Positions 1 to 64,000 of a DNA stretch of 64,000 bases are shown in pieces. The position numbers were made by a program, and so were the translations under genes. This DNA comes from Bordetella parapertussis (GTDB taxonomy: Bacteria > Pseudomonadota > Gammaproteobacteria > Burkholderiales > Thiobacillaceae), in NCBI GenBank assembly GCA_945890495.1, contig CAMDCO010000003.1, positions 1-64,000 of the forward strand, given 5' to 3'. The stretch's first letter is position 1; every line of letters begins with the position of its first letter. Under the pieces are notes generated by a model. The model had not been told where the DNA came from. It did no database searches and worked only from the letters and a program-made list of their open reading frames with translations.

Positions 1-79
1 CCATCTCGGCCAGAAACTGCTGCCGCTTGGTCATCTTGGGACGGCAATCAAACGCGATCTCGGCAAAGCTGCGTTGCAT
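1..79 (-). CDS. IS5-family transposase, N-terminal fragment (cut by window edge)
   Basis: Reading from ATG at 79 on the minus strand gives 26 residues, beginning MQRSFAEIAFDC and ending RQQFLAEM, open at the window edge. This resembles the start of IS5-group transposases (a SFAE...F motif, then a basic stretch and RxxFLAEM before the usual VVPW). No catalytic DDE residues lie inside the window. Whether the rest is intact is unknown. Confidence 0.5.
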   Translation of the reverse strand, partial: MQRSFAEIAFDCRPKMTKRQQFLAEM

Positions 80-145
80 CGTAAGTCTTTCTGTCTGGAC
101 GATGGCTCTATTATCCGTCATTGTGGCGGGTAATGCAGAGACTCC
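1..145 (-). mobile_element. Left end of an IS5-family insertion sequence (partial)
   Basis: The window opens inside an element whose transposase N-terminus reads on the minus strand. A non-coding tail follows, and a plausible terminal repeat (GGAGTCTCTGCATTACCC on the minus strand, near 128-145) abuts the duplicated htpX tail. The other end lies outside the window, so the inverted-repeat pair and target duplication cannot be checked here. The family call comes from the encoded protein start. Confidence 0.5.
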
Positions 146-191
146 TTAAATCAACGCTGGGCTTCCAGCGCGGCGATGCGGTCTTCGAACG
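146..191 (-). pseudogene. Duplicated 3' tail of htpX
   Basis: These 46 bases repeat the last codons and stop of htpX (240-286) with only a few mismatches. On the minus strand both copies encode [11 protein letters not shown] followed by TGA. The copy touches the presumed end of the IS5-like element and is separated from the real gene by a short palindromic insert. It looks like the remnant of a second htpX copy or a product of rearrangement beside the IS. Confidence 0.7.
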
Positions 192-239
192 GAGATAAGG
201 GGACACAATACTTAATTAATCCCCTAGGGCCCCTTATTG
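192..239. repeat. Small palindromic insert between the htpX tail copies
   Basis: About 48 bases begin with ATAAGGGG and close with CCCCTTAT, with TTAATTAA and CCCTAGGG palindromes inside. The block can fold on itself and codes for nothing recognisable. It resembles the small palindromes often found near REP-associated transposases, but no such gene is visible. Confidence 0.5.
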
Positions 240-244
240 TTAAA

Positions 245-1123
245 TCAACGCTGGGCCTCCAGCGCGGCGATGCGGTCTTCCAGCGGCGGGTGGGTCATGA
301 ACAGGGCGCGGATCCCGGAAGGCCGGCCGCCGTTGATGCCGAAGGCCGCCATCTTATCCGGCAAGGGCGCCGGATCATGCAGCGATTGCAGGCGACGCAG
401 GGCATTGATCATCCCCTGCCGGCCAGCCAGTGCCGCACCCCCGCTATCGGCGCGGAACTCGCGCTGGCGGGAGAACCACATCACGATGGTCGAGGCGAGG
501 ATGCCCAGCACCAGCTCGGCGATGATCATGGTGACGAAAAACGCCGGGCCCTGGCCGCGTTGGGTCTTGAAGATGACCTTATCCACCAGATGGCCGATGA
601 CGCGGGAGAAGAACATTACGAAGGTGTTGACCACGCCCTGGATCAACGCCAGCGTCACCATGTCGCCGTTGGCCACATGCGAGATCTCGTGGCCCAGCAC
701 CGCCTCGGCCTCGTCGCGGGTCATGCGACCGAGCAGGCCGGTCGATACGGCAACCAGCGCATTGTTCTTGTTCGCGCCGGTGGCGAAGGCGTTGACATCG
801 GGCGAGTCGTAGATCGCCACCTCGGGCATGCCGATGCCGGCGGCCTGCGCCTGACGGGCCACCGTTTCGACCAGCCAGCGTTCCTCGGCGTTTTGCGGCT
901 GGGTAATGACCTGCGCACCGACCGACATCTTGGCCGACCACTTGGAGATCAGCAGCGAGATCAACGAGCCGCCGAAACCCATGACCGCCGCAAAGATCAG
1001 CAGCGCTTGCAGATTGAGGCCGTTTTCGTTGAGGTAAGGCTCTACGCCCAGGAGGCGCATGGTGACGGAAAGCACCAGGACGATAGCCAAGTTGGTGGCC
1101 AAGAATAAAAAAATGCGTTTCAT
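245..1123 (-). CDS. htpX: Protease HtpX, membrane zinc metalloprotease
   Basis: The 292-residue M48-family integral membrane protease takes part in quality control of inner-membrane proteins, normally alongside FtsH. The zinc site HEISH (within [12 protein letters not shown]) is present, with the downstream glutamate-bearing helix. Two N-terminal membrane segments (residues 5-25 and about 33-55) and a further hydrophobic pair after the HEXXH are visible. Length matches the family (about 290). The C-terminus ENDS ...ALEAQR and is duplicated just downstream. It is a single-gene unit, with upstream sequence running toward the rfaH region. Confidence 0.93.
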
Positions 1124-1221
1124 GAGGTTGTCGTAGAAGGGGAAGGTTTCCTGAGTCGCTATTGTGGGGGTATTGGCCTAGATTTCAAGGGATGACCCAT
1201 CCGGTGGTGAATGCAAAAAAA

Positions 1222-1251
1222 TTACCCCCCCCCGGTAAACCTGCTTATAAT
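1222..1251 (+). promoter_or_regulatory. Probable promoter of the uppS-fragment/rfaH/wzz unit, containing a C9 tract
   Basis: A consensus -10 hexamer TATAAT lies at 1246-1251. A run of nine C (1225-1233), preceded by seven A, occupies the place where the -35 and spacer should be, and no good -35 is visible. Slippage in the C tract would change promoter spacing. Confidence 0.5.
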
Positions 1252-1285
1252 GCACGTATATTTATAAACAGGATTTAGCATAACT

Positions 1286-1444
1286 ATGCGGGAGATCCAG
1301 AACTTGGAGAAAACGATGCCGCGCCATATCGCCATGATCATGGACGGCAACGGTCGCTGGGCCAAAAAACGCCATTTGCCCCGTTTGGCGGGCCATGCCC
1401 GCGGCGGCTTGGAAAATCATCCGGCCCACGGGGAAATAGGATGA
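1286..1444 (+). pseudogene. Truncated isoprenyl (undecaprenyl) diphosphate synthase, N-terminal 40 residues only
   Basis: The 52-codon frame starts [10 protein letters not shown] and carries the UppS signature [16 protein letters not shown] followed by [10 protein letters not shown], which is the substrate-binding N-terminus of the family. Homology then stops, and 11 unrelated residues lead to TGA at 1442-1444. Full enzymes are about 240 residues, so this cannot be an active synthase. Its stop overlaps the ATG of the rfaH-like gene (ATGA-type overlap), so the fragment may now act as a leader peptide that couples translation. The fragment is clear; the leader role is inference. Confidence 0.85.
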
Positions 1445-1962
1445 ATGTGGTAAGTAGCCGTGCCTCTGAAGACACAGCGGCTGTTAAATGCTGGTATGTC
1501 TTGCAAAGCCGTCCGCGTCAAGAGCGGCGGGCGTTGGAGAACCTGAAAAACCAGGGGTTTGAATGCCTGCTGCCGCTTTATTCGCGTGAGCGCTTGCGGC
1601 GGGGCAAACGCGAACAGGTGGATGAGCCGCTGTTTCCGCGTTATCTGTTCGTGCATCTGGATCAGATCACCAGCAACTGGTATGCCCTGCGCAACACCTA
1701 CGGCGTAACCAATATCGTGCGTTTTGGCGATACGCCGGCGGAGATTGGCGATGAGATCGTCGCCCGATTCGCCCAATGTGACCCTGCCGACCGGCATCTG
1801 TTCAAGTCGGGCGATACGGTCAACATCGCCAGCGGCCCCTTTGCTGGACTGGAAGGGATTTATGATCAGGACGACGGCGAGCAACGGGTCATCATCCTGC
1901 TCGACTTCATGTCCAAACAACAGCGCCTGTCCTTGCCGGTGGGCGACATCACACAACACTGA
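1441..1962 (+). CDS. rfaH: RfaH/NusG-like transcription antitermination factor
   Basis: The 173-residue NusG paralogue has an N-terminal NGN domain ([18 protein letters not shown] at about 18-35, then [10 protein letters not shown]) and a C-terminal KOW region ([19 protein letters not shown]). RfaH-type factors load onto RNA polymerase at operons for surface polysaccharides and suppress termination and polarity. The position directly before a wzz-like gene, a few kb from rfbBACD, fits a specialised paralogue rather than housekeeping NusG. Start at 1441 overlaps the stop of the uppS fragment. No ops element was recognised in the window. Confident as a NusG paralogue, less so on which operon it controls. 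Confidence 0.82.
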
Positions 1963-1966
1963 ATCT

Positions 1967-3027
<1,061 letters not shown>

Positions 3028-3034
<7 letters not shown>

Positions 3035-3093
3035 TCAAATCCTTCGACAGGCTCAGGATGAACGGAATCGATAAACAATTTATTCATCAACGC
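3028..3093. repeat. MITE-like element with GCGTTGAT/ATCAACGC ends
   Basis: The ends form an inverted repeat, and the core contains the dispersed motif CCTTCGACAGGCTCAGGA followed by TGAACGG. The same core is found in the element at 36450-36559. The wzz-like stop codon (TGA, 3032-3034) is within the left end. Confidence 0.65.
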
Positions 3094-3210
3094 GATGTGC
3101 AACTTTTCAAGGGGTAAAAGTTTTTGTGTTTGAAGGAAGGCGGTAAGGCCGTCACCGTAGGGTGGGTTTGTTTGGAACCTACACTACAGGAGAGACCAGG
3201 AGAGACGACC

Positions 3211-3303
3211 ATGCCCATCGAGGACTTTATCATTCAGGTGTATTGCGAAGCGGCGCGCATCAAGGTGGTTGTCGCCTCGGTCATGCTGTCAACGGTTGAA
3301 TAG
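3211..3303 (+). pseudogene. Possible transposase N-terminal remnant (IS982-like)
   Basis: A 30-codon frame with a purine-rich SD-like leader encodes MPIEDFIIQVYCEAA and then drifts to a stop. The pattern DFIIxVYC resembles the first residues of IS982-family transposases. No further transposase homology was seen. The rest of 3304-3625 has no gene I can support, only short overlapping open frames. Confidence 0.3.
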
Positions 3304-3625
3304 TTGCCCACCAAATGTGTCTTTATGATGGAGTCGCGCTCTGGATTGAGCGTAACGACACCACCGGCCGACCAGTTTCGTGTGTCCCCAGACCAGCACG
3401 GCCACGCTGATTGCGGCTTGGGTAGGCTGTTTGTTGGTTTACGCGGTGTGGCATCGTGGTCTAGCGCAGTCATGCAAGGCGGTTCACGACCGGTGAAGGA
3501 TCGCGCAGAGGGCGGCCTCTAACCGGTGGGTGTCGGCGTTGTGCGGGTTTTGTGGTTTGGAGATCGTACAACGGCCATGTTTTTCTGATCTAATCGCGCC
3601 ACATGAATACAAAACTAACGCGACC

Positions 3626-4111
3626 ATGAGTGAAGACGACATGGAAGTCCCATTGCCCGATTTTTGTCTGGAGGGGACCGGTGGTCTGTTCCATCGCGGC
3701 GACTGTTTGGGTCGTTTGACGGTGTTGTATTTCTATCCCAAGGACAACACGCCCGGCTGCACGACCGAGGGCCTCGACTTTGCCGCGCTTGATCCGGAAT
3801 TCCGCGCCGCCGGTTGTGTGATCCTCGGTGTTTCACGCGACAGTCTCGCGTCCCATGCCCGTTTCAAGGCCAAACTGGATCTGCCTTTTGAGCTCTTGTC
3901 CGATCCGGACGAGGTCGCCTGCACGGCGCTGGGCGTGATGAGGCTCAAGAATATGTATGGCAAACAGGTGCGCGGTATCGAGCGCAGCACCTTTCTGGTC
4001 GATCGCCATGGCGTGATCGTGCGCGCGTGGCGTGGCGTCAAGGTGGCCGGCAAAGGGATCAAACACGCCGCCGAAGTTCTTCATGCAGTAAAGACCCTTC
4101 CCTCAACCTGA
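3626..4111 (+). CDS. Peroxiredoxin of the Bcp/PrxQ type
   Basis: The 161-residue thiol peroxidase reduces hydrogen and organic peroxides. The thioredoxin fold begins around PLPDFCLEG; the peroxidatic cysteine sits in PGCTTEG (about residue 47), preceded by YFYPKDNT. The resolving cysteine usually found four to five residues later in PrxQ (CTxxxC) is not present, so resolution may use the later Cys (RAAGCVIL or VACTALG) or an external thiol. ATG 3626 was chosen because homology begins there; the upstream in-frame extension is not family-like. It is followed closely by the PhoH gene. Confidence 0.85.
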   Translation: MSEDDMEVPLPDFCLEGTGGLFHRGDCLGRLTVLYFYPKDNTPGCTTEGLDFAALDPEFRAAGCVILGVSRDSLASHARFKAKLDLPFELLSDPDEVACTALGVMRLKNMYGKQVRGIERSTFLVDRHGVIVRAWRGVKVAGKGIKHAAEVLHAVKTLPST

Positions 4112-4123
4112 CCTGGAACCGAT

Positions 4124-5638
4124 ATGGCGCGCACCCCCCGTCCCAAAACTCCCGCAATGCCATCCCCTGCACCGTTGGCCCCTGAGAAGATCGCCCCCGC
4201 GAAGTCGGTGACCAAGAAGTCGGCCCCCGCGAAATCGATCGCGGCGAAATCAAAATCGCCCACCAAGTTGTTTGTGCTGGATACCAATGTCTTGATGCAC
4301 GATCCGACCTCGCTGTACCGTTTCCAAGAGCATGACCTGTATCTGCCGATGGCGGTGCTGGAGGAGCTGGATCACAACAAGAAAGGGATGAGCGAGGTGG
4401 CGCGCAATGCGCGGCAGGTGACCCGCTTCCTGGATGAGATTGTGAAGGGTTGCGAGGAGGATCTGGCCGAGGGTGCGCCATTGGCGGTGATCAGCCATAA
4501 GGCGGCGACGGGGCGGCTCTACTTGCAGACGCATCCGGTGCAGAGTGATGTGACCTCGGTCCTGCCGTTCAGCAAGGTCGATAACCAGATCCTTGGCGTG
4601 GTCTCTTGGTTGCAGCACAAGCATCCCGGTCGGCCGGTCATCCTGGTGTCGAAGGACATCAATATGCGCATCAAGGCGCGTGCCTTGGGGATGCCGGCGG
4701 AGGATTACACCAACGACCGGGTGCTGGAAGACACCGATCTGCTGTATAGCGGGGTGCGTGAACTGCCGGCCGATTTCTGGGATAAACACGGCAAGGGTAT
4801 GGAATCCTGGCAACAGGGAGGGCGCGTGTATTACCGCGTCACGGGCCCGCTGTGCGCCTCGCTCTTGATCAACGAGTTTGTCTGGCAGGAAGGCCCCAAT
4901 CCGCTCAATGCCGTGGTGACGCGCATTACCGGCAATACGGCCGAGCTGATGACGGTGACCGATTACAGCCACCAAAAGAACAGTGTCTGGGGCATCATGG
5001 CGCGCAATCGCGAGCAGAACTACGCCCTCAATGCGCTGATGAACCCGGACATCGATTTCGTTTCCCTGCTCGGTCAGGCCGGTACCGGAAAGACCCTGCT
5101 GACCTTGGCGGCAGCCCTGGCGCAGTGTCTGGAAAAGAAGGTGTATAGCGAGATCATTATGACCCGCGTCACCGTGCCGGTGGGCGAGGACATCGGCTTC
5201 CTGCCGGGTACTGAAGAAGAAAAGATGACGCCGTGGATGGGTGCGTTGGAGGACAACCTGGATGTCTTGCAGCAGACCGATGACTCGGCCGGCGAGTGGG
5301 GCCGGGCCGCGACGCAGGACCTGATCCGTTCGCGCATCAAGGTGAAGTCGCTGAATTTCATGCGTGGCCGTACCTTCATCAACAAGTTCCTGATCATTGA
5401 TGAGGCGCAAAACCTGACCTCGAAGCAGATGAAGACCTTGGTCACCCGCGCCGGTCCTGGCACCAAGGTGGTGTGTCTAGGTAACATCGCGCAGATTGAC
5501 ACGCCTTACCTGACCGAAGGAAACTCGGGTCTGACCTTCGTGGTCGACCGATTCAAGGGTTGGGGGCACTCCTGCCACATCACCTTGGCGCGGGGTGAAC
5601 GCTCTCGTCTGGCCGACTACGCATCACAAATTTTGTAG
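4124..5638 (+). CDS. PIN-domain/PhoH-like ATPase (YlaK type)
   Basis: The 504-residue protein starts with a low-complexity Lys/Ala/Ser/Pro stretch (1-45), followed by a PIN nuclease domain (FVLDTNVLMHDP with the first acidic residue, then LEELDHNKKG). The C-terminal PhoH ATPase domain has Walker A GQAGTGKT and Walker B FLIIDEAQN. PIN-PhoH (PhoH2) proteins are reported as RNA helicase/nucleases. It starts 12 bases after the peroxiredoxin stop, so the two may be co-transcribed. Start ATG 4124 includes the basic tail; a later ATG is possible. Confidence 0.88.
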   Translation: MARTPRPKTPAMPSPAPLAPEKIAPAKSVTKKSAPAKSIAAKSKSPTKLFVLDTNVLMHDPTSLYRFQEHDLYLPMAVLEELDHNKKGMSEVARNARQVTRFLDEIVKGCEEDLAEGAPLAVISHKAATGRLYLQTHPVQSDVTSVLPFSKVDNQILGVVSWLQHKHPGRPVILVSKDINMRIKARALGMPAEDYTNDRVLEDTDLLYSGVRELPADFWDKHGKGMESWQQGGRVYYRVTGPLCASLLINEFVWQEGPNPLNAVVTRITGNTAELMTVTDYSHQKNSVWGIMARNREQNYALNALMNPDIDFVSLLGQAGTGKTLLTLAAALAQCLEKKVYSEIIMTRVTVPVGEDIGFLPGTEEEKMTPWMGALEDNLDVLQQTDDSAGEWGRAATQDLIRSRIKVKSLNFMRGRTFINKFLIIDEAQNLTSKQMKTLVTRAGPGTKVVCLGNIAQIDTPYLTEGNSGLTFVVDRFKGWGHSCHITLARGERSRLADYASQIL

Positions 5639-5712
5639 ATCTGACCAGGCCGGAGGCGGGTCCCGCGAAGCGGGATGCGCCTCTGCCGCACAAGAGTCGC
5701 GGAAATGGTCGC

Positions 5713-5760
5713 GCAGAGGGCTACGCAGAGGGCTACGCAGAGGGCTGCGCAGAGGGCCGC
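5713..5760 (+). repeat. Four tandem 12-bp units (GCAGAGGGCTAC-like)
   Basis: Two identical units and two one- or two-base variants run end to end after phoH. A related stretch, GCGCAGAGGGCGGCCTC, occurs near 3505. No coding role is visible in 5639-5819. Confidence 0.8.
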
Positions 5761-5819
5761 GCCCCTACGGGGGCTTTGCCGTTGTAGGAGGCCGCCCTCT
5801 GGCTGAGTTTTTTTGGCTT

Positions 5820-6041
5820 TATATGAAATCGAGTGGGTAGTGCAATTCATCGTACGGACCCGCGAGGAGGAGTTGCGGAGGGGGAAACCCCTGTGCTTGC
5901 CTGATTTTCGTAGGGGCAACCCCCTGTGGTTGCCCATGTACCGTTAGGGCAGGCACGGGGGCCTGCCCCTACATGGGCCGTGGCCGTCGTGGTTGCCAAA
6001 ATGTGTAATGTGGCCAGATCCACTACCAATCACCAAGAGCC
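5820..6041 (+). repeat. About 222-bp dispersed element, copy 1 (inverted partner at 62652-62878)
   Basis: This block matches the reverse complement of 62652-62878 at well over 90% by eye, from TATATGAAATCGAGTGGGTA through ACCAATCACCAAGAGCC. It contains the two-hairpin motif GTAGGGGCAACC...GGTTGCCC and GGGCAGGC...GCCTGCCC at 5910-5972. It has no open frame of its own and ends 19 bases before the rfbB start, so it may affect rfbB expression. Confidence 0.9.
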
Positions 6042-6060
6042 GTTTTTTTAAGGAGCAGAT

Positions 6061-7134
6061 GTGATTCTCGTAACCGGAGGCGCCGGGTTTATCGGTGCCA
6101 ACTTTGTATTGGACTGGCTGGCGCAGGGTGGTGTGCAAGGCGACGAGCCGGTCATTAATCTCGATAAGCTGACCTACGCCGGCAACCTGGAAAACCTGGC
6201 CCGTCTAGAGGGCGATGCGCGGCATCGCTTTGTGCAGGGTGACATCGGCGACCGGGCCTTGCTTGATCGCTTGTTGGCTGAGCATCGCCCACGCGCCATC
6301 GTCAATTTCGCCGCCGAATCGCATGTCGATCGCTCCATTCACGGCCCGGAGGATTTCATCCAGACCAATGTGGTCGGCACCTTCCACCTGCTGGAATCGG
6401 CGCGGGCGTATTGGGGTGAGTTGGGCGGCGCAGACAAGGCCAACTTCCGTTTCCTGCATGTCTCGACCGACGAGGTGTACGGCTCGCTGGGGCCCAACGA
6501 CGCGCCGTTTACCGAAACCACAGCCTACGCCCCGAACAGCCCGTATTCGGCCAGCAAGGCGGCGTCCGACCATCTGGTGCGCGCCTATCATCACACCTAC
6601 GGGCTGCCGGTACTGACCACCAACTGCTCCAACAATTACGGGCCGTATCAGTTCCCGGAGAAGCTGATCCCGTTGGTGATCCACAACGCGTTGGCGGCTA
6701 AAGCGCTGCCGATCTACGGCGATGGCCTGAATGTGCGCGATTGGCTGTTTGTGTCCGACCACTGTGCGGCCATCCGCCGTGTGCTGGAGGCGGGTCGGCC
6801 GGGCGAGGTGTACAACATCGGCGGTTGGAACGAGATGCCTAACCTGGATATCGTGCACACGATTTGCGGCTTGCTCGATCGGATGCAACCGGATGTTGCC
6901 GGGCCTTATACGCGCCTGATCACTTATGTGCAGGACCGCCCTGGCCACGACCGCCGCTACGCGATTGACGCCAGTAAGATTCACCACGAACTGGGTTGGC
7001 GGCCGGCGGAGACCTTCGCCACCGGCATCGAAAAGACCGTGCGCTGGTATCTCGAGCATCAGGCTTGGGTGGCCAACATTGTGTCGGGTGAATACCAAGG
7101 CTGGACCGAAAAGAATTATGGAGGTCGTGCATGA
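6061..7134 (+). CDS. rfbB: dTDP-glucose 4,6-dehydratase
   Basis: Second step of dTDP-L-rhamnose synthesis, NAD-dependent. The 357-residue extended SDR starts with the Rossmann motif TGGAGFIG. The catalytic set is visible as Thr136-Asp137-Glu138 (STDEVYG) and Tyr162xxxLys166 (YSASK). The GTG start at 6061 is preceded by AAGGAG seven bases upstream, a strong ribosome site. It overlaps rfbA by four bases (ATGA). This is the first gene of the rfbBACD operon, placed directly after a dispersed repeat. Confidence 0.96.
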
Positions 7135-8024
7135 GTACGAATCGATCCCGCAAGGGTATCCTCCTTGCCGGCGGCTCGGGCACTCGCCTGCATCCGGCCA
7201 CCTTGGCGATGTCCAAGCAGCTCTTGCCGGTGTACGACAAGCCGATGGTGTATTACCCGCTGTCTACGCTGATGCTGGCGGGGATACGCGAGATCCTGCT
7301 GATCTCTACCCCGCAGGACATCCCGCGTTTTCAGCAATTGTTGGGCGATGGCTCGCAGTGGGGGATCGATCTTCAGTACGCCGTGCAACCCTCGCCGGAC
7401 GGCCTGGCGCAGGCCTTCATCATTGGCGAAGACTTTTTGGCGGGCGCGCCCAGTGCGCTGGTGTTGGGCGACAACCTGTTCTACGGCCATGATCTCGCCC
7501 GCCGGTTGAAATCGGCCATGACGCGCGAGACGGGCGCCACGGTGTTTGCCTATCCGGTGACCGACCCTGAACGCTATGGCGTGGTCGAGTTCAATGCCGC
7601 TGGTCAGGCCATCAGCATCGAAGAAAAACCGGCCCAGCCCAAGAGCCGCTATGCCGTGACGGGTCTGTATTTTTACGACCCCACGGTGGTTGAAATTGCC
7701 AAGACGATGCGGCCCTCGCCGCGCGGCGAGTTGGAGATCACCGATGTCAACCGCCATTATCTGGAGGCCGGTACGCTCCAGGTCGAGGTCATGGGCCGGG
7801 GTAATGCCTGGCTCGACACCGGCACCCACGATTCGCTGCTGGAGGCCTCGCAATTCATCCAGACCCTGGAAAAACGCCAGGGCTTGAAGATTGCCTGCCC
7901 GGAAGAAGTGGCCTGGCGCTCGGGCTGGATCGATGCCGAACAATTGCGCCGTCTTGCTGAGCCCTTGGCCAAGAGCGGTTACGGGCGTTATCTGCTGGCG
8001 TTGTTGGAAGACAGGATTTTTTGA
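7131..8024 (+). CDS. rfbA: Glucose-1-phosphate thymidylyltransferase
   Basis: Forms dTDP-glucose from dTTP and glucose-1-phosphate, the entry step to dTDP-L-rhamnose. The 297-residue protein has the nucleotide-binding GGSGTRLHP near residues 14-22, [12 protein letters not shown], and a VLGDNLFYG metal-site region. It has a GGAGG ribosome site and an ATGA overlap with rfbB. It is followed by about 225 bases of degenerate repeats before rfbC, unusual within such an operon. Confidence 0.96.
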
Positions 8025-8054
8025 TGAATAAGTGCCAACCAGAAACATGGGTGA

Positions 8055-8220
8055 GGGGCTTTGCCCCCTTATTGCGTGGCCCACTCCACCCCCAAGCGAG
8101 ATATTTCGCCGTCGCATCGTGGGGCTTTGTCCCCTCATTGTGTGGCCACCCCCACGACAAGACTCCCAGAGTCATCGCCAGGGGCTTTGCCCCTTCCTTG
8201 CGTGGCTCCATCCCCCCTTG
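8055..8220 (+). repeat. Three degenerate 60-66 bp units in the rfbA-rfbC gap
   Basis: Units beginning GGGGCTTTGCCCC or GGGGCTTTGTCCCC, with a TTGCGTGGC-like core and a C-rich tail, start at 8055, 8121 and 8181. Each can form a hairpin (GGGGC...GCCCC). Together they fill most of the gap, in which no gene is seen. Confidence 0.75.
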
Positions 8221-8249
8221 CGGGGGATTGGGAAGAAAAGAGAATACGA

Positions 8250-8870
8250 ATGCGCGTAATTGAAACCCCCATCCCCGGCGTGCTGGTGTTGGAGCCCAAG
8301 GTGTTTGGTGACGCCCGAGGTTTCTTCTTTGAGAGCTGGAACGCCCGCGTATTCCGTGAGGCGACCGGCATCGAGACGGACTTCGTGCAAGACAACCACT
8401 CGCGCTCGGCCAAGGGCGTGCTGCGCGGACTGCATTATCAGATTCAAAAGGTGCCCCCCACGCTCCCTTCGCTCGCTGCCCCCCAAGGGGGCGCAGTCGC
8501 CGCTTTGGGGCTGCCCAGCAGCGGCGGCCCGCAGGGCAAGCTGGTGCGCGTGGTGCGCGGCGCGGTGTTCGATGTGGCGGTCGATCTGCGCCGCTCTTCG
8601 CCCACCTTCGGGCGTTGGTTTGGTGCTGAATTGAACGAAGAAAACCATCGCCAGATGTGGGTGCCGCCGGGCTGTGCGCATGGCTTCGTGGTGCTGAGCG
8701 AGTTTGCCGATTTTCTGTACAAGGCGACGGATTATTACGCGCCGGAACATGAGCGCTGTATCCGCTGGAACGATCCCGCGATTGGCATCGATTGGGGTGT
8801 TGCTGAGCCGGTGCTATCCGCCAAGGACCAGCAAGGCGTGGCGTTTGCAGAAGCGGAAACGTATGCGTGA
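8250..8870 (+). CDS. rfbC: dTDP-4-dehydrorhamnose 3,5-epimerase with in-frame repeat insertion
   Basis: Third step of dTDP-L-rhamnose synthesis (cupin epimerase). Start ATG 8250 is fixed by the family N-terminus (IPGVLVLEPKVFGDARGFF). The catalytic His lies in LRGLHYQ, and PPGCAHGFVVLSE and WNDPAIGIDW are intact. Residues 68-93 are foreign: normal proteins read QK then PQGKLV, and here 26 residues encoded by a 78-bp palindromic repeat separate them. Length is 206 against about 180 in the family. The frame is kept and everything after the insert is conserved, so the gene is probably expressed, but activity is untested. Confidence 0.93.
   Translation: MRVIETPIPGVLVLEPKVFGDARGFFFESWNARVFREATGIETDFVQDNHSRSAKGVLRGLHYQIQKVPPTLPSLAAPQGGAVAALGLPSSGGPQGKLVRVVRGAVFDVAVDLRRSSPTFGRWFGAELNEENHRQMWVPPGCAHGFVVLSEFADFLYKATDYYAPEHERCIRWNDPAIGIDWGVAEPVLSAKDQQGVAFAEAETYA
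8451..8528 (+). repeat. 78-bp palindromic repeat inserted in frame in rfbC
   Basis: The insert contains GCTGCCCCCC-AA-GGGGGCGCAG and CCGCTTTGGGGCTGCCCAGC segments that can fold. Removing 78 bases restores the canonical family sequence exactly at QK|PQGK. The sequence style is like the C/G-rich dispersed repeats common in Burkholderiales and relatives. Confidence 0.9.
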
Positions 8871-9831
8871 CGCTGACACCCTCTCCCCCAACCCCTCTCC
8901 CGTCAAGGGAGAGGGGGGCCAGGCTCGGGTGACGCTCCCTCCCCCCATGCGGGGGAGGGTTGGGGAGAGGGGTATTCTTATTACCGGCGGAAACGGTCAG
9001 GTCGGCTGGGAGTTGCAGCGCACGCTGGCCGCACTGGGTGAGGTGATCGCACCGGGGCGCGAGACGCTGGATCTGTCCCGGCCCGAGACACTGCGTGCGG
9101 CGGTGTTGGCCTTGCGGCCGCGCTGGATCGTCAACGCGGCGGCGTACACGGCGGTAGATAAGGCGGAATCTGAACGCGATCTGGCCTATGTAGTGAATGC
9201 TGAGTCCCCGCGTGCGCTGGCCGAGGCGGCTCTTGAGGTCGGTGCCGCGCTGGTGCATTACTCGACGGACTATGTGTTCGATGGCAGCGGCGATTCGCCG
9301 TTTGCTGAGGATGCGCCGGTCAATCCACTCAATGTCTATGGCGCGAGCAAGGCGGCGGGTGAGGTGGCGATCCGTGCCGCACTGGACCGCCATCTGATCC
9401 TGCGCACTTCTTGGGTCTATGGCACGCGTGGCGCGAACTTTTTGCTGACCCTGCAGCGCCTGATGCGCGAGCGGCCCGAACTGAAGATTGTGGATGACCA
9501 GATCGGCGCGCCGACCTGGGCGCGGCATATCGCCGAGGTCACGGCGCTGATGATGGCGCAGATCGATTCGCCTGCCCGGGGTGCTGACCGGCCCGTGCCG
9601 TGGGGTACCTATCACCTGACCAACGCCGGCGAGACGAGCTGGTTCGGCCTTGCCGAGGCGATTCGGGAGAGGGTGGGGGCAGACACGAGGCTGCTTCCCA
9701 TTCCCTCCAGCGAATACCCCACGCCCGCGGCGCGACCGTTGAATTCACGGTTGTCGAACGACCGGCTCGCACGAGTGTTTGGCATTCGCCTGCCGGATTG
9801 GCGTGTGGGGCTCAATCAGGCCATGGGTTAA
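8863..9831 (+). CDS. rfbD: dTDP-4-dehydrorhamnose reductase with repeat-derived N-terminus
   Basis: Last step of dTDP-L-rhamnose synthesis, an NAD(P)H-dependent SDR. The core starts ILITGGNGQVGWEL and continues with STDYVFDG and the catalytic YGASK. ATG 8863 overlaps the rfbC stop and is the likely ancestral start, but about 32 repeat-encoded residues (LSPNPSPVKGEGG...) now sit between MRDAD and ILITGG. An alternative start at ATG 8947, itself inside the repeat, would give 294 residues, the normal size. Both keep the whole Rossmann motif. The start choice is uncertain. Confidence 0.92.
   Translation: MRDADTLSPNPSPVKGEGGQARVTLPPPMRGRVGERGILITGGNGQVGWELQRTLAALGEVIAPGRETLDLSRPETLRAAVLALRPRWIVNAAAYTAVDKAESERDLAYVVNAESPRALAEAALEVGAALVHYSTDYVFDGSGDSPFAEDAPVNPLNVYGASKAAGEVAIRAALDRHLILRTSWVYGTRGANFLLTLQRLMRERPELKIVDDQIGAPTWARHIAEVTALMMAQIDSPARGADRPVPWGTYHLTNAGETSWFGLAEAIRERVGADTRLLPIPSSEYPTPAARPLNSRLSNDRLARVFGIRLPDWRVGLNQAMG
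8877..8973 (+). repeat. Palindromic repeat forming the 5' end of rfbD
   Basis: It opens with ACCCTCTCCCCCAACCCC and closes with GGGTTGGGGAGAGGGGT, an inverted repeat with an inner AGGGAGAGGG copy. The same family is seen at 40372-40427 beside nirJ. Deleting it would fuse MRDAD directly to ILITGG. Confidence 0.85.
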
Positions 9832-9870
9832 CGGACATTTCCTTGTCCTCAAGGCCTTGAATTTCCCACC

Positions 9871-9950
9871 GTAGGGGCAACCCCCTGTGGTTGCCCTGCA
9901 CCCGTGATTGCCCAATCCACGCTAGGGCAGGCACGGGGGCCTGCCCCTAC
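9871..9950. repeat. Two-hairpin dispersed repeat
   Basis: First hairpin GTAGGGGCAACCCCCTGTGG plus TTGCCC, then a second hairpin GGGCAGGC...GCCTGCCCCTAC. It is the same motif pair as in 5910-5972 and 62721-62783. It lies between the convergent rfbD and DUF302 genes. A further small hairpin (GGCGGGAAGGGATTCCCGCC) follows near 9989. Confidence 0.88.
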
Positions 9951-10037
9951 ACGCGCACCTCTCGATATAGCCGACAACCTTTTGCACCGGCGGGAAGGGA
10001 TTCCCGCCCTATATCTGCTCACCTTCGCGTATTTTTC

Positions 10038-11711
10038 TTACAGGTCGCCGTTCGCGGCGGCGCGCATGACCCCATCCATGCGGTCGTGAACGCTGATGGC
10101 GCCGTCCCAGAGGGCGTCGCTGATGCCGAGCCGTTCTTTGTAGCCCAAGGCCCAGGCGGGGTTCCAGTCCAGCATGGAGACCCAGATTTGTTTATCGGCG
10201 TCTTCCGTGATCGCGATGCGGCAGGGCAGGAAGATGGCCGCCTCCGGGCTGAGTTTGAGCAGTTCGCGCCCGACGGCGATATCACAGAAGCTGTAGACCT
10301 CGACGCGCGGGGCCTTTTTGTCGTCCAGGACGGCGTGAAAGTCTTTCCACATCAGGTTTTCGCTGACCAGTTTCAGATTCTGCTTGTTCGCGGAGAGCTT
10401 CATTGACTCCACCACATCGTCAAAACTGACGCCCTGTTTGGCCGGGTATTTGCGCGTGAAGTAATTGATGATGTCCGGCAGGGTCAGCTGCATGAAGCTG
10501 GTCATCATGGGCAGCATCATCTGCGCCAGCATGCGTTTCTCTTCCTGGCTGATGGTCCGGCGCATGGTGTAGGGTTTGGCGGACGGGACCGGACCACCCA
10601 TCATGGGCGGCATCATGGACATGGGGAAGGGCATACTGGGCATTCCCCCTGGCATACCGGGCATCCCTCCGGACATGCCTGGCATACCGGGCGCGGCGGG
10701 CCAAGTCTGAGGATAGGCGGGGGGGTAGGCCGGGGGATAGTAAGGATTGGCGGTTGGATAGCCGGGCACAGGGGACGCGGGTTGCTGGGCGGGTGGGGTT
10801 GGGTAGCTGGGCGGCGCATAACTAGGCGCATACCCAGGCGCATAGGACGGCGGGGCGTAGTTTGCTGCCGGAGGTGTTTGGTTGGCCGCCAGCAGGGCGG
10901 GACGATGCTCCGGATTAATAGCGGCTATGGCGGCTGAAGCGGCGGCGGCCGCCGCCGTTGCGGCATGAGCGGCGGCCGTCGCCGCATTGGCCGCTGCCGT
11001 TGCCGCCTCGGCCGCCCGTGCGGCCGCGTTGCCCGCTTCGGCGGCAGCCAACGCGGCCTTGGCCGAATTCGGAGTATCGGCGGGCCGAGGATTTATTCCT
11101 TGGCTCGAACCCGGTGCGACAGGTGCGACAGGTGCGACAGGTGCGACAGGTGCGACAGGTGTGACAGGTGTGACAGGTGTGACAGGTGTGACAGGTGTGA
11201 CAGGTGTGACGGGTGTGACGGGTGTGACGGGTGTGACGGGTGCGGGCGCAGGGCTTGTCTTGTTTGTCGTGGCCGAGGGCGCTACCGGCGAGGGTGCCGA
11301 TACGGGTGTTGTGGCGGGGGGGTGAACTGGGGGTTGAATCGCCTCCGGTAAGCGTCCTAGTGCGGGGATGGAGGCTAGTCGCATGTCAGGAACAACCCCA
11401 GAACCGGCCTCAATAGCCCCATTTTTCGACGGTTCATCTACGAGGGGGAGGGAAGCTTGAGGCGGCGCTTTGTTTTCCCCTAAGGGGACGCTGGATAGGA
11501 GCGGAGCCGCTTGGCTTGGGGTCGGCTGGGACGGCAGCGGCGAGAAGGAAACGATCTGCCATTCGACGGGCGGGTAGTAGATCACCTCGCCACCGGTCCA
11601 GCCCGGAGAGGCCGGGATGGCCATGGCATAGGCGTACGGGTAGACATACTGACCTTGCGCGGTCAGGGGTATAGACCCCAGCAAGAACAGGACAGTATGT
11701 CGTTTTAGCAC
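10038..11711 (-). CDS. Exported low-complexity protein with C-terminal DUF302 domain
   Basis: The 557-residue protein begins with a signal-like segment ([17 protein letters not shown]). A Pro/Ser-rich region follows, then a perfect tripeptide array (about nine VTP then five VAP), an Ala-rich helix-prone block, and a Pro/Tyr/Gly/Met-rich linker. The last 150 residues resemble DUF302 ([48 protein letters not shown]). DUF302 proteins are of unknown function and common in sulfur oxidisers and denitrifiers. The repetitive half probably spans the periplasm or cell wall. No neighbour gives a clear functional hint; it converges with rfbD and lies downstream of acnA on the same strand. Confidence 0.75.
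11113..11238 (-). repeat. 9-bp minisatellite (about 14 units) encoding VTP/VAP
   Basis: On the plus strand the units are GGTGCGACA x5, GGTGTGACA x5 and GGTGTGACG x4. The three blocks of identical variants show stepwise expansion. Each unit adds one tripeptide, so copy number can change without frameshift. Confidence 0.95.
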
Positions 11712-11718
11712 GCGTTCT

Positions 11719-14355
<2,637 letters not shown>

Positions 14356-14579
14356 GATAGGCGGAGATAGAAGGTCTATTTTGTGAAAAATGTCCTCCAT
14401 TCTAACCGAGGCACAGGCAAGCGTATCCACCTTGATCGCGCCAAGGGGGGTGTTCTTTGCGTTGTGGCTGGATTAGAACGCGGGTTTTCCTCAGCACGGG
14501 GAGACCGTACAGAGGCCCTCGCCTGCCGGGGCCGCCAGGTCTTTTTGTGCGAAGGTTTAGGAAGGCTATTTTTGCTTGT

Positions 14580-17375
14580 TTAGGCGGTGATTGGGTTGTC
14601 TGGGTCGTATAGTTGCGCCTGTGCGGCGGCCAGACGCGCGATCGGTACACGCGGGCCGGAGCAGGACACATAGGTCAGTCCGATCTTGTGGCAGAAGGCG
14701 ATGGAGGCTGGGTGGCCGCCGTGCTCGCCACAGATGCCAATCTTGAGATCGGGCCGCGTCTTGCGGCCTTCCGTCACCGCCAGCTTCATCAGTTCGCCGA
14801 CGCCCTTCTGGTCGAGCACCTCGAAGGGGTTGTCTTCCAGGATGCCGACCGCGTTGTAGTGCGGCAGGAACTTGTTCTCGGCGTCTTCACGGCTGAACGA
14901 GAAGGTCGCTTGCGTCAGGTCGTTGGTGCCGAAGCTGAAGAACTCGGCATCCTGCGCCATGCGACCGGCGCGCAGGCAGGCGCGTACGACTTCGAGCATG
15001 CTGCCGAACTTGACGCCGACATTGATGCCGTGGGTCAGTTCGACCACCTTGTGGATGCGCTTGACATAGCTGTGGATGCGCAGCATTTCTTCGACGGTCG
15101 CGACCTGCGGCACCATGATCTCGGGATAGACCTCGATGCCTTCCTTGGCGCACAGCGCGGCGGCTTCGAGAATCGCCTGGATCTGCATCGAATACAGCTC
15201 GGGATAGGTGATGCCCAGACGCACGCCGCGGTGGCCGAGCATCGGGTTGACCTCGGAGAGCGCGCGTACCTTCTTGAGTGTTTTTTCCTTCTTCTGGATG
15301 GCGTCTTCTTCAAGGTGGCTGTCACGGAACTCGGTCATGCTGCGGCCAAGCTTGGTCAGGCCATCGGCATACTGCATATAGAGCTTCGGATTGAGCAGCT
15401 TGAGCGTCTCGGGCAGTTCCTCGAGTGCTTTCAGCGAATCGCGCAGATGGTGCAGGTGGGCGATTTCCAGTTCGAGCTGGGCGGCCGTTGGCAGGAATTC
15501 GTGCAGTGGCGGGTCCATCAGGCGCACGGTAACCGGCAGGCCCTTCATGGCCTTGAAGATACCCTTGAAGTCGGCGCGCTGGATCGGCAGCAGGCGGTCG
15601 ATGGCGGCCTGGCGCTCTTCGAGTGTCTCGGCGAGGATCATCTCCTGCACGATGGGCAGGCGGTCGGTGGCGTTGAACATGCGTTCGGTGCGGCACAGGC
15701 CGATACCCATGGCGCCGAACTCGCGGGCGCGCGCGGCATCCTGCGGCGTGTCGGCGTTGGCCATCACCTTGAGGCGCGCGACCTGGTCGGCCCACTTCAG
15801 AAGCGTCACCATGTCCTGGTTGAATTCGGCCTGTACGGTCGGCACTTCGCCGGCATAGACATGGCCGTTGCCGCCGTCGATGGTGATGACATCGCCTTCA
15901 TGCAGGAGGGTGTCGCCGATGCTGGCGCGGCGATTGACATCGTCGATGTGGATCGCATCGCAACCCGAGACGCAGGGCTTGCCCATGCCGCGCGCGACCA
16001 CCGCCGCGTGCGAGGTCTTGCCGCCGCGCGAGGTCAGGATGCCCTGCGCCTGGAAGAAGCCGTGAATATCCTCGGGCTTGGTTTCCTCGCGCACGAGGAT
16101 GATCTTCTCGCCGGCATTGCCGCGCTGTTCAGCAGAGTCGGCGTCGAAGACGATCCGGCCGGACGCGGCCCCGGGAGAGGCCGGCAGGCCGGTGGCGAGC
16201 GGTTTGCCCTTGAAGTTGGGCGAAAGCTGCGGCACCAGCAGTTGTTCGAGCAGGGCTGGATCGATGCGTAGCAGAGCCTTTTCCTTGCTGATCAGGCCTT
16301 CCTTGAACATCTCGACCGAGGTGCGCACCATTGCTTGGGCGTTCATCTTGCCGTTGCGCGTCTGCAGGCAGTAGAGCGTGCCGCGCTCAATGGTGAATTC
16401 GAAGTCCTGTACTTCTTTGTAGTGGGTCTCCAAGCGCTTATGGAGTTCGCTGAGTTGCCGGTAGATCTCTGGCATCTCTTGCGCCATCTCGGCCAGCGCT
16501 TTGGGGGTACGGATGCCGGCTACGACATCCTCGCCTTGGGCGTTAAGCAGATATTCACCATAGAGGGTGTTTTCGCCGGTGCCGGGGTTGCGTGTGAAGC
16601 CGACGCCGGTGCCGGAGTCATTGCCCATGTTGCCGAAGACCATGGTGCAGATGTTGACCGCCGTGCCACTGGCCATGGCGGGGGTGATCTTGAACTGTTT
16701 GCGGTAGTCGATGGCGCGCTTGCCGTTCCAGGAGCGGAATACGGCGCCGATGGCGATCTCGAGTTGCTGCGCGGGGTCTTCCGGGAAAGGCTGGCCGGTG
16801 TGTTTCTGGACGATGGCGGCGAACTGATCGGCCAACTCGGCCAGGTTCTCTGCCGTGAGATCGACATCTTGGGAGACGCCCATCTTTTTCTTCATGGCGG
16901 CCATGGCGGCGTCGAAATGCTCGTCGGACACGCCCAGCGCGATCTTGCCGAAGAGCTGGATGAAGCGCCGGTGGGCGTCATGGGCGAAACGCGTGTTACC
17001 GGTTTGCTTGATGAGTCCTTGCAGCGTCGTCTTGTTGAGCCCGAGGTTGAGGACGGTGTCCATCATGCCGGGCATGGACATGGACGAGCCGGAACGCACG
17101 GAAACCAACAGCGGATTCTCGGCGCTGCCAAAGATCTTCCCGGCCTTTTGTTCGACCTCTTTCATAGAGGTCAGCACGGAGTCCATCAAGCCATCTGGAA
17201 GATGGTTGTGTTCCAGGTAGGCGAGGCAGGCCGCGGTGGTGATGACAAAACCGGGCGGCACATTGAGACCGATCTGCGTCATTTCGCACAGATTGGCCCC
17301 CTTGCCACCCAGCAGCATCTTGTCTTTGCCGTCGCCCTCCTCGAAGGCAAAGATAAATGGCGAACGGGGTTTCAT
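14580..17375 (-). CDS. ppdK: Pyruvate, phosphate dikinase
   Basis: Interconverts pyruvate, ATP and Pi with PEP, AMP and PPi. The 931-residue protein has an N-terminal ATP-grasp domain (LLGGKGANLCEM; RSGSSMSMPGMMDT), the phosphohistidine domain with His456 in GGKTSHAAVV (Thr454 is the regulatory position known in plants), and a TIM-barrel PEP domain with the GICGEHGGHP cysteine near the end. Length is slightly above the usual 870-890. It lies downstream of dctR on the same strand. With the malic enzyme across the dct operon it gives a route from C4-dicarboxylates to PEP. Confidence 0.96.
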   Translation of the reverse strand: MKPRSPFIFAFEEGDGKDKMLLGGKGANLCEMTQIGLNVPPGFVITTAACLAYLEHNHLPDGLMDSVLTSMKEVEQKAGKIFGSAENPLLVSVRSGSSMSMPGMMDTVLNLGLNKTTLQGLIKQTGNTRFAHDAHRRFIQLFGKIALGVSDEHFDAAMAAMKKKMGVSQDVDLTAENLAELADQFAAIVQKHTGQPFPEDPAQQLEIAIGAVFRSWNGKRAIDYRKQFKITPAMASGTAVNICTMVFGNMGNDSGTGVGFTRNPGTGENTLYGEYLLNAQGEDVVAGIRTPKALAEMAQEMPEIYRQLSELHKRLETHYKEVQDFEFTIERGTLYCLQTRNGKMNAQAMVRTSVEMFKEGLISKEKALLRIDPALLEQLLVPQLSPNFKGKPLATGLPASPGAASGRIVFDADSAEQRGNAGEKIILVREETKPEDIHGFFQAQGILTSRGGKTSHAAVVARGMGKPCVSGCDAIHIDDVNRRASIGDTLLHEGDVITIDGGNGHVYAGEVPTVQAEFNQDMVTLLKWADQVARLKVMANADTPQDAARAREFGAMGIGLCRTERMFNATDRLPIVQEMILAETLEERQAAIDRLLPIQRADFKGIFKAMKGLPVTVRLMDPPLHEFLPTAAQLELEIAHLHHLRDSLKALEELPETLKLLNPKLYMQYADGLTKLGRSMTEFRDSHLEEDAIQKKEKTLKKVRALSEVNPMLGHRGVRLGITYPELYSMQIQAILEAAALCAKEGIEVYPEIMVPQVATVEEMLRIHSYVKRIHKVVELTHGINVGVKFGSMLEVVRACLRAGRMAQDAEFFSFGTNDLTQATFSFSREDAENKFLPHYNAVGILEDNPFEVLDQKGVGELMKLAVTEGRKTRPDLKIGICGEHGGHPASIAFCHKIGLTYVSCSGPRVPIARLAAAQAQLYDPDNPITA

Positions 17376-17396
17376 TTGATAGTCTCCATAGCGAGG

Positions 17397-18026
17397 TTAA
17401 GAAGATACCGATAGGCCGTTTTCAGCCAACAGCGTGGCTAATTCAACAGCAGACTTTACGCCCATTTTTTCAAAGACATGGGAGCGGTGGACCTCGACGG
17501 TGCGCATGGCAATGTTCAACTCGTCGGCGATGATCTTGTTCATCTGGCCCTTGATGATGTGGGCCATGACCTCTTTCTCGCGGCTGGTCAGACTGCGCAG
17601 CCGATCGTGGATGGCATGGGATTGCTGCCCACGCGCTCGGCGGGACTCATCCCAAGCCAAGGCTTCGAGCACTCGATCGGCCAGTTCGTTGTCATTAAAG
17701 GGTTTTTCGATGAAATCGAAGGCCCCTTGCTTGAGGACCTGAACGGCCTTGGAGACCTCCCCGTGACCGGTGAGAAAGATCACGGGCATCAGGCATTTCA
17801 AGCTGAGCAGGCGATCGAAGAGTTCGAAGCCGGTCATGCCCTGCATGCGAATGTCGATGATCAGACAGCCCTGCATCTGTGGGCTGTAATCGGTCAGGAA
17901 GGCCTCAGCGCTGTTCCAATTTTTGGAAGGAATGCCCCGGGAGCGAAGAAGCCAGGACAGGGCATCCCGGACCGCCGCGTCATCATCGATCAGAAAGGCA
18001 ACACCTGTAGCGGTCGTCGGGGTCAT
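17397..18026 (-). CDS. dctR: FixJ/DctR-type response regulator
   Basis: The 209-residue regulator has a receiver domain (acidic DDD at 14-16, phosphoacceptor Asp58 in IIDIRMQGM, conserved Lys in EKPFND) and a C-terminal LuxR-type helix-turn-helix (LTSREKEVMAHIIKGQ, RTVEVHRSHVFEKMG). It overlaps the sensor gene by four bases. The pair lies divergent from dctPQM, the usual arrangement for C4-dicarboxylate control of the TRAP transporter. The target is inferred from position. Confidence 0.85.
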   Translation of the reverse strand: MTPTTATGVAFLIDDDAAVRDALSWLLRSRGIPSKNWNSAEAFLTDYSPQMQGCLIIDIRMQGMTGFELFDRLLSLKCLMPVIFLTGHGEVSKAVQVLKQGAFDFIEKPFNDNELADRVLEALAWDESRRARGQQSHAIHDRLRSLTSREKEVMAHIIKGQMNKIIADELNIAMRTVEVHRSHVFEKMGVKSAVELATLLAENGLSVSS

Positions 18027-19642
18027 GGTGATTTTTTGGGTGGGGGCGGGTCTATGGGTAGCGACAGGCTGAAGATCGTGCCGCCCAGCGGGTTAGGCGC
18101 ATGGCTCAATTGGCCCCGATGGGCCTCGACGACCGATCGGCAGATGTTGAGACCGATGCCCAGGCCTTCGGGTTTGGTGGTGAAGAAGGGCTCAAACAGG
18201 TGTTTGGCAATCTCGGGCGAGATCCCCGGCCCTCGGTCGCGAATGTCGATGCGCAGGGTGCTGCCATTGTCATTACTATGGCCATCACGATACGCGTTAA
18301 TGCCTAAGGCGCAGTCTCGGCCCTTAGTCGGCGTGCCGCGCATGGCGTCAACCCCGTTGCGCAGCAGATTGAACAGGACCTGTCGCAGCAGGGTCTTGTC
18401 GCCCTTGATAACGGGCAGATCGGTTGCGATGTCCCGTTGGATGCAGATGCGATGTCGTTGGGCGTCAATCGCGACCAAGTCTGCGACTTCATGGATGAGT
18501 AAGCCCATGTCGCAGGGTTCAACCTTGGGCTCGGACCGGCGCATGAACTCGTAAATACGGCGGATGATGCGCCCGGCCCGTTGCGACTGTTCTTGCACTC
18601 GGTTCAGGACCTCGCGTATCTCGGAAAGATCGGTCTTGCCAGCGTCGATCAGATTGATCGATCCGGCGGTATAGCTAGAGATGGCGGCCAACGGTTGGTT
18701 GAGTTCATGTGCCAGGCTGGAGGCCATCTCGCCCATGGCAATCAGGCGGGTGGAGGTTTGCAGGCGCTCTTGCTGTAGCCGGAGTTGTTTTTCGGCCTCC
18801 AGGCGTTGCCGCATATGACGGCGCAGGGCCCACAGGCTCCACAACAGCAAGCCGGCCAGTAGGACGAAGCTGGCGGAAAGAAACTTGCCCGACAGCGGAA
18901 CGGGAGGGCGGATCGGTGCGGCCCAGAGGGACAGGCCATGGCCGGGGGGGTCGAAGGCGAGGCTGTGACTGATGCTCGAGGTCTGGGTCTCCAGTCGCGA
19001 GCGTTTGGCTAGCGTCTTTCCGTTGAGGTCGGTGAAGCCGATGTGATTGCGTTGTGCGAGCCACCAAGGCGCCACATCATCCAGCATTCTCGCAAAGGAG
19101 TAGATGCCGATCATGGCCTCGGCGGGCTGGCCGGGCTGAGTAGCCGCTGTCGGGATGGGAACCAGAACCGTGAACAGCCACTCCCCGCCGGGGTCGCGGA
19201 ACGCGGGCCCATACACCGGTTTATGCAGGGCGGGCATCAAACGCAAGCTGTCGTCCAGGGCGGCCATCAGGCCCGATGGCAGGGGTGGGCGGGTGTTGGG
19301 GGTATGGGCGCGTCCGGATTTTAGGTGGGCAATGTGTCGAAGGCCGGTGTTGTTGGCCAGCAAGATGCGCGCATAGGCATCGAAGTGGTGCGCATTTTTG
19401 AGCTGTTCCGGGCGGATGTTGCCCAGCAATTCCTCGTTGTGTTGGAGGTTGAAACGCAAACTTTGTTCTAACCAGAGGATGTCACTGATCAAGGTGGACT
19501 GTTCTTCTTCGCGATCGGCCCTCTCGGACAGCCAGAGCTGAGTGCCCACAGCCATGACCAGAAGAATAAAGGCGAGCCGAGGCAACCACCAGAGCCAGTG
19601 TCGGCGGGGATGTGTGTCCAGAAGGTGGGCTGATGGCACCAT
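18023..19642 (-). CDS. dctB: DctB-like sensor histidine kinase
   Basis: The 539-residue membrane kinase has a first membrane helix at about 16-36, a large periplasmic sensing region (to about 255), and a second helix (FVLLAGLLLWSLWAL). The dimerisation/His box is SLAHELNQPLAAISSYT; N and G boxes are visible (NLLRNGVDAM, IDIRDRGPGIS, GLGIGLNICRSVVEAHRG). This architecture matches DctB/DctS sensors of C4-dicarboxylates. It is transcribed with dctR and divergent from dctP. Confidence 0.85.
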   Translation of the reverse strand: MVPSAHLLDTHPRRHWLWWLPRLAFILLVMAVGTQLWLSERADREEEQSTLISDILWLEQSLRFNLQHNEELLGNIRPEQLKNAHHFDAYARILLANNTGLRHIAHLKSGRAHTPNTRPPLPSGLMAALDDSLRLMPALHKPVYGPAFRDPGGEWLFTVLVPIPTAATQPGQPAEAMIGIYSFARMLDDVAPWWLAQRNHIGFTDLNGKTLAKRSRLETQTSSISHSLAFDPPGHGLSLWAAPIRPPVPLSGKFLSASFVLLAGLLLWSLWALRRHMRQRLEAEKQLRLQQERLQTSTRLIAMGEMASSLAHELNQPLAAISSYTAGSINLIDAGKTDLSEIREVLNRVQEQSQRAGRIIRRIYEFMRRSEPKVEPCDMGLLIHEVADLVAIDAQRHRICIQRDIATDLPVIKGDKTLLRQVLFNLLRNGVDAMRGTPTKGRDCALGINAYRDGHSNDNGSTLRIDIRDRGPGISPEIAKHLFEPFFTTKPEGLGIGLNICRSVVEAHRGQLSHAPNPLGGTIFSLSLPIDPPPPKKSP

Positions 19643-19813
19643 AGCGGCTATGGTAAATCGCTGCGGCGTCTTTTAGGATGCTGTTTCCGTATTCAGGCGC
19701 TGCGGATATCCACAATGTTGACACGGTAGGGGACAAGAGAGAATCATTCCCGCTACAGATTGGCCCGTCCGGGCGATGACCCATGTGGTTTTGACAGACA
19801 GAGGAGACACACA

Positions 19814-20824
19814 ATGAAACTGAAACGCTATTCCACCCTGATGGCCCTCGCACTGGGCCTTGCCTTTGGCGTTGCCCAAGCCGCGGACCCGATCGTTATC
19901 AAGTTTTCGCATGTGGTGGCCGCCGCCACCCCCAAAGGCAAGGCGGCTGACTACTTCGCCAAGTTGGCCGGGGAAAAGACCCAGGGCCGCGTCAAGGTCG
20001 AGGTCTACCACAACAGCACCTTGTACAAGGACAAGGAAGAGATGGAGGCCTTGCAGATGGGCGCGGTGCAGATGCTGGCGCCCTCGTTGTCCAAGTTCCG
20101 CCCCTTGGGTGTCAAGGAGTTTGAGGTCTTCGATCTGCCCTTCATCTTCGATGATTACACGGAGCTGCATCGCGTCACTCAGGGTCCTATCGGCCAGTCT
20201 CTTCTCAATAAACTGGAGCCTAAGGGGATTAAGGGTCTGGCGTACTGGGACAACGGTTTCAAATCCTTCTCGGCCAACCGCCCTTTGCATGAGGTGGCGG
20301 ATTACAAAGGCTTGAAGATGCGTATCCAGTCCTCCAAAGTGCTGGATTCCCAGATGCGTGCTCTGGGCACGATCCCCCAGGTCATGGCCTTCTCTGAGGT
20401 CTATCAGGCACTGCAAACCGGGGTGGTGGATGGGACCGAGAATCCAATCTCCAACCTGTATACCCAGAAGATGCATGAGGTTCAAAAGCACCTGTCGCTG
20501 ACTAATCACGGTTATCTGGGCTACGGTGTTATCACCAACAAGAAGTTTTGGGATGGCTTGCCAGCCGATGTGCGGGGCCAGTTGGAGGTGGCCATGAAAG
20601 AGGCCACGGCGTATGCCAACAAGATTGCCAAGGATGAAAATGACGATGCGCTGGCGGCTGTCCGCAAGTCGGGCAAGACCCGTGTCTATACCCCGTCGGG
20701 CGGGGATCGCCAGGAACTCAAGCGGGTCCTCTTCCCGGTGCATAAGGAGTTCGCCCCGAAGATCGACGAGGCCTTGGTACAGTCTATCTATAAGGAAACC
20801 GGGTTCGATCCGTCCAAGCTGTAA
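19814..20824 (+). CDS. dctP: TRAP C4-dicarboxylate-binding protein
   Basis: The 336-residue periplasmic solute-binding protein has a signal peptide of about 22 residues (LALGLAFGVAQA|AD). Mature features of DctP include IKFSHVVAAATPKGKAA, the signature Arg region GLKMRIQSSKVLDSQMRALG, and VVDGTENPISNLYTQK. ATG 19814 has a GGAGA ribosome site. It is the first gene of dctPQM. A possible -35 TTGACA lies at 19718-19723 with a weak -10. Confidence 0.94.
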   Translation: MKLKRYSTLMALALGLAFGVAQAADPIVIKFSHVVAAATPKGKAADYFAKLAGEKTQGRVKVEVYHNSTLYKDKEEMEALQMGAVQMLAPSLSKFRPLGVKEFEVFDLPFIFDDYTELHRVTQGPIGQSLLNKLEPKGIKGLAYWDNGFKSFSANRPLHEVADYKGLKMRIQSSKVLDSQMRALGTIPQVMAFSEVYQALQTGVVDGTENPISNLYTQKMHEVQKHLSLTNHGYLGYGVITNKKFWDGLPADVRGQLEVAMKEATAYANKIAKDENDDALAAVRKSGKTRVYTPSGGDRQELKRVLFPVHKEFAPKIDEALVQSIYKETGFDPSKL

Positions 20825-20865
20825 CCGCACCTATCTCATGATGATTGCAGACGGGAGGGTGATCC

Positions 20866-21573
20866 GTGAATAGGCTCCTGAATCGCCTGGAAGAGGTCTT
20901 GGTCATCGCTTTTATGGCGCTGGCCACGCTGATCACCTTCGCCGCCGTCCTGCACCGTTACCTGTCCGGCATGGCCATCCCGGTCGTGCAGGACTGGTTG
21001 CTGGGGCTGCGTTTCTCCTGGTCACAGGAGTTGACCATTATCCTGTTCGTCTGGATGGCTAAGTTTGGGGCGGCCTATGGGGTGCGCACCGGCATCCATG
21101 TGGGTGTGGATGTCTTGATCAACCAGCTAGGCGATAACCATCGGCGTATCTTCATCCTGTTCGGGCTGCTTTCGGGTGCCCTGTTTACCGGCATTATCGG
21201 CACGCTTGGGGTGATCTTCGTCTGGGAGAATGGCGCGCACTATGCATCCTTTCATGCCCTGGGGATGGATGTCTCGGCCCTGACTGAGGGGCCGGTTACG
21301 CCGGATCTGGAATGGCCGACCTGGATGGTCTATTTGGCCATTCCGCTGGGTTCTTCTCTGATGTGTTTCCGTTTCCTGCAAGTGGCCTGGAACTTTGTTC
21401 GTAGCGGCGAATTGCCGCACCATGACCACGGTCATGTCGATGGCCTGGATGAAGAGGGGGCACCCGCCGCCGGCGAGGATGACCGCATTTATCGTATGGA
21501 TGACAACTTGCATCCGCACGAGATCGAGTCGGGCCAGGGATCCAAGCTTCATGACAAGGGAGACCGCCCATGA
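20866..21573 (+). CDS. dctQ: TRAP transporter small membrane subunit
   Basis: The 235-residue four-helix subunit (helices near 12-32, 55-72, 93-115 and 152-172) pairs with DctM. The GTG start at 20866 has GGGAGG upstream. The cytoplasmic C-terminal tail is unusually long (about 50 residues), with a His/Asp-rich motif (HHDHGHVDG) that could bind metal; typical DctQ proteins end soon after helix four. It overlaps dctM by four bases. Confidence 0.9.
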   Translation: MNRLLNRLEEVLVIAFMALATLITFAAVLHRYLSGMAIPVVQDWLLGLRFSWSQELTIILFVWMAKFGAAYGVRTGIHVGVDVLINQLGDNHRRIFILFGLLSGALFTGIIGTLGVIFVWENGAHYASFHALGMDVSALTEGPVTPDLEWPTWMVYLAIPLGSSLMCFRFLQVAWNFVRSGELPHHDHGHVDGLDEEGAPAAGEDDRIYRMDDNLHPHEIESGQGSKLHDKGDRP

Positions 21574-22856
21574 CGGCGCTCATTATTTTTGGTCTGCTGC
21601 TGGTCTTGATGCTGACCGGCATGCCGATCTCGATCTCGCTCGGCCTGACGGTCCTGACCTTTCTGTTTGCCTTCACCGATGTGCCGATCGAGGCGGTGGC
21701 GATGAAGTTGTTCACCGGGATCGAAAAGTTCGAGATTATGGCCATCCCGTTCTTTATCTTGGCCGGTAATTTCCTGACCCACGGTGGGGTAGCCCGGCGC
21801 ATGATCCGCTTCGCTTCGGCCATGGTGGGCCACCTGCATGGCGGTCTGGGTCTGGGCGGGGTCTTGGCCTGCGCCCTGTTTGCGGCGGTGTCGGGATCCA
21901 GCCCGGCGACCGTGGTGGCGATCGGCTCGATCTTGCTACCAGCGATGGTCAAGGCTGGTTTTCCTAATCGTTTTGGTGCCGGCATCATCACCACCTCGGG
22001 GGCCTTGGGGATCCTGATCCCGCCCTCCATTGTGATGGTGATGTTCTCGGTGTCGACCAATACCTCGGTCGGTGCCCTGTTCATGGCCGGCGTGATCCCC
22101 GGCCTGGTCTTGGCCATCCTGCTGGGCCTGACGACCTGGTACCGGGCCCGCAAGTTCAATTACCCGCGCCTGCCGAAGGCCTCCTGGGGCGAGCGTCTGG
22201 CCGCCTTCCGCGACAGCATGTGGGGGCTGTTGCTGATCGTCGTGGTGATGGGCGGCATTTATACCGGGCTCTTTACCCCGACCGAGGCGGCCGCGATGAG
22301 CGCGGTCTATTCCTTCGTGATTGCGGTGTTTGTGTACAAGGACCTGTCCCTGTCCGATCTGCCCAAGGTCCTGCTCAATTCCGCCAACATGAGCGCGATG
22401 TTGCTTTACATCATTACCAACGCGGTGCTGTTCTCCTTCCTGATGACCAGTGAGCATATCCCGCAAAACATGGCCGACTGGATGCTCGGGCAGGGACTTG
22501 GCGTCATTACCTTCCTCCTGGTCTCGAATGTCCTGTTGTTGCTGGCGGGCAACTTCATGGAGCCGTCTTCCATCATCCTGATCCTGGCGCCGATCCTGTT
22601 CCCGATCGCCATGCAATTGGGGATCGATCCGGTCCACTTTGGTATCATCATGGTCGTCAACATGGAGGTGGGTATGTGTCACCCGCCGGTGGGGCTCAAC
22701 CTCTATGTGGCCAGCGGCATTGCCAAGATGGGGATTACTGAATTGACCATCGCCGTCTGGCCCTGGCTCCTGACCATGCTGGCCTTCTTGGGCTTGGTGA
22801 CCTACTGGCCGAACCTCTCCCTCTGGCTGCCGCGCACGCTGGGGATGCTCTCCTGA
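21570..22856 (+). CDS. dctM: TRAP transporter large membrane subunit
   Basis: The 428-residue ion-coupled permease has about 12 helices. DctM hallmarks include GMPISISLGLT, AIPFFILAGNFLTHGG, ALFAAVSGSSPATVVAIGS and GILIPPSIVMV. It imports succinate, fumarate or malate with sodium or protons. ATGA overlap with dctQ. The malic enzyme gene starts 19 bases downstream, likely in the same operon. Confidence 0.95.
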   Translation: MTALIIFGLLLVLMLTGMPISISLGLTVLTFLFAFTDVPIEAVAMKLFTGIEKFEIMAIPFFILAGNFLTHGGVARRMIRFASAMVGHLHGGLGLGGVLACALFAAVSGSSPATVVAIGSILLPAMVKAGFPNRFGAGIITTSGALGILIPPSIVMVMFSVSTNTSVGALFMAGVIPGLVLAILLGLTTWYRARKFNYPRLPKASWGERLAAFRDSMWGLLLIVVVMGGIYTGLFTPTEAAAMSAVYSFVIAVFVYKDLSLSDLPKVLLNSANMSAMLLYIITNAVLFSFLMTSEHIPQNMADWMLGQGLGVITFLLVSNVLLLLAGNFMEPSSIILILAPILFPIAMQLGIDPVHFGIIMVVNMEVGMCHPPVGLNLYVASGIAKMGITELTIAVWPWLLTMLAFLGLVTYWPNLSLWLPRTLGMLS

Positions 22857-22874
22857 TCTTGCTGAAGTTGATTT

Positions 22875-24080
22875 ATGACTGACCTGAAATCCCGCGCCTT
22901 GGCGTATCACGAGTTTCCTACCCCCGGGAAGATCTCGGTTGAGTCCTCCAAACCCTGTGCCACGCAGGCGGACCTTTCCCTGGCCTATACGCCGGGCGTG
23001 GCCGAGCCGGTGCGCGCGATCGCTGAGGACCCCGCCAACGCCTACCGTTACACCAACAAGGGCAATCTGGTCGCGGTGATTACCGACGGAACTGCCATCC
23101 TTGGCTTGGGCAATCTGGGGCCGCTGGCCTCCAAGCCGGTGATGGAGGGCAAGGGCATCCTGTTCAAGCGCTTTGCCGGCATCGATGTGTTTGACATCGA
23201 GGTGGCCGCGCCGTCGGTAGCATCCTTCATCGAGACCGTGGTGAACATCGCGCCGACCTTTGGCGGCATCAACTTAGAGGACATTGCCGCACCGCATTGT
23301 TTCGAGATTGAAGAAGCACTGAAAGCACGCCTCGATATCCCGGTGTTTCATGACGACCAGCACGGCACGGCGGTGGTGATGTGTGCGGGCCTGCTCAATG
23401 CACTGGAGGTGCAGGACAAGCGGCTCGATGAGATTCGTCTGGTCTGCCTGGGCGCGGGCGCGGCGGGGTTGGCGTGTATGCGCCTGTTGATTGCGATGGG
23501 CGGCAACAAGGCGAACATGACCCTGGTCGATTCCAAGGGCGTCATCCACAGCGGTCGCACCGATCTCAACGCCCACAAGCAGGAATTCGCCCGGACGACC
23601 GAGCAACGCACGCTGGCCGAGGCCATGACGGGTGCGGATGTGTTCATCGGTGTGTCCGGTCCTAATCTGGTGAGCGGCGATATGGTGAAAAGCATGGCGG
23701 CGCGGCCGATCCTGTTCGCCATGGCCAACCCCGACCCCGAAATCACCCCGGCGGAGGTCCATGCGGCACGCGAGGATGCGTTGATGGCGACGGGACGGTC
23801 GGATTATCCCAATCAGGTCAACAATGTGCTGGGCTTCCCCTACATCTTCCGGGGCACCTTCGACGCCCGTGCCAAGGCGATTACCCAACCGATGATGATT
23901 GCGGCAGCCCGGGCGTTGGCCGCTCTGGCGCGCGAACCGGTTCCGGCCGAGGTGCTGGCGGCGTACAACCTGGAGCAACTAGCCTTCGGTCGCGACTACA
24001 TCATTCCCAAGCCGTTTGATCCGCGTCTCATCGAACGCATCCCGCAGGCGGTGGCGGCGGCGGCGCGGGCCTCGGCTTGA
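22875..24080 (+). CDS. NAD(P)-dependent malic enzyme (short form)
   Basis: Oxidative decarboxylation of malate to pyruvate. The 401-residue protein includes LAYTPGVAEPVRAI, the catalytic Lys region LASKPVMEGKGILFK, metal ligands in ENVV-like IVTVVNIAPTFGGINLEDI, and the Rossmann motif CLGAGAAGLACM. It lacks the phosphotransacetylase domain found in MaeB proteins of about 760 residues. Its position directly after dctPQM suggests it consumes imported C4-dicarboxylate and supplies pyruvate to PPDK. Cofactor choice cannot be read from the sequence. Confidence 0.93.
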   Translation: MTDLKSRALAYHEFPTPGKISVESSKPCATQADLSLAYTPGVAEPVRAIAEDPANAYRYTNKGNLVAVITDGTAILGLGNLGPLASKPVMEGKGILFKRFAGIDVFDIEVAAPSVASFIETVVNIAPTFGGINLEDIAAPHCFEIEEALKARLDIPVFHDDQHGTAVVMCAGLLNALEVQDKRLDEIRLVCLGAGAAGLACMRLLIAMGGNKANMTLVDSKGVIHSGRTDLNAHKQEFARTTEQRTLAEAMTGADVFIGVSGPNLVSGDMVKSMAARPILFAMANPDPEITPAEVHAAREDALMATGRSDYPNQVNNVLGFPYIFRGTFDARAKAITQPMMIAAARALAALAREPVPAEVLAAYNLEQLAFGRDYIIPKPFDPRLIERIPQAVAAAARASA

Positions 24081-24104
24081 GTTAAATGAGAGATCGATTC
24101 TTCC

Positions 24105-24473
24105 ATGTCCCGTAAGCGCCCCTTTTATCTCAATCTGATGCAGATCTGGCTGCCGGTCGGCGGCTATGTCTCCATCTTGCATCGGGTCAGCGGTGTGTTG
24201 TTGAGCCTGGCCATCCCCGGTCTGCTCTGGGCCTGGTCGGTCTCCTTGAGCTCGGCCGAGGGCTTCGCCCTCGTACAGGGGGCGTTGCACGGTGGGCTGG
24301 GCCTGTTGATCGGCTGTGTGTTGTTGTGGGCCTTCCTGCATCACCTGTTGGCCGGGTTGCGCCACCTTGGGTTTGATCTCGGCTGGGGCGAATCCCGTTT
24401 GGCCGCGCGCCGTTCGGCTTGGTTGACCTTGCTCCTTACCTTTCTGATCTTGTTGGGATTGACCCTGTCATGA
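24105..24473 (+). CDS. sdhC: Succinate dehydrogenase cytochrome b556 subunit
   Basis: The 122-residue three-helix membrane anchor has the quinone-site motif SILHRVSGVLLS and a haem-ligand His in AFLHHLLAGLRHLGFD. It is the first gene of sdhCDAB. The usual close spacing to sdhD is broken by 133 bases of repeats. Confidence 0.93.
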   Translation: MSRKRPFYLNLMQIWLPVGGYVSILHRVSGVLLSLAIPGLLWAWSVSLSSAEGFALVQGALHGGLGLLIGCVLLWAFLHHLLAGLRHLGFDLGWGESRLAARRSAWLTLLLTFLILLGLTLS

Positions 24474-24488
24474 GCGCACCTCAACGGC

Positions 24489-24540
24489 GTAGGGGTAACC
24501 CTTGTGGATGCTGCGTAGGGGCAACCCCCTGTGGTTGCCC
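24489..24540 (+). repeat. Dispersed hairpin repeat between sdhC and sdhD (one degenerate, one intact copy)
   Basis: GTAGGGGTAACCCTTGTGG (degenerate) is followed by an intact GTAGGGGCAACCCCCTGTGG-TTGCCC hairpin at 24515-24540. It is the same family as at 5910, 9871, 42073, 54583 and 62721. A stable hairpin inside an operon could alter relative expression of sdhC and sdhD. Confidence 0.85.
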
Positions 24541-24550
24541 TGCAACCCCA

Positions 24551-24609
24551 ATGAGAGAACCCCAATGAGAGAACCCCAATGAGAGGTATCCAATGAGAGG
24601 TATCCAATG
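24551..24609 (+). repeat. Tandem 14-nt start modules: four mini-ORFs overlapping up to the sdhD ATG
   Basis: ATG codons lie at 24551, 24565, 24579, 24593 and 24607, exactly 14 bases apart. The first two open ATG AGA GAA CCC CAA TGA, the next two ATG AGA GGT ATC CAA TGA; each TGA overlaps the following ATG. The last ATG is sdhD. Each unit also holds a purine stretch (GAGAGA or GAGAGG) that can act as a ribosome site for the next. It is a tandem duplication of the initiation region. Confidence 0.9.
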
Positions 24610-24948
24610 AGGCATGCCGGCGGTGCGCGCAGTGGCTTGACGATCTGGTTGTTGCAGCGCGTCAGCGCCGTGTGGATGGCGTTGGTGGCGCCTTTTGTCG
24701 TTTGGGTGTTTCTGGCCGGCCCGTCGGAATACGGGGCTTGGGTGGCCCTGTTTCAGCCCCTCTATGCCAAGCTCATTGCTCTCCTGACGGTGGCCGCCTT
24801 ACTGGTCCATGCCTGGATCGGTCTGCGTGAGGTGATGATGGATTATGTCCAGATCATGGCCTTGCGCTTGCCCTTGCTTTTTGTCTTTCTGATGGGTGCC
24901 TTGCTGTGTTTTGGCTGGGCGGCACACATCCTCTGGAGTCTTGTATGA
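24607..24948 (+). CDS. sdhD: Succinate dehydrogenase membrane anchor subunit
   Basis: The 113-residue three-helix anchor has the haem/quinone helix [20 protein letters not shown] 24607 follows a GAGAGG ribosome site and is the last of five equally spaced ATGs. It overlaps sdhA by four bases (ATGA). Confidence 0.92.
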
Positions 24949-26726
24949 GCCGTGCCTACGCCAAGCGGTCCTTTGATGCGGTGATCGTCGGCGGTGGCGG
25001 GGCGGGTCTTCGCGCGGCGCTGACCTTGGCCGAGGCGAACCTTAAGGTGGCGCTGATCTCTAAAGTGTTTCCGACCCGTTCGCATACGGTCTCGGCCCAG
25101 GGCGGGATTACCGCAGCGTTGGGCAATGTCGATGATGACAACTGGCACTGGCACATGTACGACACGGTCAAAGGCTCGGACTATCTGGGCGACCAAGATG
25201 CCATTGAGTTCATGTGCCGCAATGCGCCTTCGGCGGTGTATGAGTTGGAGCACATGGGCCTGCCGTTTTCGCGGCTGGAGACGGGCAAGAACGCCGGCAA
25301 GATCTATCAGCGTCCTTTTGGCGGTCAATCCAAGAATTTCGGTGGCGAGCAGGCGATTCGCACCTGTGCGGCGGCCGATCGTACCGGCCACGCCCTGCTG
25401 CACACCCTGTATCAGCGCAACATCGCGGCGCGTACGCAATTTTTTGATGAGTTTTTCGCCCTTGATCTGATCCGCAACGACGAAGGTACGGTGACCGGCG
25501 TGATGGCGCTGGAGATCGAGACCGGCGAGCCGTGGTTGTTCGAGGCGCGTACCACGCTCTTGGCGACCGGCGGGGCCTGTCGCATCTTCCGCCATTCGAC
25601 CAATGCCCACATCAACACGGGCGATGGTCTCGGCATGGTGTTGCGCGCGGGCCTGCCCCTTGAAGATATGGAGTTCTGGCAGTTCCATCCGACCGGCATC
25701 CCTGAGGTCGGTAGCCTGATTACCGAGGGGGTGCGCGGCGAAGGGGGCTACCTGATCAACAAGGACGGTGAGCGCTTCATGCTGCGCTACGCCCCGAACG
25801 CCCAGGATCTGGCCTCGCGCGATGTCGTTTCGCGAGCGATCGCCCAGGAGATCCTGGCGGGGCGCGGCTGCGGCGAGCACGGCGATTATGTGTTGCTGAA
25901 GATTGACCATATTGGTGCCGACACGATCAAGGAACGGTTGCCGGGGATCCGCGAGTTATCGATGCAGTTTGCGGGGGTGGATCCCTGCGTGGCCCCCATG
26001 CCGGTGACGCCCACCGCGCATTACATGATGGGTGGCATCCCCACGAATCTGCACGGCCAGGTGGTGGTGCCGGTGCGGCATGGCCCTGAGGAACCGGTGC
26101 CGGGCCTCTATGCGGTGGGTGAGTGCGCGTGTGTCTCCGTGCATGGGGCCAATCGGCTGGGTGGAAATTCCTTGCTTGATCTGGTGGTGTTCGGCCGTGC
26201 CGCCGGGCAACACATGCTCGAATACCTGCGCGAGAACCCGATCCCGCAGGCGACGCCACAGGCACAGGTCGATGCGGCCCTGGCCCGTCTTGCGCGCTGG
26301 GACGCCCCGCACGGCAGCGAGCGGGTCGCCACCCTGCGTGCGGACATGCAGCGCATCTTGCAGGCGCACTGTGGCGTATATCGGCGCGATGACCTGATCC
26401 GCGCCGGGATCGAAAAATTGACCGAGGTAGAGGTGCGCTTGGAAGGTGCCTATATCGAGGATCGGAGCCGCTATTTCAATACGGCACGCCTGGAGGCGCT
26501 GGAGCTGGAAAACTTGCTGCCTATTGCCCGCGCCACGCTGGTTGCGGCCCTGGCCCGTACCGAGAGTCGCGGCGCCCATGCCCGCGAGGATTTCCCGGAA
26601 CGCGACGATGATCACTGGTTGCGCCACTCGCTCTACACCCGGGAGGGCGACACGCTGGACTACAAGCCGGTGCGCCTGAAACCGCTGACTGTAGCGACCT
26701 TCCAACCCAAGGCGAGGACTTATTGA
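24945..26726 (+). CDS. sdhA: Succinate dehydrogenase flavoprotein subunit
   Basis: The 593-residue catalytic subunit oxidises succinate to fumarate. FAD-binding [11 protein letters not shown], the covalent-FAD histidine in [10 protein letters not shown], the substrate-site HPTG and the C-terminal RS(R)[13 protein letters not shown] are all seen. ATG 24945 overlaps the sdhD stop, and its own stop overlaps the sdhB ATG (TGATG). Confidence 0.97.
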
Positions 26727-27421
26727 TGCGTTTCTCGATCTATCGTTACAACCCGGAATCGGGCGAGAAACCGTTCATGCAGGCGTACGAGATCGCCTTC
26801 GATCCGCGCGGAAAGAAGGTGCTTGATGCCTTGCTTGCGCTTAAAGAAGTGGATGAAAGCTTGTCCTTCCGCCGGTCTTGCCGTGAAGGGGTGTGTGGTT
26901 CCGATGGTGTCAATATCAACGGCCGCAATGTGCTGGCCTGCATCACCGACCTGGAAGGGCTGAAAGAGCCGGTCACGATTCGTCCCTTGCCCCGTCTGGC
27001 CGTGATTCGTGACCTGATCGTGGACATGGAGCAGTTCTATCAGCACTACCGCGCGGTCAAGCCCTACCTCATCAATCTGGACCCCGAACCGGAAAACGAA
27101 CGCCTGCAAACGGCGACCGAGCGCGCCATGCTCGATGGCCTGTGGGAGTGCATTCTGTGTGGTTGTTGCACGACCTCATGCCCGTCCTTCTGGTGGAATC
27201 CGGATCGATTCCTCGGGCCCTCGGCCTTGCTGCAGTCGGCCCGTTTCCTGCTGGATAGCCGCGATCAGGCCACCGATACCCGGCTCGATTTCCTCGAAGA
27301 TCCGTATCGGCTGTTCCGCTGTCACGGCATCATGAGTTGCGTCGAGTCCTGTCCCAAGGGTCTCAACCCGACGGCCGCCATCGGCCGGATCAAGCAGCTT
27401 TTGGTAGATCGCAATCTCTGA
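26726..27421 (+). CDS. sdhB: Succinate dehydrogenase iron-sulfur subunit
   Basis: The 231-residue electron-transfer subunit carries the [2Fe-2S] ligands in SCREGVCGSDG and NGRNVLAC. The [4Fe-4S] and [3Fe-4S] ligands are in CILCGCCTTSCPS and CHGIMSCVESCPKGLNP. ATG 26726 shares a base with the sdhA stop. It is followed after eight bases by sdhE. Confidence 0.97.
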   Translation: MRFSIYRYNPESGEKPFMQAYEIAFDPRGKKVLDALLALKEVDESLSFRRSCREGVCGSDGVNINGRNVLACITDLEGLKEPVTIRPLPRLAVIRDLIVDMEQFYQHYRAVKPYLINLDPEPENERLQTATERAMLDGLWECILCGCCTTSCPSFWWNPDRFLGPSALLQSARFLLDSRDQATDTRLDFLEDPYRLFRCHGIMSCVESCPKGLNPTAAIGRIKQLLVDRNL

Positions 27422-27429
27422 AGCAGGCG

Positions 27430-27669
27430 ATGTCTGAGCCCTGTGACCGTGCCCGATTACGCTGGCGTTGTCGGCGTGGCATGTTGGAGTTGGACGCCTG
27501 GTTGACGGGGTTTCTCGATCGCAATGCGTCACTGAATGAGCTAGACTGCGCACGCCTGTTGCGTTTGCTGGACGCTGAGGATGATCAGATCTATGACTGG
27601 CTACTGGGTCGAACTGCCGCACCCGCAGAGTGGGCCGATTTAGTAGCACGGATACGAAAGACTTCATGA
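27430..27669 (+). CDS. sdhE: FAD assembly factor SdhE
   Basis: The 79-residue chaperone promotes covalent attachment of FAD to SdhA. The family signature RGxxE appears as RRGMLELD near residue 16, followed by [10 protein letters not shown] and the C-terminal [11 protein letters not shown]. Length and position after sdhB match the family. ATG 27430 was chosen from the conserved N-terminus; the stop overlaps the gltA start. Confidence 0.93.
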
Positions 27670-28982
27670 TGAGTGACACCAAGCCGACCGCCTTTATTAC
27701 CTTTAGCGATAGTGAGCAGCGCATTGAACTGCCCATCCTGGAGGGTAGTCTGGGGCCGCGCTGCATCGATATTCGCCAGTTGGGCAGCCAGGGCTATTTC
27801 AGTTTTGACCCCGGTTTTCTGTCAACGGCGAGTTGCAGTTCGGACATCACCTATATCGATGGTGACCTGGGGTTGCTCTATTACCGCGGCTATCCGATCG
27901 AGCAACTGGCGGAGTCCGCCGATTTTCTGGAGGTGGCCTATCTGCTGCGCCATGGCGAGTTGCCTACGGAGACGCAACGGACAGGGTTCGACTCGGTGAT
28001 TCGTCACCACACCATGATTCATGACCAGATGAATTATTTCTTCCGCGCCTTCCGTCGCGATGCCCATCCGATGGCGGTGATGGTGTCGGCGGTGGGCGCC
28101 TTGTCGGCGTTTTATCAGGACTCGGCCGAGGTGACGGATATGGGCCAGCGCGAGATCTCGATGGATCGCCTGTTGGCCAAGATCCCCACCATCGCAGCCT
28201 GGAGCTACAAGTACAACCGGGGCGAGCCGTTCGTGTACCCGCAGAACCGGTTAAGTTATGCGGCCAATTTCCTGTACATGCTACACACGACCCCGTGTGA
28301 GCCGTATGAGCCCAATCCGGTGGCCGTGCGCGCCTTGGATCGGATCTTCATTCTCCATGCGGACCATGAGCAGAATGCCTCGACCTCGACGGTGCGCACG
28401 GCGGGTTCTAGCTATGCCAATCCGTTTGCCTGCGTTGCGGCCGGTATCGCCAGCTTGTGGGGGCCGCTGCATGGCGGGGCTAACGAGGCGGTATTGCGGA
28501 TGCTGGAGGAGATCGGCGATGTCTCCCGCATCGGTGAGTTCATCGCGCGGGCCAAGGATAAGTCGAGCGGCTTCCGCTTGATGGGCTTTGGCCACCGCAT
28601 CTACAAGAACATGGATCCGCGTGCGGCCATCATGCGTCGTACCTGTCATGAGGTCCTCGATGAACTGGGTCTGCACGACGACCCCCTGTTCAAGATCGCC
28701 CTCAAATTGGAGGAGATCGCCTTAGAGGACGAGTATTTCATCAAGAAGAAGCTCTATCCCAATGTCGATTTCTACTCCGGCATCGTTTTACGCGCTTTGG
28801 GAATTCCGACCTCGATGTTCACCGCGATCTTCGCGCTGGCCCGTACCGCCGGCTGGACCGCGCAGTGGAACGAGATGGTGTCGGCCAAGGATCACAAGAT
28901 CGCCCGTCCGCGCCAGATCTACACCGGCGCGCCGCGCCGCGACTTTGTGGCCGTTGAGCAGCGGCGTTCGCGGCGCAAATAG
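27666..28982 (+). CDS. gltA: Citrate synthase
   Basis: Condenses oxaloacetate and acetyl-CoA. The 438-residue type II-like enzyme has catalytic residues in [30 protein letters not shown] and [14 protein letters not shown], with the Asp in [12 protein letters not shown] 27666 (or 27669) overlaps the sdhE stop, so it is coupled to the sdh operon. The C-terminus has a basic tail (QRRSRRK). Confidence 0.96.
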
Positions 28983-29020
28983 ACGATTCAGAGGAAGGTT
29001 TTTTCGAGGCCCCCTTGCAG

Positions 29021-31702
29021 ATGAATGCGCCCACGGAACTGAGAACGGCCTACTTCGCGGGCAGTTTGGCCTATCTGGAGGCGCTGGAATCGCCCCATCC
29101 GGACCCGCTTCCGGGGAGTGTCCCGTCTGGGGTTGAGGGCGGAGCGGCCTGTATGCCCCTGCTGGCCCAAGTGGGGGTGCTACATCTCATTGAGGCTTGG
29201 CGTACCCATGGCTTTCGCAGCGCGGATCTTGATCCCCTGCGTCTGCATGAGCCCCAGCATTTGGCCGAACTGGATCCGGCACGGCATGGTCTGACGAGCC
29301 ATGACCTCGACGCGGTGTTCGAGACAGGCAATCTGGGCGGCCCGGTGCGCGATACCCTGCGTGCCATCCTGGCGCGTCTCCAGGCCGCCTATGGGGGTAG
29401 TTTGTCCGCCGAACTGGGCCATGTCTCTGATCCTCGGCGGCGGACCTGGTTGCAACAGCGCCTTGAAGGCCCTTGCCCCGTGCCGCTGACGGCGGATGAA
29501 CAACGCGGCCTGCTGACACAACTGACGGCGGCGGAGACCCTGGAGCGTCTGATCCATACCCGCTATGTGGGACAGAAGCGATTCTCACTGGAAGGGGGTG
29601 AGTCCCTCCTGCCGTTGTTGCATGAAATTGTGGCCTGGGCGCCGCAATTCGGTGTGGCAGAGATCGGCTTGGGGATGAGTCATCGTGGCCGCCTCAATGT
29701 CTTGCAAAACCTACTCGGTCGCTCGGTCTTTGACCTGTTCCGTAGCGCCCATGATGACACGCCGGTGGATGGCCGGGGCGGTGATGTGAAATATCACCAA
29801 GGGTTTACCGCTCAGGTGGCAGGGCCACACGGTTCGGTGCGTGTGGCGCTGTCCTTTAACCCCTCGCATCTGGAGATTGTCTCCCCGGTAGTGGAAGGCT
29901 GGGTGCGCGCGCGCCAAGAGGCGCTGGACGACATCGAGCGCAATCGCGCCATGGCTATCGTGGTGCATGGCGATGCGGCCTTTGCCGGGCAGGGGGTGGT
30001 GATGGAGACCCTCAACATGGCAGCGACCCGAGGTTTTACCACGGGCGGAACGATCCATATTGTTCTCAACAACCAGATCGGTTTTACCACCTCGGATCCG
30101 CGTGACACCCGCTCCAGTCTGTATTGCACCGATGTGGTCAAGATGGTCGAGGCCCCTATCCTGCATGTCAACGGTGACGATCCGGAGGCCGTGGTGCGGG
30201 CAGCGCGCATTGCCCTGGAATATCGCATGGCCTTTCATGCCGATATCGCCATCAATCTGATCTGTTACCGTCGTCTGGGGCATAACGAGCAGGACGAGCC
30301 GATGGTGACGCAACCCTTGATGTATAGGGCGATCAAAGGCCTGCCTTCAACCCGTGAGCGCTATGCGCAACGATTGGCTGGGCAAGGTGTCCTGCGCGAT
30401 GCGGCCGAGGCGGAGGCCTTGGTTGTGTCCTATCGGCAGGAGATGGATGCCGCACCGATTGCGCCACCCCTGCCAGATCCCAGTCAATGGGACGCATTTA
30501 GACACAAGACCTGGCGCGCGCCTTGCGAGACCTCTGTATTGCGAGCGCGACTGGAAACGCTGGGCCAGGCCTTGGCGCAGATTCCCGCCGCGCCTTTTAC
30601 CCTGCATCCGCGCGTCGAGGCCGTTCAGAATGTCCGTCGGAAGATGGCATCAGGAGAGCAGTCCCTCGATTGGGGTATGGCCGAATTGCTGGCCTATGCG
30701 AGCCTGCTTGATGATGGGTATGGCGTGCGCCTTACGGGCCAGGATAGCGAGCGGGGGACCTTCTCCCATCGTCATGCGGTGTTGCATGATCAAAATCGAA
30801 CTGAGCGTGATCGTGGGGTGTTTGTCCCGTTGCAGGCTATGGGCCAAGGACGCGCCCGCTTTAATGTGGTCAATTCCTTGTTGTCCGAAGAGGCCGTGCT
30901 GGCCTTTGAATACGGTTACGCCGGCGTGGCCTCGGCCGATACGCTGGTGCTCTGGGAGGCGCAGTTTGGCGATTTTGTGAACGGTGCGCAGGTGGTCGTT
31001 GATCAGTTCATCGCGGCCGGTGAGACCAAATGGGGTCGGCTAAGCGGCCTCACCCTGCTTCTGCCGCACGGCTATGAGGGGCAAGGGCCAGAGCACTCCT
31101 CGGCGCGTATTGAGCGTTTCCTGCAACTCGCGGCCGAGGACAATATGCAGATTGTGCAGCCCAGCCTGCCGGCACAGTTTTTCCATCTCTTGCGTCGTCA
31201 GATGCTGCGCCCCTATCGCAAGCCGCTCATCGTCTTTACGCCCAAGAGCTTGTTGCGCCATCCAGAGGCGGTTTCCCCGTTGGCGGATCTGGCTCATGGG
31301 GCGTTCCAGCCAATCTTGGGCGACACCGCTGCAAGCGATCCGGGCCGGGTGCGTCGTCTGGTTTTTTGCAGTGGTCGGGTCTATTTTGATTTGGCTGCGG
31401 CGCGTCGGGAACGGGGCCTCGAGTCTGAGATTGCGCTGCTGCGGATTGAGCAGTTCTACCCCTTTCCGGACGAGGAATTTCTCTCGGCTATTGAGCACTA
31501 TCCAGAAGGCGTGGAGATTGTTTGGGCGCAGGATGAACCCAAGAATCAGGGGGCCTGGCCTTATGTCCTGCGCCAGTTCCTGCGTTTTGGCCTGACCTGG
31601 CACTATGCCGGGCGCCCCCACTCGGCCTCGCCGGCGACCGGTTATGCGGCGGAACACAAGCGTCAGTTGCAGGCACTGCTTGTGTCGGCATTGGGCGCGT
31701 AA
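29021..31702 (+). CDS. sucA: 2-oxoglutarate dehydrogenase E1 component
   Basis: The thiamine-diphosphate enzyme of 893 residues (E. coli 933) decarboxylates 2-oxoglutarate. GLGMSHRGRLNVLQN, the ThDP loop GDAAFAGQGVVMETLNMA with NNQIGFTTS, and the C-terminal E(P)KNQGAWPYV are intact. The N-terminal linker after YLEALE is short and includes SPHPDPLPGSVPSGVEGG, which looks like a translated palindromic repeat. sucB and lpd, which normally follow, are absent: the next gene is on the other strand. ATG 29021 is preferred to TTG 29015. Confidence 0.94.
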   Translation: MNAPTELRTAYFAGSLAYLEALESPHPDPLPGSVPSGVEGGAACMPLLAQVGVLHLIEAWRTHGFRSADLDPLRLHEPQHLAELDPARHGLTSHDLDAVFETGNLGGPVRDTLRAILARLQAAYGGSLSAELGHVSDPRRRTWLQQRLEGPCPVPLTADEQRGLLTQLTAAETLERLIHTRYVGQKRFSLEGGESLLPLLHEIVAWAPQFGVAEIGLGMSHRGRLNVLQNLLGRSVFDLFRSAHDDTPVDGRGGDVKYHQGFTAQVAGPHGSVRVALSFNPSHLEIVSPVVEGWVRARQEALDDIERNRAMAIVVHGDAAFAGQGVVMETLNMAATRGFTTGGTIHIVLNNQIGFTTSDPRDTRSSLYCTDVVKMVEAPILHVNGDDPEAVVRAARIALEYRMAFHADIAINLICYRRLGHNEQDEPMVTQPLMYRAIKGLPSTRERYAQRLAGQGVLRDAAEAEALVVSYRQEMDAAPIAPPLPDPSQWDAFRHKTWRAPCETSVLRARLETLGQALAQIPAAPFTLHPRVEAVQNVRRKMASGEQSLDWGMAELLAYASLLDDGYGVRLTGQDSERGTFSHRHAVLHDQNRTERDRGVFVPLQAMGQGRARFNVVNSLLSEEAVLAFEYGYAGVASADTLVLWEAQFGDFVNGAQVVVDQFIAAGETKWGRLSGLTLLLPHGYEGQGPEHSSARIERFLQLAAEDNMQIVQPSLPAQFFHLLRRQMLRPYRKPLIVFTPKSLLRHPEAVSPLADLAHGAFQPILGDTAASDPGRVRRLVFCSGRVYFDLAAARRERGLESEIALLRIEQFYPFPDEEFLSAIEHYPEGVEIVWAQDEPKNQGAWPYVLRQFLRFGLTWHYAGRPHSASPATGYAAEHKRQLQALLVSALGA

Positions 31703-31705
31703 GGG

Positions 31706-32785
31706 CTAGTTCGGTTTAAATTCCAGCAGGTGCTCGGCCAGGTCGCCACGGGTGAAGATGGATTCGCGCCAGTGCCGGGTATGAGCCGTGAGCGTTTCAA
31801 GATCCTCCAAGGAGGGTAGGGGAAACCCCGGTGGTTGCCCTGGAGCCTCGCCACGGTTGAAGGCGTGGTGCATGGCGTGGACGGCTTGGCTCAGCACTTC
31901 GGGCATCCCCTTCGCGTAGCCTTCCAAGAAGGCATCCAACTTGACGAGATGGGCCCCTTCGGCCTGCACATAGGGTTGCCAGAGCAGCGGCTGGCCAGCG
32001 AGTTGGGCGCGCACAAAGGAATCCTCCCCTCGCACGATATTGAGGTCGCAACTCCATAGCAGGCGGTCATAGTCGTCTTGGTTTAGCCAAGGGAGGATGC
32101 GAAGTTCGAGTGAGCCTAGTCGTATTGTTTCGTTCGGGGTGAGGTGGGTGCGCCCCAGACGGCGAGCGAGGCGGGGCAGGGCCGGGGTGTCGAACGAGAG
32201 GATGCGCCAGCCCGGAGCAGGGTCTTTGCTGCAGGTGTCGATCAGGCCGTCGAGCGCTGCGCTGTCATAACTGAACAGGCTCATCAAGCGCTTGCCATCA
32301 TCGGGGATGTCTAGCCGGGCAAGGAAGGCGGCGCGATCAAAACACGCCCACTCCCGGCCTAGGTCGGGTTCTATAACAACTCCTCCGGTGCCGGGCGTGA
32401 TGCCGGGAAAATAAAAATGCTCGGTGAGCGGTAGACGGGGGTGGGGCGAGGCCAGGCCGTGACAATCGGCCGCCCAGGCCTCGGCGGTCAGGTATTCGAG
32501 ATTGATCCAGACGGGTGCAACGGGCTGGCGGGCCATGGCCTCGAGATAGGGCTCGGGCAGGCGGGCGCCGAATAGGGCGATGACACGGCGGGCCGGGGTG
32601 ACGACGGGGAACGGGTCGGACCAGGGGTGGATGACAAAGTGCTGGGCATCGTCCGGTTGTCCCAAGGACGGAACCGGGTCCATCCAAAGACGCACGCATT
32701 GGCCCAGACGGGCCAGACGCCGAGCGAGCCGCAACGCCACACCGGCATCACCGAAGTTGTCGATGACGCGGCAGAACAGGTCAAT
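31706..32785 (-). CDS. earP: EF-P arginine rhamnosyltransferase, non-canonical start
   Basis: EarP transfers rhamnose from dTDP-L-rhamnose to Arg32 of EF-P. About 359 residues resemble the family: LFCRVIDNFGDAGVALRLARRLA, then WINLEYLTAEAW, GLASPHP and RGEDSFVRAQLAGQPLLWQ. The N-terminal stretch with the two catalytic aspartates (DNFGD, codons at 32759-32761 and 32747-32749) lies upstream of the first usable GTG (32740), and no ATG, GTG or TTG precedes it in frame. The start is placed at ATT 32785, where homology begins; ATC 32809 or CTG 32779 are alternatives. It also holds an in-frame hairpin repeat near its C-terminus (GQPPGFPLP). It lies downstream of the nmo gene. Confidence 0.85.
   Translation of the reverse strand: MDLFCRVIDNFGDAGVALRLARRLARLGQCVRLWMDPVPSLGQPDDAQHFVIHPWSDPFPVVTPARRVIALFGARLPEPYLEAMARQPVAPVWINLEYLTAEAWAADCHGLASPHPRLPLTEHFYFPGITPGTGGVVIEPDLGREWACFDRAAFLARLDIPDDGKRLMSLFSYDSAALDGLIDTCSKDPAPGWRILSFDTPALPRLARRLGRTHLTPNETIRLGSLELRILPWLNQDDYDRLLWSCDLNIVRGEDSFVRAQLAGQPLLWQPYVQAEGAHLVKLDAFLEGYAKGMPEVLSQAVHAMHHAFNRGEAPGQPPGFPLPSLEDLETLTAHTRHWRESIFTRGDLAEHLLEFKPN
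31816..31840 (-). repeat. Dispersed hairpin repeat inside earP
   Basis: GTAGGGGAAACCCCGGTGG-TTGCCC is the same hairpin family found between genes elsewhere in the window. In the earP frame it encodes GQPPGFPLP, between conserved helices of the C-terminal domain. Confidence 0.75.
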
Positions 32786-32810
32786 GGAGGGGGCGTTCTC
32801 GGGCGGGATA

Positions 32811-34067
32811 TCAGGCCGGATTGACGGGGGTTGGCAGGGCGATCTTTTCGTCGCGACTGTAGCGATAGTCGTTGAAGATGTGTTCGGCGCTCAGGAGTTG
32901 ATAGTCGCCATCGGCATTCTTCACGCTGGTGTCCTTGAGGCGCCAGGTGGTTTGGCCGCAGGTCCAGATGTCGAAGTTGCGCATGTGCGTGCACAGGCAG
33001 GTCTTGTCTTGAACCGTGAACTTTTCGCCCGGATGGACCCCGAGTTCACGGAAATAAGCGTCGATGTAGGCGCAGTGGCCGTTGCTGTCGAGGATGTAGC
33101 CAAAGGCTTCGCAGTTGGGACGGATACCGGAGCCGATGCCGGGGCTGTTTTTCAGCATGCGCATCGGATAGCCGGTCGGGGAGATCTGATTGACCTCGAT
33201 GTTCTCTTCACTGGTTTTGAAGTATTCCTGTTTGACATCGTCGGGCAGGCCGCATTCGGCGCTGACGGTGAAGCGGGTGGCGACCTGTACGGCGGCGCTG
33301 CCGGTCTCCAGAAAGTGGGTGGCGTCCGTGCCGGTGAAGATGCCGCCGGCGGCGATGAGCGGGATGTCAATGTGCTCGCTGGTCATCCAGGCGCGGATCT
33401 CAGCGATGATGATGGCCAGGTCGTATTGCGCCCAGTCCATGCCAAAGCCGAGATGGCCGCCGGCCAGAGGGCCTTCGACAACCACATAGTCGGGCAGGCG
33501 GTTGGTGCGTGCCGACTTGCGCAGGAAGAGTTGCAGGGCGCGCAGGCTGGAGACGATGATGCCCAGCTTGGCATCGCGAAAACGGGGGTGATCTTCGATC
33601 AGGGCGAACGAGCCAAGGTGCAGGCCGGCAGCGAGGGTGATGCCGTCAATGCCGGCGTCGAGTGCGGCGGTCAGGCGTACCTTGAGCGTCTCTCTCGGCG
33701 CATTCATGGTCAGCTTTTCCATGCAGTTGATGAGTATCATGCCGTCGCCACGCTTGGCGGTCATGGTGCGGTCAACATGCCAGCGGGTCGCTTCTTTCAG
33801 CATGCCAAGGTCAAATTGAACAACGGACTTGTCGTTGTTCTCGACATTGAACTTGTAGTGCTTGAGCTTGTCCTTGGCGTAGCGGGTCTTGATGTGACGA
33901 TCCGAGACGGTTGGCACCATGGCGTCGGAGATATGTCCGATGCCTCCCAGGCGCGCGGCCTCGAGGGCGAGCTCGGTTGAGGAAATATCAACACCCATGC
34001 CGCCAATAATGATGGGTACCAGATCTTGGTTGCCTAACCGTAGGCGGAAATCATCTACGCATTTCAT
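32811..34067 (-). CDS. Nitronate monooxygenase-family flavoprotein
   Basis: The 418-residue FMN-binding TIM barrel of the NMO/2-nitropropane dioxygenase family oxidises alkyl nitronates, or has a related flavin role. FMN-site motifs include PIIIGGMGVDIS, GPLAGGHLGF (conserved His) and PLIAAGGIFTGTDATHFLETGSAAVQ. The C-terminus has a Cys cluster (CLCTHMRNFDIWTCG) beyond the usual barrel. ATG 34067 is preferred because the longer in-frame extension would run across an FNR-type box at 34201-34214 and is not family-like. Physiological substrate unknown. Its stop is next to earP. Confidence 0.85.
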   Translation of the reverse strand: MKCVDDFRLRLGNQDLVPIIIGGMGVDISSTELALEAARLGGIGHISDAMVPTVSDRHIKTRYAKDKLKHYKFNVENNDKSVVQFDLGMLKEATRWHVDRTMTAKRGDGMILINCMEKLTMNAPRETLKVRLTAALDAGIDGITLAAGLHLGSFALIEDHPRFRDAKLGIIVSSLRALQLFLRKSARTNRLPDYVVVEGPLAGGHLGFGMDWAQYDLAIIIAEIRAWMTSEHIDIPLIAAGGIFTGTDATHFLETGSAAVQVATRFTVSAECGLPDDVKQEYFKTSEENIEVNQISPTGYPMRMLKNSPGIGSGIRPNCEAFGYILDSNGHCAYIDAYFRELGVHPGEKFTVQDKTCLCTHMRNFDIWTCGQTTWRLKDTSVKNADGDYQLLSAEHIFNDYRYSRDEKIALPTPVNPA

Positions 34068-34200
34068 CAGCACATTCCATTTCTCAAGGGGGTGGCGAGC
34101 TAAACTTGAGCCACGCCAAACACAGGCGATGTAAGGCCCAGATGATAATATTTCATCGTAGTTACGGCCAGCGATGATTTTAGCGCGAAATGACGGTGTT

Positions 34201-34214
34201 TTGATCAGTATCAA
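34201..34214. promoter_or_regulatory. FNR/Dnr-type box between nmo and the haem-copper-like gene
   Basis: TTGATCAGTATCAA is a perfect TTGAT-N4-ATCAA palindrome. It lies 110 bases before the plus-strand membrane gene and 133 bases before the minus-strand nmo start. A minus-strand -10-like TAAAAT is at 34177-34182. Which side it controls is unclear; either or both is possible. Confidence 0.8.
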
Positions 34215-34324
34215 TGCCCTTTACGGGCCGTGGCACTAGGGTGGCACTCCTTGATCGCTCCGGGGATAAACTCGGTATCCTGTTGTTAATTTACCCTGGC
34301 GTTTGCCTTAGATATTTCCCTCCC

Positions 34325-35464
34325 ATGTTGATTGCCCTGTTGATTTTTTCCCTGCTGATTTTGCTGGTGGCGACGAGTCTTGCGCCGCTGCCTTGGTTGT
34401 CCCCGATTTTCTGGGCGCATGGGGTGTTGGCGATGGCGGCGCTTCCCCTGATCGTGGCGGCTATGCAGCACTTTGTCCCGGTCCTGACGCGGAGCCGGGC
34501 GGCGGGGGCGGCCTTGGGCCGGCTTCCCCTCGGGCTGGTCCTGGTGGGTGGTTTGTTGCTGCTGGTGTTTGCAGGTGCCTGGGCGTGGGACTGGATTGTG
34601 CCGTTGGCGGCCTTGGTCTTTTTGGCGGCGGGCTGGATGTTGCTCTGGATGCGCCAGCGATCGCGCAATGCCTTGGGCGGGGCCCATCCGGGCCTGGCTT
34701 GGTACGCGGTGGCATTGGCCTGTCTGTTGCTGGGGATGACCGCAGCGGCCCTGATTCCGCTATTCCCGCAATGGCAAGCCCCGTTGCGGCAATTCCATCT
34801 GCATATCAATCTGTACGGTTTTATCGGTCTGACGGCGGTCGGGACCTTGCAGGTGTTGTTTCCGACGGCAACGGGGCGCGCCGATCCTGGGGTCAGTCGA
34901 CGCCTGCGACAAGATCTGAAATGGGCCTTCGCCGGGGCCGTTCTGTTGGCTTTTGGACGGACGCTGGAAACGATCTGGATAACCGTCCCGGGTGTCTTGC
35001 TCTGGCTTTGGCCCTTGGCCCGAATGGCTTGGGCTTGGCTACGGGAGGATAGGCCACAGATCTTTGCCTGGCACGGGGCCGCGCCAGCATTGGCCGCCGC
35101 CACGCTGGGCCTGGCCTCGGCGCTGATCGGCGTGATGCTGCCCGGTGTCGCCAGCCTGGATATCTTCTTGGCGGGTTTCATGTTCCCGCTGGTGAGCGGG
35201 GCGGCGAGCCAGTTGCTACCGGTCTGGGTACGCCCCGGCCGACAGACGGCCTGGCATGCAAAAGCGCGGGCGGCCATCGGTCGCTACAACGGCGTGCGTG
35301 CCCTGTTCTACATGACCTCGGCCATCCTGCCCTTGCTGGGGTATCGCTGTGGCGCGATGGCCGGCCTCTTGGCCCTGCTCTGGTTTGTTGCTGGGCTGGC
35401 CTATTGGGGGTTGAACAACTGGCTTCAGGGGATGGGATCGGGGGAGGCTGATGGCCCTCAGTGA
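34325..35464 (+). CDS. Polytopic membrane protein, NnrS/haem-copper-oxidase-like
   Basis: The 379-residue protein has about 11-12 hydrophobic helices. Conserved-looking histidines sit in helices as in haem-copper subunits: FWAHGVLAMAALPL, MQHFVPVLTR and FHLHINLYGFIGLTAVG. The pattern also fits the NnrS superfamily, haem proteins linked to NO stress. ATG 34325 fits the first helix (MLIALLIFSLLILLVA). The perfect FNR box upstream and a second NnrS-like gene at 36958 support a role in NO or nitrite respiration. The exact family is uncertain. It overlaps the next gene by 14 bases. Confidence 0.65.
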   Translation: MLIALLIFSLLILLVATSLAPLPWLSPIFWAHGVLAMAALPLIVAAMQHFVPVLTRSRAAGAALGRLPLGLVLVGGLLLLVFAGAWAWDWIVPLAALVFLAAGWMLLWMRQRSRNALGGAHPGLAWYAVALACLLLGMTAAALIPLFPQWQAPLRQFHLHINLYGFIGLTAVGTLQVLFPTATGRADPGVSRRLRQDLKWAFAGAVLLAFGRTLETIWITVPGVLLWLWPLARMAWAWLREDRPQIFAWHGAAPALAAATLGLASALIGVMLPGVASLDIFLAGFMFPLVSGAASQLLPVWVRPGRQTAWHAKARAAIGRYNGVRALFYMTSAILPLLGYRCGAMAGLLALLWFVAGLAYWGLNNWLQGMGSGEADGPQ

Positions 35465-36443
35465 TCGCGTGCACACCTTGGGTCAGGACTTGCTGGCCCG
35501 CCACGGCGAGCGGGTGCACAAGATCGCCATTGATGCCGGTTTTACCTGTCCCAATCGTGACGGCAGCAAGGGAATTGGGGGCTGCACCTTTTGCAATAAC
35601 CAGTCCTTCAATCCCGCCGATCCGGCCATTTCCTGTGGCAGTACGCCGGGTATCACCCCGATTCTCCCCAGCAGCGCGGGGGGGCGGGTTCGCCGTTCGC
35701 GCCTGCCGGTCACGCTGGAGGCCCAGGTGGCGCGGGCAAAACAGGCAATCGCCCAAGGCACGGGCGCGCGCAAATATTTGGCCTATTTCCAGGCCTACAC
35801 CAATACCTATGCCGATGTGGAGACCCTGCGCCGCCTTTACGATGCGGCGCTGGCCCTGCCCGGGGTGATCGGTCTGTCGATCGGGACGCGGCCAGATTGT
35901 GTGCCCGAGGCCGTCCTCGACCTGTTGGCCGGTTACCGTGCCGCCGGTCACGAGGTGTGGCTTGAACTGGGTCTGCAATCCGCCTTCGACGAGACCCTGG
36001 AGCGCGTCAATCGGGGTCATGGCATGGCCGAGTACATTACGGCCACGCGGGCGGCACGGGCGCGCGACCTGCCGGTCTGCTGTCACTTGATCCTGGGTTT
36101 GCCAGGCGAGGACGCATCACACTACCGGCAGAGCCTGGAACGGGTGCTGGATACAGGGGTCGACGGGATCAAGCTGCATCCCTTGCATGTTGTGCGCCAC
36201 ACGGTCCTTGCAAATCAGTGGCAGCGAGGCGAATACACCCCGCTGAGTCAGACGGACTATGTTCGTGCAGCGGCCGATCTGATTGAACGGACCCCTTGGC
36301 CGGTTCGTTTTCATCGGGTGACCGGCACGGCCCCGGCCGATCTCCTTTTGGCTCCGGCCTGGGTGGTGCATCGTTGGCCGACCCTCAATGCCATCGAGGC
36401 AGAGTTGGGTCGTCGTGGCACCCGGCAAGGCACCTTGGCTTGA
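35451..36443 (+). CDS. Radical SAM protein, YhcC family
   Basis: The 330-residue TIGR01212-type radical SAM protein has cluster ligands in CPNRDGSKGIGGCTFC, a spacing characteristic of this family. Further motifs are YFQAYTNTYA, GLSIGTRPDC, ELGLQSAFDETLERVNRGH and HLILGLPGE. YhcC/YtqA proteins have been tied to radical-based modification, with targets not firmly settled. Translation is probably coupled to the membrane gene upstream (14-base overlap), so in this genome it may belong to the FNR-type unit. Confidence 0.88.
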   Translation: MALSDRVHTLGQDLLARHGERVHKIAIDAGFTCPNRDGSKGIGGCTFCNNQSFNPADPAISCGSTPGITPILPSSAGGRVRRSRLPVTLEAQVARAKQAIAQGTGARKYLAYFQAYTNTYADVETLRRLYDAALALPGVIGLSIGTRPDCVPEAVLDLLAGYRAAGHEVWLELGLQSAFDETLERVNRGHGMAEYITATRAARARDLPVCCHLILGLPGEDASHYRQSLERVLDTGVDGIKLHPLHVVRHTVLANQWQRGEYTPLSQTDYVRAAADLIERTPWPVRFHRVTGTAPADLLLAPAWVVHRWPTLNAIEAELGRRGTRQGTLA

Positions 36444-36445
36444 TT

Positions 36446-36563
36446 CTAGGGAAGCGCTGATCAAATCCTTCGACAGGCTCAGGACGAACGGTAATCTTAT
36501 GATTCCATTCGTTGTCGGCTTGTAGAACCGTGGACGGAATCGAATAAATCAGTGATTCCCTAG
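36446..36563. repeat. MITE with terminal inverted repeats and CTAG target duplication
   Basis: CTAG occurs at 36446-36449 and 36560-36563. Between them the ends GGAAGCGCTGAT and ATCAGTGATTCC form an imperfect inverted repeat, and the core includes TCAAATCCTTCGACAGGCTC. It is about 110 bp and non-coding, like IS5-group-mobilised MITEs (which favour CTAR/CTAG targets). The minus-strand DUF2249 stop codon (TAG) is in the right-hand CTAG. Confidence 0.85.
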
Positions 36564-36808
36564 ATCGGCAGATCTTCAGCATCGTGGGCGAACAGGATCA
36601 CGAAATCGCCCTCGGGTGTGAGTTGGGTGCGATAGCTGAGTCCCATCGCATTCAGAATCGAATAGAGCGGGAACGGTTCACGGTGTAACAGCATGCGCAC
36701 ATACTGCCCATTGCGTAACAGCCCCGCCGCCGCAAGGGCGCGATCCATGGGTTCTGGTGGTTCCAGATGGCGTGCGTCAACGGTGATGGGGGTGTTACTG
36801 GATGTCAT
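36560..36808 (-). CDS. Small DUF2249-family protein
   Basis: The 82-residue protein has the DUF2249 pattern VDARHLEPPEPMDRALAAA followed by HREPFPLYSILNAMG. The family is often encoded beside denitrification and NO-related genes; its biochemical role is not established. An AAGGAGG ribosome site precedes ATG 36808. It is divergent from nnrS. The stop is supplied by the target duplication of the adjacent MITE, so the last residue or so may be altered. Confidence 0.85.
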   Translation of the reverse strand: MTSSNTPITVDARHLEPPEPMDRALAAAGLLRNGQYVRMLLHREPFPLYSILNAMGLSYRTQLTPEGDFVILFAHDAEDLPI

Positions 36809-36909
36809 TCGATCCTCCTTGTGTGGGGGTATTGAATCGCGATGCCGATTGGCTCGAAAGAGGCCGTCTTGATGTTGGACAAGCCGGCTACGCTCATGCG
36901 CTGAGGGGG

Positions 36910-36923
36910 TTGAGACAGGTCAA
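36910..36923 (+). promoter_or_regulatory. FNR/Dnr-type box of nnrS
   Basis: TTGAGACAGGTCAA is a palindrome differing from TTGAT-N4-ATCAA by one base in each half. A TATATT -10 element lies at 36946-36951. Placing the box at -41.5 puts the transcription start at about 36958, which is the nnrS ATG. Confidence 0.75.
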
Positions 36924-36957
36924 TGTTATTGGGTCCGCCTCTCGGTATATTGACCCC

Positions 36958-38181
36958 ATGAACCTCGCCCAACCCCCTTCAAAAACCCCTTCAAAAACCA
37001 CCCCTCTTGGGCCATTACTCGCGGCCCCCCATCGTCCATTCTTTTTATTCGGAGCCATCCAAGGCGTTTTGACCATCGCCGTCTGGTTGGGGATCTTGGG
37101 AGGACAGGTGCAGACCACCCTGCCAGCCAGTGCAGCGCACGGTTGGTTGATGCTGTACGGGCTTTTGCCTTTCTTTGTCTTGGGATTCCTGTTCACCGCA
37201 CTCCCGAATTGGGTCAGCGGCTCGCCCGTAGGACGGACGGTCTATATCGGATCGGCAGGGTTAATGGGTTTGGGCGCTGTGGTGTTTTATCTGGGGCTGG
37301 ATTCACCCGTTTGGATCCTGTCCGGTCTTGCCTTGCATGTCGCAGGCTGGGCCTGGGCGATGATGGCCTTACTGCGGGTCTTGAGGAAGGCCAAACCGCA
37401 GGACACACGCCAGCCCTGGCTGACTTGGTGGGCAACCGCGCTGGGTGCCGTGGGCGATGGCCTGTTTCTGCTCGGGGCGGGCAGCGACTCGGCGGGTCTG
37501 CTGGCGGCCTCGCTGACGGTGGGCGTGTGGTTATTCCTGACGCCGCTCTTTCTGGGGATTTGTCATCGCATGGTGCCCTGGTTCACCAGTCGCGTGCTGA
37601 GCAACTATGTCGTTGTGCGCCCCTATGTCCCGTTGTGGGGCATGCTGGCGGCTTGCTTGATCCATGCGGGTCTGGAGATTGCGGCGTTGCCGCAGTGGAC
37701 CTGGGTAGCCGATCTGCCGTTAGCGGCGCTGGCGCTGTGGTTCATCAGCCGCTGGGGCATCGCCCGCAGTTTTGGCGTGCGCTTGCTGGCCATGCTGCAC
37801 CTGGCCTTCGTCTGGGCCGCTGTGGCCTTTGTGTTGTATGGTGTTTCCAGCCTGGCGCTATGGCTGGAACTGCCATGGAACGCTGGCCACGCACCGCTGC
37901 ATGCGCTCGGTATGGGCTTCTTCGGTGCCATGCTGATCGGCATGGCCTCGCGCGTTAGTCTTGGGCACTCTGGGCGCAAGCTGGAATGCGACGCGGCCAC
38001 CTGGTGGCTGTTCTGGCTGGTGCAAGTAGCCGCGTTGCTGCGCATTGCCCCGGATGTTCTGTCGCTGTCCGATGCCTGGATCACCGCCTCTGGCGGGCTT
38101 TGGCTGGCCGCGTTTGGCTTCTGGGCCGTTAAATACGCACCCATGACCTGGCAGCTCAGGGTGGATGGCAAGCCGGGATAA
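36958..38181 (+). CDS. nnrS: NnrS family haem/copper membrane protein
   Basis: The 407-residue 12-helix protein has family motifs APHRPFFLFGA, HGWLMLYGLLPFFVLGFLFTALPNW, FLGICHRMVPWFTS and HALGMGFFGAMLIGMASRVSLGHSG, with histidines likely to bind haem and copper. NnrS is linked to NO resistance in denitrifiers. ATG 36958 was chosen because APHRPFF follows shortly and because the FNR-type promoter upstream predicts a start there; the mRNA would be nearly leaderless. Confidence 0.88.
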   Translation: MNLAQPPSKTPSKTTPLGPLLAAPHRPFFLFGAIQGVLTIAVWLGILGGQVQTTLPASAAHGWLMLYGLLPFFVLGFLFTALPNWVSGSPVGRTVYIGSAGLMGLGAVVFYLGLDSPVWILSGLALHVAGWAWAMMALLRVLRKAKPQDTRQPWLTWWATALGAVGDGLFLLGAGSDSAGLLAASLTVGVWLFLTPLFLGICHRMVPWFTSRVLSNYVVVRPYVPLWGMLAACLIHAGLEIAALPQWTWVADLPLAALALWFISRWGIARSFGVRLLAMLHLAFVWAAVAFVLYGVSSLALWLELPWNAGHAPLHALGMGFFGAMLIGMASRVSLGHSGRKLECDAATWWLFWLVQVAALLRIAPDVLSLSDAWITASGGLWLAAFGFWAVKYAPMTWQLRVDGKPG

Positions 38182-38191
38182 AGCCCGATCG

Positions 38192-38230
38192 TTAGTGGTG
38201 GGTTCCCTCCGACAGCTGGATCTTGTTTCA
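38192..38230 (-). pseudogene. Remnant of a nirN-like 3' end
   Basis: On the minus strand this reads (stop) NKIQLSEGTHH (stop). The genuine nirN, 690 bases away, ends WNKTRLSEGTSH (stop). The correspondence, including TGG changed to TGA, suggests a duplicated and decayed tail of nirN or a paralogue, with the DsrE-like gene lying between the copies. Confidence 0.55.
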
Positions 38231-38269
38231 GGTTGATAAGTGATCGTGGTTTGACCCCATTCGTGGGGG

Positions 38270-38785
38270 TTAGCGTATTGATTCGATGCTGAAACGTTTA
38301 TCCATGATCACTGGGGTCATTAAGGCATAGCCTTGGTTTTGCCAGTGCACCAGTTCGGCTGGGGCGGAGGGTACGGCCTGCACAAAGTCCTGCATGTCTT
38401 TAAGGCTGTAGCCGTAGTCGCCCATCGCCAGCATGCAGATCTTGAATTCCACGCCCAGATCGGCGTAGTAGCGCATGCGCTCGACCGCTTCTTTATATTT
38501 TGCCTCATTTTTCTTGGCCACGGTGACCAGTTCGGTGCCGTGGATGACCACCTTGATGGTCTCCGGGTTGTATTCGTAAGGCGGCACGGAAAGCGGCAGG
38601 ATGAGCGAGCGCAGCCAGTACAGCGCCGCGTTCATCTTGGCCGGGTCATCCAGAAAAAAGTCGAACACCACCTTTGGCGCGGCATAAGGGGTTTGCACAA
38701 AAGTGGCGTCACTGCGCGCCGTGGCACTTAGGGCGGCGAAATAACTGAAGACAAGAACAAAGGCAAAGCGGCTGAGTGGGCGCAT
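38270..38785 (-). CDS. Exported DsrE-like family protein
   Basis: The 171-residue protein has an N-terminal signal sequence (FAFVLVFSYFAALSATARS). The remainder has the DsrE/F-like layout: VVFDFFLDDPAKMNAALYWL, VVIHGTELVTVAKKN and GVEFKICMLAMGDYGY, with one Cys in the position where many DsrE homologues keep theirs. Periplasmic DsrE-like proteins often neighbour respiratory c-type cytochrome genes, but the function is unknown. It lies downstream of nirN on the same strand. Confidence 0.7.
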   Translation of the reverse strand: MRPLSRFAFVLVFSYFAALSATARSDATFVQTPYAAPKVVFDFFLDDPAKMNAALYWLRSLILPLSVPPYEYNPETIKVVIHGTELVTVAKKNEAKYKEAVERMRYYADLGVEFKICMLAMGDYGYSLKDMQDFVQAVPSAPAELVHWQNQGYALMTPVIMDKRFSIESIR

Positions 38786-38878
38786 GACCGGCTCCGGTAA
38801 GTTTTCCCTGGCTTTTCGTCTTTCAACGGGTGAGGCTCATGCTATCAGTTTTTTGAATAATCGGGATCAGCCCACGAT

Positions 38879-40354
38879 TTAATGACTCGTTCCCTCCGAC
38901 AGTCGGGTTTTGTTCCATACATTGTATTTGCCGACGGGGCGTTTCATCGGCAGGCGCTTGATCTCTTTCAGGGTCTTTGCGTCATAGACGATGAGCGCGC
39001 CGTCGTGTTCCCAGATTGATACCAGGGCGAACTTGCCGTAGCGGTCGAACTCGACATGGGTGGAGGTCTTGCCGGGTACCGGGCGCAGGGTGGCGACGAT
39101 TTCCAGGCTGCGTTTGTCGATCACATGCATGGCATCCTTTTCTGGGCCGGAGAAGACATCCGCCCAGGCATAGGGTGAGGTCTCGTGGCTGCGCAGGAAG
39201 AATCCCGGGCCCAGGGTTTTGATGTGTTTGATGGTTTTGAAGTCGTCGAGGCCGATGACGGTGACGATGCCGTCTTTCAGGTTGGGCGAGGCCATGACGC
39301 GGCGGCCTTGGTAATCGAAGGTGATGCCGGAGCCGACATGGGGCATGCCGGGCAGGTCCAGTTCGGCGGTCTTGGCGCCGCTGTCGAGATCGATGACTTG
39401 GCCCTTGGGGCTGGCGCGTGAGGCGCCGAGCAGATAGCGGTAGCTCTGGTCGAAATAAAAGTCGTCGAGATAATCTTGGAGCACGACCTTGCGCGGCTGG
39501 AAGGCGTTGGGGCCGGCGTAGGGGATCTCCCACACCTCGGGAATGTCTTTGAGTGCGGCGACAAAGCTCTGCCGTGGGCGGGCGTCATAGACGGAGGAAA
39601 CGCGTGAGGTCTTGCCGTTGTGGCCCAGCACCGGAATGATTTGCTGCGGCGAGAGGTCGTCGGTGTTCAGGCGCACCAGGTTGTGCGGCAGGTAGTTGGC
39701 GACCAGTACCTGCTTGCCGTCGGAAGACACGGCGAGGTTACGGGTGTTGAGCCCGGCGCGAATCTCGGCGACGATCTTCAGGTTCCACAGGTCGAACTTG
39801 GTGATCCAGCCATCGCGCGTGGCCCAGAACACAAAGCGACCGTCCTGGGTGAATTTGGGGCCACCGTGTAGCGCGTAGCGGGTCTGGAAGCGGTGGATGG
39901 GCTCCATGACATCGCCGTCCAGGACGGTGATGGCGTGGTCGCCGTGTTCCACGACCAGGGTGATATTGGTCGGATCGGCCTTGAATACCGGTTGGGCGGG
40001 CAGATTCTGCGCGTCTTTGTTGACGATCTGCGAGGCCTTCATGTCGGCGATGTCCCACTTCGGCGGCGTGGTAGGCGGGGTGTAGATCCAGTCGGTCAGG
40101 GCGGCGATCTCGGTCGGGTTCATGACCTCGACAAAACCGGGCATTTGCGTGGCCGGCAGGCCGTCGGCGATGGCCTTGATGGCGGCCGGTTTTTTGAGTC
40201 GCACCAGCGATTCGGGCAACAGCGCCGGGCCCATGCCGCCCAGACGATCGGCACCGTGGCAGGACTGACAGTATTTGTTGTACAGATCGGCACCGTCGGG
40301 GGCGGCGAGGACCGGGGCGGAAACAAGCGAGAGAAGAAGGATGAGTTTTTTCAT
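38879..40354 (-). CDS. nirN: NirN, cytochrome c/heme d1-binding protein (dihydro-heme d1 dehydrogenase)
   Basis: The 491-residue periplasmic protein has a signal peptide (LILLLSLVSAPVLA), a c-type haem motif CQSCHG (near 35), and an eight-bladed d1-type propeller with HGDHAITVLDGD and the C-terminal LSEGTSH tail characteristic of NirN rather than NirS. NirN performs the last step of heme d1 maturation. It is the most distal gene of the nir cluster. The tail has a decayed copy downstream. Confidence 0.9.
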   Translation of the reverse strand: MKKLILLLSLVSAPVLAAPDGADLYNKYCQSCHGADRLGGMGPALLPESLVRLKKPAAIKAIADGLPATQMPGFVEVMNPTEIAALTDWIYTPPTTPPKWDIADMKASQIVNKDAQNLPAQPVFKADPTNITLVVEHGDHAITVLDGDVMEPIHRFQTRYALHGGPKFTQDGRFVFWATRDGWITKFDLWNLKIVAEIRAGLNTRNLAVSSDGKQVLVANYLPHNLVRLNTDDLSPQQIIPVLGHNGKTSRVSSVYDARPRQSFVAALKDIPEVWEIPYAGPNAFQPRKVVLQDYLDDFYFDQSYRYLLGASRASPKGQVIDLDSGAKTAELDLPGMPHVGSGITFDYQGRRVMASPNLKDGIVTVIGLDDFKTIKHIKTLGPGFFLRSHETSPYAWADVFSGPEKDAMHVIDKRSLEIVATLRPVPGKTSTHVEFDRYGKFALVSIWEHDGALIVYDAKTLKEIKRLPMKRPVGKYNVWNKTRLSEGTSH

Positions 40355-40371
40355 GGTGTCGTCGCAGAAGA

Positions 40372-40427
40372 CCCTCTCCCCAGCCCCTCTCCCGAAGGGC
40401 GAGGGGTCAGGGGGGTCAGGGTGAGGG
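40372..40427. repeat. Palindromic C/G-rich repeat between nirN and nirJ
   Basis: CCCTCTCCCCAGCCCCTCTC with GAAGGGCGAGGGG and trailing GGGTGAGGG form overlapping inverted repeats. It is the same type as in the rfbD 5' end. The nirJ stop (40416-40418) and its last codons FPSP lie within it. Confidence 0.8.
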
Positions 40428-41561
40428 AAAAATTTCAGAATCGTCGAGGTAACAGCCGGGGTCTTCGGCCCACAGCTTGCCGCTCGTTTGCCAGGCGCGC
40501 ACGCGGGTGTTGCCGCCGCAGATGGCGAAGTGCTGGCAGGCGGCGCAGCGGCCTTCGACCCGGCGCGGGTGTTGTTTGAGACCGGTCATGACCGGGTCGC
40601 TTGTGTCCTGCCAGATCTGCGAGAAGGGCCGCTCGCGCACCGAGCCCAAGGGGTAGTTCCACCACATGGTGTCGGGGTGCACCACACCGAGATTGTCGAT
40701 GTTGGCGATGTTGACACCCGAGGCGTTGCCGCCCCACTGGATGAGTTTCTGGCGAATGTGTTCGGCCTTGTCGGGGAAGTGTTTCTCCACCCAATGCAGC
40801 AGGTACACGCCGTCGGCATCGTTGTTGCCGGTGACAAACTCCGCGGGCTGGCCGGCTTGAATTTGGGCCCAGCAACGGTCGATCAACAGGTCCATCGCCT
40901 GACGGGTGGTCTGGAAGTGCGCATCCGTTTTTCGGTTTTTGTTGCCGCGCCCGGCATAGTTGAGGTGCGACAGGTAGAACTTGTCGATGCGCTCCGTCGC
41001 CATCAAGTCGAGCAATTCAGGTAAGTCGTGGGCATTCTCTTGCGTGAGGGTAAAGCGCATGCCGACCTTCATGCCGCGGTCGTGGCACAGGCGCAGTGCG
41101 GCCAGGCTCAGGTCGAATGCGCCTTCCTTGCGGCGGAAACGGTCGTGGGTGGCGGCCAGTCCGTCCAGGCTGATGCCGACATAGTCATAGCCGATGGTGG
41201 CGATCTTGTCGGCCATCGCGGCGTCGATCAGGGTGCCGTTGGTGGACAGGCCGACATAAAAACCCATGGCCTTGGCGTGGGCGGAAATCTCGAAGATGTC
41301 CGGGCGCAGCAGCGGTTCGCCGCCGGACAGGATCAGCACGGGCACGCGGAACTGTTTGAGGTCGTCCATGACCGTGTAGGCCTCGGCGGTGGACAGTTCA
41401 CCTGAAAAATCCTTGTCGGCGGAGATGGAATAGCAGTGTTTGCAAGTGAGGTTGCAGCGGCGGATCAGGTTCCAGATCACCACCGGGCCGGGCAGGTTGC
41501 GGTGCGGCTGGACCTCGGTAGGGGTGACCAGTTCTTGCAGGAGTTGGGTGAGGCGGAACAT
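40416..41561 (-). CDS. nirJ: Heme d1 biosynthesis radical SAM protein NirJ
   Basis: Replaces propionates of 12,18-didecarboxysiroheme by oxo groups. The 381-residue protein has the N-terminal SAM cluster motif CNLTCKHC and the SPASM-like C-terminal cysteines (CAACQHFAICGGN, then C in DPGCYLD). GGEPLLRPD and STNGTLID are typical. The last residues (FPSP) and stop are encoded by a dispersed repeat. Confidence 0.94.
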   Translation of the reverse strand: MFRLTQLLQELVTPTEVQPHRNLPGPVVIWNLIRRCNLTCKHCYSISADKDFSGELSTAEAYTVMDDLKQFRVPVLILSGGEPLLRPDIFEISAHAKAMGFYVGLSTNGTLIDAAMADKIATIGYDYVGISLDGLAATHDRFRRKEGAFDLSLAALRLCHDRGMKVGMRFTLTQENAHDLPELLDLMATERIDKFYLSHLNYAGRGNKNRKTDAHFQTTRQAMDLLIDRCWAQIQAGQPAEFVTGNNDADGVYLLHWVEKHFPDKAEHIRQKLIQWGGNASGVNIANIDNLGVVHPDTMWWNYPLGSVRERPFSQIWQDTSDPVMTGLKQHPRRVEGRCAACQHFAICGGNTRVRAWQTSGKLWAEDPGCYLDDSEIFPSP

Positions 41562-41586
41562 GGGGCGCGTGTCAGTCGTGGGGGCG

Positions 41587-42069
41587 CTAGTCTACCAGCC
41601 GCAGTCCGGTCTTCTTGAGAATGCGGGTGCTGTAGAGGATGTCGTGGGCGCGACATGAATCGCCCAGCAGGGCGGCGATCTGAGCGGCTTGCTCAGCCGT
41701 CTCTTCGCGTGAATGACCGTGCACCATGGCGAACAGGTTGTAGGGCCAGTCGGGCAGGGCGCGTGGGCGGCGATAGCAGTGCGAGACGAAGGGCAGTTTG
41801 CCGATGATCTCGCCCAGTGCGTCAACGCGATCATCGGCCACATCCCAGACCGTCATGCCGTTGGCGGTGTAGCCCAGGCGGTAATGGTTGGGCACCGCCC
41901 CGATGCGACGGATGACGCCGCTGTCCAGCATCGCATTCAGGCGAGCCATGACCTCGTCCTCGCTACAGCCGATCTGGTCGGCCAGGGTGGCGTAGGGCCG
42001 GGAGGTCAGCGGCAGTCCAGCCTGCGTGGCCTTGATGAGGGCCTGGTTAACGTGAAACAACACGGTCAT
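41587..42069 (-). CDS. nirH: Siroheme decarboxylase subunit NirH
   Basis: The 160-residue Lrp/AsnC-like protein acts with NirG/NirD/NirL in decarboxylating siroheme to 12,18-didecarboxysiroheme. Motifs: FPLTSRPY-like GLPLTSRPYATLADQIG, DSGVIRRIGAVPNHYRLGYTANGM, and the catalytic-region RPRALPDWPYNLFAMVHGHSRE with its histidines. NirH rather than NirG or NirL is inferred from order. ATG 42069 is the only sensible start, yet that codon and the next few lie inside a 127-bp repeat also present upstream of tRNA-Ser. Confidence 0.85.
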   Translation of the reverse strand: MTVLFHVNQALIKATQAGLPLTSRPYATLADQIGCSEDEVMARLNAMLDSGVIRRIGAVPNHYRLGYTANGMTVWDVADDRVDALGEIIGKLPFVSHCYRRPRALPDWPYNLFAMVHGHSREETAEQAAQIAALLGDSCRAHDILYSTRILKKTGLRLVD

Positions 42070-42177
42070 TGGCGTAGGGGCAACCCCCTGTGGTTGCCCT
42101 GGTTGGGTAGGCACGAGGACTGCCCCTGCAATCGGTTTCATAATTTTGGGTGGCATGAATGCCATGAAAGTTGAGGG
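42051..42177. repeat. 127-bp repeat, copy A, spanning the nirH start
   Basis: It aligns without gaps to 54561-54687 with about ten mismatches (about 92% by eye). It includes the GGGGCAACCCC...GGTTGCCC hairpin, the first codons of nirH on the minus strand, and a GGCATGAATGCC palindrome. It fills the nirG-nirH spacer. Confidence 0.9.
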
Positions 42178-42188
42178 TATCCATGGTG

Positions 42189-42635
42189 TCAGGCCGTGAG
42201 CTTGAGCTCGACGAAGAATTCGCGTTCTTTGGGGAAGCGATGCACGGTCAGTCCGGTCTCGATCTCGATGGCACCAAAGACTTGTTCGACGGCCTCGGGT
42301 GTGGGCGCCGCCGCAACGAACCACATATTGAGGGCGTGATCGCGCGCGTAGTTATGGGCGATCTCGGGATGGGCGTTGACCTGCTCGGCCACGCGATCAA
42401 AGCGTTCCAGCGGCACGGTCATGGCGGCCAGCACATTGGCCCCACCCATGCGGTCGGCGTTGTAGAGCGGGCCAAAGCGGGTGAGGGTGCCGTTTTCGAG
42501 CATCTGGCCCAGGTGCTTGATTAAATCGGCCTCGCTCAGGCCTAAGGCTTGCGCGGCGGCTTCGTAGGGGCGCGCACAGAGCGGGAAGCCGTTTTGTAAC
42601 TGATTGATGATGCGGCGATCCATGTCCTGCAACAT
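42189..42635 (-). CDS. nirG: Siroheme decarboxylase subunit NirG
   Basis: The 148-residue Lrp-like protein belongs to the siroheme decarboxylase complex. Visible: winged helix NGFPLCARPYEAAAQALGLSE, NGTLTRFGPLYNADRMGGAN, HNYARDHALNMWFVAAA and a C-terminal FPKEREFFVELKL. ATG 42635 is where similarity begins. It is separated from nirDL by only a few bases. Confidence 0.87.
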   Translation of the reverse strand: MLQDMDRRIINQLQNGFPLCARPYEAAAQALGLSEADLIKHLGQMLENGTLTRFGPLYNADRMGGANVLAAMTVPLERFDRVAEQVNAHPEIAHNYARDHALNMWFVAAAPTPEAVEQVFGAIEIETGLTVHRFPKEREFFVELKLTA

Positions 42636-42640
42636 GTCGT

Positions 42641-43675
42641 TTAGGCCGCTTTTTGGTTCGCGCCGGCGGAATGGCGCGCCCCGTAACGGGCGCCGCACTG
42701 CTTGAAGCGGCGCTGTGAGAACAGCGGCACGCAATCCGTTTCAGCCAAACCCAGCGTCGTGCGCAGACGGGAAATCTCGGCCAGAACGGCCTCACGATCG
42801 CGGCCGTGCACCATGGAAAACAGGTTGTATGGCCAATCCGGCAGGCGGCGCGGGCGTTGGTAGCAGAGGGTCACGGCGGCATCCGCCCCCAGCGCATGGC
42901 CGACCTCGACGACACGCGCATCGGGGATGTTCCACACCACCATGGCGTTGGCGGTATAGCCCAGTTCGCGGTGACGGACGATGACGCCAAAGCGACGGAT
43001 CACGCCGCTGTCTTGCAAATGGGCGATGCGTTCGAGGATATCGGCCTCGGTCTCCTGACACAGGGCCGCCATCGCCGCGTAAGGATGGGAGGTCACGGAC
43101 AGACCCGGTTCTAGCGCGGTGCAGATTGTGCGGTCGCAGGCGTTCAGTTCAATGGGGTGTGTGATCGGGCTGTGGTTGACCCGATGGGGGTTGTTTTTAC
43201 GATGGCCGTTGAGGTCAAAGCCGAGGTCAATGTGATAGTCCTCGACCATGGGCAGATCCAGTACCGGGCTGCCGACCTCGTGTCCTATCTCGGCCAGTAC
43301 CCGCGCGACATCGGTTCGACTGGCCGCGGCAACGACAAACCACAGGTTCCAGGCGTGTTCGCGTTCGTAGTTATGGTTGACCTCGGGGTGGGCGTTGATG
43401 CGGGCGGCGGCCCATTCGACGCGCTCGGCCGGTACGCGGATCGCCGCCAGCGTGCTCCAGCCCAGCACATGGGGTCTGAATACCGCGCCGACGCGGGAGA
43501 TATGGCCGCTGGCCAGCAGGCGTTGGTACGCGGCCATGACCTCGGTTTCTGTGCGGCCCAGCGATTCGGCGATGGCTTGATAGGGGCGGGCGGTGAGCGG
43601 AAAGCCGCGTTGCCAGTTGTTGAGCAGGGCGAATTCAAGCTCGTTGAGCGGAACGGAGATCATGGCGGGGCTCAT
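42641..43675 (-). CDS. nirDL: NirDL fusion, siroheme decarboxylase
   Basis: The 344-residue protein has two Lrp-like modules in tandem. The first (1-165) has FPLTARPYQAIAESLG and HNYEREHAWNLWFVVAA; the second (about 180-330) has SHPYAAMAALCQ, DSGVIRRFGVIVRHRELGYTANAM and RPRRLPDWPYNLFSMVHGRD. Such D-L fusions occur in several denitrifiers, where NirDL alone can be active. Here NirG and NirH are also kept. It is close to nirF upstream (four-base overlap). Confidence 0.9.
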   Translation of the reverse strand: MSPAMISVPLNELEFALLNNWQRGFPLTARPYQAIAESLGRTETEVMAAYQRLLASGHISRVGAVFRPHVLGWSTLAAIRVPAERVEWAAARINAHPEVNHNYEREHAWNLWFVVAAASRTDVARVLAEIGHEVGSPVLDLPMVEDYHIDLGFDLNGHRKNNPHRVNHSPITHPIELNACDRTICTALEPGLSVTSHPYAAMAALCQETEADILERIAHLQDSGVIRRFGVIVRHRELGYTANAMVVWNIPDARVVEVGHALGADAAVTLCYQRPRRLPDWPYNLFSMVHGRDREAVLAEISRLRTTLGLAETDCVPLFSQRRFKQCGARYGARHSAGANQKAA

Positions 43676-44835
43676 AGACCAAAGCGATGCGCACGCGGGG
43701 TGAAGAAGATGCCGCTGGGGGCCTGGGCCGGCAACTCGGCGCGTTTTGTCTGGGTGCGGGTGTCGTAGATTTCGACACGGTTACCGTCACGCACGGACAG
43801 CCAGACCTGTTCGCCGCGTGGGGTGAACTCCATGTGCAGGACCGCCTTGCCGGGTTGCAGGGTCTTTACGATCTGGCGCGCCTCGACATCAATGACCTGC
43901 ACCGTGTCGTAGTGGGGGAAGGCAAAATTGACCCACAGGTGGCGGCCATCCGGGCGGGCGATGACGAAGACTGGTTGGCCGGCCACGGGAATGACGCCGA
44001 CCTGCTGCCAAGTCGATACATCGACGATCACCACCTCATGCCGACCAACACCGGGGATGAAGGCGAGGTTGCCGACCATGGCCCAAGTTTCCAAGTGGGG
44101 CATCTTGTACACCGGTAGCTTGGGGTCGGTCTTGCCGTAATCCGGCAGGGCGCGCTTCACGCCGCGTTCCAGGTGCCACATGTCGAGCACGGCCACGCCC
44201 TTTTCGCCAAACAGCCCGGCTACATACCAGCGGCCATCCGGGGAGATGAGGGCGTCGTAGGGTTGTTTGCCGATGTTGGGGAATTGGGTGACTTGGGGGT
44301 TTTTGGGGTCCTTGGACAGATCGGCCACCCAGATCTCGCCCTCGCCCTTGGCGTTTTCCCAGAGACTGAAGGCGAAGCGGTTGTCGGTGCTGTCCTCAAG
44401 GCCCACGACCTTGGAATCGGTGGGTACCTCGGCGAGCAGTTCCAGGGTGTCGGCATCGAAGAACTTTACCCCGCCCGGCGTGTAGTTGGCGGCGGCGACG
44501 ATCTTCCCATCCTGCGAGATGGCCCCGCCGATGGAGTTGCCGGACTGGATGACGCGCTTGACGAGGGCGCCGGTGAGCATATCGATCTTGGTGAGTCCAC
44601 CGTCACGGCCAAACACGAAGGCAAAGCGTTCGTCACGGGAAAAGACCATGGAGGCGTGCGACAGATCGCCCAGCCCTTCGATGCGGCGCAGGATGGTGTG
44701 GCGACTGGTGTTGACCTCCAAGAGCGAACCGCTGGCACGCTCGACCACCAGGCCGAGGTCGCCGGTGGGCATGGGATCTATGGCCCAGGCCGGCAGGGCG
44801 AGCGTACAACAAAGAAGGGCTGCTGATTGGTTCAT
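43672..44835 (-). CDS. nirF: Heme d1 biosynthesis protein NirF
   Basis: The 387-residue exported protein has a signal peptide (ALLCCTLALPAWA) and a d1-type propeller without a c-type haem domain, as expected for NirF. Motifs PYDALISPDGRWYVAGLFGEKG and FIPGVGRHEVVIVDV are present. It binds a late d1 precursor. ATG 44835 gives the signal peptide; it overlaps the nirC stop. Confidence 0.9.
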   Translation of the reverse strand: MNQSAALLCCTLALPAWAIDPMPTGDLGLVVERASGSLLEVNTSRHTILRRIEGLGDLSHASMVFSRDERFAFVFGRDGGLTKIDMLTGALVKRVIQSGNSIGGAISQDGKIVAAANYTPGGVKFFDADTLELLAEVPTDSKVVGLEDSTDNRFAFSLWENAKGEGEIWVADLSKDPKNPQVTQFPNIGKQPYDALISPDGRWYVAGLFGEKGVAVLDMWHLERGVKRALPDYGKTDPKLPVYKMPHLETWAMVGNLAFIPGVGRHEVVIVDVSTWQQVGVIPVAGQPVFVIARPDGRHLWVNFAFPHYDTVQVIDVEARQIVKTLQPGKAVLHMEFTPRGEQVWLSVRDGNRVEIYDTRTQTKRAELPAQAPSGIFFTPRAHRFGL

Positions 44836-45137
44836 TGCGGGAATCCTTTTTGCAGTTGTTCGACCACCCAAGTGGCATCGGCTTCGTCCAAGAATGGAGC
44901 CCAGCCGGGCATGGCGGTACCGGGAATGCCATGGCGGATGACGGCGATCAGCGATTCAGCCGGCTTGTCGCGCAGGGCGGTGGCCGTGAGGGGTGAGCCT
45001 AGCCCGCCTGTGAGACGTAAGCCGTGGCAAAAGCCACATTCTTGACGCACGAAACGCGTTAGCTCTTGTTGTCGAAGGGCATCGGGTGCGGCGTTGGCCA
45101 TACATGACCACAGCGCCAGCCATCCAAGCTGTTTCAT
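44832..45137 (-). CDS. nirC: Cytochrome c NirC (c55X type)
   Basis: The 101-residue periplasmic mono-haem cytochrome has a signal peptide (LGWLALWSCMANA), haem motif CGFCHG and the axial Met in GTAMPGWAPF. NirC is an electron carrier tied to NirS maturation or function. It starts after the nirS terminator. Confidence 0.88.
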   Translation of the reverse strand: MKQLGWLALWSCMANAAPDALRQQELTRFVRQECGFCHGLRLTGGLGSPLTATALRDKPAESLIAVIRHGIPGTAMPGWAPFLDEADATWVVEQLQKGFPQ

Positions 45138-45212
45138 TCCTCTCATGGAACGGGTGCCTTAGCAGGTTAATTTTTGCAGGTTAATTTTTTGCAGCACAGC
45201 ACGCTACGCTGC

Positions 45213-45244
45213 AAAAAACCCGCTCTCTGAAACATGAGAGCGGG
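45213..45244 (-). terminator. Rho-independent terminator between nirS and nirC
   Basis: On the minus strand the stem CCCGCTCTC / GAGAGCGGG with an eight-base loop is followed by six T. It begins 12 bases after the nirS stop. A second inverted repeat, TTTTTTGCAGC/GCTGCAAAAAA, follows at about 45185-45218. It probably reduces read-through into nirC-nirN. Confidence 0.9.
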
Positions 45245-45256
45245 AAGAGAGGAAGG

Positions 45257-47062
<1,806 letters not shown>

Positions 47063-47073
47063 TTAACCAGTCC

Positions 47074-47087
47074 TTGATATAGATCAA
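47074..47087 (-). promoter_or_regulatory. FNR/Dnr box, nirS side
   Basis: TTGATATAGATCAA is a perfect FNR/Dnr palindrome. Placing it at -41.5 would put the nirS start near 47039, with an AT-rich TATTTC -10 candidate on the minus strand at about 47045-47050. Confidence 0.85.
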
Positions 47088-47109
47088 TCTTAAGATATTT
47101 TTGACCCAA

Positions 47110-47123
47110 TTGATGCATGTCAA
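47110..47123 (+). promoter_or_regulatory. FNR/Dnr box, norCB side
   Basis: TTGATGCATGTCAA matches the consensus at all but one base. At -41.5 the plus-strand start falls near 47158, with CACTAT at 47147-47152 as the -10 and an AAGGAG ribosome site before ATG 47183. Confidence 0.82.
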
Positions 47124-47182
47124 TTAAGATGCGCACCTCTTCGGTGCACTATGCGCCCCGAAACCCAACAAAGGAGAGCTTC

Positions 47183-47545
47183 ATGATTGTGGAACCTGTC
47201 GCGCTGGCCAATTTTTTTACCGTGTTTTTCTCGGCCGCTATGGTGATCCTGACGGGCGCTACTTATGCCTTGTTGTTTGCTTATTCGCGTCTGCGTCAGC
47301 GTCCCCGCCTGATGCCGCTGGCCTATGTGGCCTATCTTGGATTATCGGTGTCCGTTTACACGCTGGCTCAGGCCGCGAATCTGTTCAACGACACCTTCTG
47401 GACCTTCATCGTGGGGCTCATGCTCCTCGGTTATTTCGTGGCCCCTCATGGGGTCTGGCATCTTTGCGTGGCGACCCATGACCAGGAATCGGTCGATGGG
47501 CATAAGCCGCACGATGAAGGTAATCCCCTGTTCATTCGTTCCTAA
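47183..47545 (+). CDS. Small membrane protein of unknown function preceding norCB
   Basis: The 120-residue protein has three hydrophobic helices (about 9-34, 46-65 and 71-93) and a His/Asp-rich C-terminal tail (HGVWHLCVATHDQE, DGHKPHDEGN). I do not recognise the family. It is the first gene behind the FNR-type promoter and is followed after 35 bases by norC, so it should be expressed with NO reductase. A role in NorCB assembly, haem delivery or NO handling is possible but unproven. Confidence 0.8.
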   Translation: MIVEPVALANFFTVFFSAAMVILTGATYALLFAYSRLRQRPRLMPLAYVAYLGLSVSVYTLAQAANLFNDTFWTFIVGLMLLGYFVAPHGVWHLCVATHDQESVDGHKPHDEGNPLFIRS

Positions 47546-47580
47546 CCCCACTGTAACAACCTTAAATAGGAGGCTTCGCT

Positions 47581-48228
47581 ATGAGCCAAACTGCGTGGTG
47601 GGCATCTGAATCCCTGTGGAAGAAATCCGCCATCTGGGTAACAGCTGTCTCATTCATTTTCTTGATTTACCTTACCTTTGATACGCTGCCGTATATCAAG
47701 GCGGGCGGTACCAATGTGCCCGGCTTTTCGGTGATCAACAAGCGTATTGACTACCAATACAACGAAGCCAAGCATCGTTACCTGCCGGTCATCGGTCAGG
47801 ACGAGCCGCTGTTCGGCAAGATGCTGACCGAAGCGGAGGCCGAAGCCCTCGTTTCCAAGGGTAAGCTGACCACGCAGGCCAAGAACTGTATGGAATGTCA
47901 CACCCTGCTCGGTAACGGTGCCTATTACGCTCCGGACTTGACCAAGTCTTGGTTGGACCCGGCGTGGGGCTCCAAGGAGACGCGAGAAGCCGATATGGTG
48001 GCCTTCCTGATGGATCCGACCGATAAGCTGCACAACAGCATCGGCCGCAAGATGCCCAATCTGGGGATCACCGAGGAAGAGGCCAAGGCGACCGTTGCCT
48101 TCCTGAAGTGGATGAGTGCGATCAATACGATGGGATTCCCCCACAACTTCAAGACACTGGATCAGTCGGATGCACCGGCGGCTGTTCCTGCTGCGACCGC
48201 CCCGGCGGCTGCAGCCCAACCCAAATAA
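47581..48228 (+). CDS. norC: Nitric oxide reductase cytochrome c subunit
   Basis: The 215-residue membrane-anchored c-type cytochrome has one N-terminal helix (AIWVTAVSFIFLIYLTF), haem motif CMECHTLLG, and the axial Met in GRKMPNLGIT. An Ala/Pro-rich extension (APAAVPAATAPAAAAQPK) at the C-terminus makes it longer than the usual 150 residues. GGAGG ribosome site. It passes electrons to NorB. Confidence 0.95.
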   Translation: MSQTAWWASESLWKKSAIWVTAVSFIFLIYLTFDTLPYIKAGGTNVPGFSVINKRIDYQYNEAKHRYLPVIGQDEPLFGKMLTEAEAEALVSKGKLTTQAKNCMECHTLLGNGAYYAPDLTKSWLDPAWGSKETREADMVAFLMDPTDKLHNSIGRKMPNLGITEEEAKATVAFLKWMSAINTMGFPHNFKTLDQSDAPAAVPAATAPAAAAQPK

Positions 48229-48240
48229 GGAGGCAAGAAC

Positions 48241-49689
48241 ATGAGTGCCTTGGGCGTTTTTAATACGGCAAACCTTAATGGAGGCCAGAAACTGGGGTTG
48301 AAATACCTCACCGTTTCGCTGGTACTGTTTGGTGCGCAAATCTTGTTCGGCCTCTTGGCCGGCTTGCAATTCCTCATGCCTGACTTCTTGTTCGGCATCG
48401 TGGATTTCTCTGTCAACCGTACCTTGCATGTCAACGCCCTCGTGGTGTGGCTGCTTTACGGCTTTATCGGCGGCGTGTATTTCATGCTTGAAGATGAGGC
48501 CAAACACCCCGTCGTGGGCTTGGGACTCGGAAATTTGATCTTCTGGGTGCTGACCTCGGCGGTCGTTGTGGTGGTGCTGGTCTTTTTGCTGGTGCAGGTT
48601 GGCCCTGGCGAGATGAGCTCGATCTGGTTCATCAACGAGGGTCGCGAGTACATCGAGGCACCGCGTTGGGCAGACATTGGTATCGTGGTCTCCGTGTTGG
48701 TCTTCTTCTACAACGTGATGGCGACCTTCACCAAGGGCCGTTATACCGGCATCGGGGGTGTTCTGGTGCTTGACCTGGTTGCCTTGGCTGGTTTGTACCT
48801 GTTTGGCATGGGCTACACCCCGAACATCTCCATGGACCAGTTCTGGTGGTGGTGGGTGATTCACCTGTGGGTTGAGGCGACCTGGGAAGTGCTGGTCGGC
48901 TGCATCATGGCCTACATGTTGATCGAGACCATGGGCGTGCGCCGCAAGATCGTGGAAACCTGGCTATACATTGAGGTTGCCCTCATGTTTGGCTCCGGCA
49001 TCCTGGGTCTGGGTCATCACTACTTCTGGATTGGTACGCCGGAATATTGGCTGACCATTGGTGGTTTCTTCTCTGCCTTGGAACCGATTCCGTTGGTCGC
49101 CATGGTGGTGCATGCCTTGTTTGACTCTGGCGTGCACAGAATGAAGAACACCAATCACCCGGCCCTCGGCTGGACCATTAGTCAGGCGGCAGGTAACTTC
49201 TTTGGTGCGGGTGTATTTGGTTTCATGCACACCCTGCCGCAGATCAACCTGTACACCCATGGCACGCAGTGGACCGCTTCGCATGGCCACTTGGCCTTCT
49301 TCGGGGCCTACTCAACCGCTGTGATTGGCTTCTTCTACCTGGCTGCCCAGAAATCGCGCGGCAATGTGTGGATGAGCGGCAATCTGCCGGGTAATGGCTG
49401 GAAGTGGAAGTGGGGCATGGCCTTGCTGTGGATCGGTATGATTGGCATGACCATGTCGTTGTTGATCGCCGGCTATACTCAATCGCAGCTTGAGCGTGCC
49501 ATCGAGGGTTCGACCTGGATGGGCTACTTTGCCGCCCAGGAACATCCGTGGTTCACGCAGGCGATGAACTGGCGTCAGATCTCCGGCTACGGCTTCTTGC
49601 TGGGCTATATCCTGCTGGTCTGGGACCTCCTGACCATTGGCAAGGGTGAAACCCGCCCGGCTCAGGTTATTGACTCCGAAGCGCACTAA
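48241..49689 (+). CDS. norB: Nitric oxide reductase subunit B
   Basis: Reduces 2 NO to N2O. The 482-residue protein of about 12 helices has haem and FeB ligands in HVNALVVWLLYGFIGG, HLWVEATWEVLVG, LGHHYFWIG and GTQWTASHGHLAFFGAY, with the conserved Glu in the EATWEV motif. This is the short cNor type, with NorC as partner. norQ and norD, often needed for activation, are not in the window. A strong terminator follows. Confidence 0.96.
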   Translation: MSALGVFNTANLNGGQKLGLKYLTVSLVLFGAQILFGLLAGLQFLMPDFLFGIVDFSVNRTLHVNALVVWLLYGFIGGVYFMLEDEAKHPVVGLGLGNLIFWVLTSAVVVVVLVFLLVQVGPGEMSSIWFINEGREYIEAPRWADIGIVVSVLVFFYNVMATFTKGRYTGIGGVLVLDLVALAGLYLFGMGYTPNISMDQFWWWWVIHLWVEATWEVLVGCIMAYMLIETMGVRRKIVETWLYIEVALMFGSGILGLGHHYFWIGTPEYWLTIGGFFSALEPIPLVAMVVHALFDSGVHRMKNTNHPALGWTISQAAGNFFGAGVFGFMHTLPQINLYTHGTQWTASHGHLAFFGAYSTAVIGFFYLAAQKSRGNVWMSGNLPGNGWKWKWGMALLWIGMIGMTMSLLIAGYTQSQLERAIEGSTWMGYFAAQEHPWFTQAMNWRQISGYGFLLGYILLVWDLLTIGKGETRPAQVIDSEAH

Positions 49690-49710
49690 CCGACGGTCTA
49701 TGCCGTCTAA

Positions 49711-49740
49711 AAACGCCCGCCTTGTGCGGGCGTTTTTTTT
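49711..49740 (+). terminator. Rho-independent terminator after norB
   Basis: AACGCCCGC - CTTGT - GCGGGCGTT followed by a run of eight T, 22 bases after the norB stop. Confidence 0.95.
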
Positions 49741-49818
49741 CGTTCGAGCCTTAATTTGGCCAGTTTGGATGGCTACAATAGCCCCCTCGTCCTGGGATCA
49801 GGAATTCAAGGAGTGTCC

Positions 49819-50793
49819 ATGGCCACCTCGTCCGAACTTACTGTTTCTATTGTTATCCCCGTTTATAACGAATACGAAAACCTGCCCGATCTGGTCGAGC
49901 GCGTGCACCTGGCGATGCGGGACTGTGGCCGAACCTGGGAATTGATCTGCGTCGATGACGGTTCGCGGGATGGTAGCGACCGTTTGTTGGCACAACTGGC
50001 CGAGACGCATCCGGCCCTTCAACCCCTCTGGCTGAAGCGCAATTACGGGCAATCGACGGCGATGCAGGCGGGTTTTGATGCGGCGCGTGGGGCGGTGATC
50101 GTTACCCTTGATGGCGACCTGCAAAACGACCCGGCCGATATCCCGCGCCTCTTGGATAGGCTCGACGCGAGTCCGCAGGTGGACATCATTTCCGGCTGGC
50201 GCGAGAAACGCAAGGACGCCTTTATCCTGCGTAAGTTGCCGTCTTGGCTGGCCAATAAACTGATTTCCAAGGTCACCGGCGTGCGTCTGCATGACTATGG
50301 TTGCTCGTTGAAGCTTTATCGCCGCGAGGCGCTGGCCAATGTGAAGCTGTATGGCGAACTGCATCGTTTCGTGCCGGCCCTGGCGCGCGAATTCGGTGCC
50401 CGCGTGATCGAGACCCCGGTGATGCACCATCCGCGCCTGCGTGGGGTCTCCAAGTACAGCATCGACCGCACCATTCGCGTCCTGCTCGACCTCTTGTGGG
50501 TCAAGTTCCTGCTCCGTTTTCTGCATCGCCCCATGCACGCCTTTGGCGGTGTCGGCCTGGTCCTCTTGGTCCCGGGCGTGCTGATGCTGGCCTGGCTGGC
50601 GGGTCTCAAGCTGTTCACCGGGGTCGATATTGGCGGCCGTCCGCTGCTGATGTTGGGGGTGATGTTTACCCTCATGGGCGGGCAGTTCCTGGGTATGGGG
50701 ATCCTGGGCGAGATCCTGATCCGTATCTGGCACGAGCCGACCCGGTCGCAGTATCTGTTGCGTGAGGCGCCCACCGAGTCCTCGTCGACCTAA
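49819..50793 (+). CDS. ArnC/DPM-like glycosyltransferase (GT2) with membrane anchor
   Basis: The 324-residue enzyme transfers sugars to undecaprenyl phosphate. GT2 motifs: VSIVIPVYNEYENLP, CVDDGSRDGS and TLDGDLQNDP (metal site), with GVSKYSIDRT near the catalytic end. Two C-terminal helices (about 240-260 and 272-295) match ArnC/GtrB. ATG 49819 is supported by the start of homology. It is coupled to an ArnT-like GT39, suggesting modification of lipid A or another envelope glycan. The transferred sugar is unknown. Confidence 0.88.
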   Translation: MATSSELTVSIVIPVYNEYENLPDLVERVHLAMRDCGRTWELICVDDGSRDGSDRLLAQLAETHPALQPLWLKRNYGQSTAMQAGFDAARGAVIVTLDGDLQNDPADIPRLLDRLDASPQVDIISGWREKRKDAFILRKLPSWLANKLISKVTGVRLHDYGCSLKLYRREALANVKLYGELHRFVPALAREFGARVIETPVMHHPRLRGVSKYSIDRTIRVLLDLLWVKFLLRFLHRPMHAFGGVGLVLLVPGVLMLAWLAGLKLFTGVDIGGRPLLMLGVMFTLMGGQFLGMGILGEILIRIWHEPTRSQYLLREAPTESSST

Positions 50794-50803
50794 TCGGGCC
50801 GTG

Positions 50804-52330
50804 ATGCGTCACTGGCCCCTCTGGTTGCTGTTGCTCCTGCCCTTTGTGGGGCTGGGCAGCGCGCCGCTCTTCGATCTCGACGAGGGGGCCTTCACGGCGG
50901 CAACGACCGAGATGTTCCTGCGCGGTGATTTCTGGTCAACCTATCTTCTGGGTGAGCCGCGCACCGACAAGCCCATCCTGATCTATTGGCTGCAAGCGGC
51001 CTCGATCATGGCCTTTGGCCCTACGGAGTGGGCCTTCCGCCTGCCCTCTGCGCTGGCCGGGAGCGCCTGGATCGCGATTACCTGGTTGTTTGTCGCACGG
51101 GTGGCCGATCCGGGTCGGGCCTTGCTGGCGGCCCTGATTGTGGCTACAGCGGCAGGGGTTAGCGTTATCCTGCGCGCGGCGACGGCTGATGCCTTGCTCA
51201 ATCTGTGGCTGGCGGCGGCCGGTTATGCCACCTGGCTGTGGCTGGCCGAAGGACGCATCGTTTGGCGTTATGTTGGTTTTGCGGCCATGGCGCTGGGTTT
51301 TCTGACCAAGGGGCCGGTCGCGGTGGTGGTGCCGGCGGCGGCTGTCTTTTTGTGGTGTGCGAGCCGGGGCGAATGGCGGCGTTTCTGGCACTGGGGCATC
51401 GGCACGGATATCCGCTCGCTGGGGCCGGTCCTGCTCTTTATCGCACTCGCCTCGCCCTGGTTCATCGTCCAGTACTTGCGCGAGGGGCTGACCTTCTTCG
51501 AGGGTTTTTTCCTCAAACACAACCTGCAACGCTACGACTCGGCGATGGAGGGACATCGCGGCCAGTATTTCTATTACCTCTGGGTCGTGCCGCTCTCGCT
51601 CTTGCCGCATTCCGGCTGGTTACTGGCGGCGTTCCTGCGGTGGCGGCGGATCTGGGATGACCCGCTACAACGCTTCGGTCTGCTCTGGTTCCTGTTTGTG
51701 CTGGTCTTTTTCAGTTTCTCCGGCACCCAGTTGCCGCACTATGTCTATTACGGCTACGGCGGTTTGATTCTGGTTCTGGTGGGTCAGACGCATTTGAACC
51801 GGTTCGTGGCCTTTCTGCCGGCGCTGTTGGGATTTGCCTTTCTGTTGGCCTTGCCTTGGCTATTGGCGGCAGCGGCCCCGAACCTGCGACCGGACGACCG
51901 TTTGTTGGCGGCGGATTTGGGGGCGCATTTTGATACGACCTTTATCGTGGCCTTCGCGCTGCTAACCCTGCTTAATGGGGTCTGGCTGGTGCGGGGCCGC
52001 AGTACGCAACGGGTGATCTACTGGCAAGGAGTGACGGCTGCGCTGGCCTTTGCACTGGTCTTGTTGCCGGCGATCGGCGGGCTGTTGCAGGGCCCGATTC
52101 GTCAGGCCGGGCAGATTGCCGCCGGGATGTCGGCCCCTCTGGCCCTGTACGGCGTCAACACCCCGAGCTTTCAGACCTATGCCGGCCGAGCCGTGGCCCG
52201 TCGTGCCCCGCAAGCCGGTGAGATCGCCCTGACGCGCGCGAGCCGTCTGGCCGACCTGCCCGGTGCCGAGGTACTCTTTCGCGAACGGGGTTACTTGCTA
52301 GTGCGGATGCCGGTCGCTACGGGTCGATAA
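50804..52330 (+). CDS. ArnT-like glycosyltransferase (GT39/83)
   Basis: The 508-residue polytopic GT-C enzyme has the GT-C acidic motif LFDLDEGAFTAATTEMF and LGEPRTDKPILIYWLQAAS, features of ArnT/PMT enzymes. It moves a sugar from a polyprenyl carrier onto an envelope acceptor. It starts 10 bases after the GT2 stop. Its 3' end overlaps the 3' end of the next gene by 40 bases. Confidence 0.85.
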   Translation: MRHWPLWLLLLLPFVGLGSAPLFDLDEGAFTAATTEMFLRGDFWSTYLLGEPRTDKPILIYWLQAASIMAFGPTEWAFRLPSALAGSAWIAITWLFVARVADPGRALLAALIVATAAGVSVILRAATADALLNLWLAAAGYATWLWLAEGRIVWRYVGFAAMALGFLTKGPVAVVVPAAAVFLWCASRGEWRRFWHWGIGTDIRSLGPVLLFIALASPWFIVQYLREGLTFFEGFFLKHNLQRYDSAMEGHRGQYFYYLWVVPLSLLPHSGWLLAAFLRWRRIWDDPLQRFGLLWFLFVLVFFSFSGTQLPHYVYYGYGGLILVLVGQTHLNRFVAFLPALLGFAFLLALPWLLAAAAPNLRPDDRLLAADLGAHFDTTFIVAFALLTLLNGVWLVRGRSTQRVIYWQGVTAALAFALVLLPAIGGLLQGPIRQAGQIAAGMSAPLALYGVNTPSFQTYAGRAVARRAPQAGEIALTRASRLADLPGAEVLFRERGYLLVRMPVATGR

Positions 52331-53829
52331 CCTTCAACCAAAAAGACGCTGTAGCGGCGGGTGAGGTCCCGGTGGACGGGGATGACGATCTCCGGCAGGG
52401 GCGTAACGGAGGCGAAGTGCTGGCGCAGGAAGGCCAGATCCATCGCTCCGCCCACGAGCAGGAAGGCCCCATCGGGCGCTGTACCGAGGTCATTCATGAG
52501 GGCGTAGTGACTGCGGACCTGTCCGGACAGATTCCAGAAATAGGCCGGCCGCGAGCGGGGCCGGGCGTAATACAGGAGCTCGGTAATAACATCCCGGTCG
52601 GTACACAACAGGCGTGCCTCGGGGTGAGCGGCGAGCTGAGCCGCTACGGCCGCACCGAATGCGCGCCAGCCGGTGATGCGGTGATAGGGGTCCGTTTTTC
52701 GAGTTAGTTCTACGCCGATCCCGCGTGCCAGGTCGTGATAGTGGTAGATCACGGCACCCAGGGCCAGGTTGAGGCTCAGGGCCAGGATTAACAGGCGGCG
52801 GCTATTGCTTTGTAAGAGGGCGATGACGATCAGTGGTGTCGCTGCGACATAGGCAAAGGCGGCCCAGTTGGCGAAGGCGCGCGAGAGCAGGGCCAGACCC
52901 ATGAAGCTGGCGAGCGGCAGGAACACAAACCAGGCCAGAAAACGCAACGCGGGGTTGTCGAGCCAACGGCGTGGGCGCAGGGCCAGGCCGGTCAGGATGG
53001 CGAACAAGAGCGGGCCGAATACAGCAAATTGGGCGCCGAAAAATTCCAGTAGTTTGCCCGGGTGGAGCAGACCTTGATCGAGTTGCGAGATCTCCGCCGT
53101 GTGCTGAAAACTGGCGAACTGGTGTTGGGCGTTCCAGATGAGATTGGGCGCAAACAGGGCCAATGCAATGGCTAGGGCAACGAAGGGTTTGGCGGTGGTC
53201 AGATGACCGCGCCGCTGCGATTCGCTCAAGAGCCAGCCCAGGGCGGCAACGCCAAAGGCGACCATGGTGTATTTCGACAGCAGACCCAGGCCGACGAGGG
53301 TGCCTAGAAGCAACCAGTCACGCCAACGATCCAGGTCGACGGCGCGCACCAAGGCCCAGAGGGCGGCGCTCCAGAAAAAGAGTAGGGCGGCATCGGTGGT
53401 GATCAGCCAACTGCCGAGGGCAACGACCGGCAGGGTCGCGTAGGCCAGGGCCGTCCACAGGGGCGCAGCGGGTGCGTGCAGGCTGGGTTGCCAGGCTAGC
53501 AGCCGGCGGGTGGTGAAATAGAGCAGGATCGCGCCCAGCGGATAGAGTACGAGGGAAGGCGCACGCACGGCGAATTCGCTGTCGCCCAGAAGCGCGGTGC
53601 TGAGGGCGATTAGCCAAGCGAGCATGGGCGGTTTCGAGTAATAGCCCCAGGCCGGTGCGGTGGACCAGTCCCAATATTGCGCCTCGTCAAAGAACAGTTC
53701 GGGCTGGGCGTGGAGGGCGGCCGCAAGCCGCCAGATTGTGAGGGCCAGAAGGGCCAGGCCGAGCCAGCGCAGATCCTGAGTGAGGCGGTCAGGCATCGAG
53801 CGGTCAGTCATGGGGACGGGCCTTGTCAT
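52291..53829 (-). CDS. GT39-like membrane glycosyltransferase
   Basis: The 512-residue GT-C protein has the catalytic Asp region ELFFDEAQYWDWS, followed by GYYSKPPMLAWLIAL and TTDAALLFFWSAALWALVRA, typical of dolichyl-phosphate-mannose-type transferases. Ten or more helices. The N-terminal start could be ATG 53829, 53811 or 53799. Tail-to-tail with the ArnT-like gene, so the two are not in one transcript; both may decorate the same structure. Confidence 0.8.
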   Translation of the reverse strand: MTRPVPMTDRSMPDRLTQDLRWLGLALLALTIWRLAAALHAQPELFFDEAQYWDWSTAPAWGYYSKPPMLAWLIALSTALLGDSEFAVRAPSLVLYPLGAILLYFTTRRLLAWQPSLHAPAAPLWTALAYATLPVVALGSWLITTDAALLFFWSAALWALVRAVDLDRWRDWLLLGTLVGLGLLSKYTMVAFGVAALGWLLSESQRRGHLTTAKPFVALAIALALFAPNLIWNAQHQFASFQHTAEISQLDQGLLHPGKLLEFFGAQFAVFGPLLFAILTGLALRPRRWLDNPALRFLAWFVFLPLASFMGLALLSRAFANWAAFAYVAATPLIVIALLQSNSRRLLILALSLNLALGAVIYHYHDLARGIGVELTRKTDPYHRITGWRAFGAAVAAQLAAHPEARLLCTDRDVITELLYYARPRSRPAYFWNLSGQVRSHYALMNDLGTAPDGAFLLVGGAMDLAFLRQHFASVTPLPEIVIPVHRDLTRRYSVFLVEGYRPVATGIRTSK

Positions 53830-54493
53830 CCTGGCTCAGATTGCTTTCAAATTGCGCGGCCTGACGGTGTTGGCGATACAGGCGGGCGCCGATGACGGCG
53901 GAGATAACGAACAACCCAGCGGCGATGCTCAGGCGCAGGCTGGGGTCCACATTCACGCCACTCCCGGCGAGGGCGAAGATCAGGGTCTGGGGCAAAAAGC
54001 CTAAGGCCGAGCCGGCAAAGAAGGGCCGGGCGGCGGTGTGGCTGACCCCGGCGACGAGGTTGGTCAGCAGGTTGCTACCGACGGGCAGGAGGCGGATCAC
54101 CAGGGCCATGTTGAACGGGCTGTGGCCGAGAAAGACATCCACTTGTGCGATGCGACGCGCAAAGCGGCGTTTCATCAGGTCGCGGGCGAGGACGCGGGCG
54201 TAATAAAAGCTGGCGATGCAGCCCATGACGGTTGCTAGCAGGGCCAGCGCCGTACCGATGACGAAGCCAAAGGCATAACCGCCGAGAAAGGCGAAGACCT
54301 GGCGCGGCAGTCCGACCGCCATCGCCAAAGTGCCCACGGCGAGAAAGAGCAGCTCGCCACGCAGACCTTGCCCGCGCACGGTGGTGTCGATCCAGTGTTC
54401 GTTGAGGCTGTCGAGGCCCAAGTGGCGCACGGCCAAGCCCAGCAGCACAAGGGCCGCCATCAGGAGGGCGCTTTTTGCAAAGGTGCGTAGCAT
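53804..54493 (-). CDS. TVP38/TMEM64 (DedA-like) membrane protein
   Basis: The 229-residue VTT-domain protein has motifs VGLPRQVFAFLGGYAFGFVIG, FNMALVIRLLPVGSNLLTNLVAGVS and FFAGSALGFLPQTLIFALAGSG. Such proteins are lipid scramblase or transporter candidates. ATG 54493 precedes the first helix. The stop overlaps the upstream end of the GT39 gene, so they form one minus-strand unit; lipid-linked sugar handling is a reasonable guess. Confidence 0.83.
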   Translation of the reverse strand: MLRTFAKSALLMAALVLLGLAVRHLGLDSLNEHWIDTTVRGQGLRGELLFLAVGTLAMAVGLPRQVFAFLGGYAFGFVIGTALALLATVMGCIASFYYARVLARDLMKRRFARRIAQVDVFLGHSPFNMALVIRLLPVGSNLLTNLVAGVSHTAARPFFAGSALGFLPQTLIFALAGSGVNVDPSLRLSIAAGLFVISAVIGARLYRQHRQAAQFESNLSQDDKARPHD

Positions 54494-54560
54494 GGGCCGG
54501 ATTGTATCCGCATTCCATGACGGGACCGGCGACACCCGGCTATCGTCGCAGCCGCGTTAG

Positions 54561-54687
54561 CGTGAAACAACACGGCCATTGGCGGAGGGGCAACCCCCCG
54601 TGGTTGCCCTGGTTGGGCAGGCGCGAGGACGGCTCCTGCAATCGGTTTCATGATTTGGGGTGGCATGAATGCCATGAAAGTTGAGGG
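54561..54687. repeat. 127-bp repeat, copy B, upstream of tRNA-Ser
   Basis: Gap-free match to 42051-42177 (about ten mismatches). The piece that encodes the start of nirH in copy A is retained here as a non-functional ATG GCC GTG TTG frame. It ends 49 bases before the tRNA. Confidence 0.9.
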
Positions 54688-54736
54688 CTTTTTGCTTGCC
54701 CGGGAGGGTGCTTCCCTGTATGCTTCACCACCTTCC

Positions 54737-54827
54737 GGAGAGGTGGATGAGTGGTTTAAGTCGCACGCCTGGAAAGCGTGTGTAGGTTCATAGCCTACCG
54801 CGGGTTCGAATCCCGCCTTCTCCGCCA
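54737..54827 (+). tRNA. tRNA-Ser (anticodon GGA)
   Basis: The acceptor GGAGAGG pairs with CTTCTCC, followed by discriminator G and encoded CCA. The anticodon stem CACGC/GCGTG encloses CTGGAAA, giving GGA. A long variable arm (TGTAGG...CCTACC) and GGTTCGAATCC T-loop complete a class II tRNA. It reads UCC/UCU. Confidence 0.97.
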
Positions 54828-54860
54828 GATGTTTGCAGGATTCCATCCTGTTGTATCCCG

Positions 54861-54893
54861 AAACCCGCAGCGCATTCGCGTTGCGGGTTTTTT
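54861..54893 (+). terminator. Terminator after tRNA-Ser
   Basis: AAACCCGCAGCGCATTCGCG plus TTGCGGG forms a stem followed by six T. The region 54894-55067 that follows is AT-richer and holds no gene I can support. Confidence 0.85.
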
Positions 54894-55067
54894 ATCGCCT
54901 GAGCCATAACTGCTGCGTGTTATTGGCATGGTATTGGCGTTGGAATGGGGCGCAGGGGTATTGTGCTGAGGTGCTGTATTGCCGGTTTTGTTCTGGATCA
55001 CAACCGCTATTTGCGTTGTTTTGATTGATTGAATCCCGCACGAACAATAGGTTTATTTGTGGGGTGT

Positions 55068-55096
55068 TTGCAATTACGGAATAAGTTGATTATATT
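55068..55096 (+). promoter_or_regulatory. Promoter of the H-NS-like gene
   Basis: TTGCAA (-35) and TATATT (-10) are separated by exactly 17 bases. The start would fall near 55103, giving a 35-base leader with an AGGAG ribosome site before ATG 55138. Confidence 0.75.
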
Positions 55097-55137
55097 CGCG
55101 CCGTTGAATTTCAATTTATTTACAGGAGACTAGTAAT

Positions 55138-55506
55138 ATGGCAACGCATCAGGAAATTATGGCGCAGATCAAGCAATTGAAGAAGGATGCTGCGATGGCT
55201 CGGCGTGTTGAAAAGGCGCAAGCAAAGAAGGATGCAAAGAAAGATATTGAGGCACAGCGTCGTTCCGAATTGTCGGGCGTTATTGCCCAGATTCGCGACA
55301 TGATGAAGCAACATGGCGTTACGGTAGCTGATCTGGGTGGTGGGCGTGGTCGTCCGAAATCGGCTACGGCGGGTGTTAAGGGTGAGATTCGTTATGCCAA
55401 CCCGGCCGGCGGCAAGGGCTGGACGGGCAAGGGCCGCAAGCCGGCCTGGGTGGTGGATGCCTTGGCTCAGGGGCGTGCCTTGAGCGATTTTGCGATCAAT
55501 AAATAA
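55138..55506 (+). CDS. H-NS family nucleoid-associated protein
   Basis: The 122-residue protein has an N-terminal oligomerising coiled coil (residues 1-60, Lys/Ala/Glu-rich) and a C-terminal H-NS DNA-binding domain with the AT-hook-like RGRPKS, then VKGEIRYANPAGGKGWTGKGRKPAW. It binds AT-rich minor grooves and silences foreign DNA. It sits alone between its own promoter and a terminator. Confidence 0.92.
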   Translation: MATHQEIMAQIKQLKKDAAMARRVEKAQAKKDAKKDIEAQRRSELSGVIAQIRDMMKQHGVTVADLGGGRGRPKSATAGVKGEIRYANPAGGKGWTGKGRKPAWVVDALAQGRALSDFAINK

Positions 55507-55524
55507 CGGCACACATTAGCCAAC

Positions 55525-55552
55525 AAAAAAGGCCGCAATTGCGGCCTTTTTT
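55525..55552. terminator. Bidirectional terminator between the H-NS-like gene and efp
   Basis: A perfect stem GGCCGCAATTGCGGCC flanked by six A on the left and six T on the right, so it can serve both convergent genes. Confidence 0.93.
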
Positions 55553-55568
55553 GCATTGCAGCATTCGT

Positions 55569-56129
55569 TTATTTGACGCGGCTGCGGTATTCGCCGGTTG
55601 AGGTATCGATCTCGATCTTGTCACCGATTTCGACAAAGGCCGGAACCTGGATTTCATGGAGGGTCGGCAGGATGCGGGCCGGTTTCATGACCTTGCCGGA
55701 GGTGTCGCCCTTGACGGCCGGTTCGGTGTATTCGACTTCGCGTACGACATAGCTGGGCATGGCAATGGAAAGGGCCTTGCCTTCGTAGAAGACGACCTCG
55801 ATCGGCATGCCATCGTCCAGGAAGGGCAGGGCATCGCTCATGTATTCCGCCTCAACCTCGTATTGGTTGTAATCGGCATCCATGAAGACATACATGGGGT
55901 CGGCGAAATAGGAATAGGTACATTCCTTCTTGTCGAGGATGACTTGATCAAACTTGTCATCGGCGCGATAGACGGCTTCGCTGCCGGCGCCGGTGAGCAG
56001 GTTCTTGAATTTCATCTTGACGACGGAGGAGTTGCGGCCCGATTTGGAAAATTCGGCCCTTTGGACGACCAGAGGGTCCTTGCCGACCATGACCACATTA
56101 CCTGCCCGCAGTTCTTGTGCTGTCTTCAT
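55569..56129 (-). CDS. efp: Elongation factor P (Arg32 type)
   Basis: The 186-residue factor rescues ribosomes stalled at polyproline. The KOW-like domain I carries the tip loop KSGRNSS with Arg at position 32, the residue rhamnosylated by EarP; lysine-type EF-P would have Lys here. EarP (31.7 kb) and dTDP-rhamnose synthesis (6-10 kb) are both in this window. The C-terminal signature is [17 protein letters not shown]. Confidence 0.97.
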
Positions 56130-56224
56130 ATCATTGATTCCCGGGAATATTTGGAGCGGTGAAAGCCGCGCATTCTATCTGAAATGGGCTCATAAGCGAA
56201 TACCTGTCGCGTCGGTTTGTTGCG

Positions 56225-58489
56225 TCAGACGACTTCGAGCGCAGCGCGTTGGGCGATCTCCAGCTTTACTTTGCCCTCGGCGTCGATATCGATGGTGACT
56301 TCGCCGCCTGTCGCGAGGGCGCCAAACAGGAGTTCGTCGGCCAAGGCCTTGCGAATCGTGTCCTGGATGAGTCGCGTCATCGGCCGCGCGCCCATAGCCG
56401 GGTCGAAGCCGTGCTGGGCGAGGTGGGCGCGCAGGGCGTCGGTGAAATGCGCCTCGACCTTCTTGGCCTGGAGTTGGGCCTCAAGTTGCATGAGGAACTT
56501 GTCGACTACCTTGAGGATGGTCTCTGCATTGAGGGGGGCGAACGAACAGATGGCATCCAGCCGATTGCGAAACTCTGGCGTAAACACACGCCGGATCTCG
56601 ATCATTTCATCCCCCGGGGCCTTGTCGTGGGCAAATCCGATGCGGGTTTTCTGTAGTGATTCCGAGCCCGCATTGGTGGTCATGATGACGATGACATTGC
56701 GGAAATCGGCACGGCGTCCGTTATTGTCGGTCAGCGTGCCGTGATCCATCACCTGCAACAGGATGTTGAAGATGTCTGGGTGGGCTTTTTCGATCTCGTC
56801 GAGGAGTAGCACGGCGTAAGGGTGTTTGGTGACGGCCTCGGTGAGTAGGCCACCCTGTTCGAATCCGACATAGCCGGGAGGGGCGCCAATCAGGCGGGAG
56901 ACGGCATGGCGCTCCATGTATTCGCTCATGTCGAAACGGATGAGTTCGATGCCCATCGTGTAGGCCAGTTGCCGGGCGACCTCGGTCTTGCCGACCCCGG
57001 TGGGGCCTGAAAAGAGATAGGCGCCGATGGGTTTTTGCGGGTTTCCGAGACCTGAGCGGGCCATCTTGATGGCGCTGGTGAGGGTCTCGATGGCGCGATC
57101 CTGACCGAAGATGAGAGACTTGATGTCGCGATCCAGGGTGCGCAGGGCCGTGCGCTCGTCGCTGGCCACGGTCTTGGCCGGAATACGGGCGATGCGGGCG
57201 ATGATTTCTTCGATCTCTTTTGGGCTGATGACTTTTTTCTGTTTGGAGCGCGGCAGGATGCGCTGCGCCGCGCCGGCCTCGTCAATGACATCAATGGCCT
57301 TGTCCGGCAGATGGCGGTCGTTGATATGGCGGGCGGATAGCTCGGCGGCCGTAGTCAGGGCCGCTTGGGTGTAACGCACGCTGTGATGGGCCTCGAAACG
57401 GCTCTTAAGGCCGCGCAGGATGGCGATCGTCTCTTCTACGCTGGGTTCGGGCACATCGATCTTTTGAAAGCGGCGCGCGAGGGCGTGATCTTTTTCGAAT
57501 ACGCCGCGATATTCTTGATAGGTGGTGGCCCCGAGGCAGCGCAACTGGCCTGAGGCGAGCGCTGGCTTGAGCAGATTAGAGGCATCCAGCGTGGAGCCTG
57601 AGGCGCTGCCAGCCCCGATCAGGGTGTGGATCTCGTCGATAAACAGGATGGCGTGCGGGTCGGCTTGAAGCTCTCTCAGGACGGCCTTTAGGCGTTGTTC
57701 GAAGTCCCCACGATACTTGGTGCCGGCGAGCAGGGCACCGATGTCGAGTGCATAGACCGTGGCTTGGGCAAGGACTTCTGGAATCTCATGATCCATGATG
57801 CGGCGGGCGAGACCCTCGGCGATGGCGGTCTTCCCGACGCCGGCCTCACCGACCAGTAAAGGATTGTTCTTGCGCCGGCGACAGAGGGTCTGAATAACCC
57901 GTTCCAGTTCTAGGTCGCGGCCAATGAGCGGGTCGATGCGTCCGTTACGCGCGGCCTCGTTGAGGTTGCTGGTATAGGCCTGAAGGGCGGATTCCTTGGT
58001 GGTTTCTGCCTCGGGTGGGGTGGTCGTTTCGGACGGCTTGGCGGCCTCTTCTTGGGGGCGTTTGGCGATGCCGTGGGCGATGAAGTTGACAATATCGAGG
58101 CGGGAGCAGCCTTGCTGGCCGAGAAAATGCACCGCGTGGGCATCTTTTTCGCTGAAAAGGGCGGCTAGGACATTGGCGCCATTGACCTCGTTTCGGCCGG
58201 AAGACTGAGCATGCAGGATGGCACGCTGAATGACGCGCTGGAAGCCCAAGGTGGGCTGCGTGTCGAGCTCGCCCTCGCCCTCCAGGCTGGGCGTATGGGA
58301 CTGTACAAAGTCCTCCAGTTGCTTGCGCAGATCCTTCAGGTTGATGTTGCAGGCGCGTAATGCCTCCGCCGCCGATGGGTTATCCAGAAGCGCCAGCAGG
58401 AGGTGTTCCAAGGTTATGAATTCATGGCGTTTTTGACGCGCTTCCATAAAGGCAAGGTGCAGGCTAATTTCGAGTTCTTGTGCAATCAC
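56225..58489 (-). CDS. clpA: ATP-dependent Clp protease ATPase subunit ClpA
   Basis: The 754-residue AAA+ unfoldase partners with ClpP. The N-domain (1-140) binds ClpS; NBD1 has [17 protein letters not shown]2 has [15 protein letters not shown], and Walker B motifs are [12 protein letters not shown] and [13 protein letters not shown]. An IGF-type ClpP loop appears as RIGFAHD. It lies directly downstream of clpS. Confidence 0.97.
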
Positions 58490-58513
58490 GGGGACTCCTT
58501 GGGCGGGTTTTAT

Positions 58514-58825
58514 CTAGCGGTCGATCTCGACGACGCACTGCAGCGGATGTTGGTGTGTTTGGGCATATTCTGCAACTTGGCGGGAACGGGTCTCTGCAAT
58601 GTCGCGCGGATAGACGCCGGCAATGGCGGAACCCTGGTGGTGAACCTCGAGCATAAGGCGGGTCGCCTTTTCACGATCCATTGCAAAAAACCGCTGTAAC
58701 ACGGCAATGACGAAATCCATGGGGGTGAAATCGTCGTTGATCAGCCTGACACGAAAAAGAGGCGGCGGTAATGCCTCGCGTTCTAGGGCCGTAGTGGTGG
58801 GGGAATCTTGATGTTGAATGCTCAT
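58514..58825 (-). CDS. clpS: ClpS adaptor
   Basis: The 103-residue N-end-rule adaptor delivers substrates to ClpA. Key motif [23 protein letters not shown] contains the hydrophobic-pocket NDDxTPM set; [19 protein letters not shown] follows. The stop is 25 bases before clpA. Divergent from the cold-shock gene. Confidence 0.96.
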
Positions 58826-59012
58826 TCACTTATTGTGGGGCGGTAATTTTTTTTTGCAAGACCGTTGACGAGTTTATTGGAGGGATGTAAAAAGCGACTG
58901 TTTGGTTTTGTTCGAGTCGCGTAGATCACCTGCGGCAGGTTCTTGGCCGCTATACGATGCGCTGTGTGGCTTGTCGTCCAAACTCTGTGTCTTTATTTTT
59001 GGAGTTTATTTC

Positions 59013-59216
59013 ATGGCTACTGGTATCGTTAAATGGTTCAATGACGCGAAAGGGTTTGGTTTTGTCACTCCCGATGGCGGTGGGGAAGACCTTTTTGCCC
59101 ATTTTTCCGCGATCAACTCAAAGGGCTTCAAGTCCCTGAAAGAAGGTCAGCGTGTGAGCTTTGATGTCGCTGAAGGTCCGAAAGGCCAGCAAGCGGCCAA
59201 TATCGTTCCGCTGTAA
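59013..59216 (+). CDS. Cold-shock protein (CspA family)
   Basis: The 67-residue single-domain RNA chaperone has RNP1 KGFGFVTPD and RNP2 [10 protein letters not shown] leader of more than 100 bases separates it from clpS, long enough for the temperature-responsive structures typical of csp mRNAs, but no specific structure was established. Confidence 0.95.
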
Positions 59217-59234
59217 CTTCTACGGAACATCTTT

Positions 59235-59263
59235 ACGGCGGCCTCTTAGGGTCGCCGTTTTTT
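59235..59263 (+). terminator. Terminator after the cold-shock gene
   Basis: ACGGCGGCC-TCTTA-GGGTCGCCGT followed by T6. A second short GC stem (ACGGCCGCCGT, then T) follows directly. Confidence 0.85.
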
Positions 59264-59374
59264 ACGGCCGCCGTTTTTTCGCCCACAGGGCGTGCGGGTC
59301 ATCCCCGCAGCGCACTTTTTGCCCTCATGTGCTATAGACAGTAAAGGTTTTCATGGGTTCATGAGGAATGCGTT

Positions 59375-59614
59375 ATGGATGGCTGGATACTACCCAAATT
59401 GGGGGCCGCATCGAGGTCGGATGCGGATGGGTATGCCGGGACGGATGAGGTCTCGCGCTTGTGGGTCGGGCTGGAACATCAGCAAGAGGTGCTGGGTCCC
59501 ATTGCGGTTGAGTTGATGGCCCTGTTGTGTCCGGACACCGCGGGCATGAATTGTCCGGACGCCGCGGGCGTGAATTCGCCCGGGTCCGGAACGGATATCA
59601 CATCGCGCGGATGA
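59375..59614 (+). CDS. Doubtful small hypothetical protein
   Basis: A 79-codon frame overlapping the 3' end of icd on the opposite strand. It contains [20 protein letters not shown] and then a tandem eight-residue duplication ([16 protein letters not shown]) caused by a 24-bp repeat at 59527-59574. No family recognised; the ribosome site is weak. It may be a decayed fragment rather than a gene. Confidence 0.25.
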
Positions 59615-60833
59615 TCTCTGCGCCAAAGGCCGAGCACGACACCTGGGTCGCGCCGTCCATCAGGCGGGCGAAGTCGTAGGTGACCTGTTTAGCCTGAATG
59701 GCGCCTTCGGTACCCTTGATGATCAGGTCGGCGGCCTCGATCCAGCCCATGTGGCGCAGCATCATCTCGCCGGACAGGATGATCGAACCCGGGTTTACAT
59801 AGTCTTGGCCGGCGTATTTGGGTGCGGTGCCGTGCGTGGCCTCGAACATCGCGATGGTGTCGGACAAGTTGGCGCCGGGGGCGATGCCGATACCGCCCAC
59901 CTCGGCCGCCAGCGCGTCGGAGATGTAATCACCATTCAGGTTCAGCGTGGCGATGACATCGTATTCATCTGGCCGCAGCAGGATCTGTTGCAAGAAGGCG
60001 TCGGCGATCACATCTTTAATGACGATACCGTTCGGTAGTTCCATCCACGGGCCTTCGCCGATCAGTTTGGCGCCAAACTCACGCGCGGCCAGTTCATAGC
60101 CCCATTTCTTAAAACCGCCCTCGGTGAACTTCATGATGTTGCCCTTGTGCACCAAGGTCACCGAGCGGCGGTTGTTGTCGATGGCGTACTGGATGGCCTT
60201 GCGGATCAGGCGCTCGGAGCCCTCGATGGACACGGGCTTGATGCCGATGGCGGAGGTCTCCGGGAAGCGAATCTTGGTCACGCCCATCTCGGTTTGCAGG
60301 AAGGCGATCACCTTCTTCACGGCATCGGAATTGGCTTCCCACTCGACGCCGGCGTAGATGTCTTCGGTGTTCTCGCGGAAGATCACCATGTCCACCTTCT
60401 CGGGTGCCTTCACCGGTGAGGGCACGCCGGTGAAATAGCGCACCGGGCGCAGGCAGACATAGAGGTCGAGCATCTGGCGCAGCGCCACATTGAGCGAGCG
60501 AATGCCGCCCGAGGTGGGCGTGGTTAGCGGACCTTTGATGGAAATGACATAGTCCCGGGCGGCCTGCACGGTTTCGTCGGGCATCCAGGTGTCGTTGCCA
60601 TAGACCTTGACGGCCTTTTCGCCGGCAAAGATCTCCATCCATTCAAGCTGTCGCGCACCGCCGTAGGCACGGGCTACCGCCGCATCCAGCACACGGCGCA
60701 TCACCGGGGTGATATCGACGCCGGTGCCATCGCCCTCGATAAACGGAATAATCGGGCGAGCGGGGACATTGAGGCTGTTGTCTGCATTGACGGTAATCCG
60801 GCTGCCGCTGGCGGGAATCTGGAGATGGCTCAT
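59598..60833 (-). CDS. icd: Isocitrate dehydrogenase (NADP-type)
   Basis: Oxidative decarboxylation of isocitrate to 2-oxoglutarate. The 411-residue protein has the E. coli-like substrate loop [24 protein letters not shown] with the regulatory Ser position, plus [18 protein letters not shown] and [17 protein letters not shown] near the cofactor site. NADP preference is inferred from family resemblance. The 480 bases upstream (60834-61315) hold no gene and separate it from the divergent nasA. Confidence 0.95.
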
Positions 60834-61237
60834 GAGGGTTTCCTGGCTAAGTTTATATTTGAGCTTGCAAAATCGGTTCGAAGGTCTGTGTCGGTTGAAG
60901 CACGAATGGGCGCTATTTTACCCGAGCGGCCCTGTTTCAGGATGAATGTGCCCTTGTTAGGAATCAGCGACAAATCAGTAGGTTGACAGAGTCCGCTGGA
61001 TAAAGCCAAGCGATCGGGGTGCAAAAACCGTATAGGTTCGATACATCGACCGGCCGGGCGCATTCTGTGCATGGATCGTGCTGCGCGATACCCCGGCCAG
61101 AGCACATCGCTGCAACGACCCTCTTGAAAGCGGATCGCCGCTGTATGGTGCATCCATGCCCCAATGTTGTGCGCGTCACCGGGTGTTCTTGTCTTCCACC
61201 CCATTTGTGTGCACTACGGATCAAGGGTTTAACGACC

Positions 61238-61253
61238 TGGCACGCTTCATGCT
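61238..61253 (+). promoter_or_regulatory. Sigma-54 promoter of nasA
   Basis: TGGCACGCTTCATGCT matches TGGCACG-N4-TTGCW at all but one defined position, with the GG and GC dinucleotides at correct spacing. The start would fall near 61264, about 50 bases before ATG 61316. GGTGCA half-sites occur upstream (61018, 61148), but no complete NtrC palindrome is seen. Confidence 0.8.
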
Positions 61254-61315
61254 TATTCTTGGTCAGTGCAAATTGTTAAATCATCTGTCTCTTGATGGGG
61301 CATAGGGAGAAAATC

Positions 61316-62527
61316 ATGAACGCAGGGTTCTGGAAATCGGGCCACACGCCCACTTTGTTGTCCGCCTTTTTGTATTTCGATATCGCCTTCATGGTCTGGG
61401 TGATCCTGGGGCCGCTGGGCGTGCAGATTGCTGCCGACCTCGGCCTGACCCCCGTGCAAAAGGGGCTGATGGTCGCAACTCCGGTGCTGGCGGGCGGCAT
61501 CTTGCGTGTGGTGATGGGCGTGCTGGTGGATCATCTCAAACCCAAAAAAGCCGGAATAATCGGCCAGATCATCGTCATGGGCTCCATGTTGTGGGCCTGG
61601 CTTGCCGGTATTCATGATTTTCGTGAAGCCCTGATCCTGGGCGTGCTGCTAGGGTTTGCCGGTGCGGCTTTCGCCGTGGCCTTGCCGCTCGCTTCGCGCT
61701 GGTATCCACCCCAGCACCAAGGTACGGCACTGGGCATCGCCGGTGCCGGTAATTCGGGCACCGTGCTGGCCGCGCTGTTTGCGCCGGCGCTGGCTGTGGC
61801 CTATGGCTGGGGCAATGTCTTCGGTTGGGTGCTGATTCCGCTGGGCCTGGCTTTTATTGTTTATGTGTTGTTTGCCAAGGATGCACCAGACTGCCCGCCG
61901 CCCAAATCCTTGCACCAATATCTGCATGTGCTGAAGGATAAGGATGCTTGGTGGTTTATGTTCTTCTACTTCTGCACCTTTGGCGGCTTCGTGGGCCTGG
62001 CCTCCAGCCTGACCATCTACTTTAATGACCAGTACGGCATGACGCCGGTGCATGCGGGCTATTTCACCGCTGTCTGCGTGTTTGCGGGCTCTCTGGTACG
62101 CCCCCTCGGCGGCGCACTCGCAGACCGCATTGGTGGCATCCGCACCCTGTTGACTATGTATATGCTGGCCGGCCTCTTTATTATTCTGGTGAGCTTCGGT
62201 TCGGACTCTGCCTATGTTGCGCTGGCGCTGTTTATCCTTGCCATGGGTAGCCTAGGCGTGGGCAACGGCGCGGTATTTCAACTGGTGCCGCAGCGCTTTC
62301 GCAAGGAAATCGGCGTGATGACCGGCCTGGTCGGCATGGCAGGCGGCATCGGCGGCTTTTACCTGGCGGCCAGCCTAGGCTATATCAAAGGCGCAACCGG
62401 GAGTTACCAGCTCGGTTTGCTGATTTTTGCCGGTTTGTGCTTCGTCGCGCTGCTGGGCCTCTCTTTGGTAAAAAACCGCTGGCGCACCACTTGGGGCGCA
62501 GTGCACATTTCCGGCGCGAGGATCTAA
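61316..62527 (+). CDS. nasA: Nitrate/nitrite transporter, NasA/NarK-type MFS
   Basis: The 403-residue 12-helix MFS protein has nitrate signature segments AGAGNSGTVLAALFAPALA and GMAGGIGGFYLAASLGY; the start is FWKSGHTPTLLSAFLYFDIAFMVWV. Assimilatory rather than respiratory use is favoured by the sigma-54 promoter, the lack of an FNR box, and the downstream PP2C/kinase gene, as next to nasA in pseudomonads. No nitrate reductase gene is inside the window. Confidence 0.88.
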   Translation: MNAGFWKSGHTPTLLSAFLYFDIAFMVWVILGPLGVQIAADLGLTPVQKGLMVATPVLAGGILRVVMGVLVDHLKPKKAGIIGQIIVMGSMLWAWLAGIHDFREALILGVLLGFAGAAFAVALPLASRWYPPQHQGTALGIAGAGNSGTVLAALFAPALAVAYGWGNVFGWVLIPLGLAFIVYVLFAKDAPDCPPPKSLHQYLHVLKDKDAWWFMFFYFCTFGGFVGLASSLTIYFNDQYGMTPVHAGYFTAVCVFAGSLVRPLGGALADRIGGIRTLLTMYMLAGLFIILVSFGSDSAYVALALFILAMGSLGVGNGAVFQLVPQRFRKEIGVMTGLVGMAGGIGGFYLAASLGYIKGATGSYQLGLLIFAGLCFVALLGLSLVKNRWRTTWGAVHISGARI

Positions 62528-62651
62528 GCGATCGGGATCTTTCTTGAAGTTGCGCCGCGTTAACAGAGGAGGGCAGCGTCACTTCAGGGGCGTCACTTCA
62601 GAGGCGCCTATTTTTCACCCCGCACCCGCTTCATTCTGTGAGTAAATGATT

Positions 62652-62878
62652 GGCTCTTGGTGATTGGTAATGGATCTGGCCACATTACACATTTTGGCAA
62701 CCACGACGGCCATGGCCCATGTAGGGGCAGGCCCCCGTGCCTGCCCTAGCGGTGAAAGGGCAACCACAGGGGGTTGCCCCTACGAAAATAAGGCAAGCAC
62801 AGGGTTTTCCACCTCACTTCCGCAATTCATCCTCGCGGGTCCGTACGATGAATTGCACTACCCACTCGATTTCATATA
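62652..62878 (-). repeat. About 227-bp dispersed element, copy 2 (inverted relative to 5820-6041)
   Basis: The reverse complement matches copy 1 across its whole length with a few substitutions and small indels. It contains both hairpins (62721-62783). It separates nasA from the kinase gene. The remaining gap 62528-62651 has only a short direct repeat (GGCGTCACTTCAG twice). Confidence 0.9.
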
Positions 62879-62892
62879 GAGCTAAATAATTC

Positions 62893-64000
62893 ATGTCCAC
62901 CAACACCCTTGCATTAAGTATCGGTCAGTCAACAGCGCAGGGCGCTCGCGAGTTGAACGAAGACTTTTGCGCAGCGGCGTTTCCCGACGGCGAAATCGGT
63001 CAGCGCCACGGCGCGATTGCGGCGATGGCCGACGGTATTTCGGGTGGGCGCGGGCGCGAGGCGGCAGAGTCTTCCGTACGCGGCCTGCTGGCGGATTACT
63101 ACGCGGTGCCCGAAACTTGGGAAGTTGGTCGGGCGCTGAACAAACTGGTCATGGCCTTGAATCGCTGGATGCACGGGCAAAACCAGTCGCATCTGCATGG
63201 CGAATTGATGTGCGCGTTCTCGGCACTGGCCTTGCGCGGCAAGCGTTATACCGTGATTCACGCCGGTGACACGCGCGTGTATTTAATGCGCGGACAAGAA
63301 CTGGCGCTACTGACTCGTGATCATGTGTGGGACAAACCTGACATGCGTCATGTCCTCAAACGCGCGCTGGGGTTGGATGCGCAACTGCTGCCCGACATAC
63401 ACGAAGGCGATCTTCAGGCAGGCGACCGTTTTGTACTGGTCTGCGATGGCGTGTGGAATGCCCTTGCCCCCGTTTTGCTGCATAAAACAGTGGCGCTCTT
63501 TCACGACCCTAAGCGGGCCGCGCAAGCCCTGGTCGATGAGGCGCTCAAGGCGGGCAGTCAGGACAATGTCACCGCGCTGGTGCTGGATGTGGACAGCGTG
63601 CCGGAGAACAGCTTGCAAACCGCCTTGCAGGAGTTGACCGAGTTGCCGATTCCACAGACGCTGCAGGTGGGCTTTGATATCGATGGATTACACATTGAGG
63701 CGCAAATTCACGACAGTCGTGGCTCCCGACTTTATCGGGTACGCGATACGCAGACCGGTCAGTTATTTGCCTTAAAAACGCTGGCGCTGGCACTGGCGGA
63801 CGACGCTGATTTAAAACGCAAACTGGCCGAAGAGGAATGGCTGGCACGGCGTATCGCCTCGCATTATTTCCCTAGTTGCATTTGTGCGCGGGACAGAAAA
63901 CGAAACTACCTTTATCTGTTGTATAGCTGGCATGACGGAGCCAGCCTGATGCAACACCTGGAAACAGGCCGCCGATTTACCGCACCGGAAGTCGCGCAGA
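62893..64000 (+). CDS. Bifunctional PP2C phosphatase / Ser-Thr protein kinase (partial, runs off the window)
   Basis: The open frame from ATG 62893 has no stop before the window end (369 codons visible). Residues 1-235 are a PP2C domain: ELNEDF, AAMADGISGGRGREAAE, HAGDTRVYLMRG, LVCDGVWN and GSQDNVTALVLDV carry the metal-binding aspartates. A kinase domain starts near 270 (SRLYRVRDTQTGQLFALKTL), with the Lys in ALKTL and a Gly-poor nucleotide loop. This fusion is known beside nitrate-assimilation genes (nasA-nirB region) in pseudomonads. The target is unknown. Confidence 0.88.
   Translation, partial: MSTNTLALSIGQSTAQGARELNEDFCAAAFPDGEIGQRHGAIAAMADGISGGRGREAAESSVRGLLADYYAVPETWEVGRALNKLVMALNRWMHGQNQSHLHGELMCAFSALALRGKRYTVIHAGDTRVYLMRGQELALLTRDHVWDKPDMRHVLKRALGLDAQLLPDIHEGDLQAGDRFVLVCDGVWNALAPVLLHKTVALFHDPKRAAQALVDEALKAGSQDNVTALVLDVDSVPENSLQTALQELTELPIPQTLQVGFDIDGLHIEAQIHDSRGSRLYRVRDTQTGQLFALKTLALALADDADLKRKLAEEEWLARRIASHYFPSCICARDRKRNYLYLLYSWHDGASLMQHLETGRRFTAPEVAQ

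Follow-up and report, generated by a model that had tools for sequence, protein, structure and literature searches.

The rmlC gene and its insert

The rmlC gene (rfbC; dTDP-4-dehydrorhamnose 3,5-epimerase) is part of an rmlBACD operon and occupies positions 8250-8870, forward strand, of the 64-kb window, by which we mean the whole stretch of DNA analysed here. Its product, 206 amino acids with an insert included, was identified with TIGR01221 (257 bits, in two stretches) and solved RmlC structures. The reading frame runs ...HYQIQK-VPPTLPSLAAPQGGAVAALGLPSSGG-PQGKLVRV..., and the extra residues (68-93) are encoded by a palindromic element of 78 bp, or 26 codons, at 8451-8528 on the forward strand. 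In the alignment with solved RmlC, residues up to 67 correspond to the chain up to 70 and residues from 95 to the chain from 72; the alignment reveals no counterpart of the insert in these structures. RmlC was detected in 34 of 41 genomes searched (the source genome counted). Relatives align with the query as two adjoining pieces (1-66/67 and 93/94-205/206), and the 26 residues are missing from every relative RmlC detected among these genomes, same-genus species included. Two same-genus proteins share 79-88% identity and both lack the insert; their genes (L055, L056) are empty sites whose DNA alignment leaves a clean 78-bp gap. The original prediction, that 78 bp had entered rfbC in frame and that the 26 residues would be absent from homologues, is borne out by these comparisons. 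We also sought viral RmlC homologues and found none.

The insert had been described as self-complementary, and this holds for parts of it: a core, GCCCCCC-AA-GGGGGC (8478-8492), and an arm-loop-arm hairpin (8493-8528). The energy with which the insert folds as RNA is ordinary for its composition (z of -0.65 against shuffles) and thus by itself no proof; the element is instead judged to be beyond chance because it is repeated in the genome. An AlphaFold model from the single RmlC sequence was uninformative on loop exposure (pLDDT 31).

Alignment of copies resolves the insert into five parts. A left block (GTGCCCCCCACGCTCCCTTCGCTC; consensus RRACRGCCCCCACGCT...) occupies 8451-8474 on the forward strand and is followed by the core hairpin common to the copies, GCCCCCCAAGGGGGC, at 8478-8492. 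The variable inner arm X (GCAGTCGCCGCT; 8493-8504) is complementary to the outer arm and covaries with it across copies. The constant loop (TTGGGGCTGCCCAGC; consensus TTGGGRCGGCCCGGC; 8505-8519) served as the anchor defining 97 distinct copies, and the outer arm R (AGCGGCGGC; 8520-8528), delimited by empty-site comparison, is complementary to X at 8/9 positions. Copies in general follow the order RRACRGCCCCCACGCT, GCCCCCC-GA-GGGGGC, an inner arm of ~12 nt, TTGGGRCGGCCCGGC and the outer arm, giving a GC-rich element of ~60-80 bp with two adjacent hairpins; no terminal inverted repeats were seen among the aligned copies. The consensus contains a stop codon in only one of six frames, and the peptides predicted from the inserts include the PPTLPSLAAPQGG type. 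An Rfam scan of five loci returned no family for the element and one match elsewhere in L099, probably due to chance.

Other repeats lie close by. The original prediction placed a second insertion in rfbD of the same operon; what lies there is a different palindromic repeat (CCCTCTCCC...GGGAGAGGG; 8878-8970), which spans the rmlC-rmlD junction and the RmlD N-terminus, upstream of the conserved motif ILITGGNGQVG, and is not internal to the protein. This repeat occurs in roughly a dozen places in the genome and would lengthen the RmlD N-terminus by ~37 residues, or by fewer if a later start is used. Inserts resembling it were observed in frame in a variable CobQ loop of other species. Three spaced copies of an GGGGCTTTGCCCC repeat occupy 8055-8193, between rmlA and rmlC, and a head-to-tail PVTPVTP... 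repeat occupies 10987-11325 within the open frame 10038-11711.

Copies in the source genome

The source genome is a draft of 40 contigs, 81% complete. It holds about ten copies of the element (10 at E <= 1e-4), a count that, like all copy counts here, is a lower bound, since the genome searches scored only some candidates. A 22-nt core pattern has nine matches in the genome, compared with none for the reversed control, and a single core copy lies in the window. Seven separate sites are intragenic, and all are in frame: rmlC, truA, a gene of the CusA/CzcA family, cobQ (two sites) and two unnamed frames with no NCBIfam match at the cut-off used. From their sequences, we read the latter as probably encoding a peptide-binding protein and an NAD-epimerase-like protein; in the NAD-epimerase-like frame, the element is reversed and present as two tandem copies. 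Of the other copies, one extends murF at its C-terminus and one immediately precedes an efflux gene. The further copies expected by the original prediction are therefore present and mostly in frame within genes. The closest CobQ matches include some Gallionellaceae assemblies. Two genes of the window, nirJ (~40926) and acnA (~13302), are empty at sites that are filled in relatives (G033 and G007, respectively).

In-frame copies in other genomes

The element was found in 28/117 genomes of the family and, at a stricter cut-off, in 20/300 genomes sampled from the order, where the families carrying it are scattered. It also occurs in Burkholderia, Paraburkholderia, Azoarcus and Variovorax, in searches of groups other than the Rickettsiales. 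Many carriers are draft assemblies, and some are near-complete with few contigs. Copies outside genes typically adjoin start codons, at TGAnATG-like junctions, both in this order and in Burkholderia, Paraburkholderia, Azoarcus and Variovorax plasmids.

Within genes, a same-genus relative carries one copy inside prmA and another within an amidohydrolase N-terminus. In genus g4, which belongs to the same family, there are copies in mpl, murC (three in tandem), murD, murE, glnD (two) and cobD (three in tandem), as well as in acnA, an ABC ATPase gene and a cho/dnaQ fusion. Further sites are in purH, hflX, murB, pyrC, btuR, ubiH and nirJ, and outside the family the element is found in valS and a biotin carboxylase gene. 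Gene identities were assigned with NCBIfam for TruA, the CusA/CzcA family, CobQ, MurF, PrmA, NirJ, HemW, CobD, Mpl, GlnD, MurE, MurC, Cho/DnaQ, MurD, the ABC ATPase, AcnA, ValS, biotin carboxylase, PurH, HflX, MurB, PyrC, BtuR and UbiH. In MurC, three tandem 24-residue units separate residues that are neighbours in the solved structures. Tandem in-frame arrays (L090, L086, L312) were observed in murC (three units, 72-bp period), cobD (three, 81 bp) and an open frame of G315 (at least five, 84 bp). A shorter relative of the element gives SRSPGRPKNDLAPSGGGSG-like inserts, in frame in hemW, a cho/dnaQ fusion and other g4 genes (L091, L093, L097, L103).

We made coding calls from codon preference and family models. 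Of the 84 copy groups put through the codon-preference test, 42 read open and in frame into both flanking stretches. Exceptions called with confidence are at gene boundaries, mostly with an internal stop, or at murF sites, where the downstream test window enters the next gene; one of these (L264) is plainly in frame on read-through. No clear intragenic frameshift was found among the 84 copy groups, with the exceptions partly re-read. Five of the six frames of the element are represented among the in-frame copies (8, 14, 6, 7 and 7 copies), as are both orientations. Since five frames are used and only one contains a stop, the DNA itself is coding-tolerant and selection has favoured no one peptide; a surplus of in-frame copies would then be expected if out-of-frame insertions are selected against.

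Some insertions are common to two genomes: the efflux-gene site (the source genome and G073), the cobQ N-terminal site (the source genome and G025), hflX (G064 and G068) and cobD (G025 and G074). For cobQ and cobD, other genomes have empty orthologues. Shared insertions of this kind are compatible with vertical descent and with whole-gene transfer alike.

Covariation of the hairpin arms

The arms of the 3' hairpin vary by site yet stay complementary. Across the 97 distinct copies, inner and outer arms match at 8.0/9 positions, compared with 4.0 for mismatched pairs. When one copy is kept per distinct inner arm (n=55), 87% of the nine positions pair versus 44% after shuffling; sliding the arms gives 26-47%, and 0/20,000 shuffles reach the observed pairing. 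Pairs 2-9 of these 55 arms include all four Watson-Crick types. The arms are likewise complementary in copies from Burkholderia, Azoarcus and other families, and two of five plasmid copies pair only after a one-base shift, as judged by eye. Among open-licence papers, we found no published report of site-varying complementary arms.

Such pairing could be maintained by selection for a hairpin in the transcribed RNA, as opposed to a DNA process: the stem is kept with all four pair types, and hairpins near gene starts could influence translation or mRNA decay. However, copies within coding sequence retain the covariation whichever way they are oriented and across many unrelated genes, which are difficult to credit with a common RNA function, and we give this explanation a real but distinctly minor chance.

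Comparison with empty orthologues indicates where the arms come from. In acnA, cobD and cobQ, the comparison points to an outer arm made of host sequence, so that the inner arm, itself within the inserted DNA, would correspond to the reverse-complemented landing site. In rmlC, the outer arm belongs to the insert, and the same apparently applies to mpl, as judged from the family sequence only. At two unrelated sites of G072, in murD (L253) and ubiH (L254), both arms are identical between the sites; thus, arms can travel with the element.

Direct target duplications of ~6-10 bp occur at some sites (truA, 10 bp; acnA, 8 bp; the peptide-binding frame, 8 bp), and comparison with the empty sites revealed none at rmlC. 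The mean duplication-like match is 6.5, versus 4.47 (s.d. 0.17) for shuffled sequences, a value inflated by some tandem-internal copies. A target duplication of 9-12 bp at every copy was considered and rejected, based on the shuffle control and empty sites. As duplications are present at some sites only, insertion may follow more than one route.

Origin and spread of the element

We consider it probable (about 0.85) that the insert in rmlC is one copy of a palindromic repeat, ~60-80 bp long, selfish and non-autonomous, which spreads through betaproteobacterial genomes and is tolerated in frame. The repeat family, its clean insertion, its in-frame sites in unrelated enzymes, the shared insertions and the covarying arms lead us to infer that the element is mobile, that it is selfish rather than useful and that out-of-frame insertions are purged. 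A copy that lands in a gene with a frame-keeping length would give a protein with a predicted Pro/Gly/Ala-rich loop of 20-30 residues, and the insertion could persist. The host protein could still be made because the element is stop-free in nearly every frame, and the genes of the enlarged enzymes are apparently left intact.

The route of insertion is more tentative. The leading candidate, to which we give somewhat less than even odds, is the joining of a hairpin strand to replicating DNA combined with template switching. A hairpin-forming single strand would join replicating DNA where its outer arm resembles the target over a short stretch, and the joining would sometimes duplicate the target; template switching by the polymerase could then keep or make the arms complementary. 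It is also conceivable, if unlikely, that the inner arm acts as a guide that pairs with the target or is rewritten from it, each copy carrying its landing site in inverted form. To our knowledge, no mobile hairpin that matches its site in this way has been reported.

No enzyme of movement was identified. The element resembles REP in its GC hairpins, tandem arrays and intergenic copies, and a Y1 single-strand transposase of the REP/RAYT type could have moved the hairpin, with occasional landings in genes; Y1_Tnp is encoded in many genomes of the family, with six matches in the source genome. However, Y1_Tnp is also common in element-free genomes, whereas G004, G064, G067, G068 and G069, which are drafts, have the element and no detected Y1_Tnp. 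Across the family genomes (drafts, searched with a broad family model), no association of Y1/REP transposases with the element was seen, and the target duplications at some sites would not be expected from such an enzyme. We consider this origin unlikely.

The 26 residues could alternatively be an old functional loop of the RmlC lineage, as they lie a few residues past the RGLHYQ strand, presumably near the active site, but this is very improbable given that same-genus RmlC lack them and that the same DNA occurs in unrelated proteins, where other frames give other peptides. An assembly or binning artefact, which the draft state of the source genome might suggest, is scarcely credible, as many independent genomes carry the element with in-frame copies, at sites that differ, and some of these genomes are near-complete with few contigs.

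Comparison with known systems

REP sequences, which are associated with RAYT, are short GC hairpins that form tandem arrays and are extragenic by definition. The repeat described here shares the short GC hairpins and tandem arrays; it differs in that many copies are coding and that its occurrence was not seen to follow Y1 transposases. The terminal inverted repeats of a MITE were not seen in its aligned copies. Template switching makes the arms of inverted repeats alike, according to published work (PMC7202029, PMC8604942, PMC8794818). Such quasipalindrome mutation could explain the covarying arms, but it is a mutation process and not an element, and leaves the spread of the core unexplained. 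The covarying arms make the mechanism testable through sequence comparison alone.

The YPAL/RU-2 elements of Yersinia, as outlined in the passages devoted to them (PMC2229807), resemble it in several respects: they have internal rather than terminal inverted repeats, variable target duplications (3-26 bp), insertion targets on or close to dyad-symmetric sequence and some in-frame fusions. In contrast to the element here, they are 168 bp long and enterobacterial, and those passages do not mention arm covariation (PMC2229807).

In-frame palindromic inserts are described, in the accounts that concern them, from Rickettsia (RPE) and Wolbachia and, less often, from enterobacterial and neisserial elements; RPE are given there as ~105-150 bp long with 12-bp terminal inverted repeats (PMC2229807, PMC10969869, PMC3767692). 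Like the Rickettsia and Wolbachia elements as portrayed in these accounts, the present element is a palindromic repeat lying in frame in unrelated conserved protein genes, with intergenic copies too. Unlike RPE, it is 60-80 bp long and GC-rich, has two adjacent hairpins with site-varying arms in place of 12-bp terminal inverted repeats, and was found in Betaproteobacteria, in searches that covered groups other than the Rickettsiales. It thus works like RPE and is set apart by length, structure and host. The original prediction of a coding-tolerant repeat comparable to that of Rickettsia is right about its behaviour, while an identity with RPE does not follow.

In the open-licence literature, which leaves most subscription journals outside, we found no paper on a betaproteobacterial element of this kind or on its core sequence. 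Empty sites in close relatives provide many natural filled/empty pairs for testing how proteins tolerate random loops. Coding palindromes have so far been seen chiefly as a peculiarity of the Rickettsiales, with scattered in-frame fusions elsewhere; the GC-rich betaproteobacterial family lies within the genes of dozens of conserved enzymes, using five frames and sometimes forming tandem arrays, which suggests, at the level of sequence, that short selfish hairpins may become part of proteins far beyond Rickettsia.
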